Positions 1 to 50,919 of a stretch of DNA of 50,919 bases are shown piece by piece. Position 1 is the first letter of the stretch; every line of letters begins with the position of its first letter. The translations under genes were made by a program, and so were the position numbers. The stretch lies in assembly GCA_017525525.1 (NCBI GenBank), contig JAFXSQ010000064.1:1-50919 (forward strand). The letters are read 5' to 3'. This stretch comes from Lachnospiraceae bacterium (GTDB lineage: Bacteria > Bacillota > Clostridia > Lachnospirales > Lachnospiraceae). The notes below the pieces were generated by a model. It was not told the origin of the DNA and did not search any database. It saw only the letters and a list, made by a program, of their open reading frames with translations.

Positions 1-14
1 AGGGCAAATAAAAA

Positions 15-133
15 GGCTCTTTAGAGCCAGCCCGTGACCGCAGTGCGGAAGGCGGATCTTCAGAGCCTCTTTAGAGGCAAGCAGGGAACAGCGGCTTATA
101 GCCGCAGAGCAAACCACCAGCTAAGCTGGTGGT
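15..133. repeat. String of four perfect short palindromes
   Basis: Four perfect inverted repeats with tiny loops lie within 120 bases: GGCTCT/AGAGCC (15-28), GCCTCT/AGAGGC (65-78), GCGGCT/AGCCGC (91-105) and a 10-bp arm pair ACCACCAGCT/AGCTGGTGGT (113-133). The last ends 10 bases before the ribosome binding site of the SGNH lipoprotein gene. None has a following T-run, so they are not obvious terminators. They could fold in the leader RNA or be a degenerate interspersed repeat. Hairpin-rich intergenic patches of similar style occur near 31.6 kb and 47.5 kb. Confidence 0.6.
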
Positions 134-156
134 GCTGATTTTCGGAGGAAGTGTAT

Positions 157-1563
157 ATGAAGAAGAAAGTTATGATATCCGCGCTGGCTTTAATGCTTGC
201 CTTGAGTGGCTGCGGGGCTAAGGAAAGCACGACGACAGAGAGTGCGGCAATGCAGACGACAGAAGCGAAGGTGCCCGAGGCGAAAGAAACAGAAGCACAG
301 GCAACCGGGGAAGAAGCGACAGAAACGGGCGCTGAGCAGAAACCTACTGAAGAGCCGAGCGGGTTTGAAGTCTCACCCATGCTTGACGCCGCTGTGATGA
401 ATGCGGGAAATGTCAGCCGGCTTATGAAGGTTATGGACCGAGCAGAAGCCGGGGAGGATATAACAATCGCATATATAGGAGGCTCGATAACCGACGGTTC
501 GAATGCGAGTCCGAAGGCGACGGAGTGCTATGCCTGGAAGTCCTATATGTGGTGGAAGGAAGCATTTCCGGAGGCGAATATCTCTTATGTGAATGCGGGC
601 ATAGGAGCGACGGATTCATACATAGGAGCGCACAGGCTCTATGAGGATGTGCTTAAGGAGAACCCGGATGTAGTGGTGGTCGAGTTCTCGGTGAATGATA
701 CAACCATGATAAATAAGGAAACCTATGAGAGCATACTGAGGCGCTGCCTGAAATATGAAAGCGAACCTGCGGTCATATCCCTTATGCTTTGCACAGAGGG
801 TGGCAACAGCTACAGTGAGGTTCACGCGCCGGTTGCATTTAAGTATCAGGTGCCGATCATCAGCTACGCGCATCTGTTTGCGGTCGGAGAACTCAAGTGG
901 GAGCAGGTCGGTGACAAGGACGGAGTGCACCCGAAAAATGAGGGACATAAGGTGATCGCCGAACTCCTTGGCGGTTTCTTTGACGGCGTGAATTATACAA
1001 GAACGACAGGACAGAAGGCTTTCGATACGATGGATACTGCTGACTACGAGATGCCTAGAGGAGCGCTTACCTCGAGCAGGTATGAGGATGGGCGCATCTT
1101 ATATGCGGAGGATTTCTCGGTGGCAGAGGACGCTATCGATTTTGGAAGTGTAGAGAGCTTAGATGATCCCGGGGTTCCCGAAGGGCAGGTCAAGTATATC
1201 AGCTTAGACAGCTTTGAAGTAGCCGATGTACGGCATATACTTAAGACTAATAAGCATGGCTTTAAGACAAACGAAGCAGGCAAGATTGAATTCGCAGTGG
1301 AGGCAACTGCGATAGGTATAGCTTATCTCCAGAAGAACGGTGATTCGGAGAGCACGGGCATGGCCGATTATGATGTTTATGTCGACGGTGAAAAGAAGGC
1401 TGTCATGCTCGGCAGCAACAAGTCCTGGGGTGACCACTTGGCTTATACTCCGGTGGTTGAGGGTTACTCGAAGGAGACACATGTTATTGAGCTTGTTCCT
1501 GCGGAGAATAACACAGGGACTGATTTTGAAATACTCGGGATATGCATCGCTGATCCGATGTGA
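157..1563 (+). CDS. Secreted SGNH/GDSL hydrolase lipoprotein (probable carbohydrate esterase)
   Basis: This is a predicted surface-anchored esterase. ATG 157 is chosen over the in-frame GTG 151 because the GGAGGA at 144-149 lies 7 bases from ATG but only 1 from GTG. The N-terminus is a lipoprotein signal with lipobox LSGC (Cys about residue 19), then a Thr/Glu/Ala-rich linker to about residue 68. The SGNH blocks are visible: GGSITDG (nucleophile Ser about 110), the Gly block NAGIGA (about 147), SVND (Asn about 180) and DGVHP (Asp/His about 255-258). A C-terminal beta-rich domain (about 310-468) may be a carbohydrate-binding module. Family knowledge gives an acyl-ester hydrolase of the SGNH fold. 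Deacetylation of plant glycans is inferred from the mannan genes further downstream. It is monocistronic, with a terminator directly after it. Exact substrate unknown. Confidence 0.85.
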   Translation: MKKKVMISALALMLALSGCGAKESTTTESAAMQTTEAKVPEAKETEAQATGEEATETGAEQKPTEEPSGFEVSPMLDAAVMNAGNVSRLMKVMDRAEAGEDITIAYIGGSITDGSNASPKATECYAWKSYMWWKEAFPEANISYVNAGIGATDSYIGAHRLYEDVLKENPDVVVVEFSVNDTTMINKETYESILRRCLKYESEPAVISLMLCTEGGNSYSEVHAPVAFKYQVPIISYAHLFAVGELKWEQVGDKDGVHPKNEGHKVIAELLGGFFDGVNYTRTTGQKAFDTMDTADYEMPRGALTSSRYEDGRILYAEDFSVAEDAIDFGSVESLDDPGVPEGQVKYISLDSFEVADVRHILKTNKHGFKTNEAGKIEFAVEATAIGIAYLQKNGDSESTGMADYDVYVDGEKKAVMLGSNKSWGDHLAYTPVVEGYSKETHVIELVPAENNTGTDFEILGICIADPM

Positions 1564-1600
1564 CTCTGAAAATAAGTAAAATAGTAATATAGCAGATGAA

Positions 1601-1635
1601 ATACCGCCGGTTGATTAGTGATCGGCGGTATTTTT
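1601..1635 (+). terminator. Rho-independent terminator after SGNH lipoprotein gene
   Basis: Inverted repeat ATACCGCCG (1601-1609) / CGGCGGTAT (1623-1631) followed by a T-run ending at 1635. It lies 38 bases past the stop codon. Confidence 0.85.
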
Positions 1636-1668
1636 GTGCAAAATGACGAATAACGGCTTAAAATCGTC

Positions 1669-1677
1669 GGGGGGGGG
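1669..1677 (+). repeat. Nine-G homopolymer upstream of a surface-protein promoter
   Basis: A run of nine G lies 23 bases before the -35 box of the first ChW gene. The otherwise closely similar upstream region of the second ChW gene (5725-5850) lacks it. Homopolymers of this length are prone to slipped-strand change, so the tract could tune promoter spacing. Phase variation is inference only. Confidence 0.6.
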
Positions 1678-1700
1678 TAGCATTTTCAACAAAATCACTC

Positions 1701-1729
1701 TTGCATATTATGCATATTTGCGGTAAAAT
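1701..1729 (+). promoter_or_regulatory. Sigma-A-type promoter of first ChW gene
   Basis: TTGCAT (1701-1706), a 17-base spacer and TAAAAT (1724-1729). The block from about 1631 to 1755 is duplicated upstream of the second ChW gene at 5725-5850, including this promoter. A small conserved hairpin GACGA/TCGTC follows at about 1735-1755 in the presumed leader. Confidence 0.7.
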
Positions 1730-1847
1730 ATAAGACGATTTGTTCCTTTCGTCGTGTGCCTTAAATGAGACTGAGAGAATGGAGGCTGAATGGCGTTGCG
1801 GCGTCTTGAGGGAAAACGCATTTATACAACAACGAGGAGGAAACATT

Positions 1848-4800
1848 ATGAAGAGATTTACCAAACGACTGCTTACCGGTGTGATAAGCGGTGCAATGGC
1901 CTTGAGTCTGTTCCCGGTAGCGGGGTATGGAAGCTATGAGGCCAAGGCAGCGGGTGAAGCGCAGGCCATCAATCCGGCGCTGCTTCCTCATGATACTGAG
2001 GATAGTATACTTCCCGGCTATTACAGCTGGATCCCGGAGTGGGGATATGATGTGTGGGATGAGGAGAATGACAGAAATCTTCGAACCTACATCACAGGGG
2101 TTGCAATACCTGAGGAATATAGCGGATATGCATCCGTAGATGTAACGGATGAGGATATAGATGGTGTCCTTGAGGGTGCTTTGATCAATACGCAGAGTGA
2201 AAGGGATGAAGAAGGCAATATAATTGTTGAACGTTCTGACAAGAAGGAGGATGCTGTCGGAGTAAGTATTCCTATAACCATCAGTTACAGGCTTGAAAGC
2301 GGATATGAGGGACATCTTACCCATACACTTCATCTTACCGACAGTGTGTATGAGATAAGGAGCTATACTTCGACAGGCGCGGACTCTCTGCTTCCCGGCC
2401 AGTCTTTTGTGGTTGATAATGAAGTGCGACATCGTGTGGCAAAGTGGGATGAAGAATTTGAGGAGTATTATCATGTGGATGTTCCTTTGGAGAACCCCGG
2501 ATACTCTTATTCGTTATATGACGATGGAGATGACAGAATTACTATCACTCCCAATGGAGAGAAGTTAACGATAACTGCACGTGAGAAGAAGTCCGGGGAT
2601 GATCCTGATGAGTTCTATAACTCAGTCGGTATAAAGCTTGATTTTTCCGAAAATGGAAAGCATGCGGCAGACTTTGGTTACTCAACGAGAATATCTGATC
2701 ACTATTATGGACTGCTTCCGGATAATTTTGAAGGGCTTAAGGACTTGAAGCTCGGCGGTTCCATAACCATCAGACCTGAGCTTAAGTACTATGACGAAGA
2801 AAAAGCACCGGAAGGCCAGGTGGTTGATGATGTAAGGTTCTGCTTTAAAAATGCTAACGAAGCAGCGGTTAATATAACTGATAACGAAGACGGAACTTAT
2901 ACTATTAAGAGAACTGCGGTATTTGAAAATGACTTTGAGTTCTCGGCAGAGTTTACAAACGTTGACGGTGATGAAGATGCTATCGACAGGCGTCCGTACA
3001 TGCTTGACATCGGAGTAGACAGTAATGTAACAATCAAGGAGGAGAACAATAACTTTGTGGTATTCTCCGATACAACTGCACGCACGTTTTATCTTGATGT
3101 AGCTAAGTTTGAGTCCATGTTTGAAGATCCGAGTACTTTGGAGATTAATTGCAAGGTGGGCTTCGGCGACTGGTCAGAGAACGGTTTTGAATTTTTCGAT
3201 GAGTTCGGTCCGGAGGACGGTGTAACCGTTGCGGCGGACGGTAGAAGCGTCACTGTTGACGGAACCAAGATGATCAATAAGTTTAACACGTGGGTTGATG
3301 GTGACGGAAACAAGCAGATAGAGGGAGATGACCGCTTCAGTATCTGCTTTACACTCAAGATGGAGGACAGCGAGGTTGAGCAGTTCTTTGTAGAGGACGC
3401 ACATGTCAGATATGCAAGAGTAAGTTACGACACATTATTCAATTCAAATGATCCCGAGTGGTGCTATGAAAAGTTCGTTCTTCCGGGGGACACTGTGTTC
3501 CTGGATGGTTTTTACTATTTTGTGGAGAATGATGCAAATCCGATGGGCAAATATGTGCCGTACAACATAAATGTTACTGAGATCAAAGGCTATGACTTCG
3601 GAGAAAACGGAGGTCTCGGTGAAGAGAAGTTCAGCACTGTTGTAGCCGAGGAAGTGGATGGCAGACCTGCATTAAAGGTGGCAACATCTGTTCCGCTTGG
3701 CGCACCTGAAGATAGCAATCTGTTCGGGATAAACGAGGTTTACTTCAATTTTGTTGATGCTGACGGCGAGACAAGGAGTGGCAAGCTGTATGTATATGTT
3801 TCTGATTTGGTTTCTGAGCTTAATATTACAAGCATCAATTGCAGTGATATGGCGAATATCAGAAAAAATGAGTTCGGCAGCTACAGTATTGAGACGCTTT
3901 TTAACGGAAGCGTGAGCGGTTCGGTAGCACTTCAGTCAACCGGTTATGATTTCGAGACCGGAGAAGTAAAGGATTGTAATTATGAAATCAGTTCTTTAAG
4001 ATTTGAAGAGCATTGGAAAGAGGGCGGTGCTTCCGTAAAGATAAACGGAGATAAGTTCATCATAAGTGATGCGGGAGCGACAGGAGATCAGGAAAGTGCT
4101 ATAGGCGGTGATTTTGTAGCCGAATACAATTACACCTGGATTGATGGAGATGGTATTGCCCATGAAGAGCAGGCTGAGCAGAGAAGATATATTGATGTTA
4201 ACTTTAGAAATGGAGACATTGAGACAGTAAACAATCTTCCTTTTGAAAATCTGGGTGATCTTAAGACTATCAATTGGACACCTGATTTAAGCTGGGCAGG
4301 CATAAATGATGAGACAGGAGAGTTCGGCATACAGGATTCTTCAAACTGGCATATATACGGTTTTGTGTATGATCAGTCAGCTATATCCATTACCGCAGAC
4401 GGTAAGGAGATTGGAAATGGTTTCTCGGAGGGACCCTTTACATTTACAAGCAAGATAGATAAGCCGACAGGGTTTATAATGGTTCTTGCAAGCTATGATC
4501 CAAGAAGCGGAAGCATAAGATATGACGGAAACCGCAAGGATTTTCTTGTAGACGGTACAGTAATAAAGAGAAGTCATTCGGAGCATAGCTGGACTGAGAG
4601 CATAGCAGATAAGGCAGGATTTGAAAAGGAAGGAACTATTGTCAGAACCTGTACAGTCGGTGGTGAGAAGGAGACAGAGGTTATACCTGCAATAGCTTCG
4701 GCTGAGATTACAAGTGAGCAGCTTAAGTACACCGGTCTTGAGCAGACTATAACCGTTGAGGTAAAGGATACTGAAGGTAATGTGATTCCTGAAGAGGATT

Positions 4801-5681
4801 ATGTTCTTGAAGGAGCTTCACAGACAGATGTCGGCCTTTACAGAGCGACGCTTACATTTGTGGGCGATAAGTATGAGGGAGTGATGTACCTTGACTGGTC
4901 TATAACCCCGAAGGACATAAAGGAACTGTCTATATCCAAGGTAGGCACGCAGGCTTGGACAGGAAGTGCAATCAAGCCGGCAGTGACCATTAAGGACGGC
5001 AAGAAGACGCTTAAGGCAGGAACTGATTATGACATTACTTACGCCAACAATAAGAATGCCGGAACAGCAACCATTACCATTAAGGGTAAGGGAGGCTATG
5101 AAGGAACAAAGACCATCAAGTTCGCTATCAAGAAGCCTGTATTAAAGTACAGAGCCTATGTACAGAAAAAGAACTGGATGTCATGGCAGACAGCGGCGGT
5201 ATCATCTACACCGAACACAAAGAATATGGCCGGAACTACGGATAATCTTCGTATGGAGACCATACAGATGCAGCTTTCGGGCGTAGGCGGTGAGATAAGA
5301 TACAGGGCTTATTGCCAGGCACAAGGCTGGGTAGGCATGAAAGGCAGCGAAAAAATAAAAGGTTTCTGGGCTACTACAGCTGACAAGACCACCAACGCAG
5401 GAACCAAGGGTGAGTCAAGAAGAGTTGAGATGATTCAGCTCCAGACAAAAGGTGAGGTTTCAACGCTTTGTGACATCTATTATCAGGCATACTCGGAGAA
5501 GTTCGGCTGGCTCGCATGGGCAGGCAACAACGAGAAGGCCGGTTCCGCAGGCTATGCTTATAAGCTTGAGGCATTCCGTGTTCAGCTTGTTCCTAAGGGA
5601 GCAAAGTTTGACAAGACCAAGGGAGCTTCCAAGAAGAAGAGCTTTTACGATAAGACAAAGGATGGTGCAAATCCTAAGTAA
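1848..5681 (+). CDS. Giant secreted ChW-repeat surface protein, paralogue A (1277 aa)
   Basis: Start ATG 1848 follows AGGAGG (1835-1840) and begins a clear Sec signal peptide (MKRFTKRLLTG..., cleavage near AKA about residue 36). The reading frame is open upstream but lacks a better start. The middle (about 40-900) is a long acidic beta-rich region I cannot assign. At about 910-945 a degenerate H-x-W...C motif appears, then two Ig-like domains (about 945-1020 and 1020-1095, the second of the 'AWTGSAIKP...' type). The C-terminal cassette (about 1099-1277) has three ChW repeats (YRAYVQKKNW, YRAYCQAQGW, YYQAYSEKFGW) and a basic Lys-rich tail. ChW modules are known from clostridial surface proteins and are thought to mediate surface or protein contacts. 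It is the first of four tandem paralogues, with its own promoter and terminator. Ligand unknown. Confidence 0.9.
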   Translation: MKRFTKRLLTGVISGAMALSLFPVAGYGSYEAKAAGEAQAINPALLPHDTEDSILPGYYSWIPEWGYDVWDEENDRNLRTYITGVAIPEEYSGYASVDVTDEDIDGVLEGALINTQSERDEEGNIIVERSDKKEDAVGVSIPITISYRLESGYEGHLTHTLHLTDSVYEIRSYTSTGADSLLPGQSFVVDNEVRHRVAKWDEEFEEYYHVDVPLENPGYSYSLYDDGDDRITITPNGEKLTITAREKKSGDDPDEFYNSVGIKLDFSENGKHAADFGYSTRISDHYYGLLPDNFEGLKDLKLGGSITIRPELKYYDEEKAPEGQVVDDVRFCFKNANEAAVNITDNEDGTYTIKRTAVFENDFEFSAEFTNVDGDEDAIDRRPYMLDIGVDSNVTIKEENNNFVVFSDTTARTFYLDVAKFESMFEDPSTLEINCKVGFGDWSENGFEFFDEFGPEDGVTVAADGRSVTVDGTKMINKFNTWVDGDGNKQIEGDDRFSICFTLKMEDSEVEQFFVEDAHVRYARVSYDTLFNSNDPEWCYEKFVLPGDTVFLDGFYYFVENDANPMGKYVPYNINVTEIKGYDFGENGGLGEEKFSTVVAEEVDGRPALKVATSVPLGAPEDSNLFGINEVYFNFVDADGETRSGKLYVYVSDLVSELNITSINCSDMANIRKNEFGSYSIETLFNGSVSGSVALQSTGYDFETGEVKDCNYEISSLRFEEHWKEGGASVKINGDKFIISDAGATGDQESAIGGDFVAEYNYTWIDGDGIAHEEQAEQRRYIDVNFRNGDIETVNNLPFENLGDLKTINWTPDLSWAGINDETGEFGIQDSSNWHIYGFVYDQSAISITADGKEIGNGFSEGPFTFTSKIDKPTGFIMVLASYDPRSGSIRYDGNRKDFLVDGTVIKRSHSEHSWTESIADKAGFEKEGTIVRTCTVGGEKETEVIPAIASAEITSEQLKYTGLEQTITVEVKDTEGNVIPEEDYVLEGASQTDVGLYRATLTFVGDKYEGVMYLDWSITPKDIKELSISKVGTQAWTGSAIKPAVTIKDGKKTLKAGTDYDITYANNKNAGTATITIKGKGGYEGTKTIKFAIKKPVLKYRAYVQKKNWMSWQTAAVSSTPNTKNMAGTTDNLRMETIQMQLSGVGGEIRYRAYCQAQGWVGMKGSEKIKGFWATTADKTTNAGTKGESRRVEMIQLQTKGEVSTLCDIYYQAYSEKFGWLAWAGNNEKAGSAGYAYKLEAFRVQLVPKGAKFDKTKGASKKKSFYDKTKDGANPK
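5143..5681 (+). repeat. C-terminal ChW cassette, first of four nearly identical copies
   Basis: The last roughly 530 bases of the four giant genes are close to identical: 5143-5681, about 9009-9540, 12686-13215 and 16299-16829. All encode three ChW repeats plus the same Lys-rich tail ending in NPK. Synonymous differences are few over long stretches, whereas the gene middles have diverged strongly. Copy A differs most: its second repeat has a short insertion around 'GMKGSEKIKG'. The cassettes are direct repeats able to recombine and delete or fuse whole genes. Confidence 0.85.
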
Positions 5682-5696
5682 ATAATGCATATATGG

Positions 5697-5729
5697 CCCG
5701 CCGGGGATGGCAATCTCCGGCGGATTTTT
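5697..5729 (+). terminator. Rho-independent terminator after ChW gene A
   Basis: CCGCCGGGGAT / ATCTCCGGCGG inverted repeat followed by TTTTT. It begins about 15 bases after the stop codon. Confidence 0.85.
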
Positions 5730-5793
5730 GTGCAAAAAGACGAATACAAGCTCGAAAAAGTCGTAAAGAGCGACAATTTCAACAAAAACAATC

Positions 5794-5822
5794 TTGTATA
5801 TTATGCATATTTGCGGTAAAAT
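5794..5822 (+). promoter_or_regulatory. Sigma-A-type promoter of second ChW gene
   Basis: TTGTAT (5794-5799), a 17-base spacer and TAAAAT (5817-5822). The sequence from spacer through -10 into the leader is almost the same as at 1707-1755, including the GACGA/TCGTC leader hairpin. The poly-G tract of the first copy is replaced here by a non-repetitive stretch. Confidence 0.7.
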
Positions 5823-5952
5823 ATAAGACGATTTATTCCTTTCGTCGGACGCCGAAAAAAGTCTGATGGGAATGAAGGCTGATTGGCTTTTCGACGGCTT
5901 GAGGGGAATGGGAAAACATACTTTACACATTTTTAACAAAGGAGGACAACAC

Positions 5953-8900
5953 ATGAAGAGATTTACTAAGCGCCTGCTCACGGGTGCGGTAAGCGGCGCG
6001 ATGGCTCTGAGTCTGATGCCTGCGACAAGCTTCGGAGGTTATGAGGCGAAGGCGGCAGAGCTTGAATTTGATGACCGGTTATACATCGAGATGATGCCGG
6101 GTGATTTTGATGACAGCCTTTCATGGGGATTCAACGGTTATGATGCATCAAAGGATGAAGGCTATTATTTCTTACCGACATCTATAACTGTTGATCCGGA
6201 GTATGCTGATTATCTCACGGTCTTTACTGAGGACTATGAGGGTGATGGCAGAGCGGATCGTTTTGAGTTAAACAGTGGCAGTGAATGGGGGCCGGACGGA
6301 CCTGTAGTTGAGAGAGCAGACCGACAGCAGGATGCTATCGGTAAGACCATTCCTATTACCGTAGCTTATGTGGATCGTGACGATCCTTCTCATACCGGCA
6401 CGACAACAGGTTATGTAAAGTTTGTAACGGACAAGTACAGATGGGAATGTCAGTATTCTTCGGGAACGAATGCTTTTGTTCCGGGTCAGGCACAGTCTGC
6501 CAAGATAAGCGTATGGCATGAAGCGGTAGAGTGGAGTGATTTCGATGAAGGTTATCATTTCACCTGTAAGGACATTGAGAATCCGAGCTATGAATGGCAT
6601 GGCATGGACGGAGATGACAGAGCTGAGGTTACGGGCTTAGAAGACTGCGGTTTTATAACTGTGAGAGAAATAAACGACGGAGAAGACTATAACTACGACT
6701 GGTATGATGTGGCTGTTGATTTCAGTGAGAACGGAGAGCTTAAGGATACCTTCCATGTAGGCTTCAACATATTCTGGGATTACTGGACGATTGATTTCGA
6801 TTATGCTGAGGGCAGCAAAGAGGTTGAGAATCTTTTAGTGGGTGAGACGGCAACATTTACGCCTAAACTCATGTACTATTCTGTCGAGAATCCTATTGGT
6901 GAGGCTGTTGCGGATGCGATTTTTGATTTCGGTGACGATCTGAACATAATCAATAACGGCGACGGGTCCTATAGCTTTATCCGCAAAAGCCAGATGTCAT
7001 ACCGCATGGGTGTTATAGCAATGTATAAAGGCCATGAAGGCGAGGACAGAAAAGTGTACAGAGATTTCGGCTGCGATGAGCTTGATGCTTCAATCGGTAA
7101 CATCTACACGGATGATGGCCTGTTTGTAATGTACAAGGACAGTGATCCCATAACTGTTAAGATTGATACAGAGAGCTTAGATGCTATCTGTGTGAACCCT
7201 GCAGATTGCTATAGCATAAAGTGGAGAGTTACTAGAGGTAACTTTGAAGATCAGGATCACGAGGTGCTCGGCGATGACGGTTCAGGATATTCAGCCACAA
7301 GAACCTCAGACGGTATAGTAATAGCGCCGGACGGAAAGTCTGTTACAATCGATTCGCAGACAATTATGTCAAAGTATCTTATTACAAATTCCATAGAAGA
7401 AGAGGGCGACGGATATAATGTTATCTTCCTGAAAGCGGAATTCTTCGATATGAACGGCGAGAGCTTTGATCAAAGAGATGACAGAATAGAAATCCAAAGG
7501 TCTGAGGTTAATGACAGTGAGTTCTCGCACAGCTGGGATGAGTGGGTAAGAGATGAGTATCTCTTCCCGGGAGATGTATTCTACCTTGATACCTTCTACT
7601 ATTATGTTCAGAATGCCGATTATCCGAAGGCAACTTATGTTCCTTATAATATTCAGGTTACTTCCATAGAGGGCTTTGCTTGGCCTGATCAGGAAGGCGA
7701 GTTATTTGGTCCCGCAGTAAACGGAAGAACCGTTGAGCTGAAGACGATAAACGGCAGACCTGCGCTTACAACCATCGGAGAGGATTGCGGAATAATCAAC
7801 AAGGTTAACTTCACTTATAAGGATGCAAGCGGAAATGACAAGGAAGGTTTCTTTACCGCTGCTATTACGGATGAGGCGCTGAAGCTGACTTTGGAAAATA
7901 TCGATAGGGTAGATGATGAGGTTTTTGATACGATCAGGGCCGATTCGTATCTAAATTGTTTAAACTTCAACTTTGACCTTTTCACCGGTCATACAGTTAC
8001 TGCCGATGTAAAGGCAATCTTAAGAACTTATGATTATGAGACTCAAAAGGTTGTATCCGAGGATGTAACCGATAAGCTTGATGAGCTTTATGTAGAGAGG
8101 TTTGACGATAATGACAAGATTCAGGTTGCGCTTGAAGGTAATAAAATGACTATTTCCGGAACCTCGGACGGATGGGAAAGCACAGGCTTCAATGTTAATG
8201 CTTCCTACGGATATAAGAGACCTTATATCGATGAGCAAGGTAATTCCCGTTCGGAGATGAGAAATGCAAACTCAAGCATGAGCATTGGCGTTAACGTCAT
8301 GAATAATACAGAAGCGTATGTTGGGCTTGATCTTGATTCTATAGACGCAAACGGCGGAAGTATCACATGGGATCCGCTTTATATCGGTCATTGGTTTGAC
8401 TATGAGACAAATAAAGAGGCCTCTGAAGACCGTACGGAGGGTAATGCATTTGGTTTCACTTATGACAGTAACGAGATTTCGGTAACCGTAGACGGTAAGG
8501 AACTCGGAAGCGGCAACTTCTCCGACGGCCCGTTTGTGATTACAAAGAAAATTGATAAACCGATTAAGATGGTGGTAATCCGCGCTGAGAAGAGGGACGA
8601 GGATTCCATAAGTTACTATGGTTGGGCGAATGAAAAGCAGACAAGTGGTTCGTCATATGAGTCTGTTCATTCGGTTCACTCCTGGTCGGAGAAGGTTATA
8701 AAGAGGGCAACCATCGGTGAGTCAGGTTCGATTGCTAAAATCTGTGCTGTGGGCGGTGAGACGGTTACGGAAGAGATACCGGCTATCAAGTCTGTTACAC
8801 TTAACAAGACTACGCTTGCTTACACAGGCGCTAAGCAGACCGTTAAGGTAATTGTTAAGGATGCAAAGGGCAATGTAATACCGGACACTGAGTATTATGC

Positions 8901-9540
8901 AACCAATCTTACAAAGACCAACGCGGGAACCTACAAGGTTGTGGTAACTTTCTCAAGTGAAAAGTACGAAGGCTTTAAGACATTGACCTACAAGATAGTT
9001 AAGCCTGAATTAAAGTACAGAGCATACGTACAGAAGAAGAATTGGATGACATGGCAGACTGCTGCAATCTCATCTACACCGAGCACAAAGACTATGGCAG
9101 GAACTACGGATAATCTCCGTATGGAAACCATACAGATGCAGCTTTCGGGCGTAGGCGGAGAGATCAGGTACAGAGCTTACTGCCAGAAGAAGGGCTGGGT
9201 AGGCGTAGGCACCGCAACCGGCGGCTGGGCAACCACGGCTAACAAGAATACCAACGCAGGAACCAAGGGTGAGTCAAGAAGAGTTGAGATGATCCAGCTT
9301 CAGACAAAGGGTGAGGTTTCAACACTCTATGACATCTACTATCAGGCATACTCGGAGAAGTTCGGCTGGCTCGCATGGGCGGGCAACAACGAGAAGGCCG
9401 GTTCCGCAGGCTATGCATATAAGCTTGAGGCGTTCCGTGTTCAGCTTGTTCCTAAGGGAGCAAAGTTTGACAAGACCAAGGGAGCTTCTAAGAAGAAGAG
9501 CTTCTATGATAAGACAAAGGATGGCGCAAATCCTAAGTAA
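5953..9540 (+). CDS. Giant secreted ChW-repeat surface protein, paralogue B (1195 aa)
   Basis: ATG 5953 is preceded by AAGGAGGA 10 bases upstream and opens the same signal peptide as its neighbours (MKRFTKRLLTGAVSGAMALS). The middle is again an acidic, Asp/Tyr-rich beta region that aligns only loosely with paralogue A but keeps landmarks such as 'VSYVDxDD...', 'LVPGQ', 'NPSYxW' and 'FPGDVFYLD'. Near the C-terminus it has the degenerate H-x-W...C motif and a single Ig-like domain of the 'LAYTGAKQTVKV' type. It lacks the 'AWTG' Ig domain present in A, C and D. The ChW cassette covers about 1020-1195. It is an extracellular, probably surface-attached protein with its own promoter and terminator. 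Function beyond adhesion or scaffolding cannot be stated. Confidence 0.9.
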   Translation: MKRFTKRLLTGAVSGAMALSLMPATSFGGYEAKAAELEFDDRLYIEMMPGDFDDSLSWGFNGYDASKDEGYYFLPTSITVDPEYADYLTVFTEDYEGDGRADRFELNSGSEWGPDGPVVERADRQQDAIGKTIPITVAYVDRDDPSHTGTTTGYVKFVTDKYRWECQYSSGTNAFVPGQAQSAKISVWHEAVEWSDFDEGYHFTCKDIENPSYEWHGMDGDDRAEVTGLEDCGFITVREINDGEDYNYDWYDVAVDFSENGELKDTFHVGFNIFWDYWTIDFDYAEGSKEVENLLVGETATFTPKLMYYSVENPIGEAVADAIFDFGDDLNIINNGDGSYSFIRKSQMSYRMGVIAMYKGHEGEDRKVYRDFGCDELDASIGNIYTDDGLFVMYKDSDPITVKIDTESLDAICVNPADCYSIKWRVTRGNFEDQDHEVLGDDGSGYSATRTSDGIVIAPDGKSVTIDSQTIMSKYLITNSIEEEGDGYNVIFLKAEFFDMNGESFDQRDDRIEIQRSEVNDSEFSHSWDEWVRDEYLFPGDVFYLDTFYYYVQNADYPKATYVPYNIQVTSIEGFAWPDQEGELFGPAVNGRTVELKTINGRPALTTIGEDCGIINKVNFTYKDASGNDKEGFFTAAITDEALKLTLENIDRVDDEVFDTIRADSYLNCLNFNFDLFTGHTVTADVKAILRTYDYETQKVVSEDVTDKLDELYVERFDDNDKIQVALEGNKMTISGTSDGWESTGFNVNASYGYKRPYIDEQGNSRSEMRNANSSMSIGVNVMNNTEAYVGLDLDSIDANGGSITWDPLYIGHWFDYETNKEASEDRTEGNAFGFTYDSNEISVTVDGKELGSGNFSDGPFVITKKIDKPIKMVVIRAEKRDEDSISYYGWANEKQTSGSSYESVHSVHSWSEKVIKRATIGESGSIAKICAVGGETVTEEIPAIKSVTLNKTTLAYTGAKQTVKVIVKDAKGNVIPDTEYYATNLTKTNAGTYKVVVTFSSEKYEGFKTLTYKIVKPELKYRAYVQKKNWMTWQTAAISSTPSTKTMAGTTDNLRMETIQMQLSGVGGEIRYRAYCQKKGWVGVGTATGGWATTANKNTNAGTKGESRRVEMIQLQTKGEVSTLYDIYYQAYSEKFGWLAWAGNNEKAGSAGYAYKLEAFRVQLVPKGAKFDKTKGASKKKSFYDKTKDGANPK

Positions 9541-9554
9541 ATAATGCGTGTACA

Positions 9555-9588
9555 GCTCGCCGGAGATTTTCATCTTCGGCGGGCTTTT
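9555..9588 (+). terminator. Rho-independent terminator after ChW gene B
   Basis: GCTCGCCGGAGAT / ATCTTCGGCGGGC pairs with some G-U, followed by TTTT. It starts 14 bases past the stop codon. Confidence 0.8.
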
Positions 9589-9608
9589 GTCGTCTTTATA
9601 GAAATTCC

Positions 9609-9637
9609 TTGTACCTTATATGGATTTGGGGTAAAAT
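9609..9637 (+). promoter_or_regulatory. Promoter of third ChW gene
   Basis: TTGTAC (9609-9614), a 17-base spacer and TAAAAT (9632-9637). The spacer keeps the 'TATAT/CATAT...TTTG.GG' pattern of the two promoters upstream, so it is a shortened and diverged copy of the same regulatory region. Confidence 0.65.
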
Positions 9638-9678
9638 ATTTAATCATGTCAATACATATTATACAAGGAGGACGAAGA

Positions 9679-12600
9679 ATGAGGAGATTCACTAAGCGCT
9701 TACTCACGGGTGTGGTAAGTGGAGCGATGGCTCTGAGCCTGTTCCCTGTAACGGGTGTCGGAGGCTATGAGGCTAAGGCGGAAGAAGAGCAGCCTGCGGG
9801 CGAAGGACAGCCTGCGGGCGAAGGACAGCTTGATGGCGAAGAACAGCCTGCGGAAGGGGAGCAGTCAGCTATCGTAGATTATGAATACTATGATAATGAG
9901 ATGACCAGGCTTCCGGATGATATTTCTGTTATTAATGGATTTAACGTTGTCTATATTCGCGAGGTGGATGGAGAAAGAACAAGTGAAGTCCCCAGATGGG
10001 TTCAGGTAATTGATGCTACATTTCCTGATGAGTACAAGGATTATATAGAGGTTATACTCGGTGATGACAATGATGGAAACGGATATCCGGATTTTGTGAA
10101 TATTTCAAGCCGAAGTGGCTGGGATGGTGAAACAGAAGTAATTCTTGCGGATAAGAGGCAGGATTCTGTTGGGAAGACCATACCGCTTACGGTTTCTTAT
10201 TTAGATGAGGATGGAAAGGTACAGACCGCGCCTTATACCTATAATATAGTAGACAGCGTATATGACTACAGATATGTTTTTGAAAAGGGCACAGCGGATT
10301 TGGTGCCCGGCCAGTCGCAGAAGCTTTCTGTCACCGCGTATCATGAGGTTGCCGAATGGAATGATGATTGGGGGCGGTTTGATCGTCATCCGTCAGAGCT
10401 TGAGAATCCGTCTTATTCATGGTCGACTGATGTTGATTTCATAAGTGTTGACGCTGACGGCTCGGAAGCGGTTCTTACGGCGAGAGAACTGAAGGACGGT
10501 GAGTTCGAAGACGGATTTCTGGAGTGGTATAATGTGAAGATTTCACTTTCCGAGAACGGAAGAGTGGTTGATGATTTCGAGACAGGCGGGAATTATACGG
10601 ACGTAAGCTATGGATTGACGCCGGCGATAGCAGAGGGCTTTGATGGCCTTAAGGTTGGCGGCAGCATTAATTACAGGCCTGTTATTACCATGTACAATGC
10701 GGCTAACCTTCCGAACGGTACTCCGGTTGAAGATATTAGACCGGAGCTTGGATGTGACACAAGCCAGATTGATATAAAGGATAACGGTGACGGCAGTTAC
10801 ACCATCACAAGACTCAAAAGGGAAAACGCCTGGTTTGATGTTGGTGTCAGCTTTATGAATATTTACGGAGATATAGATTACAGAAGTGCGTATTATGACA
10901 CGGAATGGCTTGATTTTCGTTTTGTGGCTCTAAATTCTTCAACTGATACGTACATGCTTTTTGACGATTCAAAATCAGTGACTTATACTCTTGACGCTTC
11001 ACAGATTGATGCTATGTTTGAAAAACCGGATTATACCGTCAAGTGGATGGTCGGAAGATCAGAAGAAGGCGAGTTTACAGAGGTCTTTGGTGCTGACGGC
11101 GAAGGATGGTCAAAAACCAGTGCCGCAGATGGCATAAAGGTGGAAGGCGACAAGATTACCTTAGACGGAACGGTTATAGTTCCTAAGTATACAGTGACTG
11201 ATGATAACGGTGAAAAGAGAATTGACGGAGATGACAGGATTTGGATTCAGGCTTCGTTCTATGAGACGGACGATGAACCGTTTTTTGAGGGTAACTGGAG
11301 CGTCAACATGAGAAATGCGATTGTTGATTATGCTGCTCTTGATATAGATAATTATGAGCATTATATCGAGCTTTTACCGGGCGAGACGGAGTATTTTGAC
11401 AAGTATATCGGTTTTGTACAGAATGATGCCAATCCGACCGGAAGGTACTTCCCGCTTGACATCAATGTTACATCCATAAAGAGTTATGAATGGGGTGACG
11501 GAAGCAACAGGATTCCGGAGGAGAAATTCGATCTTCTCACATTTGATGATGTGAACGGCAGAAAAGCACTTACTGCGGTTTCATCTCTCCCCTCGGGTGC
11601 AAAGGAAGGCGCGGACCTTTACGGTCAGTCGGTTGTTGAAGCTACATACAAGGATTTAGATGGTAATGAAAGAAACATTGTGTTCCATGTAGATAACAGG
11701 GACTATAGAGAAGGTGGCAGAATTACAGATGTCTCTTCAAATGGTGAGAATGAAATCTACACTTATGAAAACTCAATCGGTACCTATGGGGAAATGGTAA
11801 ATGCGCTTATGGGCGATGAGGTTTCGATTAATTATGAGTTTGTAAGCCAGAAGTATAATGGAGAAACGGGTAAGATCGAAGAGCGCATAATTGAGCCTTC
11901 AAGGGTTGGATTAGCAAAGGAATGGGAAGTCGAAGGTACAGAAGTAACCGAAAGTAAAGGTGTTATAACTGTTAGCAGCCCGCAGAGCAGCACCGGAGGA
12001 GTCAGATTCAGATTAAGCTTCTTTAGGCAAACGGATGAACCTGATGAAAATGGTGTCTATGAAGCAGAGTGTGGATATATAGGCGCTGAGGTCAGGTTTG
12101 AAGACAGACTCGATAAGTTGAGTGGGCTTCCTCGTGAGGATATCGAAAAGAACGGAATCGGGGAATGGACACCGAAGCTTATGGCAAATTACAGTGATGG
12201 TTCTGAGCCGGTTGATACAACAGAGGATCATGCGTTTGGTTTCTCGTACAATCAGGACGAGCTTTCGATAACAACAAAGGATGGAAAAGAGGTTGGAGAT
12301 TCTTTTTCTGAGGGACCCTTCGTTATAACAAAGAAGACTGCAGATGATGTTTATCTAAGGGTTCTTATAGCTGATGTCTATGCTGAAGATGTTGTCTACT
12401 ATAATGATTTTTGCAAGGATGTGGTTATCAGCGGTCCTGCTGCAGAACTCACAACGGATATTTCAACTTTGAAGATAAGCTCTATTGCCGCACAGGCTTG
12501 GACAGGCAATGCGGTTAAGCCGTCGATTACGATTAAGGACGGCGATAAGACGCTTAAATCCGGAACCGATTATACTGTTCTTTTCAAGAATAACAAGAAT

Positions 12601-13215
12601 GTCGGCAAGGCAAAGGTTATCATAACTGGTAAGGGTGATTATTCGGGGACCGTGACCAAGACCTTCCTGATCAAGAAGCCTACATTAAAGTACAGGGCTT
12701 ATGTACAGAAGAAGAATTGGATGGATTGGCAGACAGCGGATGTATCGGCCACACCGAGCACCAAGACTATGGCAGGAACAACGGATAACCTTCGTATGGA
12801 GACCATACAGATGCAGCTCTCAGGCGTAGGTGGAGAGGTCAGGTACAGAGCTTACTGCCAGAAGAAAGGCTGGGTAGGCGTAGGCACCGAAACAGGCGGC
12901 TGGGCAACCACGGCTAACAAGAATACCAACGCAGGAACCAAGGGTGAGTCAAGAAGAGTTGAGATGATTCAGCTTCAGACAAAGGGTGAGGTTTCAACAC
13001 TCTATGACATCTACTATCAGGCATACTCGGAGAAGTTCGGCTGGCTCGCATGGGCGGGCAACAACGAGAAGGCCGGTTCAGCGGGCTATGCATATAAGCT
13101 TGAGGCGTTCCGTGTTCAGCTTGTTCCAAAGGGAGCGAAGTTCGACAAGACCAAGGGGGCTTCCAAGAAGAAGAGCTTCTATGATAAGACAAAGGATGGC
13201 GCAAATCCTAAATAA
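9679..13215 (+). CDS. Giant secreted ChW-repeat surface protein, paralogue C (1178 aa)
   Basis: ATG 9679 follows AAGGAGGA (9665-9672) and starts the family signal peptide (MRRFTKRLLTGVVSGAMALS). Directly after the cleavage region is a Gln/Glu/Gly/Pro/Ala linker built from four 18-bp DNA units (QPAGEG-like). The middle region is strongly similar to paralogue D, for example 'ADKRQDSVGKTIPLTVSY', 'LVPGQSQ', 'NPSYSW' and 'LPGETEYFDKY'. C and D are therefore the youngest pair by middle sequence. An 'AWTGNAVKP' Ig-like domain (about 925-1000) precedes the ChW cassette (about 1003-1178). The H-x-W...C motif of A and B is absent. Role: surface-located, ligand unknown. Confidence 0.9.
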   Translation: MRRFTKRLLTGVVSGAMALSLFPVTGVGGYEAKAEEEQPAGEGQPAGEGQLDGEEQPAEGEQSAIVDYEYYDNEMTRLPDDISVINGFNVVYIREVDGERTSEVPRWVQVIDATFPDEYKDYIEVILGDDNDGNGYPDFVNISSRSGWDGETEVILADKRQDSVGKTIPLTVSYLDEDGKVQTAPYTYNIVDSVYDYRYVFEKGTADLVPGQSQKLSVTAYHEVAEWNDDWGRFDRHPSELENPSYSWSTDVDFISVDADGSEAVLTARELKDGEFEDGFLEWYNVKISLSENGRVVDDFETGGNYTDVSYGLTPAIAEGFDGLKVGGSINYRPVITMYNAANLPNGTPVEDIRPELGCDTSQIDIKDNGDGSYTITRLKRENAWFDVGVSFMNIYGDIDYRSAYYDTEWLDFRFVALNSSTDTYMLFDDSKSVTYTLDASQIDAMFEKPDYTVKWMVGRSEEGEFTEVFGADGEGWSKTSAADGIKVEGDKITLDGTVIVPKYTVTDDNGEKRIDGDDRIWIQASFYETDDEPFFEGNWSVNMRNAIVDYAALDIDNYEHYIELLPGETEYFDKYIGFVQNDANPTGRYFPLDINVTSIKSYEWGDGSNRIPEEKFDLLTFDDVNGRKALTAVSSLPSGAKEGADLYGQSVVEATYKDLDGNERNIVFHVDNRDYREGGRITDVSSNGENEIYTYENSIGTYGEMVNALMGDEVSINYEFVSQKYNGETGKIEERIIEPSRVGLAKEWEVEGTEVTESKGVITVSSPQSSTGGVRFRLSFFRQTDEPDENGVYEAECGYIGAEVRFEDRLDKLSGLPREDIEKNGIGEWTPKLMANYSDGSEPVDTTEDHAFGFSYNQDELSITTKDGKEVGDSFSEGPFVITKKTADDVYLRVLIADVYAEDVVYYNDFCKDVVISGPAAELTTDISTLKISSIAAQAWTGNAVKPSITIKDGDKTLKSGTDYTVLFKNNKNVGKAKVIITGKGDYSGTVTKTFLIKKPTLKYRAYVQKKNWMDWQTADVSATPSTKTMAGTTDNLRMETIQMQLSGVGGEVRYRAYCQKKGWVGVGTETGGWATTANKNTNAGTKGESRRVEMIQLQTKGEVSTLYDIYYQAYSEKFGWLAWAGNNEKAGSAGYAYKLEAFRVQLVPKGAKFDKTKGASKKKSFYDKTKDGANPK
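9790..9861 (+). repeat. 18-bp tandem repeat, four units, in the linker of ChW protein C
   Basis: Units at 9790-9807 and 9808-9825 are identical, 9826-9843 is diverged and 9844-9861 is partly diverged. Each encodes six residues (QPAGEG or a variant), so copy number changes would alter linker length without a frameshift. Paralogues A and B lack it. D has only a short Glu/Gln-rich stretch there. Confidence 0.85.
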
Positions 13216-13225
13216 TGTGTTTACA

Positions 13226-13261
13226 GCCCGCCGGGGGATACGTTCTCCGGCGGGCTTTTTG
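13226..13261 (+). terminator. Rho-independent terminator after ChW gene C
   Basis: GCCCGCCGG / CCGGCGGGC inverted repeat followed by TTTTT, 11 bases after the stop codon. Confidence 0.9.
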
Positions 13262-13262
13262 C

Positions 13263-13291
13263 TTGATGGCCTTAGAGGTTTGTGGTAGTAT
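13263..13291 (+). promoter_or_regulatory. Possible promoter of fourth ChW gene
   Basis: TTGATG (13263-13268), a 17-base spacer and TAGTAT (13286-13291), immediately after the terminator. The match is weaker than for the other three genes and the sequence is not a copy of their upstream block. Confidence 0.45.
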
Positions 13292-13358
13292 AACTTCAGG
13301 TGCTGTGGGTTATAAGGGTTGCTTTGACACAGCGATTATCTTTAATGGGAGGAAGAAT

Positions 13359-16300
13359 ATGAGGAGATTTGCAAAGAGGCTGCTTACGGGTTTGGTAAGC
13401 GGAGTAATGGCTTTAAGTCTGTTTTCAGTGGTTGATTTCGGAAGCTGCTCAGCTAAGACAGAGGAAGTGGCGGAAGAACAGCAGGGAGAAGAGCAATCGG
13501 ATATTGCGGCTGTTGAGTACCGTGGTAATGAGATGAACGCATTTCCGGGGGATAATTCCGCTATAAATGCATTTGAAGTAGTCTATATTCATGAGAAAGA
13601 CGGTAACAGATGGGAAGAGGTTAAAACAGCGCATGTTATTGATGCTTCTGTTGCGGATGAGTATAAGGATTACATCACTCTGATTCAGAGTGAAGATTAT
13701 AGCGGAGACGGATATCCGGATTTTGTGGATGTATTAAGCCAGAGTGAATGGGTAGATGAGACGGAGATAATACGCGCGGACAAGAGGCGTGATTCCGTCG
13801 GGAAAGCCATACCTCTTACGGTATCCTATGTTGACGGAGACGATGTTGTAAAGACTGCGCCGTTTACATATAACATTGTGGACAGCAAGTATTCCTTTGA
13901 ATACTATTTTGAAAATGCTACGAATAACTTAGTGCCCGGTCAGTCGCAGGGGATTTCTGTTAATGCTACTCATATGATTGCTGAATGGAATGATAATGCA
14001 GACGTGTTTGTACGGCGCGAAGCTGAACTTGAGAATCCGTCTTATTCGTGGACGACCGATGTTGATTTTGTGAGTGTTGAAGGTAACGGGTCCAAAGCGG
14101 TTCTTACGGCCTCAAAGCTTAAAGAAGGTGCACAGGAAGAAGATTTTCCGATGTGGTATAATGTGCGTGTTGAGCTTTTTGAGAACAATAAAGCGGTCGA
14201 TGAATATGTGGACGGAGGATTCTATACGGATGTAAGTTATGGAATTACATTGATAGACAGAGAAAGCTTTGCCGGTTTGAAAATCGGTGAAAGCATAAAT
14301 TATAAACCGGTTATCTCCATGTACAACGCGGATAATCTTCCAAGCGGAACCCCGGTTGAAGATGCTGATATAGAACTGAGGCATGACGATGAGATGTTTG
14401 AGGTAAAGGAAAATACCGACGGAAGCTATACTATTACCAGACTTTCCGGAAATGCGGCGGAAATCTATGTAAGATGCAGCTTTAAAGATGTAAATGGCGA
14501 TACTGACTATATAGATGCGGATTATTTTACCGATGGGCTTGACCTTGATTATATAGGGCTTATACCGTCTAACGGTACGTACCTGATCTTTGATGATTCA
14601 AAGGCTGTGTCGTACACGCTTGACACCTCCAAGCTTGAAGCAATGTATGAGAATCCCGAATATACCGTTAAGTGGAAGGTCATAAGAAGAGAAGGTGAGT
14701 CCGAAGAAATCTTTGGCGCTGACAGTGAAGGCTGGTCCTCAACCAGTGCCAGAGACGGTATAAAGATAGAGGGCGATAAAGTTACCTTAGACGGAACTGT
14801 TATAGTGCCCAAGTATACTGTGACGGAAGAAAACGGTGAAAAGAGAATAGATAACAGCGTAATATGGATTGAGCTTGCGCTTTTTGATAAGGAGGGCGAG
14901 AAATTCTTCGAAAATGAATGGGCTGTTTACATGAGAAATGCATTTGTGGAATACTCGAAGCTTGAGGATGAGGATTTCGAGGAGTATATTACGCTCTTGC
15001 CGGGAGAGACGGCTTATCTTGACCGGTACAGGGGGTTTGTACAGAATGGTGCCTATCCTGCCGGAAGGTACTTCCCGCTTGATATCAATGTTACATCCAT
15101 AAAGAGTTATGGATTCGACGGCGAAAGCGACGGTGTTCCTCCTGAGAAGTTTAATCTCCTGACATTTGATGAGGCGGATGGCAGAAAGGCGCTTACCGCA
15201 GTCTCTGTTATACCTTCGGGTGCGAAGGAAGACACAGACCTTTACGGTCAGTCGGTGGTCAATATTACATACAAGGATATAGACGGCAATGAAAAGAGCG
15301 CTGTTTTACATGTGGAAAACATAGAGTGCACGGAAGATGTGCGCTTTACCTCGATTACTTCGACAGGCGGGATGGCTATCCGTATCGACAAGGTTGAAGG
15401 TGATGATTGTACGTGCGTGGATACACATATCGGAGATGCGGTTGCCTTTGAATATGAATATATTCGCAGGAAGTATAATGAGGAAACCGGAAGGGTAGAA
15501 GAAGGTATAATCACTCCTTCAAGAACCGAGTTAGAAACAATATGGGATTATGACGGTATAGAGGCGGTTGAAAATGATGGGGTTATAACTGTCATTAGTT
15601 CGTCAAGCAAAGCGGGCTCTCTTAAATTCAGATTCAAATTCTTTAGGAAACCTGATGAAACGAGTGTAGCCGGTGAATATGAAGAATGGCAAGCGAGTTC
15701 GATTGATGCGCTTGTAAAATTCGAATACGATATACTGAATGAGCTCCCGCATGAAGATATCGCTAAAAACGGTATTGGAGAATGGACTCCGAAGATGACG
15801 CGACGTTTAAAGGAGTATTCCGAACCCCATGATATAACGAACGAGTTCAAGTTTGGTTTCTCATACAATGAAGATGAGCTTTCCATAACAACAAAGGATG
15901 GCAAAGAGGTTGGGGATTCCTTTGCTGACGGACCGTTCGTTATTGCGAAGAAGACTGCGGCTGACGTCAGCTTCAGAATACTTATAGCAGATGCTATTGA
16001 TGGTCATGCGGTCTATAATGACGACTATTATGATGTGACTGTAAGCGGTCCTGCCGCAGACCTTACAACGGATATTTCAACTTTGAAGATAAGCTCTATT
16101 GCAGCTCAGGCATGGACGGGCAATACGATCAAGCCGACTATCACGATCAAGGACGGCGCAAAGACTCTTAAGTCCGGAACCGATTATACTGTTCTTTTCA
16201 AGAATAACAAGAATGTCGGCAAGGCAAAAGTTATCATAACGGGTAAGGGCGATTATTCGGGAACTGTGATCAAGACCTTCCTGATCAAGAAGCCTGAGTT

Positions 16301-16829
16301 AAAGTACAGAGCTTATGTTCAGAAGAAGAACTGGATGACCTTCCAGACTGCAGCTGTTTCTGCAACAGCAGATACCAAGACCATGGCCGGAACTACTGAC
16401 AATCTCCGTATGGAGACCATACAGATGCAGCTTTCGGGCGTAGGCGGAGAGATCAGGTACAGAGCTTACTGCCAGAAGAAGGGCTGGGTAGGCGTAGGCA
16501 CCGCAACCGGCGGCTGGGCAACCACTGCTAACAAGAATACCAACGCAGGAACCAAGGGTGAGTCAAGAAGAGTTGAGATGATTCAGCTTCAGACAAAGGG
16601 CGAGGTTTCGACACTCTATGACATCTATTATCAGGCTTATTCCGAGAAGTTCGGATGGCTCGCATGGGCGGGCAACAACGAGAAGGCCGGTTCCGCAGGC
16701 TATGCATATAAGCTTGAGGCGTTCCGTGTTCAGCTTGTTCCTAAGGGAGCGAAGTTTGACAAGACCAAGGGAGCTTCCAAGAAGAAGAGCTTCTATGATA
16801 AGACAAAGGATGGCACAAATCCTAAGTAA
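13359..16829 (+). CDS. Giant secreted ChW-repeat surface protein, paralogue D (1156 aa)
   Basis: ATG 13359 lies 7 bases past GGGAGG and begins a diverged family signal peptide (MRRFAKRLLTGLVSGVMALS). After a short Glu/Gln linker the acidic beta-rich middle (about 50-890) parallels paralogue C nearly end to end. Next come an 'AWTGNTIKP' Ig-like domain (about 900-978) and the ChW cassette (about 981-1156), which ends in TNPK rather than ANPK. The first ChW repeat reads NWMTFQTA instead of NWMTWQTA, so one of the aromatic positions varies. A strong terminator follows. It is predicted to be exported and held at the cell surface. Its substrate or partner is not deducible from sequence. Confidence 0.9.
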   Translation: MRRFAKRLLTGLVSGVMALSLFSVVDFGSCSAKTEEVAEEQQGEEQSDIAAVEYRGNEMNAFPGDNSAINAFEVVYIHEKDGNRWEEVKTAHVIDASVADEYKDYITLIQSEDYSGDGYPDFVDVLSQSEWVDETEIIRADKRRDSVGKAIPLTVSYVDGDDVVKTAPFTYNIVDSKYSFEYYFENATNNLVPGQSQGISVNATHMIAEWNDNADVFVRREAELENPSYSWTTDVDFVSVEGNGSKAVLTASKLKEGAQEEDFPMWYNVRVELFENNKAVDEYVDGGFYTDVSYGITLIDRESFAGLKIGESINYKPVISMYNADNLPSGTPVEDADIELRHDDEMFEVKENTDGSYTITRLSGNAAEIYVRCSFKDVNGDTDYIDADYFTDGLDLDYIGLIPSNGTYLIFDDSKAVSYTLDTSKLEAMYENPEYTVKWKVIRREGESEEIFGADSEGWSSTSARDGIKIEGDKVTLDGTVIVPKYTVTEENGEKRIDNSVIWIELALFDKEGEKFFENEWAVYMRNAFVEYSKLEDEDFEEYITLLPGETAYLDRYRGFVQNGAYPAGRYFPLDINVTSIKSYGFDGESDGVPPEKFNLLTFDEADGRKALTAVSVIPSGAKEDTDLYGQSVVNITYKDIDGNEKSAVLHVENIECTEDVRFTSITSTGGMAIRIDKVEGDDCTCVDTHIGDAVAFEYEYIRRKYNEETGRVEEGIITPSRTELETIWDYDGIEAVENDGVITVISSSSKAGSLKFRFKFFRKPDETSVAGEYEEWQASSIDALVKFEYDILNELPHEDIAKNGIGEWTPKMTRRLKEYSEPHDITNEFKFGFSYNEDELSITTKDGKEVGDSFADGPFVIAKKTAADVSFRILIADAIDGHAVYNDDYYDVTVSGPAADLTTDISTLKISSIAAQAWTGNTIKPTITIKDGAKTLKSGTDYTVLFKNNKNVGKAKVIITGKGDYSGTVIKTFLIKKPELKYRAYVQKKNWMTFQTAAVSATADTKTMAGTTDNLRMETIQMQLSGVGGEIRYRAYCQKKGWVGVGTATGGWATTANKNTNAGTKGESRRVEMIQLQTKGEVSTLYDIYYQAYSEKFGWLAWAGNNEKAGSAGYAYKLEAFRVQLVPKGAKFDKTKGASKKKSFYDKTKDGTNPK

Positions 16830-16867
16830 TTAATAGCAGTTGGATATATAAACTAATATAAAGTATA

Positions 16868-16898
16868 AAACCCGTCGGGATTATCCTGACGGGTTTTT
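16868..16898 (+). terminator. Rho-independent terminator after ChW gene D
   Basis: AAACCCGTC / GACGGGTTT inverted repeat followed by a T-run. It closes the four-gene surface-protein array. Confidence 0.9.
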
Positions 16899-16948
16899 AC
16901 TTTTGTTACTTAAAAATTTACTTTTTTGGTTAAAAAGCATAAAAAACA

Positions 16949-16977
16949 TTGTCAAAAGAATAAATATATAGTATTAT
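16949..16977 (+). promoter_or_regulatory. Strong sigma-A-type promoter of the GH26 gene
   Basis: TTGTCA (16949-16954), a 17-base spacer that is A/T-rich, and TATTAT (16972-16977). It lies 44 bases before the TTG start and may drive the mannanase and the genes beyond it. Confidence 0.75.
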
Positions 16978-17020
16978 TGTACAAGAAATTGAGTTATTTT
17001 TAAGTTAGGAGTGCGGATTA

Positions 17021-18565
17021 TTGAGTAAAGGATTCAGAAAAACCTTGTGTATAATGCTTGCTGCGGCTCTGGGCACGTCACTTTTCGGCTGCGGAAAGGG
17101 GAACACGACGGAAAAAAATGTTGAAGAAACGCAGGAAGCCGGTACGGATGGCTTGACTGAATCTTCTTTTGTGAGTGAGGAGGCGGCGAGCGCCGAGTTC
17201 GAGGACGGGAAGTTCGCGGGCAACGCCAAGGCTGAGAGCAAGAAGGACGGATACAGCGGGAGCGGTTATGCGGCGGGGCTTGAGAAAGACGGAGACAGTG
17301 TGAGCGTCAGTCTTAGCATAAGCAGTGAGGGCTTCTATGATTTGGTCTTTACGGCTTCGACCGAGGGTGGTTACAAGGAAAATTACGTGAGTGTGAACGG
17401 AGAGTCAGTCGGAACGCTGAAGCTGGACAGCGGTTCATTTGTCAAAGTAACAATACCGCATATTTACTTAAAAAACGGCGAAAACGAGATAAATGTGGCA
17501 AAGTACTGGGGTTATACGGATATTGATAAGGTGAGCGCGATGACGGCAGAAACGTTTGATACAAGTGTATATGATGTGAGCGCGGCGTTGGTTAATGCGA
17601 ATGCCTCGGAGAATGCAAAGAGGCTGATGAGTTATCTGGCGGATAACTATGGGAAGAATATAATCTCGGGACAGTACTGCGATAACGGCGTCTTCGGGCA
17701 GGAGATGGCTACGATATGGAAGGCGACGGGCAAGTTCCCTGCCATGGTTGGGCTTGATATGATGAACTATTCGTCCAACAATCAGGAGAACGGCGCTACA
17801 GCGATGAGCATAGACCATGCTATCGAGGCGTGGGAGAACAATTCCATCGTGACTATGTGCTGGCACTGGACCACACCGAAGAAGTATGTGAGCGGAACCT
17901 GGTACAGCGCATTCTATAAAGAACACACGAATATCAACCTGGATAAGATCATGGACGGCACGGACAAGGAAGGACATGACCTTCTGGTTAAGGACATGGA
18001 CATCGTCGCAAAGGAGCTTAAGAAGCTTGCCGACAAGGATATCCCGGTGTTGTGGAGACCGCTGCACGAGGCGAGCGGAGGCTGGTTCTGGTGGGGCAAC
18101 TGCAAGGCTGAAAGCTATGTGAAGCTCTACAGAGAGATGTATGATAAATTCACAAACGAGTACGGACTTAATAACCTTATATGGGTATGGAACGGACAGA
18201 GCAAGGATTGGTATCCGGGGGATGATGTGGTAGATATTATCGGCTGGGATGTGTACCCGGGAGAGCATGTGTACACCTCACAGTATCCGGTTTATGCGGA
18301 GGCGCTTGAGGTAACGGATGCAAAGAAGATAATAACCATGTCGGAGAACGGCTGCCTTGCAGATCCCGATCTGTGCAAAAGGGATGGCGCTATGTGGAGC
18401 TACTTCGGAACCTGGAGCGGAGAGTTCGTGACGCAGGGAACGGCATTTAACACTTACTCTGAGCAGTATACCGAGGAGGATATGCTCAAGAAGTTTTATA
18501 CACATGAGATAGTGATAACGAGAGATGAGCTTCCGGAGCTTAAAGCTTATCCGATAAGAGAATGA
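17021..18565 (+). CDS. GH26 beta-mannanase lipoprotein with N-terminal CBM-like domain
   Basis: This is a predicted endo-beta-1,4-mannanase at the outer face of the cell that cleaves (galacto/gluco)mannan to oligosaccharides. TTG 17021 is chosen because AGGAG at 17007-17011 sits 9 bases before it and the signal peptide begins there. The lipobox is LFGC (Cys24). Residues about 58-175 form a jelly-roll that resembles CBM35/CBM6 modules. The GH26 (beta/alpha)8 domain covers about 185-514: the acid/base Glu350 is in WRPLHEASGGWFWWG, the nucleophile Glu442 is in SENG, and WHW (281-283) is also typical. Length fits a single-catalytic-domain enzyme. It heads the mannan locus behind its own strong promoter. 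Other GH26 activities (for example beta-1,3-xylanase) are possible but unlikely in this context. Confidence 0.9.
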   Translation: MSKGFRKTLCIMLAAALGTSLFGCGKGNTTEKNVEETQEAGTDGLTESSFVSEEAASAEFEDGKFAGNAKAESKKDGYSGSGYAAGLEKDGDSVSVSLSISSEGFYDLVFTASTEGGYKENYVSVNGESVGTLKLDSGSFVKVTIPHIYLKNGENEINVAKYWGYTDIDKVSAMTAETFDTSVYDVSAALVNANASENAKRLMSYLADNYGKNIISGQYCDNGVFGQEMATIWKATGKFPAMVGLDMMNYSSNNQENGATAMSIDHAIEAWENNSIVTMCWHWTTPKKYVSGTWYSAFYKEHTNINLDKIMDGTDKEGHDLLVKDMDIVAKELKKLADKDIPVLWRPLHEASGGWFWWGNCKAESYVKLYREMYDKFTNEYGLNNLIWVWNGQSKDWYPGDDVVDIIGWDVYPGEHVYTSQYPVYAEALEVTDAKKIITMSENGCLADPDLCKRDGAMWSYFGTWSGEFVTQGTAFNTYSEQYTEEDMLKKFYTHEIVITRDELPELKAYPIRE

Positions 18566-18645
18566 TGTCATTCTGAGCGAAGCGAAGAATCTTAAGATTC
18601 CTCGGGCTAAAGCCCTCAGAATGACTCTTGCGCCCGGAATGACAC
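18565..18645. repeat. Interspersed inverted-repeat element (GTCATTCTGAG family), copy 1
   Basis: The element lies directly between the GH26 stop and the next start. Outer arms are GTCATTCTGAG (18567-18577) and CTCAGAATGAC (18615-18625). Inside are the perfect palindrome GAATCTTAAGATTC (18587-18600) and GGGCT/AGCCC (18604-18615), giving a branched fold. A second right-end-like fragment GGAATGACA follows and reaches the start codon of the YesL gene. Related copies occur at 33672-33715 and 47544-47605. It has no coding capacity and looks like a REP/MITE-type repeat. Confidence 0.8.
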
Positions 18646-19347
18646 ATGAAAATGAAAGATAACAATAATAAAGAAATAGATTTATACAAGAAGCCCGAGA
18701 GGAAAAGGCTGCTGGATGTGGACGGAAGCTTTATGACCTTTATGACGAAGGCCGGGGAGCTGATAGTCCTCACTCTGGCGTGGATGGTGAGCCTCATTCC
18801 GGTAGTGACCGTGATTGGAGCCACAACATCGCTTTACTATGCGCTCGTGAAGAATTTAAGGAGAAGCAGAGGATACCCGCTGACCGAGTATTGGGCATCC
18901 TTCAAGAGGGTTCTTGTAAATGGAATAATAATAAGTGTGATAACGGGAGTGTGGTGCTTTGCTCTCTACAAGCTCTTCACATCGACCTTCGCGATGACGG
19001 ATGAGCAGCGAGCACCTTTGGTTCGGGTATACACGGTGCTCATCACACTGACTGTGGGCGTGCTTGTCTATATACCGCCGGTTCTGTCGCGCTTTCCGGT
19101 AAGCGCCGGCGCATGTATCCGCCTCGCCATGGTTATGGCCTTCAGATACATACACATAACGACTGTCCTTATCGCAAGCATAGCCGGTATAACCGCGTTG
19201 TACATCTACATGCTTCCGCTCCCGACCATAGTATTCGTTCCGGGACTATGGTGGCTTGGTGCCAGCTGGCTGATCGAGTATGTGCTCCATAAGTATATGC
19301 CTGAACCGACCGAAGAAAACAAGGACGAGTGGTACTACGAATTATAA
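18646..19347 (+). CDS. YesL-like (DUF624) membrane protein
   Basis: A 233-aa integral membrane protein with about five hydrophobic segments (roughly 33-55, 82-104, 118-140, 156-176 and 182-205) and the family hallmark 'SLIPVVTVIGATTSLYYAL'. DUF624/YesL proteins are habitually encoded beside oligosaccharide ABC importers in Firmicutes. Their biochemical role is not established. The start lies inside the right end of a mobile-repeat-like element with only a weak GGA at 18636-18638, so the element may provide the translation start context. ATG 18652 is an alternative start. A second homologue lies at 35352, so the two bracket the transport genes. Confidence 0.85.
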   Translation: MKMKDNNNKEIDLYKKPERKRLLDVDGSFMTFMTKAGELIVLTLAWMVSLIPVVTVIGATTSLYYALVKNLRRSRGYPLTEYWASFKRVLVNGIIISVITGVWCFALYKLFTSTFAMTDEQRAPLVRVYTVLITLTVGVLVYIPPVLSRFPVSAGACIRLAMVMAFRYIHITTVLIASIAGITALYIYMLPLPTIVFVPGLWWLGASWLIEYVLHKYMPEPTEENKDEWYYEL

Positions 19348-19362
19348 GGTCTAAAAAACAAT

Positions 19363-19381
19363 GTATTTTATGCCAAAATAC
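19363..19381. repeat. Small inverted repeat upstream of the importer operon
   Basis: GTATTTT (19363-19369) and AAAATAC (19375-19381) flank a 5-base centre in the A/T-rich gap before the 997-aa binding protein. It could be an operator or a weak attenuating hairpin. I see no convincing -35/-10 pair in this gap. Confidence 0.35.
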
Positions 19382-19452
19382 TAATATTAAAATAATAAGG
19401 TTTTTATAGTACCCTAATATGTGGTTATTTTTACTTTAGCAGGAGGTAGAAG

Positions 19453-22446
19453 ATGAACATAAAGCGTTTATTACATAAAACGATAGCGGCGTTTCTTGTG
19501 GCGGTGATGACTGTCTCGCTGCTCTCGGCATGGAGCTTTTCGGGAAGCGATACAAGCACTGTTTACGCCATGTCCCAGGAGGATGCGAAGACCATCGCAA
19601 GCTCCTATTCATCTACTGCCTACGGATATAACAACTACCTCGCAGAGCATGCCTCGGCAGCCCGTCCGTCTGATGTGATTGAGATTGAGGCGGCAAGCTT
19701 CTCGTCATATAAGGAGAATGATAAGGAGGTAACTCCGACAATCGAGAAGAATTACGAGGGCGCGGCAAAGGATGCGGTTTTAACCTCTGAGGAGGGTATG
19801 ATCGAGTACAAATTCAACGCTCCCACAGACGGTCTGTACGAGCTTTACATCACCTACTATCCCGTGAAGGGTAAGAACACCGAGATACAGAGAAGCTTCT
19901 TTTTAGATGGCAAGCTTCCTTATTCGGAGCTTTCTTTGGTCAAGTTTTCGAGAGTGTGGTCTACCGACATCGCGGTAGAGGCATTTAAGAATGGCGCTTC
20001 AACGGTTACCTGGCGCAAAGATAACCAGGGCAACGATATGAAGCCCACCTCGGTCGAGATTCCCGAGTGGATCACATCAGCGCTTTATGACAATAACGGT
20101 TACGTGACAGAGCCTCTTTCGTTCTACCTCACAAAAGGAGAGCACGAGCTTTCGATAAATGCGGTCAGAGAGCCCATGCTTATCGGCGGTCTTACATTTA
20201 TGAATGCTTCGGCAATCAAGTCATACGCAGAGGTTAAGGCGGCTTGGGATGCTTCGGGCGCGAAGACTACAAGCGGAGTAAATATAAGCATAGAGGCCGA
20301 GGATGCTTCCAAGACCTCCTCACAGATGCTTTATCCGAAGCAGGATCAGAGCTCACCGGCAGTTACGCCTTACAGCGCTAAGGAGCTCTTGAACAACACC
20401 ATCGGCGGTTCAAGCTGGGACGACGCCGGTCAGTGGATAGAGTGGAGCTTTGAGGTGCCGAGTGACGGCTACTATAACATTTCCCTTTTCGCAAAGCAGA
20501 ATTTCATGCGAGGCATCTATGTCTCAAGAAAGATATATATCGACGGCGAGGTTCCCTTCAAGGAGCTTGTAAACTATGGCTTTAATTATAAGTCGGGCTG
20601 GAGGAAGGACACGCTTTCCGATGCGGACGGCAATCCGTTCATGTTTTATCTGAAAGCCGGAAAGCATACCTTCAGGATGGAGGTAGTCTTAGGTGAGTTC
20701 TCGGATATAATCGCCGAGGTTCAGGACTGCGTGAGCAAGCTTAACGCAATCTACAGAAAGGTAATCAGAATTATCGGCGTAAGCCCCGATACCTACCGTG
20801 ATTATCAGATAGAGTCGTCTCTTCCGACGCTTGTGTCGGAGATGACGGTGGTAAGAGATCAGTTAAATGATGCAATCAACAGGCTTAGGACTGCGGTGGG
20901 CCACACCTCCGATAAGGAGACTGTGCTTATCACCATGCGCGATCAGCTCGATTACCTCATAAAGGATGTGGAGCACTTCGTAAGGGTTATCGGTACCTAC
21001 AAGACAAATGTGCGCGCCTGCGGTACTTGGATCACCCAGGTTATATCACAGCCGCTTCAGCTTGACCGTATCTTCATCATCTCCCCGGAGGCCGATATCA
21101 AGATATCGGGGAATAACGGCTGGGCCGGCTTTGTAAATGAGATGAAGAGGCTTTACTATTCGTTCGTTATCGATTATAACTCGCTCGGTTCGACGGATAC
21201 AAACGGCTCCAACGAGACTATCACTCTCTGGATAGGAACCGGACGCGACCAGGCGAATGTTATACGTTCGCTGATTGACGAGTCATTTACCAGTCAGTAC
21301 GGTGTTAACGTAAATGTACAGCTGGTTGATATGAACACCCTGCTTCGCGCGGAGCTTGCAAAGGAAGGCCCTGATGTGGCTATTCAGGTTGCAAACACCA
21401 ACGGCATAGCCGGCGCGGTTCTTAACACAGGAAATGATACGCCGGTCAACTATGGCTTAAGGCACGCGGTTCTCGACCTGACACAGTTTGAAGATGTTGA
21501 GGAGGTTAAGTCTAGGTTCTACGAGAGCGCGCTTACAGCATTCTCGTTCAATGGCGCGCTTTATGCGTTGCCCGAGACACAGACCTTCCCGGTTATGTTC
21601 TACAGGAAGGACATCTTAGATGAGCTGGGTCTTGAGATACCCGAGACCTGGGATGATGTAAAGGTTATCATGTCGGTGCTCGCGAAAAACCAGATGGAGT
21701 TCGGCATGCTTCCGACAGAGCAGATATTCGCCATGCTGCTTTACCAGAACGGCGGCGAGTATTACAACGAGGGTGGTATATCTTCGGCGCTTGACTCGGA
21801 TATAGCTGTAAATACATTTAAGCAATATTGTGAGTTCTACACGGATTACGGTCTTGACAAGACAACTTCGGTGGAGGAGCGCTTCAGGACAGGTGAATGC
21901 CCGATCATAATCGCGGACTACACCGTGTATAACAACCTCGAGGTTTCGGCTCCTGATATCGCAGGCTTATGGGATTTCACTATGGTTCCCGGAACCAAGA
22001 AGGCTGACGGAACCGTGGATCACTCGGTCGGATGTACGGGCCTTGCGTCTATGATAATGGCCGATACAGAGCATCCTGATGCATGCTGGAAGTTCCTCAA
22101 GTGGTGGACCTCGGCAGAGGTTCAGACGCTTTATGACAGGGAGATGGAGTCACTTATGGGTTCGGCTGCGCGAGTTGCGACAGCTAACCAGGAAGCCTTC
22201 GACAGCATGCCGTGGAAGATAGAGACACATGACAACTTAGCCGAGGCATTCAAGTGGGTTAAGGGAATTCCTCAGGTGCCCGGAGGTTACTACTCATGGC
22301 GTAACGTGAACAACGCGTTCTACACCGTTACAACCGATACCGATAAAGCTTCCCCGAGAGAGGAGCTTATGGACAAGGTACTTTACATCAATGACGAGAT
22401 AGATTACAAGCGCAAGGAATTCGGACTTCCGCTTGCAAATGATTAG
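19453..22446 (+). CDS. Composite extracellular protein: CBM-like domains, helical linker, family 1 solute-binding domain (997 aa)
   Basis: AGGAGG at 19441 precedes ATG 19453. A signal peptide ends near VYA (residue about 37), without a lipobox Cys. Two jelly-roll, CBM-like segments (about 70-265 and 280-415; both have a 'DG.Y.....' strand and 'F.L..G.H.......EP') are followed by a long helical, coiled-coil-prone region (about 420-580). From about residue 590 a typical ABC sugar-binding protein (family 1) begins, with 'LPETQTFPVMFYRKDILDEL' and 'HPDACWKFLKWWTS' as landmarks. Ordinary binding proteins of this class are 400-550 aa. The fusion suggests polymer or long-oligosaccharide capture next to the transporter. 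The lack of a lipid anchor is odd; retention by an uncleaved signal anchor is possible. Two permease genes follow 31 bases later. Confidence 0.85.
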   Translation: MNIKRLLHKTIAAFLVAVMTVSLLSAWSFSGSDTSTVYAMSQEDAKTIASSYSSTAYGYNNYLAEHASAARPSDVIEIEAASFSSYKENDKEVTPTIEKNYEGAAKDAVLTSEEGMIEYKFNAPTDGLYELYITYYPVKGKNTEIQRSFFLDGKLPYSELSLVKFSRVWSTDIAVEAFKNGASTVTWRKDNQGNDMKPTSVEIPEWITSALYDNNGYVTEPLSFYLTKGEHELSINAVREPMLIGGLTFMNASAIKSYAEVKAAWDASGAKTTSGVNISIEAEDASKTSSQMLYPKQDQSSPAVTPYSAKELLNNTIGGSSWDDAGQWIEWSFEVPSDGYYNISLFAKQNFMRGIYVSRKIYIDGEVPFKELVNYGFNYKSGWRKDTLSDADGNPFMFYLKAGKHTFRMEVVLGEFSDIIAEVQDCVSKLNAIYRKVIRIIGVSPDTYRDYQIESSLPTLVSEMTVVRDQLNDAINRLRTAVGHTSDKETVLITMRDQLDYLIKDVEHFVRVIGTYKTNVRACGTWITQVISQPLQLDRIFIISPEADIKISGNNGWAGFVNEMKRLYYSFVIDYNSLGSTDTNGSNETITLWIGTGRDQANVIRSLIDESFTSQYGVNVNVQLVDMNTLLRAELAKEGPDVAIQVANTNGIAGAVLNTGNDTPVNYGLRHAVLDLTQFEDVEEVKSRFYESALTAFSFNGALYALPETQTFPVMFYRKDILDELGLEIPETWDDVKVIMSVLAKNQMEFGMLPTEQIFAMLLYQNGGEYYNEGGISSALDSDIAVNTFKQYCEFYTDYGLDKTTSVEERFRTGECPIIIADYTVYNNLEVSAPDIAGLWDFTMVPGTKKADGTVDHSVGCTGLASMIMADTEHPDACWKFLKWWTSAEVQTLYDREMESLMGSAARVATANQEAFDSMPWKIETHDNLAEAFKWVKGIPQVPGGYYSWRNVNNAFYTVTTDTDKASPREELMDKVLYINDEIDYKRKEFGLPLAND

Positions 22447-22477
22447 AAGAATAAGAGGGAAAGGAGGGATAGGATAA

Positions 22478-23496
22478 ATGGGTTTACTGAACGAAGAAGA
22501 AAAGGAAGAGGAAATAAAGAGCATATCAAATGTTAAGCTCGAGGATGACAGAAGCCTCGCTCCCGTGGTTGCCGATGAAGCAATTCTTGCCATAGCGAAT
22601 AAGCAGGCTAAGCTCGGTTACCGCATGAAGAGAGCAAAGTCGAGCTACTTCATGATGGCTCCGTACTTCATACTTTTCTTCTGTTTTACCGTGCTGCCGG
22701 TTTTGATCTCGATGGCTTTGAGCTTTACCTATTTCAATATGCTCGAGTGGCCTAAGTTCAACGGCTGGAACAATTATATAAAGTTATTCTTAGAAGACGA
22801 TATCTTCATGATATCCCTGAAGAACACACTTATCTTTGCGGTTGTGACAGGTCCTGTGTCCTACATACTCTGCCTCCTTTTCGCATGGATAATAAATGAG
22901 TTCAAGCCGAAGGTGAGAACCTTCTTAACGCTTATATTCTACGCTCCGTCCATCTGCGGTAACGCTTATATGGTATGGCAGCTTATCCTTTCAAGTGACC
23001 GTTACGGTTACTTAAACGGACTGCTTATAAAGCTCGGTTTCTTAGATGAGCAGAAGCTGTGGATGCAGGATACGAAGTATATCCTTCCGTGTCTTATAGT
23101 AGTACAGCTCTGGCTCTCTCTCGGAACAGGTTTCCTTTCGTTCATAGCAGGTCTTCAGACCGTGGATCGCTCTCTCTACGAGGCAGCGGCTATAGACGGT
23201 GTAAAAAACCGTTGGCAGGAGCTTTGGTATGTAACGCTTCCGGCCATGAAGCCTCAGCTTATGTTTGGCGCGGTTATGCAGATCACACAGTCATTTGCTG
23301 TAGCTGATATATCCATTCAGCTTGCCGGTAACCCGTCGGTCAACTACGCGGGTGCCACGGTGGTCACCCACCTTTGGATTACGGCTCCACGAGATTCGAT
23401 ATGGGCTACGCCTCGGCGATAGCCACGGTGCTCTTCCTGCTGATGGTCGGCACCAACAAGCTCGTGCAGAAACTGCTTAGAAGGGTAGGTGATTGA
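22478..23496 (+). CDS. Sugar ABC transporter permease (MalF/UgpA type), frameshifted near its 3' end
   Basis: ATG 22478 has GGAGGGA upstream. After a charged N-terminus (about 60 aa) there are six membrane segments and the EAA loop 'EAAAIDGVKNRWQELWYVTLP' needed to contact an ABC ATPase. The frame as written ends at 23422 with the unnatural tail 'ITAPRDSIWATPRR'. Shifting frame at about 23373-23377 restores the family C-terminus 'DYGSTRFDMGYASAIATVLF...' and runs to TGA 23494-23496, directly before the next gene's start. One base is missing in 'CACCTTTGGATTAC'. This is either a sequencing or assembly error or a recent mutation that would lose the last membrane helix. It forms a pair with the next permease. 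Confidence 0.85.
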
Positions 23497-23499
23497 TGC

Positions 23500-24741
23500 A
23501 TGGCTAAAAAGAATAACAACAATCACAGCAATAAACCCAAAACCGGGGAGAAGCCTGCTGAGGTTAAAGAGACTGTTGAAGAAACCATAAAAGAAGAGGT
23601 TGCGGAAGCTGAAGAAGAGAAAACGAACGATGCAGCTGCTTCCGAAACTGAAGAAAAGAAGGACGACCGTCCCGGAACCCAGGCAATGCAGGTTGCCACA
23701 AAGATAGGCTCCACCTATCGCCGCTCTGTGAAGGACGAGGAGAACAAGGAACTTCCGGACGAGGTAAAGAAGTTAAACAAGAAGAATAAAAAGGGCGCGG
23801 CCGAGACTCACTCGGGACACGAGAGAACACCCTTAAAGCCCGATGCGGATCCGGATGCAGTGGTTGAGGCCCTCAGAAAGAAAGCTAAGATCAAGAGGAC
23901 AAAGAAGCTTAACCGTTCCGTAGCCGGTAACGGAATCCTCTTCTTCATCATGGCGGTGTGCGGCATCTTCATGTCGCTTCCGTTAGTCATGATCATCAAC
24001 AACTGCTTAAAGCCTTTGGACGAGATATTCCAGTATCCGCCAAAGATATTTGTTCGAAACCCAACCTTCGAGAACTTCACAGATCTGTTCACTGTAATGA
24101 GCGACTCGTGGGTACCGTTCTCAAGGTACATCTTAAATACAATAATCATTACGGGCCTCGGTACATTCGGTCACGTAATAGTTGCTTCGCTTGCGGCTTA
24201 TCCGCTTGCAAAGCATGAGTTCCCGTTCAAGAAGCTTTTGTTCAACATGGTAGTGCTCTCGATGATGTTCTCCTGGACGGTAACTCAGATACCAAACTAC
24301 ATGATTATCAGCTGGCTGCATATCAACAATACCTACCTTGCGCTGATACTTCCGGCATGGCAGTACGGCATGGGTCTTTACCTGATGAAGCAGTTCATGG
24401 AGCAGCTGCCTGACTCACTGATGGAGTCGGCAAGGCTCGACGGAGCTACCGAGTACCAGATCTTCTGGAAGATAGTTATGCCAAATGTTAAGCCGGCATG
24501 GCTGACACTTGCTATATTCCAGTTCCAGCAGATGTGGGGCAACACGGGAAGCATGTTCCTTCGTGATGAGCAGCTTAAACCTCTGCAGTTTGCGCTGCAG
24601 CAGGTGGCAGCGGGCGGTACGGCGAGAGCCGGCGCCTCCGCAGCGGTTACATTTATCATAGCAGCGGTACCGATCATCTTCTTCCTTGCATGCCAGAGCA
24701 ATGTGCTTGAGACGATGACCACATCCGGTATGAAGGAGTAG
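23500..24741 (+). CDS. Sugar ABC transporter permease (MalG/UgpE type) with long charged N-terminal extension
   Basis: ATG 23500 lies 7 bases after AGGTGA. The first roughly 140 residues are cytoplasmic, Lys/Glu-rich and low-complexity (poly-Asn, then repeated E/K/A runs), unlike normal permeases of about 280 aa. From about residue 143 a standard six-helix carbohydrate permease follows, with the EAA loop 'ESARLDGATEYQIFWKIVMP'. It partners the preceding permease to form the translocation channel. No ATPase gene accompanies the pair, so a shared MsmK-type ATPase elsewhere is inferred. The stop is 5 bases before the next start, consistent with one operon. Confidence 0.9.
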   Translation: MAKKNNNNHSNKPKTGEKPAEVKETVEETIKEEVAEAEEEKTNDAAASETEEKKDDRPGTQAMQVATKIGSTYRRSVKDEENKELPDEVKKLNKKNKKGAAETHSGHERTPLKPDADPDAVVEALRKKAKIKRTKKLNRSVAGNGILFFIMAVCGIFMSLPLVMIINNCLKPLDEIFQYPPKIFVRNPTFENFTDLFTVMSDSWVPFSRYILNTIIITGLGTFGHVIVASLAAYPLAKHEFPFKKLLFNMVVLSMMFSWTVTQIPNYMIISWLHINNTYLALILPAWQYGMGLYLMKQFMEQLPDSLMESARLDGATEYQIFWKIVMPNVKPAWLTLAIFQFQQMWGNTGSMFLRDEQLKPLQFALQQVAAGGTARAGASAAVTFIIAAVPIIFFLACQSNVLETMTTSGMKE

Positions 24742-24746
24742 CGCCT

Positions 24747-26237
24747 ATGAAGAAGAAAAACGGATTTAAGAGAATAATAATAGCGGCGCTTGTTACAGCG
24801 GTTGCCATAACCGTCGGGATGTCTGCGTACAGGTCATTGGCGGGAGACAGCGTACCCTACGACACCTACAATTACGATTACTGGAACACCATAGTATTAA
24901 CCCCTGCGCCTTACGTTCCGGACGGAGCGGTAAAGGGCGTGGATATCGGGACAACGGACTTTAAGGAGCCGCAGGACCTCTGCGTTGCGGATAACGGCGA
25001 GGTGTACGTGGCCGATACGGGAAATAACCGTATAGTTGTTTTGGACAAGTCCATGAAGAAGGTTATCCGCACCATAGACAGCTTCAAGAGAGACGGGGCT
25101 GACGACAGGTTCTCGGCGCCCTACGGAGTATGCCTCTCCGAGGCGGGACAGCTCTATGTGGCCGACTCGAACAACGCAAGGATAGTAGTGCTTACCCCCG
25201 AGGGTGAGTTCGTGAAGATAGTGGATAATCCGCAGTCGGAGATATTGGATGACAACTTCTCCTTCATTCCTTTAAAGGTGACGGTTGACTACGCGGACAG
25301 AGTCTATGTAATCGGCAAGAATGCATTTGAGGGCATACTCGTATTCGAGAGTGACGGACAGTTCACCGGTTACTTCGGAACCATAGATGTCAAGATATCC
25401 CCCTGGGAGAAGTTCTGGAGAAGGCTGGCGTCAAAGGAAGAGAGAAGCAACCAGCAGCTCTACATACCCACGGAGTTCACCGGTATTGATGTGGACAGCG
25501 AAGGCTTTATATATGCATCGAATATCGACAGTGACGGAATTCAGGCCGTAAGGAGGCTCAACCCTCAGGGCAAGGATGTCATCCAGAAGGGTGAGAACGG
25601 CAACGTGGGCGGAGACGTGAAGTTCAGCCAGTACGGCGATTACGGCGGAGCGAGCCAGATCACGGATGTCGTGTACAGGGACAAGGGAGTCTACTCGCTT
25701 TTGGACAGAAAGCGCGGAAGAATATTTACTTACGATAAAGAGGGAAATCTCCTTTACATCTTCGGAGGCTTAGGCACACAGGAGGGAACCTTTACCACAC
25801 CTGTTGCCATAGAGGTAAGCGGAGATGAGTTGCTTGTGCTCGATGCCGGAAGAAACTCCATAATCAAGTTCAAGGCGGCAAACTACGGACAGCTGATCAA
25901 CGAGGCGGTTGCTCTTCGTTACGACGGAGATGAGACGCTTGCCATCGAGAAGTGGTCCGAGGTATTGAGGTTAAATGAGAATAACGAGCTCGCCAACAAC
26001 GGCATAGGAAAGGCTTATCTGACTGCAGGCGACAACAAGACGGCCATGCAGTATTTCAAGAGAGCGAAGAACAGAAAGTATTACTCCGTTGCATTTAAGC
26101 GATACAGAAATGAGCTTCTTGCGGAAAACATGAACTGGATCATGACCGGAGTGATAGTGCTTATAATAGGTTTGGTAGCATTTTCCAAGTGGCGAAGAAA
26201 GAAGACGGGAAAGAAGAAGGAGGAGAGTCTGTTATGA
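24747..26237 (+). CDS. Membrane-anchored NHL/six-bladed beta-propeller protein with TPR segment
   Basis: AAGGAG at 24733-24738 serves ATG 24747. An N-terminal signal or membrane segment (about 9-28) is followed by NHL-type repeats ('PQDLCVADNGEVYVADTGNN', 'PYGVCLSEAGQLYVADSNNA', 'FTGIDVDSEGFIYASNIDSD') that make an extracellular propeller (about 60-375). A TPR-like helical stretch (about 385-445, with 'NNGIGKAYLTAGDNKTAMQY') leads to a C-terminal transmembrane helix (about 458-480) and a Lys-rich cytoplasmic tail. NHL propellers bind proteins, nucleic acid or glycans; an enzymatic gluconolactonase role is not supported by visible active-site residues. The genes on either side are fully coupled, which suggests an accessory to the importer. 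Confidence 0.8.
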   Translation: MKKKNGFKRIIIAALVTAVAITVGMSAYRSLAGDSVPYDTYNYDYWNTIVLTPAPYVPDGAVKGVDIGTTDFKEPQDLCVADNGEVYVADTGNNRIVVLDKSMKKVIRTIDSFKRDGADDRFSAPYGVCLSEAGQLYVADSNNARIVVLTPEGEFVKIVDNPQSEILDDNFSFIPLKVTVDYADRVYVIGKNAFEGILVFESDGQFTGYFGTIDVKISPWEKFWRRLASKEERSNQQLYIPTEFTGIDVDSEGFIYASNIDSDGIQAVRRLNPQGKDVIQKGENGNVGGDVKFSQYGDYGGASQITDVVYRDKGVYSLLDRKRGRIFTYDKEGNLLYIFGGLGTQEGTFTTPVAIEVSGDELLVLDAGRNSIIKFKAANYGQLINEAVALRYDGDETLAIEKWSEVLRLNENNELANNGIGKAYLTAGDNKTAMQYFKRAKNRKYYSVAFKRYRNELLAENMNWIMTGVIVLIIGLVAFSKWRRKKTGKKKEESLL

Positions 26238-26869
26238 TGAAGAAATATTTCTCTAAAGACAAATGGTCCTACGCCTTCTACACCGTGAGCCACCCGGTGG
26301 ATGCCTACTATGAGATAAGGCACAGGGAGCGCGGGAGCGTGCCGATAGCGATAGTTCTGGTTATGCTCTTTGCATTTTCCTTCTCCATAAACCGTATGGC
26401 GGCAAGCTTTATTGTAAATGATGTAAACCCCAGAAGCGTGAATTCCTTCAAGGAGCTTTTGGCGGTGCTGATGCTTTACTTCCTGCTCTGCGTGTCGAAC
26501 TGGTCCATCACCTGCCTTATGGAGGGTGAAGGACGACTGAAGGATATAGCCATAGCTTTGGGCTACGCCATGACGCCGATGATATTCTGCTACACGATAG
26601 GCACCATATTCTCGCAGTTCGTGGCTCAGGATGAGGGCGCCTTCTACACCATGATAATCGGTGTGGGTATCGCATACAGCGCTTTCATGATGCTGGTCGG
26701 AATAATGACCGTGCACAACTTTACGCTGGCGAAGACGCTTGTGACCTTATTTCTAACCTTGGTTGCGCTGCTTATAATCATATTTGTCATGCTTTTACTC
26801 GTTGACCTTTTGAATCAGGTATACAGCTTCTTCCATAGTATCTATCAAGAGCTGATATTCCGAGGTTAG
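26234..26869 (+). CDS. Yip1-family-like integral membrane protein
   Basis: ATG 26234 overlaps the preceding stop (ATGATGA arrangement) behind AAGGAGGA about 10 bases upstream. The longer in-frame start would lie deep in the previous gene and is rejected. The 211-aa product opens with a soluble stretch containing 'HPVDAYYEIRHRERGS', then has about five membrane helices (starting near residues 37, 73, 105, 142 and 173). The pattern and length match Yip1-domain proteins of Firmicutes, which recur in carbohydrate importer operons without known function. It lies between the NHL-propeller gene and the DUF5696-like gene and is translationally coupled, so it is probably part of the same envelope assembly. 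Confidence 0.75.
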   Translation: MMKKYFSKDKWSYAFYTVSHPVDAYYEIRHRERGSVPIAIVLVMLFAFSFSINRMAASFIVNDVNPRSVNSFKELLAVLMLYFLLCVSNWSITCLMEGEGRLKDIAIALGYAMTPMIFCYTIGTIFSQFVAQDEGAFYTMIIGVGIAYSAFMMLVGIMTVHNFTLAKTLVTLFLTLVALLIIIFVMLLLVDLLNQVYSFFHSIYQELIFRG

Positions 26870-26880
26870 GAGGGACGATA

Positions 26881-29553
26881 GTGAATAAAGACATTTTAAA
26901 AGAGGAGCTTGAAGCCGAGGCAAGCGGAACCATAGAGGAGAAGATAAAAGAGGAGTTCAAGCGCAAGAAGAGGCGTAAGATTAAGGCAATCCTGTTCGTG
27001 CTGCTGGGGCTTGCGGTGATAGCTGGAAGCGTGGTGGCTTACATAGTCATAAGATACACGAGCTACAACAAGTACCGGGATTATGTTAAGGATTATGCAT
27101 ACGAGGAGGGCACTGATTTCAAGGCGGCTGCGGATGCTCACGCGGATGTCGAGGGCATGTCCTTGGTTGCCGAGAATGACAACCTGAAGCTCTACGCGGA
27201 CCTTGAGACTGCATATGTGGCAATCTACGACAAGCGTACAGGACAGGTTACATGCTCGAATCCGGCAGATCTTGAGACCGATCCTCTGGCAAATGAGTCC
27301 AACAAGAATTATATGAGAAGTCAGCTCCTGGTTGACTACTATACACCGTCAAGAGTTGAGTCCACTTTCGACTCTTACACCTACTGCACCTCGCGTGAGG
27401 GACAGCTTGAGGCCGAGAGCATAAAGGACGGAATAAGGTTCAAATATACTTTGGGAGACCTGACGGCATCGACCGGTATAGTTCCCGAATATATGAGTCA
27501 GGCGACCTTGGATGAGGTTACATCCAAGATGGAAAGCGCCGATGCCGAGTTCTTCAAAAAGAAGTACAAGGAAAGCAGTGTGGCGGAGGATTACTTGGAG
27601 CTTCTTCCCGCGGCAAAGAACGGCGCCTCAACCATGAGAAAGATGAACAAGTACCTTGAGGAGATAGGCTTCACGGTGGAGGACTACGAAACCGAGATGA
27701 TGAACTCGGGCGTAGAGGGCGCGGTTCCGATATCCTTTACCATACCTCTTGAGTACAGGCTTCTTGCAGACAGCATAGAGGTTTCGGTTCCTGTTAAGGG
27801 AATTACGGAAAACGGCGGTGGAGCCGTTCACAGACTTCAGATATTAAACTTCTTCGGAGCGGCAAGCGATAAGGAAGAGGGCTATATGCTCGTGCCGAAC
27901 GGTTCGGGCTCGATAATAAACTTCAACAACGGCAAGGCGCAGATAACATCCGGCAACGACTACTCCGAGTTCGTGTACGGCATAGATCCGCTCTCGGCGG
28001 AGTACACCGTCAAGGAGAAGACCGAGAATGTCAAGCTGGCGCTCTTCGGTATATTCAGACCGGAGGAGAGCATACTTGCAACCATAGAGGACGGAGCTTC
28101 ACTCGCCAACATTACGGCAAATGTATCGGGTGAGGTAAACAGCTACAACAATGTATTCCCGATCTTTGTTTTAAGAGGAAGCGACAAGCTTTCAATGTTC
28201 GGTACAACGGGCAGTGAGGGCGAGCTTCCGGTAGTTGAGAAGACGGCTTACGATTCAAACCTGTGTGTAAGGTACACCTTCCTTCCGCAGGATAAGGCAG
28301 GCTATTCAGGCGCGGCAAGCTACTACCGAGAGAGACTGATCTCGGAGGGAAAGCTTAAGGCTGCGGACGGAAGCACCGGAGACATAAAGTTCTACTATGA
28401 TGTCTTAGGCGGAGTAGAGGAGACGAAGTATTTCCTCGGAACCCAGTACAGAGGCCTTATGGCTATGACCACCTTCAATGAGGCGGGGGATATAGCGAGA
28501 GATCTGAAGGAAAACGGCATATCAAATCAGGTTATGAATTATCAGGGCTGGACTAAGGGCGGTTATTACCATGATGCTCTTTCGAAGATAAAGGTACCCG
28601 CAAAGCTCGGAGGAAAGAAGGGACTGGAGAATCTTAACAGCACAGTAGCGGGTCTCGGAGGAACACTCTATGCGGATGTGGCCTTCCAGAAGGTGAGCGC
28701 GGTCGCCTCGAAGTATTCATTTACCAATGAAACCTCGCGTTACTACGGAACCGGTTACCTTGCTGAGTTCGGACTTGTCAATCCTTCGACCTTAAGACAG
28801 ACCTCGGGCCTCTCTTACGAAGAGAACATCTTCTACCTTGTGTCACCAAAGTTCTTGGTCAGGTATGCGGAGAAGTTCGCAAACAAGGTTGAAGGCATAA
28901 GTTTAAGCGGCATTTCCTTAAGAGACTTGGGAGATGAGCTTCATTCGGACAAGAGAAGAACGAATATTATCAACCGTGAGCAGGCTCTCGATGTGGTTGA
29001 AGCGGAGCTTGAGAAGCTTCAGGGCACAGGAAAGAAGCTCATGGTATCGGACGGAAACGATTACAGCTTTGCTTACGCAAGCGACATAATCAACGCTCCC
29101 ATTGAGGGAAATGAGTATTACATAATCGACTGTGAGGTTCCCTTCTATGAGATGCTGATACACGGGTGCATAGATTACTCAGGTTCAGTGATCAACTTAG
29201 GAGATACCACAGACTTGAACGATACAGCCTTAAAGCTTATAAGCGTCGGCGCAAGCCCGCATTTCATGTTCTCCTGGGAGAATGCAAACAAGCTTAAAGA
29301 CACGGGTATCAACAGATTTTACTCCACCACCTACTCAACCTGGAAGGACAGGGCGGTAAGCCTTTACAAGCAAGTGAGTGAACCGCTCTCTAAGGTAAGG
29401 GGAGCATACATGACAGATTACAAAGAGCTTCAAGAGGGAGTTACGGTGACTTCCTACAGCAACGGCGTAAGGATATATGTGAACAGAAGCGATGAGACTT
29501 ACGCGGCTGACGGAATCAGCATAGCGCCGGGCAGCTATGAGATAGGAGAGTGA
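26881..29553 (+). CDS. DUF5696-like membrane-anchored extracellular protein (890 aa), possible glycosidase fold
   Basis: GTG 26881 follows AGGAGGG by 6 bases. The N-terminus is a charged cytoplasmic helix, then a transmembrane segment (about 38-60), so the rest faces outward. The large ectodomain starts with a beta-rich region (about 70-450). A middle alpha/beta region (about 470-800) with 'GISNQVMNYQGWTKGGYYHD', 'GTLYADVAFQKV' and 'LMVSDGNDYSFAYAS' reads like a (beta/alpha)8 barrel. A final beta module ends 'VYVNRSDETYAADGISIAPG', a pattern seen at the end of several glycosidase families. I recall this family as DUF5696, usually beside Yip1-like and sugar-permease genes. Catalytic residues are not identified, and the enzyme role is inference. 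Confidence 0.7.
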   Translation: MNKDILKEELEAEASGTIEEKIKEEFKRKKRRKIKAILFVLLGLAVIAGSVVAYIVIRYTSYNKYRDYVKDYAYEEGTDFKAAADAHADVEGMSLVAENDNLKLYADLETAYVAIYDKRTGQVTCSNPADLETDPLANESNKNYMRSQLLVDYYTPSRVESTFDSYTYCTSREGQLEAESIKDGIRFKYTLGDLTASTGIVPEYMSQATLDEVTSKMESADAEFFKKKYKESSVAEDYLELLPAAKNGASTMRKMNKYLEEIGFTVEDYETEMMNSGVEGAVPISFTIPLEYRLLADSIEVSVPVKGITENGGGAVHRLQILNFFGAASDKEEGYMLVPNGSGSIINFNNGKAQITSGNDYSEFVYGIDPLSAEYTVKEKTENVKLALFGIFRPEESILATIEDGASLANITANVSGEVNSYNNVFPIFVLRGSDKLSMFGTTGSEGELPVVEKTAYDSNLCVRYTFLPQDKAGYSGAASYYRERLISEGKLKAADGSTGDIKFYYDVLGGVEETKYFLGTQYRGLMAMTTFNEAGDIARDLKENGISNQVMNYQGWTKGGYYHDALSKIKVPAKLGGKKGLENLNSTVAGLGGTLYADVAFQKVSAVASKYSFTNETSRYYGTGYLAEFGLVNPSTLRQTSGLSYEENIFYLVSPKFLVRYAEKFANKVEGISLSGISLRDLGDELHSDKRRTNIINREQALDVVEAELEKLQGTGKKLMVSDGNDYSFAYASDIINAPIEGNEYYIIDCEVPFYEMLIHGCIDYSGSVINLGDTTDLNDTALKLISVGASPHFMFSWENANKLKDTGINRFYSTTYSTWKDRAVSLYKQVSEPLSKVRGAYMTDYKELQEGVTVTSYSNGVRIYVNRSDETYAADGISIAPGSYEIGE

Positions 29554-29555
29554 GC

Positions 29556-30473
29556 ATGAAGAAGAAGAAAAAGCTGACGCTTATTCAGAAGCGCGCCATA
29601 ACCGGATTCCTGTTCATACTCCCGTGGCTTATAGGCTTCCTGTGGTTTTATGCAAAGAGTATTATCATGACCACACAGTTCTCGCTCTCGGAGCTGACTG
29701 TAAAGCCCGGAGGCGGATATACGCTGAAGTTTGTGGGACTTGAAAACTTCAGGTTTGCCTTTAGGGGGCACGGAACCTTTAAACAGATACTGACCACCTC
29801 GGTGGGGGATATGCTCATAGATGTACCGCTTATAACCTTCTTCTCACTGTTCATGGCTCTGCTTTTGAACAAGAAGTTCAAGGGGCGCACGCTTATAAGA
29901 GCGATATTCTTCCTTCCGGTAATCTTAAACTCCGAGGCCATAAGATCGGCTATGGAGATGTCGAGATCACTCCTTGCGGGCGGTGTTGCCTCAGCAAGCG
30001 CAGAGCTCGTGGAGGCTGCAGGCTCGGGCGGTGTCTCGGTTGAGTATTACATTCAGATGTTCACGAACCTCGGACTTCCGATGGGACTTATCGAGTACAT
30101 AATGGGAGCGGTAAGCAGGATAAGTGAGATAATCAACGCTTCGGGCGTGCAGATAATCATCTTTATCGCAGCGCTGCAGTCCATACCCGGATCCATGTAC
30201 GAGGTTGCAAAGATTGAGGGCGCAACAGGCTATGAGACCTTCTGGAAGGTAACCTTCCCTATGGTTATGCCCCATATCATAACGGTTGTGGTTTATACCG
30301 TGGTTGACAGCTTCGTCGATTCGCAGGTTGTAAACCTTGCTTACGAAACGGCCTTCGATCAGAAGAACTACGGACTCAGCTCCACATTTTCGCTTGTATC
30401 CACCGTCGTGACCTGCGCGATATTGCTAGTCGTCTGCCGGTTCATACAAAAGCGAACGTTCTACTATAACTAA
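29556..30473 (+). CDS. Sugar ABC transporter permease, second pair, first member
   Basis: ATG 29556 is preferred over GTG 29550 because AGGAG (29544-29548) is 7 bases upstream of ATG and would overlap the GTG. The preceding gene's stop overlaps this region, so translation is coupled. The 305-aa product has a short basic N-terminus, six membrane helices and the EAA loop 'EVAKIEGATGYETFWKVTFP'. Between helices there is a Ser/Ala/Gly-rich periplasm-side stretch (about residues 138-160). The type resembles LplB/UgpA permeases for complex oligosaccharides. It forms a channel with the permease at 30574 and is probably served by the lipoprotein binding protein at 33757. Confidence 0.88.
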   Translation: MKKKKKLTLIQKRAITGFLFILPWLIGFLWFYAKSIIMTTQFSLSELTVKPGGGYTLKFVGLENFRFAFRGHGTFKQILTTSVGDMLIDVPLITFFSLFMALLLNKKFKGRTLIRAIFFLPVILNSEAIRSAMEMSRSLLAGGVASASAELVEAAGSGGVSVEYYIQMFTNLGLPMGLIEYIMGAVSRISEIINASGVQIIIFIAALQSIPGSMYEVAKIEGATGYETFWKVTFPMVMPHIITVVVYTVVDSFVDSQVVNLAYETAFDQKNYGLSSTFSLVSTVVTCAILLVVCRFIQKRTFYYN

Positions 30474-30485
30474 GGAGGTGCACAA

Positions 30486-30584
30486 ATGACGAAGTTATTT
30501 CTTGCATGTGCACCGACGTTTTGGCAGGATTTGCTTGCAAATCGTGCCGTTACCTTAGAAGGAGGTGTGACAAATGAGCGCTGA
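30486..30584 (+). CDS. Possible 32-aa leader peptide between two permease genes
   Basis: ATG 30486 is preceded by a very strong AAGGAGGTG (30472-30480). The frame runs 32 codons (MTKLFLACAPTFWQDLLANR...) and stops at 30582-30584, overlapping the next permease start at 30574 by 11 bases. Its start context (AAGGAGGTGCACAAATGA) closely resembles that of the next gene (AAGGAGGTGTGACAAATGA), so the segment may be a partial duplication of the permease start region. It could couple translation of the two permeases. Whether the peptide has a function is unknown. Confidence 0.4.
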   Translation: MTKLFLACAPTFWQDLLANRAVTLEGGVTNER

Positions 30585-31587
30585 GAATACGGTCGATACC
30601 GTACCGGTCATTAAGCCGGAAGAAAAACAGCCGAAGAAAAGCTTCAAGATGAATGTCAATACGAAGAGCAAGATAGTCACAACCTCCAAGACTGTCGTGA
30701 TGACACTTTTCAGGTGGATAGTGCTAATCGGCGTGGCCTATGTTATAATAGGCCCTGTACTCGGTATCATATCAAGGTCCTTCTTCTCGGACTCGGACAG
30801 CAGCAACTCGCTGGTCTACATGATACCGCAGAACCCAACCACCGAGCGCTACGAGGTTGCGTCAAGGACATTAAGCTATATGTCGACCATGCTCAAATCG
30901 GTCGGCTACGCCGTAAGCCTCATGCTTATTCAGGTGCTTATGTGTTCCATGGCGGGCTATGGCTTTGCGAGGTTTGACTTCCCACTTAAGAAGCTGCTCT
31001 TTGCCTTCGTGGTGCTTATGATAGTTCTGCCGACGCACACCATCATGCTTCCGTTGTATATGACCTTCTCGAATTTCGATATCTTCGGGATCATAACGGC
31101 GATACACGGTGAACCGCTGAATCTGATGGCGACGCCGATACCGGTCTACATCCTGACGGCGCTTGCCTGCGGCTTGAGGTCGGGATTGTACATCTACATA
31201 TTCAACCAGTTCTTCAGGGGACTGCCTAAGGAGATAGAAGAGGCGGCCTTTGTGGACGGAGCGGGAACCTGGTATACATATTTCAGGATTATGCTCAGAA
31301 ATGCCATGCCGGCTGCGATAACGGTAGCGATATTCTCGCTGGTATGGCAGTACAACGATACATTTTACGCAAGACTTTTCCATGTGAGCGACAAGATGCT
31401 TATAAGCATGAGAATTACGGGTCTGCAGGCGACGATAGCAAATGTCTACCGTATTAACAGCCCGAAGATCTTAGAGCTGTACATGGATGCGGGCATAGTA
31501 CTCCTGATGCTCCCGATAGTGCTTATCTATGTAGTGCTCCAGAAGCAGTTCATAGAGGGCGTGGAAAGATCGGGTATTGTAGGCTAA
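30574..31587 (+). CDS. Sugar ABC transporter permease, second pair, second member (LplC/YtcP type)
   Basis: ATG 30574 lies behind AAGGAGGTG (30559-30567). The 337-aa product has a roughly 48-residue cytoplasmic N-terminus, six membrane helices and the EAA-type loop 'EEAAFVDGAGTWYTYFRIML'. A second hydrophilic insertion ('FFSDSDSSNSLVYMIPQNPT') between helices 1 and 2 is typical of this permease subtype. It pairs with the 29556 permease. A hairpin-rich gap separates it from the next lipoprotein gene, so expression may step down there. Confidence 0.9.
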   Translation: MSAENTVDTVPVIKPEEKQPKKSFKMNVNTKSKIVTTSKTVVMTLFRWIVLIGVAYVIIGPVLGIISRSFFSDSDSSNSLVYMIPQNPTTERYEVASRTLSYMSTMLKSVGYAVSLMLIQVLMCSMAGYGFARFDFPLKKLLFAFVVLMIVLPTHTIMLPLYMTFSNFDIFGIITAIHGEPLNLMATPIPVYILTALACGLRSGLYIYIFNQFFRGLPKEIEEAAFVDGAGTWYTYFRIMLRNAMPAAITVAIFSLVWQYNDTFYARLFHVSDKMLISMRITGLQATIANVYRINSPKILELYMDAGIVLLMLPIVLIYVVLQKQFIEGVERSGIVG

Positions 31588-31591
31588 GCAA

Positions 31592-31733
31592 AGTGAAAAG
31601 GAAGCGGCCGCGAAGCGGACATTTACTTTTCACTGCGGCCTTACGAGCAAGCAGTCCGCGCAGCAGACAGTAGAGCAGCAAAGCTGCGTGCTTGCGAGGG
31701 TACGGATACGGTTTAACCACTTCGGTGATTAAA
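31592..31733. repeat. Hairpin-rich intergenic element within the importer operon
   Basis: AGTGAAAAG (31592-31600) pairs with CTTTTCACT (31626-31634) around an inner CCGC-GAA-GCGG hairpin (31608-31618). More GC-rich half-repeats built on 'GAGCAAGCAG', 'GCAGCAAAGCTGC' and 'TGCTTGCGAG' follow. A final hairpin TTTAACCAC-TTCG-GTGATTAAA (31712-31733) has a C(UUCG)G tetraloop and is followed by A-rich sequence, not a T-run. It may stabilise or process mRNA ahead of the abundantly needed lipoproteins. No gene is visible here. Confidence 0.6.
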
Positions 31734-31770
31734 TAAAAAAAACACTCTAAAAAAGGGAGGGCTTACAAAA

Positions 31771-33660
31771 GTGAAGAAAAAGAAAGCACAAATTGCATCA
31801 CTGCTACTGGCATCGGCCATGGCCTTTTCGCTTACCGGATGCGGCGGCAGTGACAGCAAGGAGACAACTACCGCAGCAACAACGGCAGCGGCAGCAGAGA
31901 CAACAACAGAGGCAGCAGCAACAGATGAGGCAACAACAGAGGCTCCTGCTCCGGCAGCGGCAAGCATTGATTTTGAGGATGGCAATTTCGCATTCATAAA
32001 GGGTGCGGCAGGAACAGAGGTCTCACTCGCAGACTTCAACGGATCCAAGGCAGTAAAGGTTGTAAATGCAGATGTTAAGGCAGCCTTCGGCTTAAATGTA
32101 TCGCAGGTTCTCGGCTCCGATACTGACAAGGTTGCAACCATCACCATTGATATGGGTATCGTAAATCCCGACGGCAAGTTCCAGGCTGTCAGCGGAAAGA
32201 TGTACTCCTACACAGGCGAGAAGCTTGAGGAGGTTCAGGGCGATGCATGGTCGGTTTACACCGAGAGCGCTAACCCAAAGACAGCTAAGTTCGATGTAAG
32301 CGGCGCAGGCTTCATCCCCGGCATGGATAACTACTTTATCATCCAGAAGGAGACAGATAACGGTGTTACCAAGGGCGAGGCAGCAGCAGAGATCTACATC
32401 GACAACATTTCATTCCTTGATGCAGAGGGCAATGTACTCGTTGCAAACTCGGCAGCAGACTTCGGTTCACCGGCTAACTTCGGTTCGGCAGGCGTTGACA
32501 GAGGAAACCTGTTCGGTATCATCAAGCCTCTTGCGGTAGATGCAGCACCTAAGGGTGACGCATGGGCACAGGACGGCTTTGATATGTCGGAAGACTTTAT
32601 CGCAGCGCTTGTTCCGGGCTCGGTTGTAGAGATCAACTACAAGTCAGAGACAGGACATATGTGGATAGTAATGCCTGATTCAGAGGCAGGCTGGATGAGA
32701 GTCGGCGTAGGTGACTGCGACGGTTCGGGCCAGCAGTATGCATACACCAACAATGCAGGTAACACTGCACAGATCACTTACGAGCAGATCGCAGCGGTTT
32801 GCGGTGATGATGTAAGCAAGTGGGGCGCAAGGATGCAGTTTGAGTCTGACGGTGCATGGGAGGTAACCTCGGTATGTGTCGGAACAGCAGCTCCTAACTA
32901 TGTAATAGAGAAGGGTGCCGTGGATCTCGGTGCGGCAGTTAAGGCTGATGCGTGGGCGCAGGATGGTGTTGAGCTTTCGGAGGAGGCAAAGGCAGCACTT
33001 GTTCCGGGATCTGTAGTAGAGATAAGCTACAAGTCAGATACAGGACATATGTGGATAGTAATGCCTGATGCAGAGGCAGGCTGGATGAGAGTCGGCGTAG
33101 GCGACTGGGACGGTTCAGGTCAGGGTTATATAACAAACGACGGCTCTAAGGCTTACGTACCTTATGAGGTTCTTGCTGAAATCCTCGGTGAGGATGTAAG
33201 CAAGTGGGGTGCAAGGATGCAGTTCGAGTCCGACAGCCCATGGGAGGTTACCGGCGCAAGGATCGGTACTGCCGGACTGATCACTCCTAACAACAGCCAG
33301 CTTGACCTTGGCGCAGCTGTAAAGGCTGATGCATGGGCACAGGACGGCGTAGAGCTTTCGGACGACGCTATCGCAGCACTTGTTCCGGGTTCGGTTATCA
33401 ACGCAAGCTACAAGTCAGACAGCGGAGAGCTTTGGCTCGTATTCCCGGATGCAGAAAAGGGCTGGACAAGAGTCGGTGTAGGCGACTATGACGGTTCAGG
33501 TCAGGGCTATGCAGCATGCACAGGAACATCAATGCAGGTAACTTACGAAGAGATCGCTGAAATACTCGGTGACGACACGTCCAAGTGGGGCAAGAGAGTT
33601 CAGTTCGAGGCTTCTTCTCCGTGGGAGGTTACAAGCGCAAGCATTGGTACTGTAAAGTAA
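31771..33660 (+). CDS. Lipoprotein with N-terminal CBM-like domain and three tandem ~115-residue repeats
   Basis: GTG 31771 follows GGGAGG by 10 bases. The signal peptide ends in lipobox LTGC (Cys about 23), then comes a Thr/Ala/Glu linker (to about 67). A beta-sandwich domain (about 68-225) opens with 'IDFEDGNFAF' and closes with 'EIYIDNISFLDAEG', as in carbohydrate-binding jelly rolls. Three tandem repeats (about 252-372, 388-498 and 514-629) each carry 'ADAWAQDG', 'AALVPGSV', 'W.V.PD.E.GW.RVGVGD.DGSGQ' and 'W...Q FE...PWEVTSA'-like motifs with many Trp/Asp. I do not know the repeat family; ligand binding, perhaps glycan, is inferred. It sits upstream of the binding-protein gene, so it probably helps capture substrate at the cell surface. 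Confidence 0.75.
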   Translation: MKKKKAQIASLLLASAMAFSLTGCGGSDSKETTTAATTAAAAETTTEAAATDEATTEAPAPAAASIDFEDGNFAFIKGAAGTEVSLADFNGSKAVKVVNADVKAAFGLNVSQVLGSDTDKVATITIDMGIVNPDGKFQAVSGKMYSYTGEKLEEVQGDAWSVYTESANPKTAKFDVSGAGFIPGMDNYFIIQKETDNGVTKGEAAAEIYIDNISFLDAEGNVLVANSAADFGSPANFGSAGVDRGNLFGIIKPLAVDAAPKGDAWAQDGFDMSEDFIAALVPGSVVEINYKSETGHMWIVMPDSEAGWMRVGVGDCDGSGQQYAYTNNAGNTAQITYEQIAAVCGDDVSKWGARMQFESDGAWEVTSVCVGTAAPNYVIEKGAVDLGAAVKADAWAQDGVELSEEAKAALVPGSVVEISYKSDTGHMWIVMPDAEAGWMRVGVGDWDGSGQGYITNDGSKAYVPYEVLAEILGEDVSKWGARMQFESDSPWEVTGARIGTAGLITPNNSQLDLGAAVKADAWAQDGVELSDDAIAALVPGSVINASYKSDSGELWLVFPDAEKGWTRVGVGDYDGSGQGYAACTGTSMQVTYEEIAEILGDDTSKWGKRVQFEASSPWEVTSASIGTVK

Positions 33661-33671
33661 GAAACATAAGT

Positions 33672-33715
33672 GTCATTCTGAGCGAAGCGAAGAATCTTTA
33701 CTTCGCTCGGAATGC
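33672..33715. repeat. Interspersed inverted-repeat element (GTCATTCTGAG family), copy 2
   Basis: It begins GTCATTCTGAGCGAAG (33672-33687), nearly the same as copy 1. The arm ATTCTGAGCGAAG pairs with CTTCGCTCGGAAT (33701-33713) with a single G-U. This is a shorter version of the element at 18565, again placed between two genes of the same locus. Confidence 0.8.
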
Positions 33716-33756
33716 AACCATGAATTATACAATTATTACAGGAGGAAACAAACAAA

Positions 33757-35238
33757 ATGAAGAAATTTAAGAAGGCGGTTGCGCTTACACTCTGCGCGGC
33801 AATGCTTACAGGCCTTTGCGCATGCGGAGGAGACTCAAAATCAACTACTACGGCAGCAGGCGGCAATGACACTACAGCCGCAGCAAGCGGAGAAACCACT
33901 GAGGGCGGCGCTGATACAACGGCTCCTTCAGGCGGCGGAAAATACGCATCTGTAAATGATGTTCCGGCTGCCGCAGAGACAAGGACCATAAAGATCGGTA
34001 CATGGTATGATCACTTTTATGATTCAACCATGAGCGGAATCGATGTAAACCCGAACGTAACCGATCCCGAGCGTGATCAGAAGATGTTTGATAACTTAAA
34101 AGAGGTAGAGCAAAAGTATAATGTAAAGATCGAGTTCGTGAACCTTACATGGGACGGTATCCAGGAGTCAATCAATACATCTATACTTGCAGGAAAGCCT
34201 GACTGCGATATCTATGAGGCAGACGTAACATTTGCGGTCCCCGCAGTTGCAAACGGCTATGTTCAGAAGCTTGATGATGTGATCCCGGCTGACGCAAACT
34301 TGCTTAACGGCCAGGAGATATTCGCAAAGGCTGACGCGGGACTTGAGGGTAATTACCTCTTCCTCTCTAACAGCGGTGAGACACAGGTTGCAGGTACATA
34401 TATGCTTGCATTCAACACCAAGATGCTCAAGGATGCCGGACTCGAGGATCCGAACGTACTCTTCGAGAAGGGTGAGTGGACCTGGGACAAGTACAGAGAG
34501 TATCTTCAGAAGCTCACACAGGATACCAACGGTGACGGTGTGACAGATGTATACGGTTATGATTCAAGACCTGACTTCCTCGTAGACCTTCTTCTTATGA
34601 GCAACGGAACTACTATCGCCGGCGGCGCTACAGAGAACCTATCAAGCAAGGAAGTAGGCGAGTGCCTTGACTTTATTAACACAATGTACAACGTAGACAA
34701 GACAGCAAGACCTTGGGTTGCGGCAGATGATTCCTACGATGACCACACCTATTCATACTTCGACGGCAAGTGTGCATCATGGATCACAGCAGCATGGATC
34801 TCAGCTACCAACAACAAGAACGATGCTGCAGAGCTCGGTGCAGACTTCGAGACATGGGTACCGTTCCCGATCGGACCTTCGGGAAATGCAGAGACCAACG
34901 GACGTAAGAAGACCTCTTCAGGTAATGTATGGTTCATACCTACAGGCGTTGAGGATCCTGCATTCGTATACACAGTATTCGAGGCATGGCAGAACTGGTA
35001 CAAGAATGATTATGCTTACCGTGATGCCGACATGACCTGGTGGGAGGATGCAGCCTGCAACGAGGCTAACTACAAGGTTATGGAGTGGACAGGTGAGGCC
35101 GGTAACTTCGACCTTTGGAACGCACTCGGTGTTGACTACCAGTGGCCAGCACTCATGATGGGTGAGAAGACTCCTGCACAGATCCAGGAGGAGGGCAAGC
35201 AGCTCTTACAGACAGCGCTTGACCAGATGTATAAATAA
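33757..35238 (+). CDS. Family 1 extracellular solute-binding lipoprotein of the sugar ABC importer
   Basis: AGGAGG (33741-33746) precedes ATG 33757. The signal peptide ends with lipobox 'LCACGG' (Cys about 25), followed by a Thr/Gly/Ala linker. The mature 440-residue domain shows the family 1 binding-protein pattern: an early 'TIKIGTWYD' strand, 'ILAGKPDCDIYEADVTFAVP', 'DTNGDGVTDVYGYDSRPDF' (a Ca-binding-like DxNxDG stretch), and a late Trp-rich part 'WQNWYKND...DMTWWEDA'. It captures oligosaccharide for the permeases at 29556 and 30574. Manno-oligosaccharides are inferred from the surrounding GH26, GH130 and GH36 genes. A strong terminator follows, so this may be the most abundant transcript end. 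Confidence 0.9.
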   Translation: MKKFKKAVALTLCAAMLTGLCACGGDSKSTTTAAGGNDTTAAASGETTEGGADTTAPSGGGKYASVNDVPAAAETRTIKIGTWYDHFYDSTMSGIDVNPNVTDPERDQKMFDNLKEVEQKYNVKIEFVNLTWDGIQESINTSILAGKPDCDIYEADVTFAVPAVANGYVQKLDDVIPADANLLNGQEIFAKADAGLEGNYLFLSNSGETQVAGTYMLAFNTKMLKDAGLEDPNVLFEKGEWTWDKYREYLQKLTQDTNGDGVTDVYGYDSRPDFLVDLLLMSNGTTIAGGATENLSSKEVGECLDFINTMYNVDKTARPWVAADDSYDDHTYSYFDGKCASWITAAWISATNNKNDAAELGADFETWVPFPIGPSGNAETNGRKKTSSGNVWFIPTGVEDPAFVYTVFEAWQNWYKNDYAYRDADMTWWEDAACNEANYKVMEWTGEAGNFDLWNALGVDYQWPALMMGEKTPAQIQEEGKQLLQTALDQMYK

Positions 35239-35282
35239 CATAGTTTTTAAGTACTAAACAGTCAGAAAAAAGACTATTTTCA

Positions 35283-35314
35283 GCCTGCACTGCCTGGCGG
35301 TGCAGGCTTTTTTT
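35283..35314 (+). terminator. Rho-independent terminator after the binding-protein gene
   Basis: GCCTGCAC (35283-35290) / GTGCAGGC (35300-35307) followed by seven T. Read-through to the YesL gene 38 bases on is possible. Confidence 0.9.
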
Positions 35315-35351
35315 ACCAAAAAATCGGAAAAAGTAACGGAGCGTAAGGTTT

Positions 35352-35993
35352 ATGTTTTCACCGGACGGTAGCTTAAGCAGAATACTTTCAACGGTTTTCG
35401 ATGTGTTGATGATAGGGATACTGTGGCTTGTCACAAGCCTGCCGATTATCACTCTCGTTCCTGCGACGATATCCGCTTATCATACCATGGCTAAGGTTGT
35501 AAGGTACAAGAGCGGCTACATAAGAGAGGAGTTCTTTGCAGAGTTTAAAGCAAACTTCAAGAGGACGCTGCCGCTGATGATAGTAAATACTGTGCTGACA
35601 GCGCTATTCGTTGTGGAGCTTGTGTACCTTTGGTCTCTTGATGCAAAGAAGTACGGCCCAATGTTCATGATTGTTTTGGGAATAGCATTTTTGTACACCT
35701 GTGTGATTATGTACATTCCGGCATTTCTCTCGCGCTTCGATGAGAAGGTATGGGATGTGATAAAGCTTTCGGCTTATGTGGCCTTCAGATATCTGCCGGT
35801 AACCGTGCTTATGATCATAGTGCTTATAGCAGCGTGCTTAGCGGTATGGATCGCGCCCTGGGCCTGTGTTGTTTTGCCGGGCGTGTACATATTCCTGATT
35901 ACATTTCCGATGGAAAAGATACTGAAGGTGTTTATCGAGGATGATGAGGATGCGTGGTGGGAGGATAACTCTGATACTAATACTAAAGAGTGA
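35352..35993 (+). CDS. Second YesL-like (DUF624) membrane protein
   Basis: The 213-aa product has about five membrane helices and the family signature 'LWLVTSLPIITLVPATISAYH' near the N-terminus. It ends in an acidic tail (EDDEDAWWEDNSDTN). It is clearly homologous to the 18646 product (both share 'DV.M....W...SLPI.T..PA...YH', 'YIP.FLSRF' and 'FRY...T'). The ribosome site is weak (TAAGG at 35344-35348). It lies behind a strong terminator, so it probably depends on read-through or an unseen promoter. Function in the family is unknown; the association with sugar importers is established by recurring gene context. Confidence 0.85.
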   Translation: MFSPDGSLSRILSTVFDVLMIGILWLVTSLPIITLVPATISAYHTMAKVVRYKSGYIREEFFAEFKANFKRTLPLMIVNTVLTALFVVELVYLWSLDAKKYGPMFMIVLGIAFLYTCVIMYIPAFLSRFDEKVWDVIKLSAYVAFRYLPVTVLMIIVLIAACLAVWIAPWACVVLPGVYIFLITFPMEKILKVFIEDDEDAWWEDNSDTNTKE

Positions 35994-36129
35994 CTGGAGT
36001 TATGCGGCAGGGAATTGAACAACACAGCGAAGTACACTGCTGAAATGACGAAAATCTCCAAGATAAGATTCGCAATGCTGTCATATATACAGCCACTGTA
36101 CGGAGAAGTATTAAGAAAAGTATGATCTC

Positions 36130-36388
36130 TGGCTACCAAAAAGGAAGAAAACCCTGAAAAAGGTAGCCAAACAGGCGAAATAAGACAAGAAAACCCTGGA
36201 AATGGCTACCAAAAAGGAAGAAAACCCTGAAAAAGGTAGCCAAACAGACGGGAAAAAGCAAGAAAACCCTGGAAATGGCTACCAAAAAGGTCAAAAAAAC
36301 AAAAAAAGGTAGCCAAACAGGCGAAATAAGGCGAGAGATTCCGGAAACTGGCTACCAAAAAGGAAGAAAACCTTGAAAAAGGTAGCCA
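36130..36388. repeat. Four-unit 73-bp tandem array of GGCTACC/GGTAGCC hairpins
   Basis: GGCTACC occurs at 36131, 36204, 36277 and 36350, and its complement GGTAGCC at 36162, 36235, 36308 and 36381. Both series step exactly 73 bases. Each unit can form an 8-bp stem (TGGCTACC/GGTAGCCA) around a 24-base A/G-rich loop, and the 'AAGAAAACCCTG' word is repeated in loop and linker. Copies 1 and 2 are nearly identical, and copy 3 has a diverged loop. Stop codons and the non-triplet period rule out coding. The rest of the 435-base gap (35994-36129, 36389-36428) holds nothing I recognise. The array lies just upstream of the GH130 gene, so a regulatory role is plausible. Confidence 0.9.
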
Positions 36389-36437
36389 AACAGCAAAAGC
36401 AATGTAAACAAATTATATTATCAGGAGGATGACGATA

Positions 36438-37460
36438 ATGTCAGTTAAGATGTTGAACTGCCCGGCAGTTCCGAATATCCCGTGGCAGGAGAAGCCTGCG
36501 GTTCTCAAGGATGCTCCAATCTGGAGATACGACAAGAACCCGATTATAGACAGAAACCCGATTGAGAATGTAGCCCGTATCTTTAATTCGGCTGTTATGC
36601 CCTACGGTGATAAGTTCGTAGGTGTGTTCAGAGGTGAGGGAAGAAACGGTGTGTCATTCATTTACCTCGGCTGGAGCGAGGATGCAATACACTGGGAGTT
36701 TGAGAAGGAGAAGGTTAATTTCGTCAACGAGAAGGGCGAGCCCTTCCAGCCCAACTATGCATATGATCCGAGACTTGTTAAGGTTGAGGATACTTATTAC
36801 ATCATGTGGTGCGTCGATTTCTACGGCGCTGCCATAGGCCTTGCCAAGACCACGGATTTCAAGACCTTTGTAAGACTTGAGAATCCCTTCCTTCCATTCA
36901 ACAGAAATGCGGTTTTATTCCCGAGAAAGATAAACGGAAACTTTGTTATGCTCTCACGTCCTTCGGACAGCGGACACACTCCCTTCGGCGATATATTCGT
37001 ATCCGAGAGCCCGGATCTTACCTACTGGGGCAAGCACCGTCATGTGATGGGAAGAAGCTCGGAGTGGTGGGAGTCACTCAAGATAGGAGGAGGTGCTGCT
37101 CCTATAGAGACTACAGAAGGCTGGCTTTTGTTCTATCACGGTGTAAGCGGAACCTGCAACGGATATGTATATTCTATTGGCGGAGCAATCCTTGACATCG
37201 ATAATCCGTCTATAGTTAAGTATCGCTGCGAGAATTTCATACTCACTCCGGAAGCAGAGTATGAGGAGAGAGGCTTTGTTCCGAATGTTACATTCCCATG
37301 CGCAACCATTCACGATCCGGAGACGGGAAGAATTGCACTTTACTACGGTGCGGCTGACTCTTATGTTGCGCTTGCGTTTACCGAGCTTGAGCCGATAGTT
37401 GATTATATCAAGGCACATAGTGTTACAAGGCATGATGACACCGAGATCGGAATAAGATAG
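36438..37460 (+). CDS. GH130 beta-1,4-mannoside phosphorylase
   Basis: ATG 36438 is chosen because AGGAGG (36423-36428) is 9 bases upstream; the earlier in-frame ATG 36429 overlaps that site. The 340-aa protein has no signal peptide and is cytoplasmic. It has the five-bladed propeller pattern of GH130: 'RIFNSAVMPYGDKFVGVFRGE', 'YAYDPRLVK' with the presumed general acid Asp110, 'GLAKTTDF', 'LLFYHGVSGTCNGYVYSIG' and 'FPCATIHDPETGRIALYYGAAD'. Family enzymes phosphorolyse beta-1,4-mannosides to mannose-1-phosphate. Length and N-terminus favour the manno-oligosaccharide group (GH130_2 type) over mannosyl-glucose phosphorylase, but this is not certain. It conserves energy from imported mannan fragments. 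Confidence 0.9.
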   Translation: MSVKMLNCPAVPNIPWQEKPAVLKDAPIWRYDKNPIIDRNPIENVARIFNSAVMPYGDKFVGVFRGEGRNGVSFIYLGWSEDAIHWEFEKEKVNFVNEKGEPFQPNYAYDPRLVKVEDTYYIMWCVDFYGAAIGLAKTTDFKTFVRLENPFLPFNRNAVLFPRKINGNFVMLSRPSDSGHTPFGDIFVSESPDLTYWGKHRHVMGRSSEWWESLKIGGGAAPIETTEGWLLFYHGVSGTCNGYVYSIGGAILDIDNPSIVKYRCENFILTPEAEYEERGFVPNVTFPCATIHDPETGRIALYYGAADSYVALAFTELEPIVDYIKAHSVTRHDDTEIGIR

Positions 37461-37497
37461 TCATCGTGGACGGGAGTGACAAGTGTAATTTGTTTTG

Positions 37498-37526
37498 TTG
37501 TCAAGAGGCACCGTCGATGATATAAT
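37498..37526 (+). promoter_or_regulatory. Near-consensus sigma-A-type promoter
   Basis: TTGTCA (37498-37503), a 17-base spacer and a perfect TATAAT (37521-37526), 55 bases before the small ChW-protein gene. It is the strongest promoter match in the window. Confidence 0.85.
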
Positions 37527-37580
37527 CAGCCTTAGATGTTTTTGTAAGGTTAATTATTCATATTAAGAAAGGGAGGTTTA

Positions 37581-38837
37581 ATGTCTATGAAAATCTTACG
37601 TAAAATATTTACAGTGATGCTGACGTTGTGCCTTGTGATTTGTATGTGTGTGGTGACCACTCCCGCAACGGTTAAGGCTGAGACTGTAAGTCAGGCGACA
37701 TCGATTGAGGTTGGGCTGAAGTATACGGGCAATTGCAACTATAACAACAAAAAGGTTTATAAGTTTACGCTCAAGAAATCGGGATTGATCTATTTTAACA
37801 ATACTGATTATGAGAGCCATGGGGATAAGATATATCTTTATTTTTACCATGAGGAGGATTTGTCTAATTATTTAGGTAGATTTCGTTCTGAGTATAATGA
37901 TAATATTGGATACTATGTGGCTAACAACTATGACTATGTATACTTAATGGCCGGTACTTATTATCTAATCGTTGAAACCGACTCGGATACTAATATAGCT
38001 TTTGCGTTTAAGATGAATTACAAGTCTGCAAATGAATCCTTTGCCGAAACATACTCTTCCAGGTATGATGTTATTTCAAACGCTAAGAAGGTTAATGTGG
38101 ATACCTGGTATCGCGGAGTATTGTCTGATGATGATAATATAGATATGTATAAGTTCACGGTCCCCAATAAACAGACTGTAAAGGTTACTTTTAAAGCACT
38201 CGAAGGAGACTACAGGTTATACGGGTATTTTATCAGCTCGGATGGAAAAGAAATAACATGCGATAATTCGAAAGCCGGTGAAAGTGGTGCCGGGGAAATC
38301 TCGAGTACGTTAGAGGCGGGTACTTACTATGTAAAGTTTGAAAGTAATAATGGATTCTATAAATTCAGAATAACGCCTTGTGTAAGCGTGTCCTATAGTA
38401 CTTTTGTTCAGTCGTATGGCTGGCGCCCTGAGGTCTCCAACGGAGCCTTTTCCGGTACATCGGGACAGAAAAAGAGACTTGAGGCACTTAAGATCCGGAT
38501 ATCCGAGAAGCCTTATAAGGGAAGTGTAATGTATAATGCTTATGTTCAGAAGATCGGCTGGCAGGGTTGGAAGTCCAACGGCGCGGTTGCCGGTACGACA
38601 AACAAAGGCTATAGAACCGAAGCAATCAAGGTTCAGCTTTCAAAGGATATGAAGACGCATTATGACATATACTACAGAGTATATATCCAGAAAATAGGCT
38701 GGTCCGGTTGGGCGAAAAACGGTAATCCTGCCGGAAGTGCCGGATTTGCTTACAGGCTTGAAGGTATGCAGGTGAAGATTCTGCCTAAGGGAAGCGCGGC
38801 ACCGGGCAGTTCAAAGAAGGCATATACTACGAAATAA
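37581..38837 (+). CDS. Secreted protein with two PPC-like beta domains and three ChW repeats (418 aa)
   Basis: GGGAGG (37571-37576) precedes two in-frame ATGs at 37581 and 37587. Spacing (4 or 10 bases) does not settle the start, and both give a signal peptide ending near VKA. Two beta domains (about 38-150 and 165-268) contain 'YKFTL', 'AGTYYLIVETDSD' and 'MYKFTVP...LEAGTYYVKFES', as in bacterial pre-peptidase C-terminal domains. Three ChW repeats follow (about 272-408), with 'FVQSYGW', 'AYVQKIGWQGW' and 'VYIQKIGWSGWAKNG', then a short Lys/Ser tail. It shares the ChW module type with the 1.8-16.8 kb array but is not closely related in DNA. It has its own strong promoter between two cytoplasmic glycosidase genes. 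Confidence 0.85.
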   Translation: MSMKILRKIFTVMLTLCLVICMCVVTTPATVKAETVSQATSIEVGLKYTGNCNYNNKKVYKFTLKKSGLIYFNNTDYESHGDKIYLYFYHEEDLSNYLGRFRSEYNDNIGYYVANNYDYVYLMAGTYYLIVETDSDTNIAFAFKMNYKSANESFAETYSSRYDVISNAKKVNVDTWYRGVLSDDDNIDMYKFTVPNKQTVKVTFKALEGDYRLYGYFISSDGKEITCDNSKAGESGAGEISSTLEAGTYYVKFESNNGFYKFRITPCVSVSYSTFVQSYGWRPEVSNGAFSGTSGQKKRLEALKIRISEKPYKGSVMYNAYVQKIGWQGWKSNGAVAGTTNKGYRTEAIKVQLSKDMKTHYDIYYRVYIQKIGWSGWAKNGNPAGSAGFAYRLEGMQVKILPKGSAAPGSSKKAYTTK

Positions 38838-38841
38838 GACT

Positions 38842-38880
38842 AAAAGCTATCGCATAGGGAGACCTGCGCGATAGCTTTTT
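38842..38880 (+). terminator. Rho-independent terminator after small ChW gene
   Basis: AAAAGCTATCGC / GCGATAGCTTTT inverted repeat running into a T-run. Confidence 0.9.
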
Positions 38881-38994
38881 AATGCAATTTATATCCGTAT
38901 TTTATGGTATTATTTTATGTGTTTTTGTTATAAATTTACAGTGCTTATCAGTACGCCCCGTCCCCGGTGACGGGCAGAAAGCAGAGGATAAAGG

Positions 38995-41193
38995 ATGCAA
39001 AACAGTATAGAGTTTGATGGACATATTTTTGCGCTTAATGCGGGAGACAGCTCGTATCTGATGGGACTCGCAAAGAGCGGTGAGGGAAAGAAGTACCTCG
39101 GGCATATAGGGTTTGTAAAGAGGGTAAGCAGGCCTTCGGGAGCGGATGCCTTGCGAACCTCGGAGTATTCTTTTATAAGCGAGGGAAAGCCGGGAGATAA
39201 GTGCACCTTTATGGACGGTTTCCCGTTCGAGTATCCCGCGGGCGGCGTGGGTGACTTCAGGGAGAATGCCCTTGAGATTGAAAATGAAGCGGGCTGTACG
39301 GCTGCTGAACTTGTATATGTATCACACAGAGTATATGACGGCAAGGAGAAGCTTGCAGGCTTGCCTGCGACCTTCGGAGACAGTGACAAGGTGAAGACAC
39401 TGGAGATCACGCTTACGGACGAAGTACTTTCTCTTGATGTCATTCTTATGTACAGTATATTTGAAGAACGAAATGTGGTGGTGAGGAGTGCCAAGCTCTT
39501 CAACCGCGGAGAACATGCCCTTTATATCAGGAAGGCGCTTTCCGCCTGTCTTGAGTTCGACGGGCGGGACAAGGAGCTAATCACCTTGCCGGGGTCATGG
39601 GCCAGAGAGAGGTACATAGACAGGCAGCAGCTTGGCTTCGGCAGACATATAGTCGGTAGTAAGAGGGGCATATCAAGCCATCAGGATCATCCTTTTATCG
39701 CAGTTCTTGACAGAAGCACGACTCAGGAGTCGGGCGAGCTCGTGGCTATGAACTTCGTGTACTCGGGCTGTTTCATGGCTTGCGCGGAAGTGACTCAGCA
39801 TAATATGTGCCGCATGCTGATGGGACTCGGGACCGATACATTTAAGTGGAAGCTCGAGTCGGGCGCGGAGTTCACCACGCCGGAGGTTGTAGTAGTCAGA
39901 TCGTCTAACGGATTAGACGAAATGACTCACGATCTGCACGAGCTTTATCGAGACCATCTGATAAGAAGTCCATATCTTCATAAGAAGAGACCTATACTGA
40001 TCAATAACTGGGAAGCGACATACTTCAATTTCAACGAGGAGAAACTTCTCGACATAGCATGGGAGGCTAAGAAAAACGGAATAGAGATGCTGGTCATGGA
40101 CGACGGCTGGTTCGGAGTGAGGGATAGCGATAACTGCTCGCTCGGCGACTGGAAGGTCGACAGACGCAAGCTCCCCGACGGAGTGGACGGACTGTGCAGG
40201 AAGGTAAATGAGATCGGGCTAGAGATGGGCATATGGTTCGAGCCGGAGATGATATCCCCTGACTCGGATTTGTACAGGGCGCACCCCGACTGGGCGCTTC
40301 AGATACCGGGCAGAGAGCCGCAGCTTTGCAGGACGCAGTTTGTGCTTGACATAACAAGAAAGGAGGTCCGCGACTATGTATACGAATCGGTTGCCACCGT
40401 CCTTCGAAGCTCTAATATCCGCTATGTAAAGTGGGATATGAACAGACCGCTTACAGATCTTGGCAGCAGCGGGCTTCCCGCTGACCGCCAGGGTGAGATA
40501 ACTCACAGATATATGCTTGCAGTCTACGAGCTCCAGGAGAGATTGCTTGGCGAGTTCCCTGAGCTTCTGCTTGAGAACTGCACCTCCGGAGGAGGGCGCT
40601 TCGATCCCGGCATGCTCTTCTACAGCCCGCAGTTCTGGTGCTCGGATGATACCGATGCCATGGAACGCCTCTACATACAGGAAGGTACCATGCTGCTGTA
40701 CCCGCTATCGACTATGGGAGCGCATGTATCAGACTGCCCGAACCATATAGTGGGACGAACTACGGACTTCGAGGTACGAGGCATGGTAGCACTGGCGGGA
40801 ACCTTCGGCTACGAGCTCGATATAACCAGGATAAGCGATGACGACAGAGCCATGATCTCCGATCAGGTTGCCATGTATCATAAGTATAACGACCTTGTAC
40901 GCGAGGGCGATTACTACCGCATTGCCTCCGCACGCGAAAACGGAAGCTATGACTGCTGGGAGGTCGTATCCAAGGATAAAACCGAAGTGCTTGTAACCTT
41001 CATCAGGCAGCGCGCCTACGCCGCAACCCGCCCGCCGAAGATAAGGCTGAAAGCCTTATCACCCGAGCGTACCTACACCTTGGACGACGGACGCTCCTTC
41101 TACGGCGACACCCTGATGAATCTCGGCATGGTAACCGATAAACTCTGGGGCGACAACAAAGGAAAACTATACCATTTCACCTCTAATATGTAG
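38995..41193 (+). CDS. GH36 alpha-galactosidase (cytoplasmic)
   Basis: AGAGGA (38983-38988) lies 6 bases before ATG 38995. The 732-aa protein has no signal peptide and the usual GH36 layout: an N-terminal beta supersandwich (1-315), a (beta/alpha)8 barrel (about 330-640) and a C-terminal beta sandwich. Barrel landmarks are 'NNWEATYFNFNEEKLLDIA' and 'MDDGWFGVRDSDN'. The nucleophile Asp481 is in YVKWDMNR, and the acid/base Asp is in 'WCSDDTDAMERL' (about 551). Length matches clostridial and bacillar family members (720-750 aa). It would remove alpha-1,6-galactose from imported galactomanno-oligosaccharides before phosphorolysis; raffinose-type sugars are an alternative substrate. Confidence 0.95.
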   Translation: MQNSIEFDGHIFALNAGDSSYLMGLAKSGEGKKYLGHIGFVKRVSRPSGADALRTSEYSFISEGKPGDKCTFMDGFPFEYPAGGVGDFRENALEIENEAGCTAAELVYVSHRVYDGKEKLAGLPATFGDSDKVKTLEITLTDEVLSLDVILMYSIFEERNVVVRSAKLFNRGEHALYIRKALSACLEFDGRDKELITLPGSWARERYIDRQQLGFGRHIVGSKRGISSHQDHPFIAVLDRSTTQESGELVAMNFVYSGCFMACAEVTQHNMCRMLMGLGTDTFKWKLESGAEFTTPEVVVVRSSNGLDEMTHDLHELYRDHLIRSPYLHKKRPILINNWEATYFNFNEEKLLDIAWEAKKNGIEMLVMDDGWFGVRDSDNCSLGDWKVDRRKLPDGVDGLCRKVNEIGLEMGIWFEPEMISPDSDLYRAHPDWALQIPGREPQLCRTQFVLDITRKEVRDYVYESVATVLRSSNIRYVKWDMNRPLTDLGSSGLPADRQGEITHRYMLAVYELQERLLGEFPELLLENCTSGGGRFDPGMLFYSPQFWCSDDTDAMERLYIQEGTMLLYPLSTMGAHVSDCPNHIVGRTTDFEVRGMVALAGTFGYELDITRISDDDRAMISDQVAMYHKYNDLVREGDYYRIASARENGSYDCWEVVSKDKTEVLVTFIRQRAYAATRPPKIRLKALSPERTYTLDDGRSFYGDTLMNLGMVTDKLWGDNKGKLYHFTSNM

Positions 41194-41195
41194 TG

Positions 41196-41224
41196 TAATC
41201 AAACACCTAAACATATGATATAAT
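41196..41224 (+). promoter_or_regulatory. Possible promoter of the SASA-type esterase gene
   Basis: A perfect TATAAT (41219-41224) with a poor -35 candidate (TAATCA, 41196-41201) at 17-base spacing. There is no terminator between the GH36 gene and this site, so it could be internal to an operon. Confidence 0.4.
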
Positions 41225-41260
41225 ACAAACAATTATCCTATACACGAGGGAGGAACCACA

Positions 41261-42802
41261 TTGAAACTTGCAGCGATATTTTCCGAGCATCTGATGCTCC
41301 AGAGAGATAAGGAAACCTACATCTTCGGTGAGACGGATATAGACGAGACAATTACAGTCTCAATTGATGATATAAGCGTTAAGTCCGATGTTAAGAAGGG
41401 CGATTTCAGGATAAAGCTTCCGGCGCACAAAGCCGGCGGTCCGTACACCATGACTGTTTCGGGAACAAGCGGAACGGTAACCGTTGAGGATGTCCTCTAC
41501 GGCGAGGTATGGCTTGCCAACGGTCAGTCGAACATAGAACTCGAACTCCAGGGAGCCAGAGGCGGTCTGGATATAATCAACAGTATTGACAATGACAGGG
41601 TACGCTTCTACAATGTTCCAAAGTGTGCTATAATGGACGAGGTTCCTGAGGCTGAAAATGGCCTTACCTGGCGCCTTTGTAAAAAGGGAGACTTTAAGGA
41701 TATCTCTGCAATAGGTTATTATTTCGCGGATGTGATAAGCAGGGAGCTTGGAGTACCGGTAGGAATAGTAGACTGCTATAGGGGCGGTAGCTCGGTAACC
41801 TGCTGGCTTAAGGAGGAGATACTCCACGCCATGCCGGAGGGAGATCCGTACTTTAAATCATACGATGAGGCATGTGAGGGAAGAACCGAAGAAGAGTACG
41901 AGGCGGAGATTATTGATTACGATTCAAGGGTAGAAGCCTGGTGCGCAAGAGAGGCAGAAGTTCATAAGACCAATCCGTCGCTTGCCGGCCATGAACTGGA
42001 AGAGGCAATCGGCAACTTCCCCTGGCCGCCACCAATGGGCTGGAAGTCCGCATGGAGACCGTGCGGTATTTACTACAGCATGCTTGAGCGAATTATCCCC
42101 TTTACATTTAAGGGAATACTTTACTACCAGGGAGAGGAAGACGGCCCGAGATATCAGCTTTATAAGAACCTTCTCAAGGCTCTGATAAAGGAGTATCGCG
42201 AAGACTTTATGGATGAGACGCTGCCGTTTATCGACCTGCAGCTTCCGATGTGGATTGAGCGAACAGCAGAGGAGACAAGAGAGTGGGGAGGCCTGCGCGA
42301 GGCACAGAGACAGGCTGTTGAGGAGACGGATAATACTTATCTGTCTATCCTGTTAGACTGTGGCGAAGTAGACAACATCCATCCGGTTGATAAAGAAACC
42401 CCGGGTACAAGACTTGCTGTCAACACGCTCGAATGGATATACGACAGCGATAAGGGGGCAACCTCGCCTGAGCTTGACAAGACGACTGTTGACGGCAATC
42501 GCATAATACTTACCTTCAGGAATACATTCGGTTTACTTAAGACTGCAGATAATGAACTGCTCGACTACCGTAATGAAAATACATCAGAAGTCCCGAATCA
42601 CATCTACGGCTTTGAGGCAACCTCCGACGGCGCTGACTGGTTCGTCCCCGAAGCAAAACTCGCGGGTGATACCGTTGAGCTCACCATCCCTGATGGGATG
42701 TCTGTCAAGGGTATCCAATACGGGTATTTTAATTACGGTAAAGTAAATATTTACAATGCTAAAGATATGCCATTAGCACCATTTAAAAAAGAATTGTTAT
42801 AA
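41261..42802 (+). CDS. Cytoplasmic SGNH acetylesterase of the sialate O-acetylesterase (SASA) superfamily
   Basis: TTG 41261 is used because GGGAGG (41248-41253) is 7 bases upstream and the family N-terminus (FSEHLMLQRDKE) begins there. There is no signal peptide. A beta domain (1-75) is followed by a split SGNH domain: 'GEVWLANGQSN' (Ser about 90), 'DCYRGGSSVTCW' (about 171-182), 'YYQGEED' (about 288-294) and 'DNIHP' (His about 374). A C-terminal beta domain closes the 513-aa protein. Family members deacetylate sugars. In mannan loci of Lachnospiraceae, esterases of this general kind deacetylate imported manno-oligosaccharides, and that is the inferred role here. Sialic acid as substrate is less likely, as no sialidase or nan genes are present. 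Confidence 0.85.
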   Translation: MKLAAIFSEHLMLQRDKETYIFGETDIDETITVSIDDISVKSDVKKGDFRIKLPAHKAGGPYTMTVSGTSGTVTVEDVLYGEVWLANGQSNIELELQGARGGLDIINSIDNDRVRFYNVPKCAIMDEVPEAENGLTWRLCKKGDFKDISAIGYYFADVISRELGVPVGIVDCYRGGSSVTCWLKEEILHAMPEGDPYFKSYDEACEGRTEEEYEAEIIDYDSRVEAWCAREAEVHKTNPSLAGHELEEAIGNFPWPPPMGWKSAWRPCGIYYSMLERIIPFTFKGILYYQGEEDGPRYQLYKNLLKALIKEYREDFMDETLPFIDLQLPMWIERTAEETREWGGLREAQRQAVEETDNTYLSILLDCGEVDNIHPVDKETPGTRLAVNTLEWIYDSDKGATSPELDKTTVDGNRIILTFRNTFGLLKTADNELLDYRNENTSEVPNHIYGFEATSDGADWFVPEAKLAGDTVELTIPDGMSVKGIQYGYFNYGKVNIYNAKDMPLAPFKKELL

Positions 42803-42833
42803 GTTTAAGTTGTTTTGTTTATTCAGTAAAAAA

Positions 42834-42891
42834 CGTGCGCTGAAGCGTCACAGTAGTCAAGCCAATAAACTCCGTGCGCTGAAGCGTCACA
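42834..42891. repeat. 19-bp direct repeat pair before the GGDEF-fusion gene
   Basis: CGTGCGCTGAAGCGTCACA occurs at 42834-42852 and again at 42873-42891, exactly 39 bases apart. Each copy is itself a near-palindrome (GTGCGC-TGAA-GCGTCAC, one bulged T). The second copy abuts the AAGGAA ribosome site of the downstream gene. They are candidate operators or leader hairpins. Confidence 0.8.
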
Positions 42892-42904
42892 TAAGGAACA
42901 CTAT

Positions 42905-45199
42905 ATGCACAAGAAAAACAGACCAACAATCGGATTCATGGTAAGCGGTATCACCGACCTGTTCACTGAGCAGCTTTGCACAGGTGTTATCAACGAGATA
43001 CGTCATCAGGATGCAAACCTCGTTATAATTCCTGTAAAGTATATCGACAGGGACCTTAGCTTCCCCGGGATGGACAGGTATGAATACCAGAATAAAACCC
43101 TCGGTTCATTACTTACCAAGGGTAATCTTGACGCGCTTATAATCGCTGCTGATTGTGTGGGCTGTCTGACCACGAGGGACAATCTTCTGAAGTTTATCGA
43201 GAGCTTCAAGGATATCCCGACAGTTCTTGTTGCATCCCGTATCGATGGGTATTTGAGTGTGAGCTTTAACAATGTTCCGGGAATATACGAAGGTCTTCGG
43301 TACATGATAGAAAAGCTGAATTGTAAGAGAATCTGTATGCTCGGAGGTCCTGATGATAATACGGATGCGGCTGCAAGGAAGCGGGTTTATCTGAATGTAT
43401 TGAATGAATATGAGCTGCCCTTCGAGGAGAGGATGTTCGTTGAGGGCGACTTAACTCGCATGAGCAACGAACAGGCCGGGCGACTTATTGACGATAACCC
43501 CGATGCGGATGCGATATTTTGTGTAAATGACGATTCTGCGTTGTGTCTGTATGAGGAATTGAATAAGCGCGGCATGGAGCCGGGGACAGATGTCCTTGTA
43601 ATGGGCTTTGACAATTCACAGGCAGGCGCGAAAGCTAAGATTCCGCTTTCTACGGTAGATGCGGATCCCATAACCTTAGGTAAGCATGCTATGAAATATG
43701 TCATGAAGCTGCTTAACGGAGAGGTTTCGGAATCACTTCTCGTGCCTACAAGATTTCTTCCGAGGGAATCAATCGGTAAAATCGAAGAGACCATATCCTA
43801 CGACAAGGAAAGACTTATGGATAAGGACTGCATAGACAGCTTCTTTGATGAGATATTCTACAGATATGAAAGCATAGAGGCGGAGGATAACAGCAGGCTT
43901 AGGAAGAACTTCAGATTTCTTGTGTCATCGATTATAGATTACACGAGCGACCATGTCCTGACCCGGGTGGAGATAAAGAGCCTCGGTGTCGAGATAAGAA
44001 GGTTCCTCAAGAATGACGTATTAAGATATACCGATACGGATCTTTTCGTGCATTATGTCGAGAAGCTGTTCCATGCCATAGAGGACAGGCTGGGACTTCC
44101 GGAGGAGGAAAGAGAAAAGCAGCTTGAGCTTTTGCTTAAGGTTATAATTCAGGCTATGGATATAAGGATATCCGAATCTGATGAAAAGCTTGGCAAGATG
44201 CTCTTTGACATGAAAACGCACATCAAGCAGATACTTAATTTCAAGTACGGTAATGATCAGAGCTATGTGAACATGGTAACGGGACTTTACTGGCTTGACA
44301 TGAAGAATGCTTTTATTTATATTTACGATGATCCGGTAACACATCTCGAGGGAGAACCCTTCCCGACGCCGGAGTTTGTGAATCTGAAGGCTGCTCTTGT
44401 GGACGATAAAGCCACAAGCTTTACCGCAAGGCAGCAGAGGATAGGCATAGACGATATATTTGACAACAAATATATGAAGGACGAGCAGAAGATAAGCGTT
44501 GTTATGCCCATCTTCTTTGACGAAATGGTCTACGGCTTTGCGGTGTGTGATATGACCGACATGGTCTACAGGAACGGTGAATTTATCGCAAACCAGTTCG
44601 GAGCTGCGGCAAGAATGATAGACTTGCTCAAACAAAACAGCGTGATACAGCAGCAGCTTGAGGACTCGCTTACGGCAATGAAGGAGAATAATATCGAGCT
44701 TGACAAGATGTCGAAGATAGACGCATTAACGGGCATCTTTAACAGGCGAGGCTTTGAGAGTGTGGCCGAGAGAATTATCAACGAGAGAATGTCTAATGAA
44801 TTAGACACGGTTGTATCCTATGTGGATATGAATAACCTTAAGATAATAAATGATCGTTTTGGCCACGAGGAGGGAGACTTTGCCCTGCAGTCCATCGCTG
44901 AAATACTTAAGAAGGTTGTGGGCGATGACGGCATCATTGCCAGGGTAGGCGGTGACGAGTTCAACTTTGTCTATACCGGAGAGTTTGATGAGAGCGCTCT
45001 ATCGGAGAGATTCAGACTTGAATTTGAACGCTTTAACTTAACGAGCGTAAAGCCGTACAGAGTAACCGCTTCCTGCGGCTTTGCCCGTGTGAAGGGCGGA
45101 GAGCACATGAGCCTTAGGGCTGCGCTTGAGCTTGCTGACCGTGCTCTCTATAAGGCTAAGCAGATCAAGGATAATGTAATATTGAAAGAGATTGATTAA
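42905..45199 (+). CDS. LacI-type sugar-binding domain / GAF-like / GGDEF fusion (probable diguanylate cyclase)
   Basis: ATG 42905 lies 6 bases after AAGGAA. The 764-aa protein has no signal peptide, no membrane helix and no DNA-binding helix-turn-helix. Residues about 6-295 are a periplasmic-binding-protein type 1 (LacI-like) sensor ('IGFMVSGITDLFTEQLCTGV', 'DAIFCVNDDSALCLYEELNK', 'VLVMGFDNSQAGA'). A helical region follows, then a GAF-like domain (about 435-580), a coiled coil (about 580-612) and a GGDEF domain with intact catalytic RVGGDEF (about 679-685) and 'LTGIFNRRGF'. The RxxD product-inhibition site five residues upstream is not present. It is predicted to make cyclic di-GMP in response to a cytoplasmic sugar. 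The kinase gene starts 2 bases later. Confidence 0.9.
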   Translation: MHKKNRPTIGFMVSGITDLFTEQLCTGVINEIRHQDANLVIIPVKYIDRDLSFPGMDRYEYQNKTLGSLLTKGNLDALIIAADCVGCLTTRDNLLKFIESFKDIPTVLVASRIDGYLSVSFNNVPGIYEGLRYMIEKLNCKRICMLGGPDDNTDAAARKRVYLNVLNEYELPFEERMFVEGDLTRMSNEQAGRLIDDNPDADAIFCVNDDSALCLYEELNKRGMEPGTDVLVMGFDNSQAGAKAKIPLSTVDADPITLGKHAMKYVMKLLNGEVSESLLVPTRFLPRESIGKIEETISYDKERLMDKDCIDSFFDEIFYRYESIEAEDNSRLRKNFRFLVSSIIDYTSDHVLTRVEIKSLGVEIRRFLKNDVLRYTDTDLFVHYVEKLFHAIEDRLGLPEEEREKQLELLLKVIIQAMDIRISESDEKLGKMLFDMKTHIKQILNFKYGNDQSYVNMVTGLYWLDMKNAFIYIYDDPVTHLEGEPFPTPEFVNLKAALVDDKATSFTARQQRIGIDDIFDNKYMKDEQKISVVMPIFFDEMVYGFAVCDMTDMVYRNGEFIANQFGAAARMIDLLKQNSVIQQQLEDSLTAMKENNIELDKMSKIDALTGIFNRRGFESVAERIINERMSNELDTVVSYVDMNNLKIINDRFGHEEGDFALQSIAEILKKVVGDDGIIARVGGDEFNFVYTGEFDESALSERFRLEFERFNLTSVKPYRVTASCGFARVKGGEHMSLRAALELADRALYKAKQIKDNVILKEID

Positions 45200-45201
45200 T
45201 A

Positions 45202-47415
45202 ATGTGGGTACTGACTAATTGCCTGCTGCTTATGGTGGGCGCAGTGGCGGCGGTATTCGGTATAAGCTTTTACTTAAGAAACCGTGATACCTCCGGCAAC
45301 ATGCGAATATACATTCTTTTGTATGGCGTGTTTTCGGCGATATGGTGCATTAGCTACGGACTTATAGGTATAATAGATGATTTTGCCGTGTGTGAAGCTC
45401 TAAGAAAACCGGGAATTGCTTCCTTTGAGGCTTTCATGGTTTTGGAGACATTTATCGTCACGGAGATGACGGGTATTAAGAAACCCCCGGCTGTTATTAT
45501 CAGAACGCTTATTATAGTTCTGAATATTGCGGATTTTTTCATCTATTCTGTCGAAGGCATGGATATATACGAAAGACGGGGAGCGTGGACTACCTGGCGC
45601 GCCAACCCCGATTACAGCTTCAACAGGAGCTTTCATACCGTTTATATGGTATTGATGTTCCTGGTTCTTTTTGTGTTCTGGATTTATTGGTTTAAGAATG
45701 TAAAGATGAAGCGAATGAGAAACTTTCTGTTCATGCTCTGCATCGCTAATTTTATGCTAATCTTTTTCAGTCTTCCCGATGCTATCTTCCCGACACTCGG
45801 ACTTCCGGCAGTTTCTACATCGGGTCTCGGAGGCGCAGTCTGCACCATAGTTGTCTGGTTAGGCGCCACTCGTCTAAATTCATTTGACATACGCATGGGA
45901 AATATAACCGAGAAGCTTTTTGATTTCATCGATGCCGGAATCATAGCCTTCGGCACCGAGCACGAGACAGTTATGGTAAACCGGTATGCAAAGCAGCAGC
46001 TTGAGGGAGTTGACCTCGAAGGCGCCGGGATAGCCGACCTCTTTGATGTGGATGAGGTCACCGAAAAAGAAATGTTTTCGAAATCCCTTGATGACATATA
46101 CTCAGCGAGACTGTGGGACAGAGAGGGCAGCAGGGCTTATTCCGTAAGCATGAGCGCCATGAAGGACAGGTATGGCGATCCGTTCTGCTTTCTGCTTGCA
46201 TTCTTTGATGTGACTGAAGAGGTCGATACGGCAAGGCAGCTTGAGAGGGCGAGCAACGCAAAAAGCCACTTCTTAGCGCAGATGTCTCACGAGATAAGGA
46301 CACCGATCAATGCCGTGCTGGGTATGAATGAGATGATTTTGAGGGAGTCCAAGGATAAGGATATACTTGAATACTCTGAGAATATCGATTCTGCCGGAAA
46401 TACACTGCTTGCGCTTATCAACAGCATCCTCGATTTCTCGAAGATTGAGGACGGTAAGATGGATATTATCCCGGTTAAGTACGATACGGCTTCGCTGGTG
46501 AATGATTTGGTCAATTCCATATCCCAGAGGGCTGATGCAAAGGGCCTTGAATTAAAGCTTGATATAGACAGCTCGCTTCCGTGTACTCTCTTCGGAGATG
46601 ATGTGAGGTTCTCACAGATTATAATGAACCTGCTGACTAATGCGGTCAAGTACACCGAGAAGGGCAGCGTTACATTTGCAATGAGAGCGGAGGAAAAGGT
46701 CGGAGAGAACGTGATGCTCTATGTGTCCGTGAAGGATACGGGCATAGGCATAAAAAAGGAGGATATGGACAGGCTGGCTATATCCTTTGAGAGGCTTGAC
46801 GAGAAGAAAAACAGGAACATAGAGGGAACGGGACTCGGTATGTCCATAGTTACAAGCCTGCTTGAGATGATGGGAAGCAGACTTTATGTGGAGAGTACCT
46901 ATGGGGAAGGTTCACAGTTCTACTTTACCTTGAAGCAAAAGGTAGTGGATGACACGCCGATAGGGGATTACGGTCAGGCGGTTAAAAGAAAGCGTGAGGC
47001 GGGAGAAACTGATGATGTTATCCATGCTCCCGGAGCGAAGGTACTCTTAGTCGATGATAATGACATGAATTTAGCGGTTGCGGGCAACCTGCTAAAGCTT
47101 TGTGGCGTGAAGGCCGACATGGCCTCATCGGGCGCGGAAACCATAAGCATCATGGAGAAGAAGACGTATGATATAGTATTCCTTGATCATATGATGCCGG
47201 AAATGGATGGCGTGGAGACCTTGCAGGCGCTTAAGGAGAGGAAGCTCATCCCGCCTTCGTGTAAGATGATAGTGCTTACGGCAAATGCTGTTGTGGGAGC
47301 GAGAGAGAAGTACCTCGAGAACGGCTTTGATGATTATCTCTCAAAGCCTATGGTGCTGGCAGACCTCTCGGGAATGCTGAAAAAGCATCTGCCGGAAAGT
47401 GCGTATGAAGAATAA
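45202..47415 (+). CDS. Hybrid sensor histidine kinase with 7TM-like sensor, PAS, kinase and receiver domains
   Basis: ATG 45202 starts 2 bases after the preceding stop with only a weak AAAGAG, so translation is probably coupled. About seven membrane helices (1-235) form the sensor. A PAS-like domain (about 240-340) leads to HisKA 'AQMSHEIRTPIN' (phospho-His about 366). The HATPase domain has N box 'NLLTNAVKYTEKG', G1 'DTGIGIKKED' and G2 'EGTGLGMSIV'. The receiver (about 612-735) has 'VDDND', phospho-acceptor 'FLDHMMPEMDG' and the conserved Lys in 'LSKP'. No HTH or other output domain and no separate response regulator gene are visible, so output may pass through a distant phosphotransfer protein or through its GGDEF neighbour. 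Confidence 0.92.
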   Translation: MWVLTNCLLLMVGAVAAVFGISFYLRNRDTSGNMRIYILLYGVFSAIWCISYGLIGIIDDFAVCEALRKPGIASFEAFMVLETFIVTEMTGIKKPPAVIIRTLIIVLNIADFFIYSVEGMDIYERRGAWTTWRANPDYSFNRSFHTVYMVLMFLVLFVFWIYWFKNVKMKRMRNFLFMLCIANFMLIFFSLPDAIFPTLGLPAVSTSGLGGAVCTIVVWLGATRLNSFDIRMGNITEKLFDFIDAGIIAFGTEHETVMVNRYAKQQLEGVDLEGAGIADLFDVDEVTEKEMFSKSLDDIYSARLWDREGSRAYSVSMSAMKDRYGDPFCFLLAFFDVTEEVDTARQLERASNAKSHFLAQMSHEIRTPINAVLGMNEMILRESKDKDILEYSENIDSAGNTLLALINSILDFSKIEDGKMDIIPVKYDTASLVNDLVNSISQRADAKGLELKLDIDSSLPCTLFGDDVRFSQIIMNLLTNAVKYTEKGSVTFAMRAEEKVGENVMLYVSVKDTGIGIKKEDMDRLAISFERLDEKKNRNIEGTGLGMSIVTSLLEMMGSRLYVESTYGEGSQFYFTLKQKVVDDTPIGDYGQAVKRKREAGETDDVIHAPGAKVLLVDDNDMNLAVAGNLLKLCGVKADMASSGAETISIMEKKTYDIVFLDHMMPEMDGVETLQALKERKLIPPSCKMIVLTANAVVGAREKYLENGFDDYLSKPMVLADLSGMLKKHLPESAYEE

Positions 47416-47721
47416 AAAAGATTCATCGGGCTAAAGATGTGGTATTGACACGACATGGCTTTGCATAAGTTCGACTAACGAAATCAAAGATTTCGAGTCT
47501 CACTTACGTCGTGTCCTGTCGTCGAAACACATTAATAAAATGACTGCGTCATTAGCGTTTCTACGCTCAGAATGACACCTGTCATCCTGAGCGTAAGCGA
47601 CGCAGACCTCAATGCGAAGCGTTGAGGTGCCGGCCTTCGATGTCATAAGAAACCCACCGCAAGCGGTACCCCTTATGACGAAATGCGAGGGCTTGCGAAG
47701 CAACAGGAAGGATCTTAGAAA
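47416..47721. repeat. 306-base gap packed with inverted repeats, including copy 3 of the GTCATTCTGAG family
   Basis: No gene is visible. Hairpins include ACACGAC/GTCGTGT (47448-47454 / 47508-47514), CGAAATC-AAA-GATTTCG (47479-47495), a long imperfect hairpin from 47544 to 47605 whose centre is CTCAGAATGAC/GTCATCCTGAG, ACCTCAATGC-GAA-GCGTTGAGGT (47606-47628) and GTCATAAG/CTTATGAC (47642-47679) with an inner CCGC-AA-GCGG. None has a good T-run. It looks like nested insertions of small palindromic repeat elements between the kinase and CE2-like esterase genes. Confidence 0.75.
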
Positions 47722-48747
47722 GTGAGAGGGAAAATGAATTACCGAGTAAAAGATTTTGAGGACAAGGTTAAAACAGAAGGCAGGATTTTGGTTAAGGATA
47801 ATGTGATGTATTTAAGCCACAGCGCAAGCTCAATCAGCTTCTTTACCGATGCGCGTGTGGTTGAGGCTGTGCTTACGACGGATACCGGGGTCGGCATGGA
47901 GAACCTGCCGGGCATAAGGGTATATGTGGACGGAAGAAGAGGAAGGGATATTGTTTTAGACCGCGATGAGGCCTGCTACAGACTTGCTTCGCCCTTTGAC
48001 GGGAGAAAGCATCTGATTACAGTAATCAAGATAACCGAAGCTGCCATGAGCCATGTTGGCATAAAGGAGTTGAAGCTTGACAGAGGTGAGCTGCTTGACG
48101 GCTTCTTCCCGGAAAAAAACGGGCCTAAATTGTTGTTCTTTGGAGACTCCATAACCTGCGGTTACGGTGTTTTAGGCGGTCCGAATACAATCTACACAGT
48201 GAGGGATGAGGATGTGACAAAGTGCTATGCGTATGTCACGGCAAAGCTGCTAAACTCCGAGTTCCAGATACTTGCGGCTTCGGGGCACGGGATGTATGTG
48301 GACTACTTAAGGGATACCGAGAGGGTTGTTCCGCCGTTTTTTCCTGTGACAGCTTACCATGTGGACAAGGCTGCAGAATATGATTTCTCGGAATTTGTTC
48401 CGGAGGCGTGCGTCATAAACCTAGGCACAAATGACTGCAACTTTATAAAGGATGAAGATGTAATCGAGGGTTACAACAGCGCTTACAAAAAGCTTGTATA
48501 TGATGTGAGGGCTGCATACCCTGATATAAAATTCGTGTTCACGATAGGAACTCTGTGCGACATTATGAACGAGGCGATAGAGCGTGTGGCCTCTGAGCTT
48601 CGCGCAGAGGGAGTGGAAGGCATACATGTATTCTTCCTTCCGTTTCAGGATGCGGAGAAGGACAGTGTGTCCGACGGCCATCCCTCACCCATAACGCAGT
48701 ACAAGGATGGAGAGAGGTTAGCGGAGTTTATCCGGAGCATATTATAA
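47722..48747 (+). CDS. CE2-like cytoplasmic acetylesterase (beta-sandwich plus SGNH domain)
   Basis: GTG 47722 has AGGAAGGA 9 bases upstream; ATG 47734 behind GAGAGGG is an equally possible start. The 341-aa protein has no signal peptide. An N-terminal jelly-roll (about 15-118) is followed by an SGNH hydrolase domain: 'FFGDSITCGYG' (Ser143), 'AASGHGMYVD' (Gly block, about 186-194), 'NLGTNDCNF' (Asn237) and 'DGHPS' (His320). This two-domain order is characteristic of carbohydrate esterase family 2, whose members remove acetyl groups from xylan or (gluco)mannan sugars. A cytoplasmic location fits deacetylation of imported manno-oligosaccharides alongside the 41261 enzyme. Confidence 0.88.
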   Translation: MRGKMNYRVKDFEDKVKTEGRILVKDNVMYLSHSASSISFFTDARVVEAVLTTDTGVGMENLPGIRVYVDGRRGRDIVLDRDEACYRLASPFDGRKHLITVIKITEAAMSHVGIKELKLDRGELLDGFFPEKNGPKLLFFGDSITCGYGVLGGPNTIYTVRDEDVTKCYAYVTAKLLNSEFQILAASGHGMYVDYLRDTERVVPPFFPVTAYHVDKAAEYDFSEFVPEACVINLGTNDCNFIKDEDVIEGYNSAYKKLVYDVRAAYPDIKFVFTIGTLCDIMNEAIERVASELRAEGVEGIHVFFLPFQDAEKDSVSDGHPSPITQYKDGERLAEFIRSIL

Positions 48748-48750
48748 TGG

Positions 48751-48783
48751 AAACACCTTACACAAGCCTTGCAAAAGGTGTTT
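48751..48783 (+). terminator. Weak terminator-like hairpin after the CE2-like gene
   Basis: AAACACCTT (48751-48759) / AAGGTGTTT (48775-48783) with a 15-base loop, but only a three-T tail. It overlaps the -35 region of the next promoter. Confidence 0.45.
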
Positions 48784-48797
48784 GTGTGGTGTATAGT
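48769..48797 (+). promoter_or_regulatory. Possible promoter of the membrane-protein/glycosyltransferase pair
   Basis: TTGCAA (48769-48774), a 17-base spacer and TATAGT (48792-48797), 45 bases before ATG 48843. Confidence 0.45.
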
Positions 48798-48842
48798 GAT
48801 TGTGTTTATCAAGGTCAATAATAGAAGTGAGCAGCCTCGGAC

Positions 48843-50201
48843 ATGGAGAATAGTGATAAGAAAAGCATATTGTCAAAGTTTATATCAATATTTGTATCAG
48901 TTTTTCCATGGCGTGAAGTGTTGACTTTTGTAATAACAGCGGTTTTTATGGTTCTCGCTTTGGTTGCGGTAGCTGAGATTCCGAAGGAGAACATAAAGGG
49001 AAAGCTGACCGAGTCGGCAGAGTACCTGAAGGATAAAAATCTTGAAATGCAGATAGACGGTGTTTCCTGCAGTTATGTCCATTCTTACGCTGACGCAATG
49101 CTGCTCGATATAGCTTATTATTATGACAGCAATCGTCCGCTTGCATCGATTATGAAAGCGGAATATTACAGAAATCAGGATAAAAGTCTGAACGAAAGCT
49201 TTGTTGAGGCAATAAAGCTTGATAAAGAACCTAACAATGAATACATCCGTTATTGGCACGGATCCAATGTGATAGTCAGGACTCTGCATAAGTGGTTTTC
49301 TATAAAAAGCCTGTATGTGATTAACGCTGTATTATTGACAGTCCTTTTTGTCGGACTGACGGTGTTCTTTATAAAGAAAAGGTATTTTGCTCCGGCTGTA
49401 GGGTTGCCGGCAGGACTTATTGCCGTTTCGATATGGTTTGTTCCGATGACGCTTGAGTCCGCATGGAATTTCCTTCTGTTGGCGCCGTTTTCGCTATGCG
49501 CGGTATTGACAGCCGGCAAGGATAAGGACAAGCGTTTTGGAGTATTGTTCCTGTGTTTCGGTATGCTTACAAATTACCTGGATTTTTTGAGCACGGAAAC
49601 AATTACTCTTACGGTTCCGTTGTTGCTGGTTCTTTATATAGAGAATAAAAAAGAAAACGATTTTTCGGTCATGTTCAAAACCTCCGTTAAAGCATCTGTT
49701 TCATGGGGATTTGGATATGCCGGAGCCTGGGTAATGAAATGGATAATCGCCTCGGTTGTCTTAGGTGAAAATGTAATGCCCTATGTCACGGAGCATATCA
49801 CTGAGCGTATCGGTGGAGACAATTCCATGATTGCCGCGGGGCCGATAATGGTTTTTTTTGATACATTAACACGTAATATAGGCTGTTTATTCCCCTTTAA
49901 TTACGGCGCCGCAGGTGCTATGATCGGAACAGTGATATTTATTTTATGCGCATATATGATTTTTGTGTATCGGGGCAAGAATTGCAATAAGCGGCTGATA
50001 ATTCTTTATGCTGTGGTTGGGTGCATACCCTACCTGAGGTATTTAGTGCTACACAATCATGCTTATCTGCATTATTTTTTCACATATCGAGCCCAGCTTT
50101 CAACGGTGCTTGCAGTAGCGCTGATTATGGATGAATTAAAGATTTGGGGCACATTTCGGAGGACAAGGCTTCATGAAAAGCGTCATCAAAAAAGAGCGTA
50201 A
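48843..50201 (+). CDS. Polytopic membrane protein of unknown function, possibly GT-C-like
   Basis: The 452-aa product has a first membrane helix at about 25-45, then a roughly 110-residue outward loop ('SYADAMLLDIAYYYDSNRPL', 'EYIRYWHGSNVIVRTLHKWF'), and about nine further helices to residue 435, with a short basic tail. This layout (TM1, big acidic loop, many helices, and a late 'RYLVLHNHAYLHYFFTYRAQ' loop) resembles GT-C-fold glycosyltransferases, but I see no certain family motif. The start codon has a poor ribosome site. Its last 29 bases overlap the start of a family 2 glycosyltransferase, so both probably act in one envelope-glycan or lipid-sugar pathway. Confidence 0.7.
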   Translation: MENSDKKSILSKFISIFVSVFPWREVLTFVITAVFMVLALVAVAEIPKENIKGKLTESAEYLKDKNLEMQIDGVSCSYVHSYADAMLLDIAYYYDSNRPLASIMKAEYYRNQDKSLNESFVEAIKLDKEPNNEYIRYWHGSNVIVRTLHKWFSIKSLYVINAVLLTVLFVGLTVFFIKKRYFAPAVGLPAGLIAVSIWFVPMTLESAWNFLLLAPFSLCAVLTAGKDKDKRFGVLFLCFGMLTNYLDFLSTETITLTVPLLLVLYIENKKENDFSVMFKTSVKASVSWGFGYAGAWVMKWIIASVVLGENVMPYVTEHITERIGGDNSMIAAGPIMVFFDTLTRNIGCLFPFNYGAAGAMIGTVIFILCAYMIFVYRGKNCNKRLIILYAVVGCIPYLRYLVLHNHAYLHYFFTYRAQLSTVLAVALIMDELKIWGTFRRTRLHEKRHQKRA

Positions 50202-50883
50202 AATGTTGGATGTGTCCGTTGTGATGCCCTGCAGGAATGAAGAAGCTGCCGTTGCCGGGTGTATAAAAAGCGCAAAGCAATTTATAGAAGATAATGATCT
50301 TAAGGGCGAGATAATCGTCGTTGATAATGCCTCTGCGGATGCCTCCGCAAGGATAGCCAAGGCAGAGGGAGCAAGAGTTATAAGAGTTTATAAACCGGGG
50401 TACGGAAGGACGCTTCGGGCGGGAATAAGGGCAAGCCGCGGAAGGATAATAATTATGGGGGATTGCGACACTACCTATGATTTTAAAGAGGCGATAAGGC
50501 TGTACCGTCCCATGAACGAAGATAAATATGATATGATGATTGGCGACAGGTTTAAAGGCGGCATAAAAAGAGGCGCCATGCCGATGAGCCATAAAATAGG
50601 AGTAAGGCTTCTGTCACTGATAGGCAGAATCAGGTTTAAGACAGATATAAGAGATTTTCACTGTGGGCTCAGGGGGCTTACAGGTGAGGCTGCGGCGAGG
50701 CTTAAATTTAAGACAACGGGCATGGAATTTGCTTCCGAGATGATTGGCGTGGCTGTAAAGAAGGAACTTAGGATAGGCCAGACTCCCGTGACTTTGTCAA
50801 AGGTAAGAGTGAAAAGGAAATCAAAGCTTCATGCCGTCAGGGATGGATTGAGACACTTAAGGTATATCGTTAACTACCGATAG
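50173..50883 (+). CDS. Family 2 glycosyltransferase (dolichol-phosphate-mannose-synthase-like)
   Basis: GGAGGA (50158-50163) lies 9 bases before ATG 50173, inside the end of the preceding gene. The 236-aa protein has the GT-A pattern: 'SVVMPCRNEEAAVAGCIKSA', 'IIVVDNASADASARIAKAEG' and the metal-binding 'GDCDTTYDF' (about 96-104), then 'MMIGDRFKGG' and 'DFHCGLRGL'. No C-terminal membrane helix is visible, as in the short polyprenyl-phosphate-sugar synthases. It probably transfers a hexose to a lipid carrier that the adjacent membrane protein could use as donor. That partnership is inferred from the overlap. Confidence 0.88.
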   Translation: MKSVIKKERKMLDVSVVMPCRNEEAAVAGCIKSAKQFIEDNDLKGEIIVVDNASADASARIAKAEGARVIRVYKPGYGRTLRAGIRASRGRIIIMGDCDTTYDFKEAIRLYRPMNEDKYDMMIGDRFKGGIKRGAMPMSHKIGVRLLSLIGRIRFKTDIRDFHCGLRGLTGEAAARLKFKTTGMEFASEMIGVAVKKELRIGQTPVTLSKVRVKRKSKLHAVRDGLRHLRYIVNYR

Positions 50884-50919
50884 CGAAGAGGTTACCATAT
50901 AAATAAAAAAGATAAAGAA

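Follow-up and report, generated by a model that had tools for sequence, protein, structure and literature searches.

An array of paired inverted heptamers beside a GH130 gene is probably a dispersed copy of the cognate sites of a PD-(D/E)XK-type protein in Lachnospiraceae

Interspersed repeats of the MIRU/BOX type are short intergenic tandem repeats that occur at many loci, and we know of none that has a cognate nuclease with an array of its own. The Ssn nucleases of Neisseria reportedly combine a nuclease of the GIY-YIG fold with dispersed cognate palindromic repeats, termed NTS, which are said to lie outside phased tandem arrays and to have a link to transformation. In REP/RAYT systems, dispersed intergenic palindromes go with one cognate gene that is itself flanked by repeats, and the divergence of the enzyme is paralleled by that of its repeats; TnpA-REP belongs to the HUH enzymes and acts on REP in single-stranded form (PMC8266576). 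TIGR-Tas systems have a tandem array up- or downstream of one gene, with repeats constant within a locus and different between loci, and with palindromes in some arrays; a unit measures about 36 nt, the spacers are variable, and the associated protein has a Nop domain (PMC12045711). No papers on the arrays or the nuclease described below were found in the openly available literature.

The window analyzed here is the whole stretch of 50,919 bp, in which a first-pass annotation had reported eight alternating heptamers, at 31- and 42-base steps and with an exact 73-base period over four units, upstream of a GH130 gene. All of these positions were as claimed. The features, all on the plus strand, are as follows.

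36131..36387, + (A-rich strand): four-unit array of paired inverted heptamers, period 73 bp (from heptamer positions, TRF and A-tract phasing)
36131..36168, +: unit 1, 38-bp palindromic GGCTACC-N24-GGTAGCC (from heptamer positions)
36169..36203, +: linker 1, 35 bp (from sequence and heptamer positions)
36204..36241, +: unit 2, 38-bp palindromic (from heptamer positions)
36242-36276 and 36315-36349, +: linkers 2 and 3 (from sequence and heptamer positions)
36277..36314, +: unit 3, 38-bp palindromic, inner sequence different (from heptamer positions)
36350..36387, +: unit 4, 38-bp palindromic (from heptamer positions)
35352..35993, +: upstream neighbor, DUF624 (PF04854) membrane protein, ending 137 bp before the array; outside the system
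36429..37460, +: downstream neighbor, GH130 (PF04041), starting 41 bp after the array; outside the system

The heptamers GGCTACC and GGTAGCC alternate at 36131, 36162, 36204, 36235, 36277, 36308, 36350 and 36381, with steps of exactly 31 and 42 bp and no indels. All eight exact heptamers in the window lie inside the array; unlike the bare count, which is unremarkable by itself (shuffle mean 3.7, with eight or more in 3/100 shuffles), their clustering and spacing are the remarkable part. TRF scored the array at 380 for period 73 and 421 for period 146, and among 50 one-kb pieces of the window only the piece containing it reached the tandem threshold (self-identity of at least 58/100, 58 being the highest value in any shuffle). 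Because 73 is no multiple of 3 and the only overlapping ORF, a 121-aa antisense one, reaches just 9 bp into it, the array is non-coding; its 257 bp contain 22 T and 128 A, so both the non-coding and the T-poor character ascribed to it were borne out. A shared sequence had also been placed in loops and linkers alike, and AAGAAAACCCTG does occur four times, once in each of the first two loops and the first two linkers. Its assignment to each loop was overstated, as unit 4 has a one-base variant and unit 3 and linker 3 are without it. The suggested build-up by duplication is supported. A-tracts in the array are spaced by ∼10.4 bp (power 28.8 at 10.43 bp, matched by 0/2000 shuffles), and in one single unit a periodicity as high was seen in 3/5000 shuffles. 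No Rfam RNA was found at the array, nor were plasmid relatives of its DNA. Elsewhere in the window, a GA-cis RNA (RF02987; 41 bits, gathering 34.7) lies at 30470-30558 (+), just 5′ of a transporter-permease-like ORF at 30574, and a coding tandem repeat of period 381 occupies 32941-33652 inside a 629-aa ORF (31771-33660).

BLAST of the array against its own genome returned 35 matches, 18 of them at E < 1e-5, and the exact pair pattern occurred 39 times (54 at up to two mismatches; reversed-pattern control, 8). Reading the loci one by one gave about 16 places, with each of four contig-end pairs carrying matching units (C2/C70, C15/C4, C11/C24 and C26/C45) taken as presumably one place. Arrays were found at comEC/nuclease, panC/panD, thyA/folA, hisG/hisD, rsmB/rlmN and dapF/GH3, as well as before secA, tyrS, gltX, an ldh-type gene and others, and no functional theme was found among these neighbors. 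The arms are GGCTAAC/GTTAGCC at five places and mixed at one. The first-pass annotation had proposed control of mannoside catabolism and had itself named scatter beside unrelated genes as the finding that would speak against it; that scatter was looked for and is present throughout the genome, so a mannoside role is not supported and a mannoside operator was rejected. It is also unlikely that each array is a cis-regulatory or curved-DNA element used by a host regulator at whichever genes adjoin it. The intergenic position, the bent DNA predicted from phased A-tracts and the secA array, which lies upstream of a sigma-70-like promoter as read by eye, would suit such local operators, but the neighbors lack a common theme and the thyA-folA site is mostly empty: the genome studied has four units there and G024 one at the same spot, whereas the other 28 of 30 thyA-folA loci in the genus have only 10-114 bp and no unit.

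Outside its own genome, the 38-mer was found in one scan of genome contigs, in RUG655 and in the rumen MAGs RGIG4903 and RGIG9274 (titled Lachnospiraceae); the latter two belong to another genus, RGIG9274 matching G175, and keep the unit and a 73/74-bp step with unrelated, GC-richer linkers. A loose unit pattern matched 3/37 genus genomes, one of them (G015) chance-like, and a stricter pattern matched 2/397 family genomes. The nuclease described below was not found in G024, which has the unit and is 80% complete.

Next to comEC on contig C4 of the same genome lies a gene for a 270-aa protein, and the last heptamer of the array there ends 55 bp before it; at L046 and L049 an array likewise lies between comEC and a homologue of this gene. 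The protein family had no match in Pfam or NCBIfam and no convincing match in the PDB. Residues ∼150-262 match the PADLOC PD-DEXK and candidate defense models; for the C-terminal ∼110 residues, matches to PDC-S68, PDC-S69 and HEAT_CxxC_PDDEXK have an E value of 6e-26 for the protein of this genome and down to 3e-30 for relatives. Across 26 aligned proteins, E164, P193-D194 and E209-H210 do not vary, and the alignment together with the PADLOC matches identifies the conserved acidic active-site motifs of the PD-(D/E)XK superfamily. The E-H-x-G pattern as written matches 81/102 proteins and all three strict motifs match only 76/102, so activity may not be universal among these putative nucleases.

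The nuclease is present in 19/37 genus genomes and in 46 of the 150 genera sampled of the bacterial family, five of which are represented by fragments or the C-terminal domain only, with up to seven copies in one genome (G109). Of 398 phylum genomes sampled, six matched at 1e-30, five from the same family and one from another family with the C-terminal domain only, which leaves the full-length protein in its own family alone within that sample. Plasmid records match only 23-41% of the nuclease, with an annotated AAA ATPase in 6/7. Three phage records match, one of which covers 87% and is an unannotated 4.2-kb fecal contig, and there are matches at nine viral-contig loci, of which the longest spans residues 101-234. 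A second nuclease of the genome studied (L115 1448-2216, contig C75), whose array has a 53-bp period and AGTCAACC arms, is 92.6% identical to L092 of another genus (G148), which suggests horizontal transfer.

comEC lies just upstream at 11/105 nuclease loci, a lower bound as the flanks examined were mostly ≤1.5 kb, and comEC linkage is also inferred by contig ends in the genome studied and in G030. Of the 12 comEC-linked rows, 10 fall in one starred 14-row clade of the nuclease tree. From this linkage it could be supposed that the nuclease works together with the uptake channel ComEC on DNA entering the cell, and that the arrays serve as a self-recognition or cutting signal. This appears unlikely, if somewhat less so than the other alternatives considered: comEC was not seen at most of the 105 loci and may just be a tolerant neighbor, and the arrays are tandem and far fewer than uptake sequences are reported to be.

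For arrays beside nuclease genes, 105 distinct loci were counted; eleven rows consisting of a fragment or the C-terminal part alone had been dropped, as had the second piece of the interrupted gene in G029. Two duplicates, L076 (a repeat of the L115 gene) and L049 (from the genome that also gave L085), stand outside this count, and the nucleases of G242 (6), G296 and G292 stand outside the array counts. Inverted exact 7-bp pairs, at least two in 900 bp, occurred upstream at 48/94 loci and downstream at 19/94, against 1/94 in the best of 10 shuffles. Tandem arrays within 1 kb were found 5′ of 64/104 genes, 3′ of 28/104 and on either side of 79/105. As a control, 10/194 one-kb windows from 20 regions of the same genomes, unmatched for intergenic content, passed the threshold, all ten with periods divisible by 3 as in coding repeats; against these unmatched windows the excess of 5′ arrays has a Fisher p of 9e-27. 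TRF found periods of at least 45 within 700 bp at 77/105 loci, and 91/105 had an array by any detector; the 14/105 at which none was detected include some truncated at contig ends. The median distance from the end of an upstream array to the start codon is 91 bp (60 loci). The three-prime arrays, if fewer, are real, so an operator role cannot be general.

Several loci depart from this arrangement or add to it. One nuclease subgroup (L079, L081, L157, L158 and L080) has its array downstream and not upstream. At L029 (1388-4040) a second, longer array of nearly the same units (about 3440-4040) follows 2.5 kb after the nuclease, and between the two arrays lie two minus-strand ORFs, by reading sigma-factor-like and a partner, as if inserted. 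Contig starts cluster just 5′ of the nuclease, with 14 plus-strand matches ≤800 bp from a contig start versus 3 full-length minus-strand matches, as expected if assemblies break at arrays.

The arms differ between divergent nucleases, examples being GGTAACA, TACTGTA, GGCTAAG, TTACCTATAAG, GTGACCG, GCGAACA and TACGCGC. In a comparison of 60 loci with clear arms (two of 62 were left out as short proteins), an arm hexamer was common to 9/9 nuclease pairs at ≥70% identity, 2/10 at 60-70%, 1/50 at 50-60% and 10/1701 below 50%, and arm similarity correlated with protein identity (Mantel r = 0.39, p = 0.0005); common descent by itself would account for part of the sharing among close relatives. In G109 the seven nucleases have seven different arm sets among the hexamers listed, and one of these sets (L113) is low-complexity. 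Six further genomes were searched with the arms of their own nuclease, and in five the cognate arms are scattered away from it: G026 has 44 units on 18 contigs, G012, G030 and G029 have 14, 14 and 28, in each case including units at loci other than the nuclease, and G109 has 20, spread over the contig of the nuclease and two more, one of these chance-like. In G196 both of the two units lie at the nuclease. The cognate arms gave no hits in G009 and G192, genomes without that nuclease, and reversed-pattern controls gave none in any of these searches. Three arm families have one frame in common: arm, four A/T-rich positions, ∼N6, central A-tract, ∼N6, four A/T-rich positions, arm.

Neutral satellite DNA, which the first-pass annotation had named as what absence from all relatives with variable copy number between isolates would point to, would, if expanded by slippage and near nucleases by chance or shared hitch-hiking, account for unit numbers that vary at one site (thyA-folA, 1 versus 4) and for arrays that survive where the nuclease is broken, as in G029, which has an interrupted frame and keeps its 28 units. 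Units within arrays are no more decayed there than in G026 (uniformity of 0.84 versus 0.86). We regard this reading as very improbable, since the arrays accompany a single gene family and match its arms; their enrichment at nucleases, conserved frame and whole-turn periods also stand against it.

Array periods are mostly 51-54, 61-64 and 71-75 bp, corresponding to 5, 6 and 7 helical turns. Of 75 periods, 56 lie within 1.5 bp of a multiple of 10.5, where 29% would be expected. A Rayleigh test at 10.5 bp gave R = 0.66 (n = 71); R was 0.63 (n = 50, p = 2e-9) with relatives of ≥60% identity removed, and p was 0.002 (n = 20) with those of ≥40% removed. Trial periods from 10 to 11 bp fit about equally well, so the result is one of clustering near 10.5 bp rather than a measurement of 10.5. 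The 5/6/7-turn class changes 17 times on the nuclease tree (“quick” method), on which five of the period labels were assigned manually, from TRF output and inspection. At 33/59 loci one of the two arm-to-arm spacings measures 29-32 bp (20% expected if uniform), and the second is then near 2, 3 or 4 turns. Exceptions are periods of about 113 in L066, L068 and L077, 86 in L093 and 57 in the downstream array of L151.

These periods bear on the proposal that the array gives rise to an sRNA or sponge transcript and, more broadly, on whether the protein, much as in TIGR-Tas, uses hairpins or guide-like RNAs made from transcribed arrays. In the genome studied, the downstream gene has the A-rich strand as its sense strand at 16/16 places, as does the nuclease at 50/60 five-prime arrays across the loci, the transcript is predicted to fold well (z = −7.8), and both arms change together in the GGCTAAC/GTTAGCC arrays, all of which an RNA-level element would explain. 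The strand bias is, however, weak in four other genomes (11/17, by rough ORF calls), the inner hexamers are unlike guides in being alike within an array and different between loci (mean identities of 0.92 between neighboring units and 0.60 between loci in the genome studied), and no Nop or other RNA-binding family appears among the 25 listed of 31 Pfam families. An sRNA or sponge is disfavored because the periods found throughout the family stay at whole numbers of turns of double-helical DNA, and an RNA-level element in general seems to us improbable.

We consider it reasonably probable, at about 60%, that the array at the GH130 locus is a dispersed copy of the cognate site array of a PD-(D/E)XK-type protein, with dimer binding, autoregulation and spreading as inferred parts of that reading; a protein-binding array, one of the initial suggestions, is retained as probable. 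Both the period and the frame favor double-stranded DNA that carries its sites on a single face, for which a dimer spanning the two arms would be the simplest reader. Such a dimer would read a pair of arms separated by about three turns along a single face of the helix, phased A-tracts would bend the bound DNA, and the next dimer would follow after another 2, 3 or 4 turns, again on that face. The array at the nuclease's own gene would act as an autoregulatory operator. An occasional nick or cut in a unit, repaired from neighboring copies, could duplicate and homogenize units, and cutting and repair might now and then seed an array at a new locus. Cognate arms, arrays before the gene and uniform units would all fit a self-controlling nuclease whose repaired breaks copy its sites, and the broken nuclease of G029 appears neither to help nor to exclude the spreading step. 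The GH130-locus array would then be a tolerated passenger and no dedicated mannoside switch, which may still alter expression of the flanking genes. More tentatively, the whole may be a self-propagating system of one bacterial family in which the putative nuclease binds helix-phased palindrome arrays of matching specificity and, through cutting and repair, amplifies, homogenizes and scatters its sites in host genomes, with many orthogonal pairs per cell, for which the seven nucleases of G109 are the example.

On this account, an unnamed and widespread protein family is tied to a class of repeats that often coincide with the ends of contigs. The system offers orthogonal protein-DNA pairs with a specificity readable from the genome, as well as a clean way to test in vivo if tandem repeats are created and spread by a nuclease, and the whole-turn rule makes a DNA-level mechanism testable with simple spacing mutants.

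As judged from sequence and from the openly available literature, this putative nuclease-repeat system could be matched to no described family, in keeping with the initial remark that no named element fits. CRISPR was rejected, as both repeats and linkers are duplicated within the arrays of this genome and the nuclease has no cas match above the cut-off. Like TIGR-Tas, an array lies beside one gene and its repeats are locus-specific; unlike TIGR-Tas, the period is 53-75 bp and units are near-identical within an array. Spacers do not vary from unit to unit (inner identity of 0.84-0.92 in three genomes, unit 3 of the window being the exception) and no Nop domain was matched by sequence in the nuclease family among the 25 listed of 31 Pfam families; TIGR-like guides were rejected. 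The PADLOC candidates PDC-S68, PDC-S69 and HEAT_CxxC_PDDEXK match at the C terminus, whereas their profiles, of 288 to 1273 positions, have other N-terminal parts. MIRU/BOX repeats, as generally described, are alike in being intergenic at many loci and unlike in the nuclease partner found here. Ssn/NTS is reportedly alike in joining a nuclease to cognate repeats and unlike in fold and in the phased tandem arrays. Scans of Pfam (25 of 31 families listed), NCBIfam and PHROGs found no HUH (Y1) transposase family at the cognate gene. By its sequence features, the system works like REP/RAYT (“REPtrons”), with dispersed palindromes cognate to the resident gene that carries them in the genome studied and in 5/6 further genomes, but it fails the defining enzyme of REP/RAYT: here the C terminus is PD-(D/E)XK-like, and the units stand in helix-phased tandem arrays.
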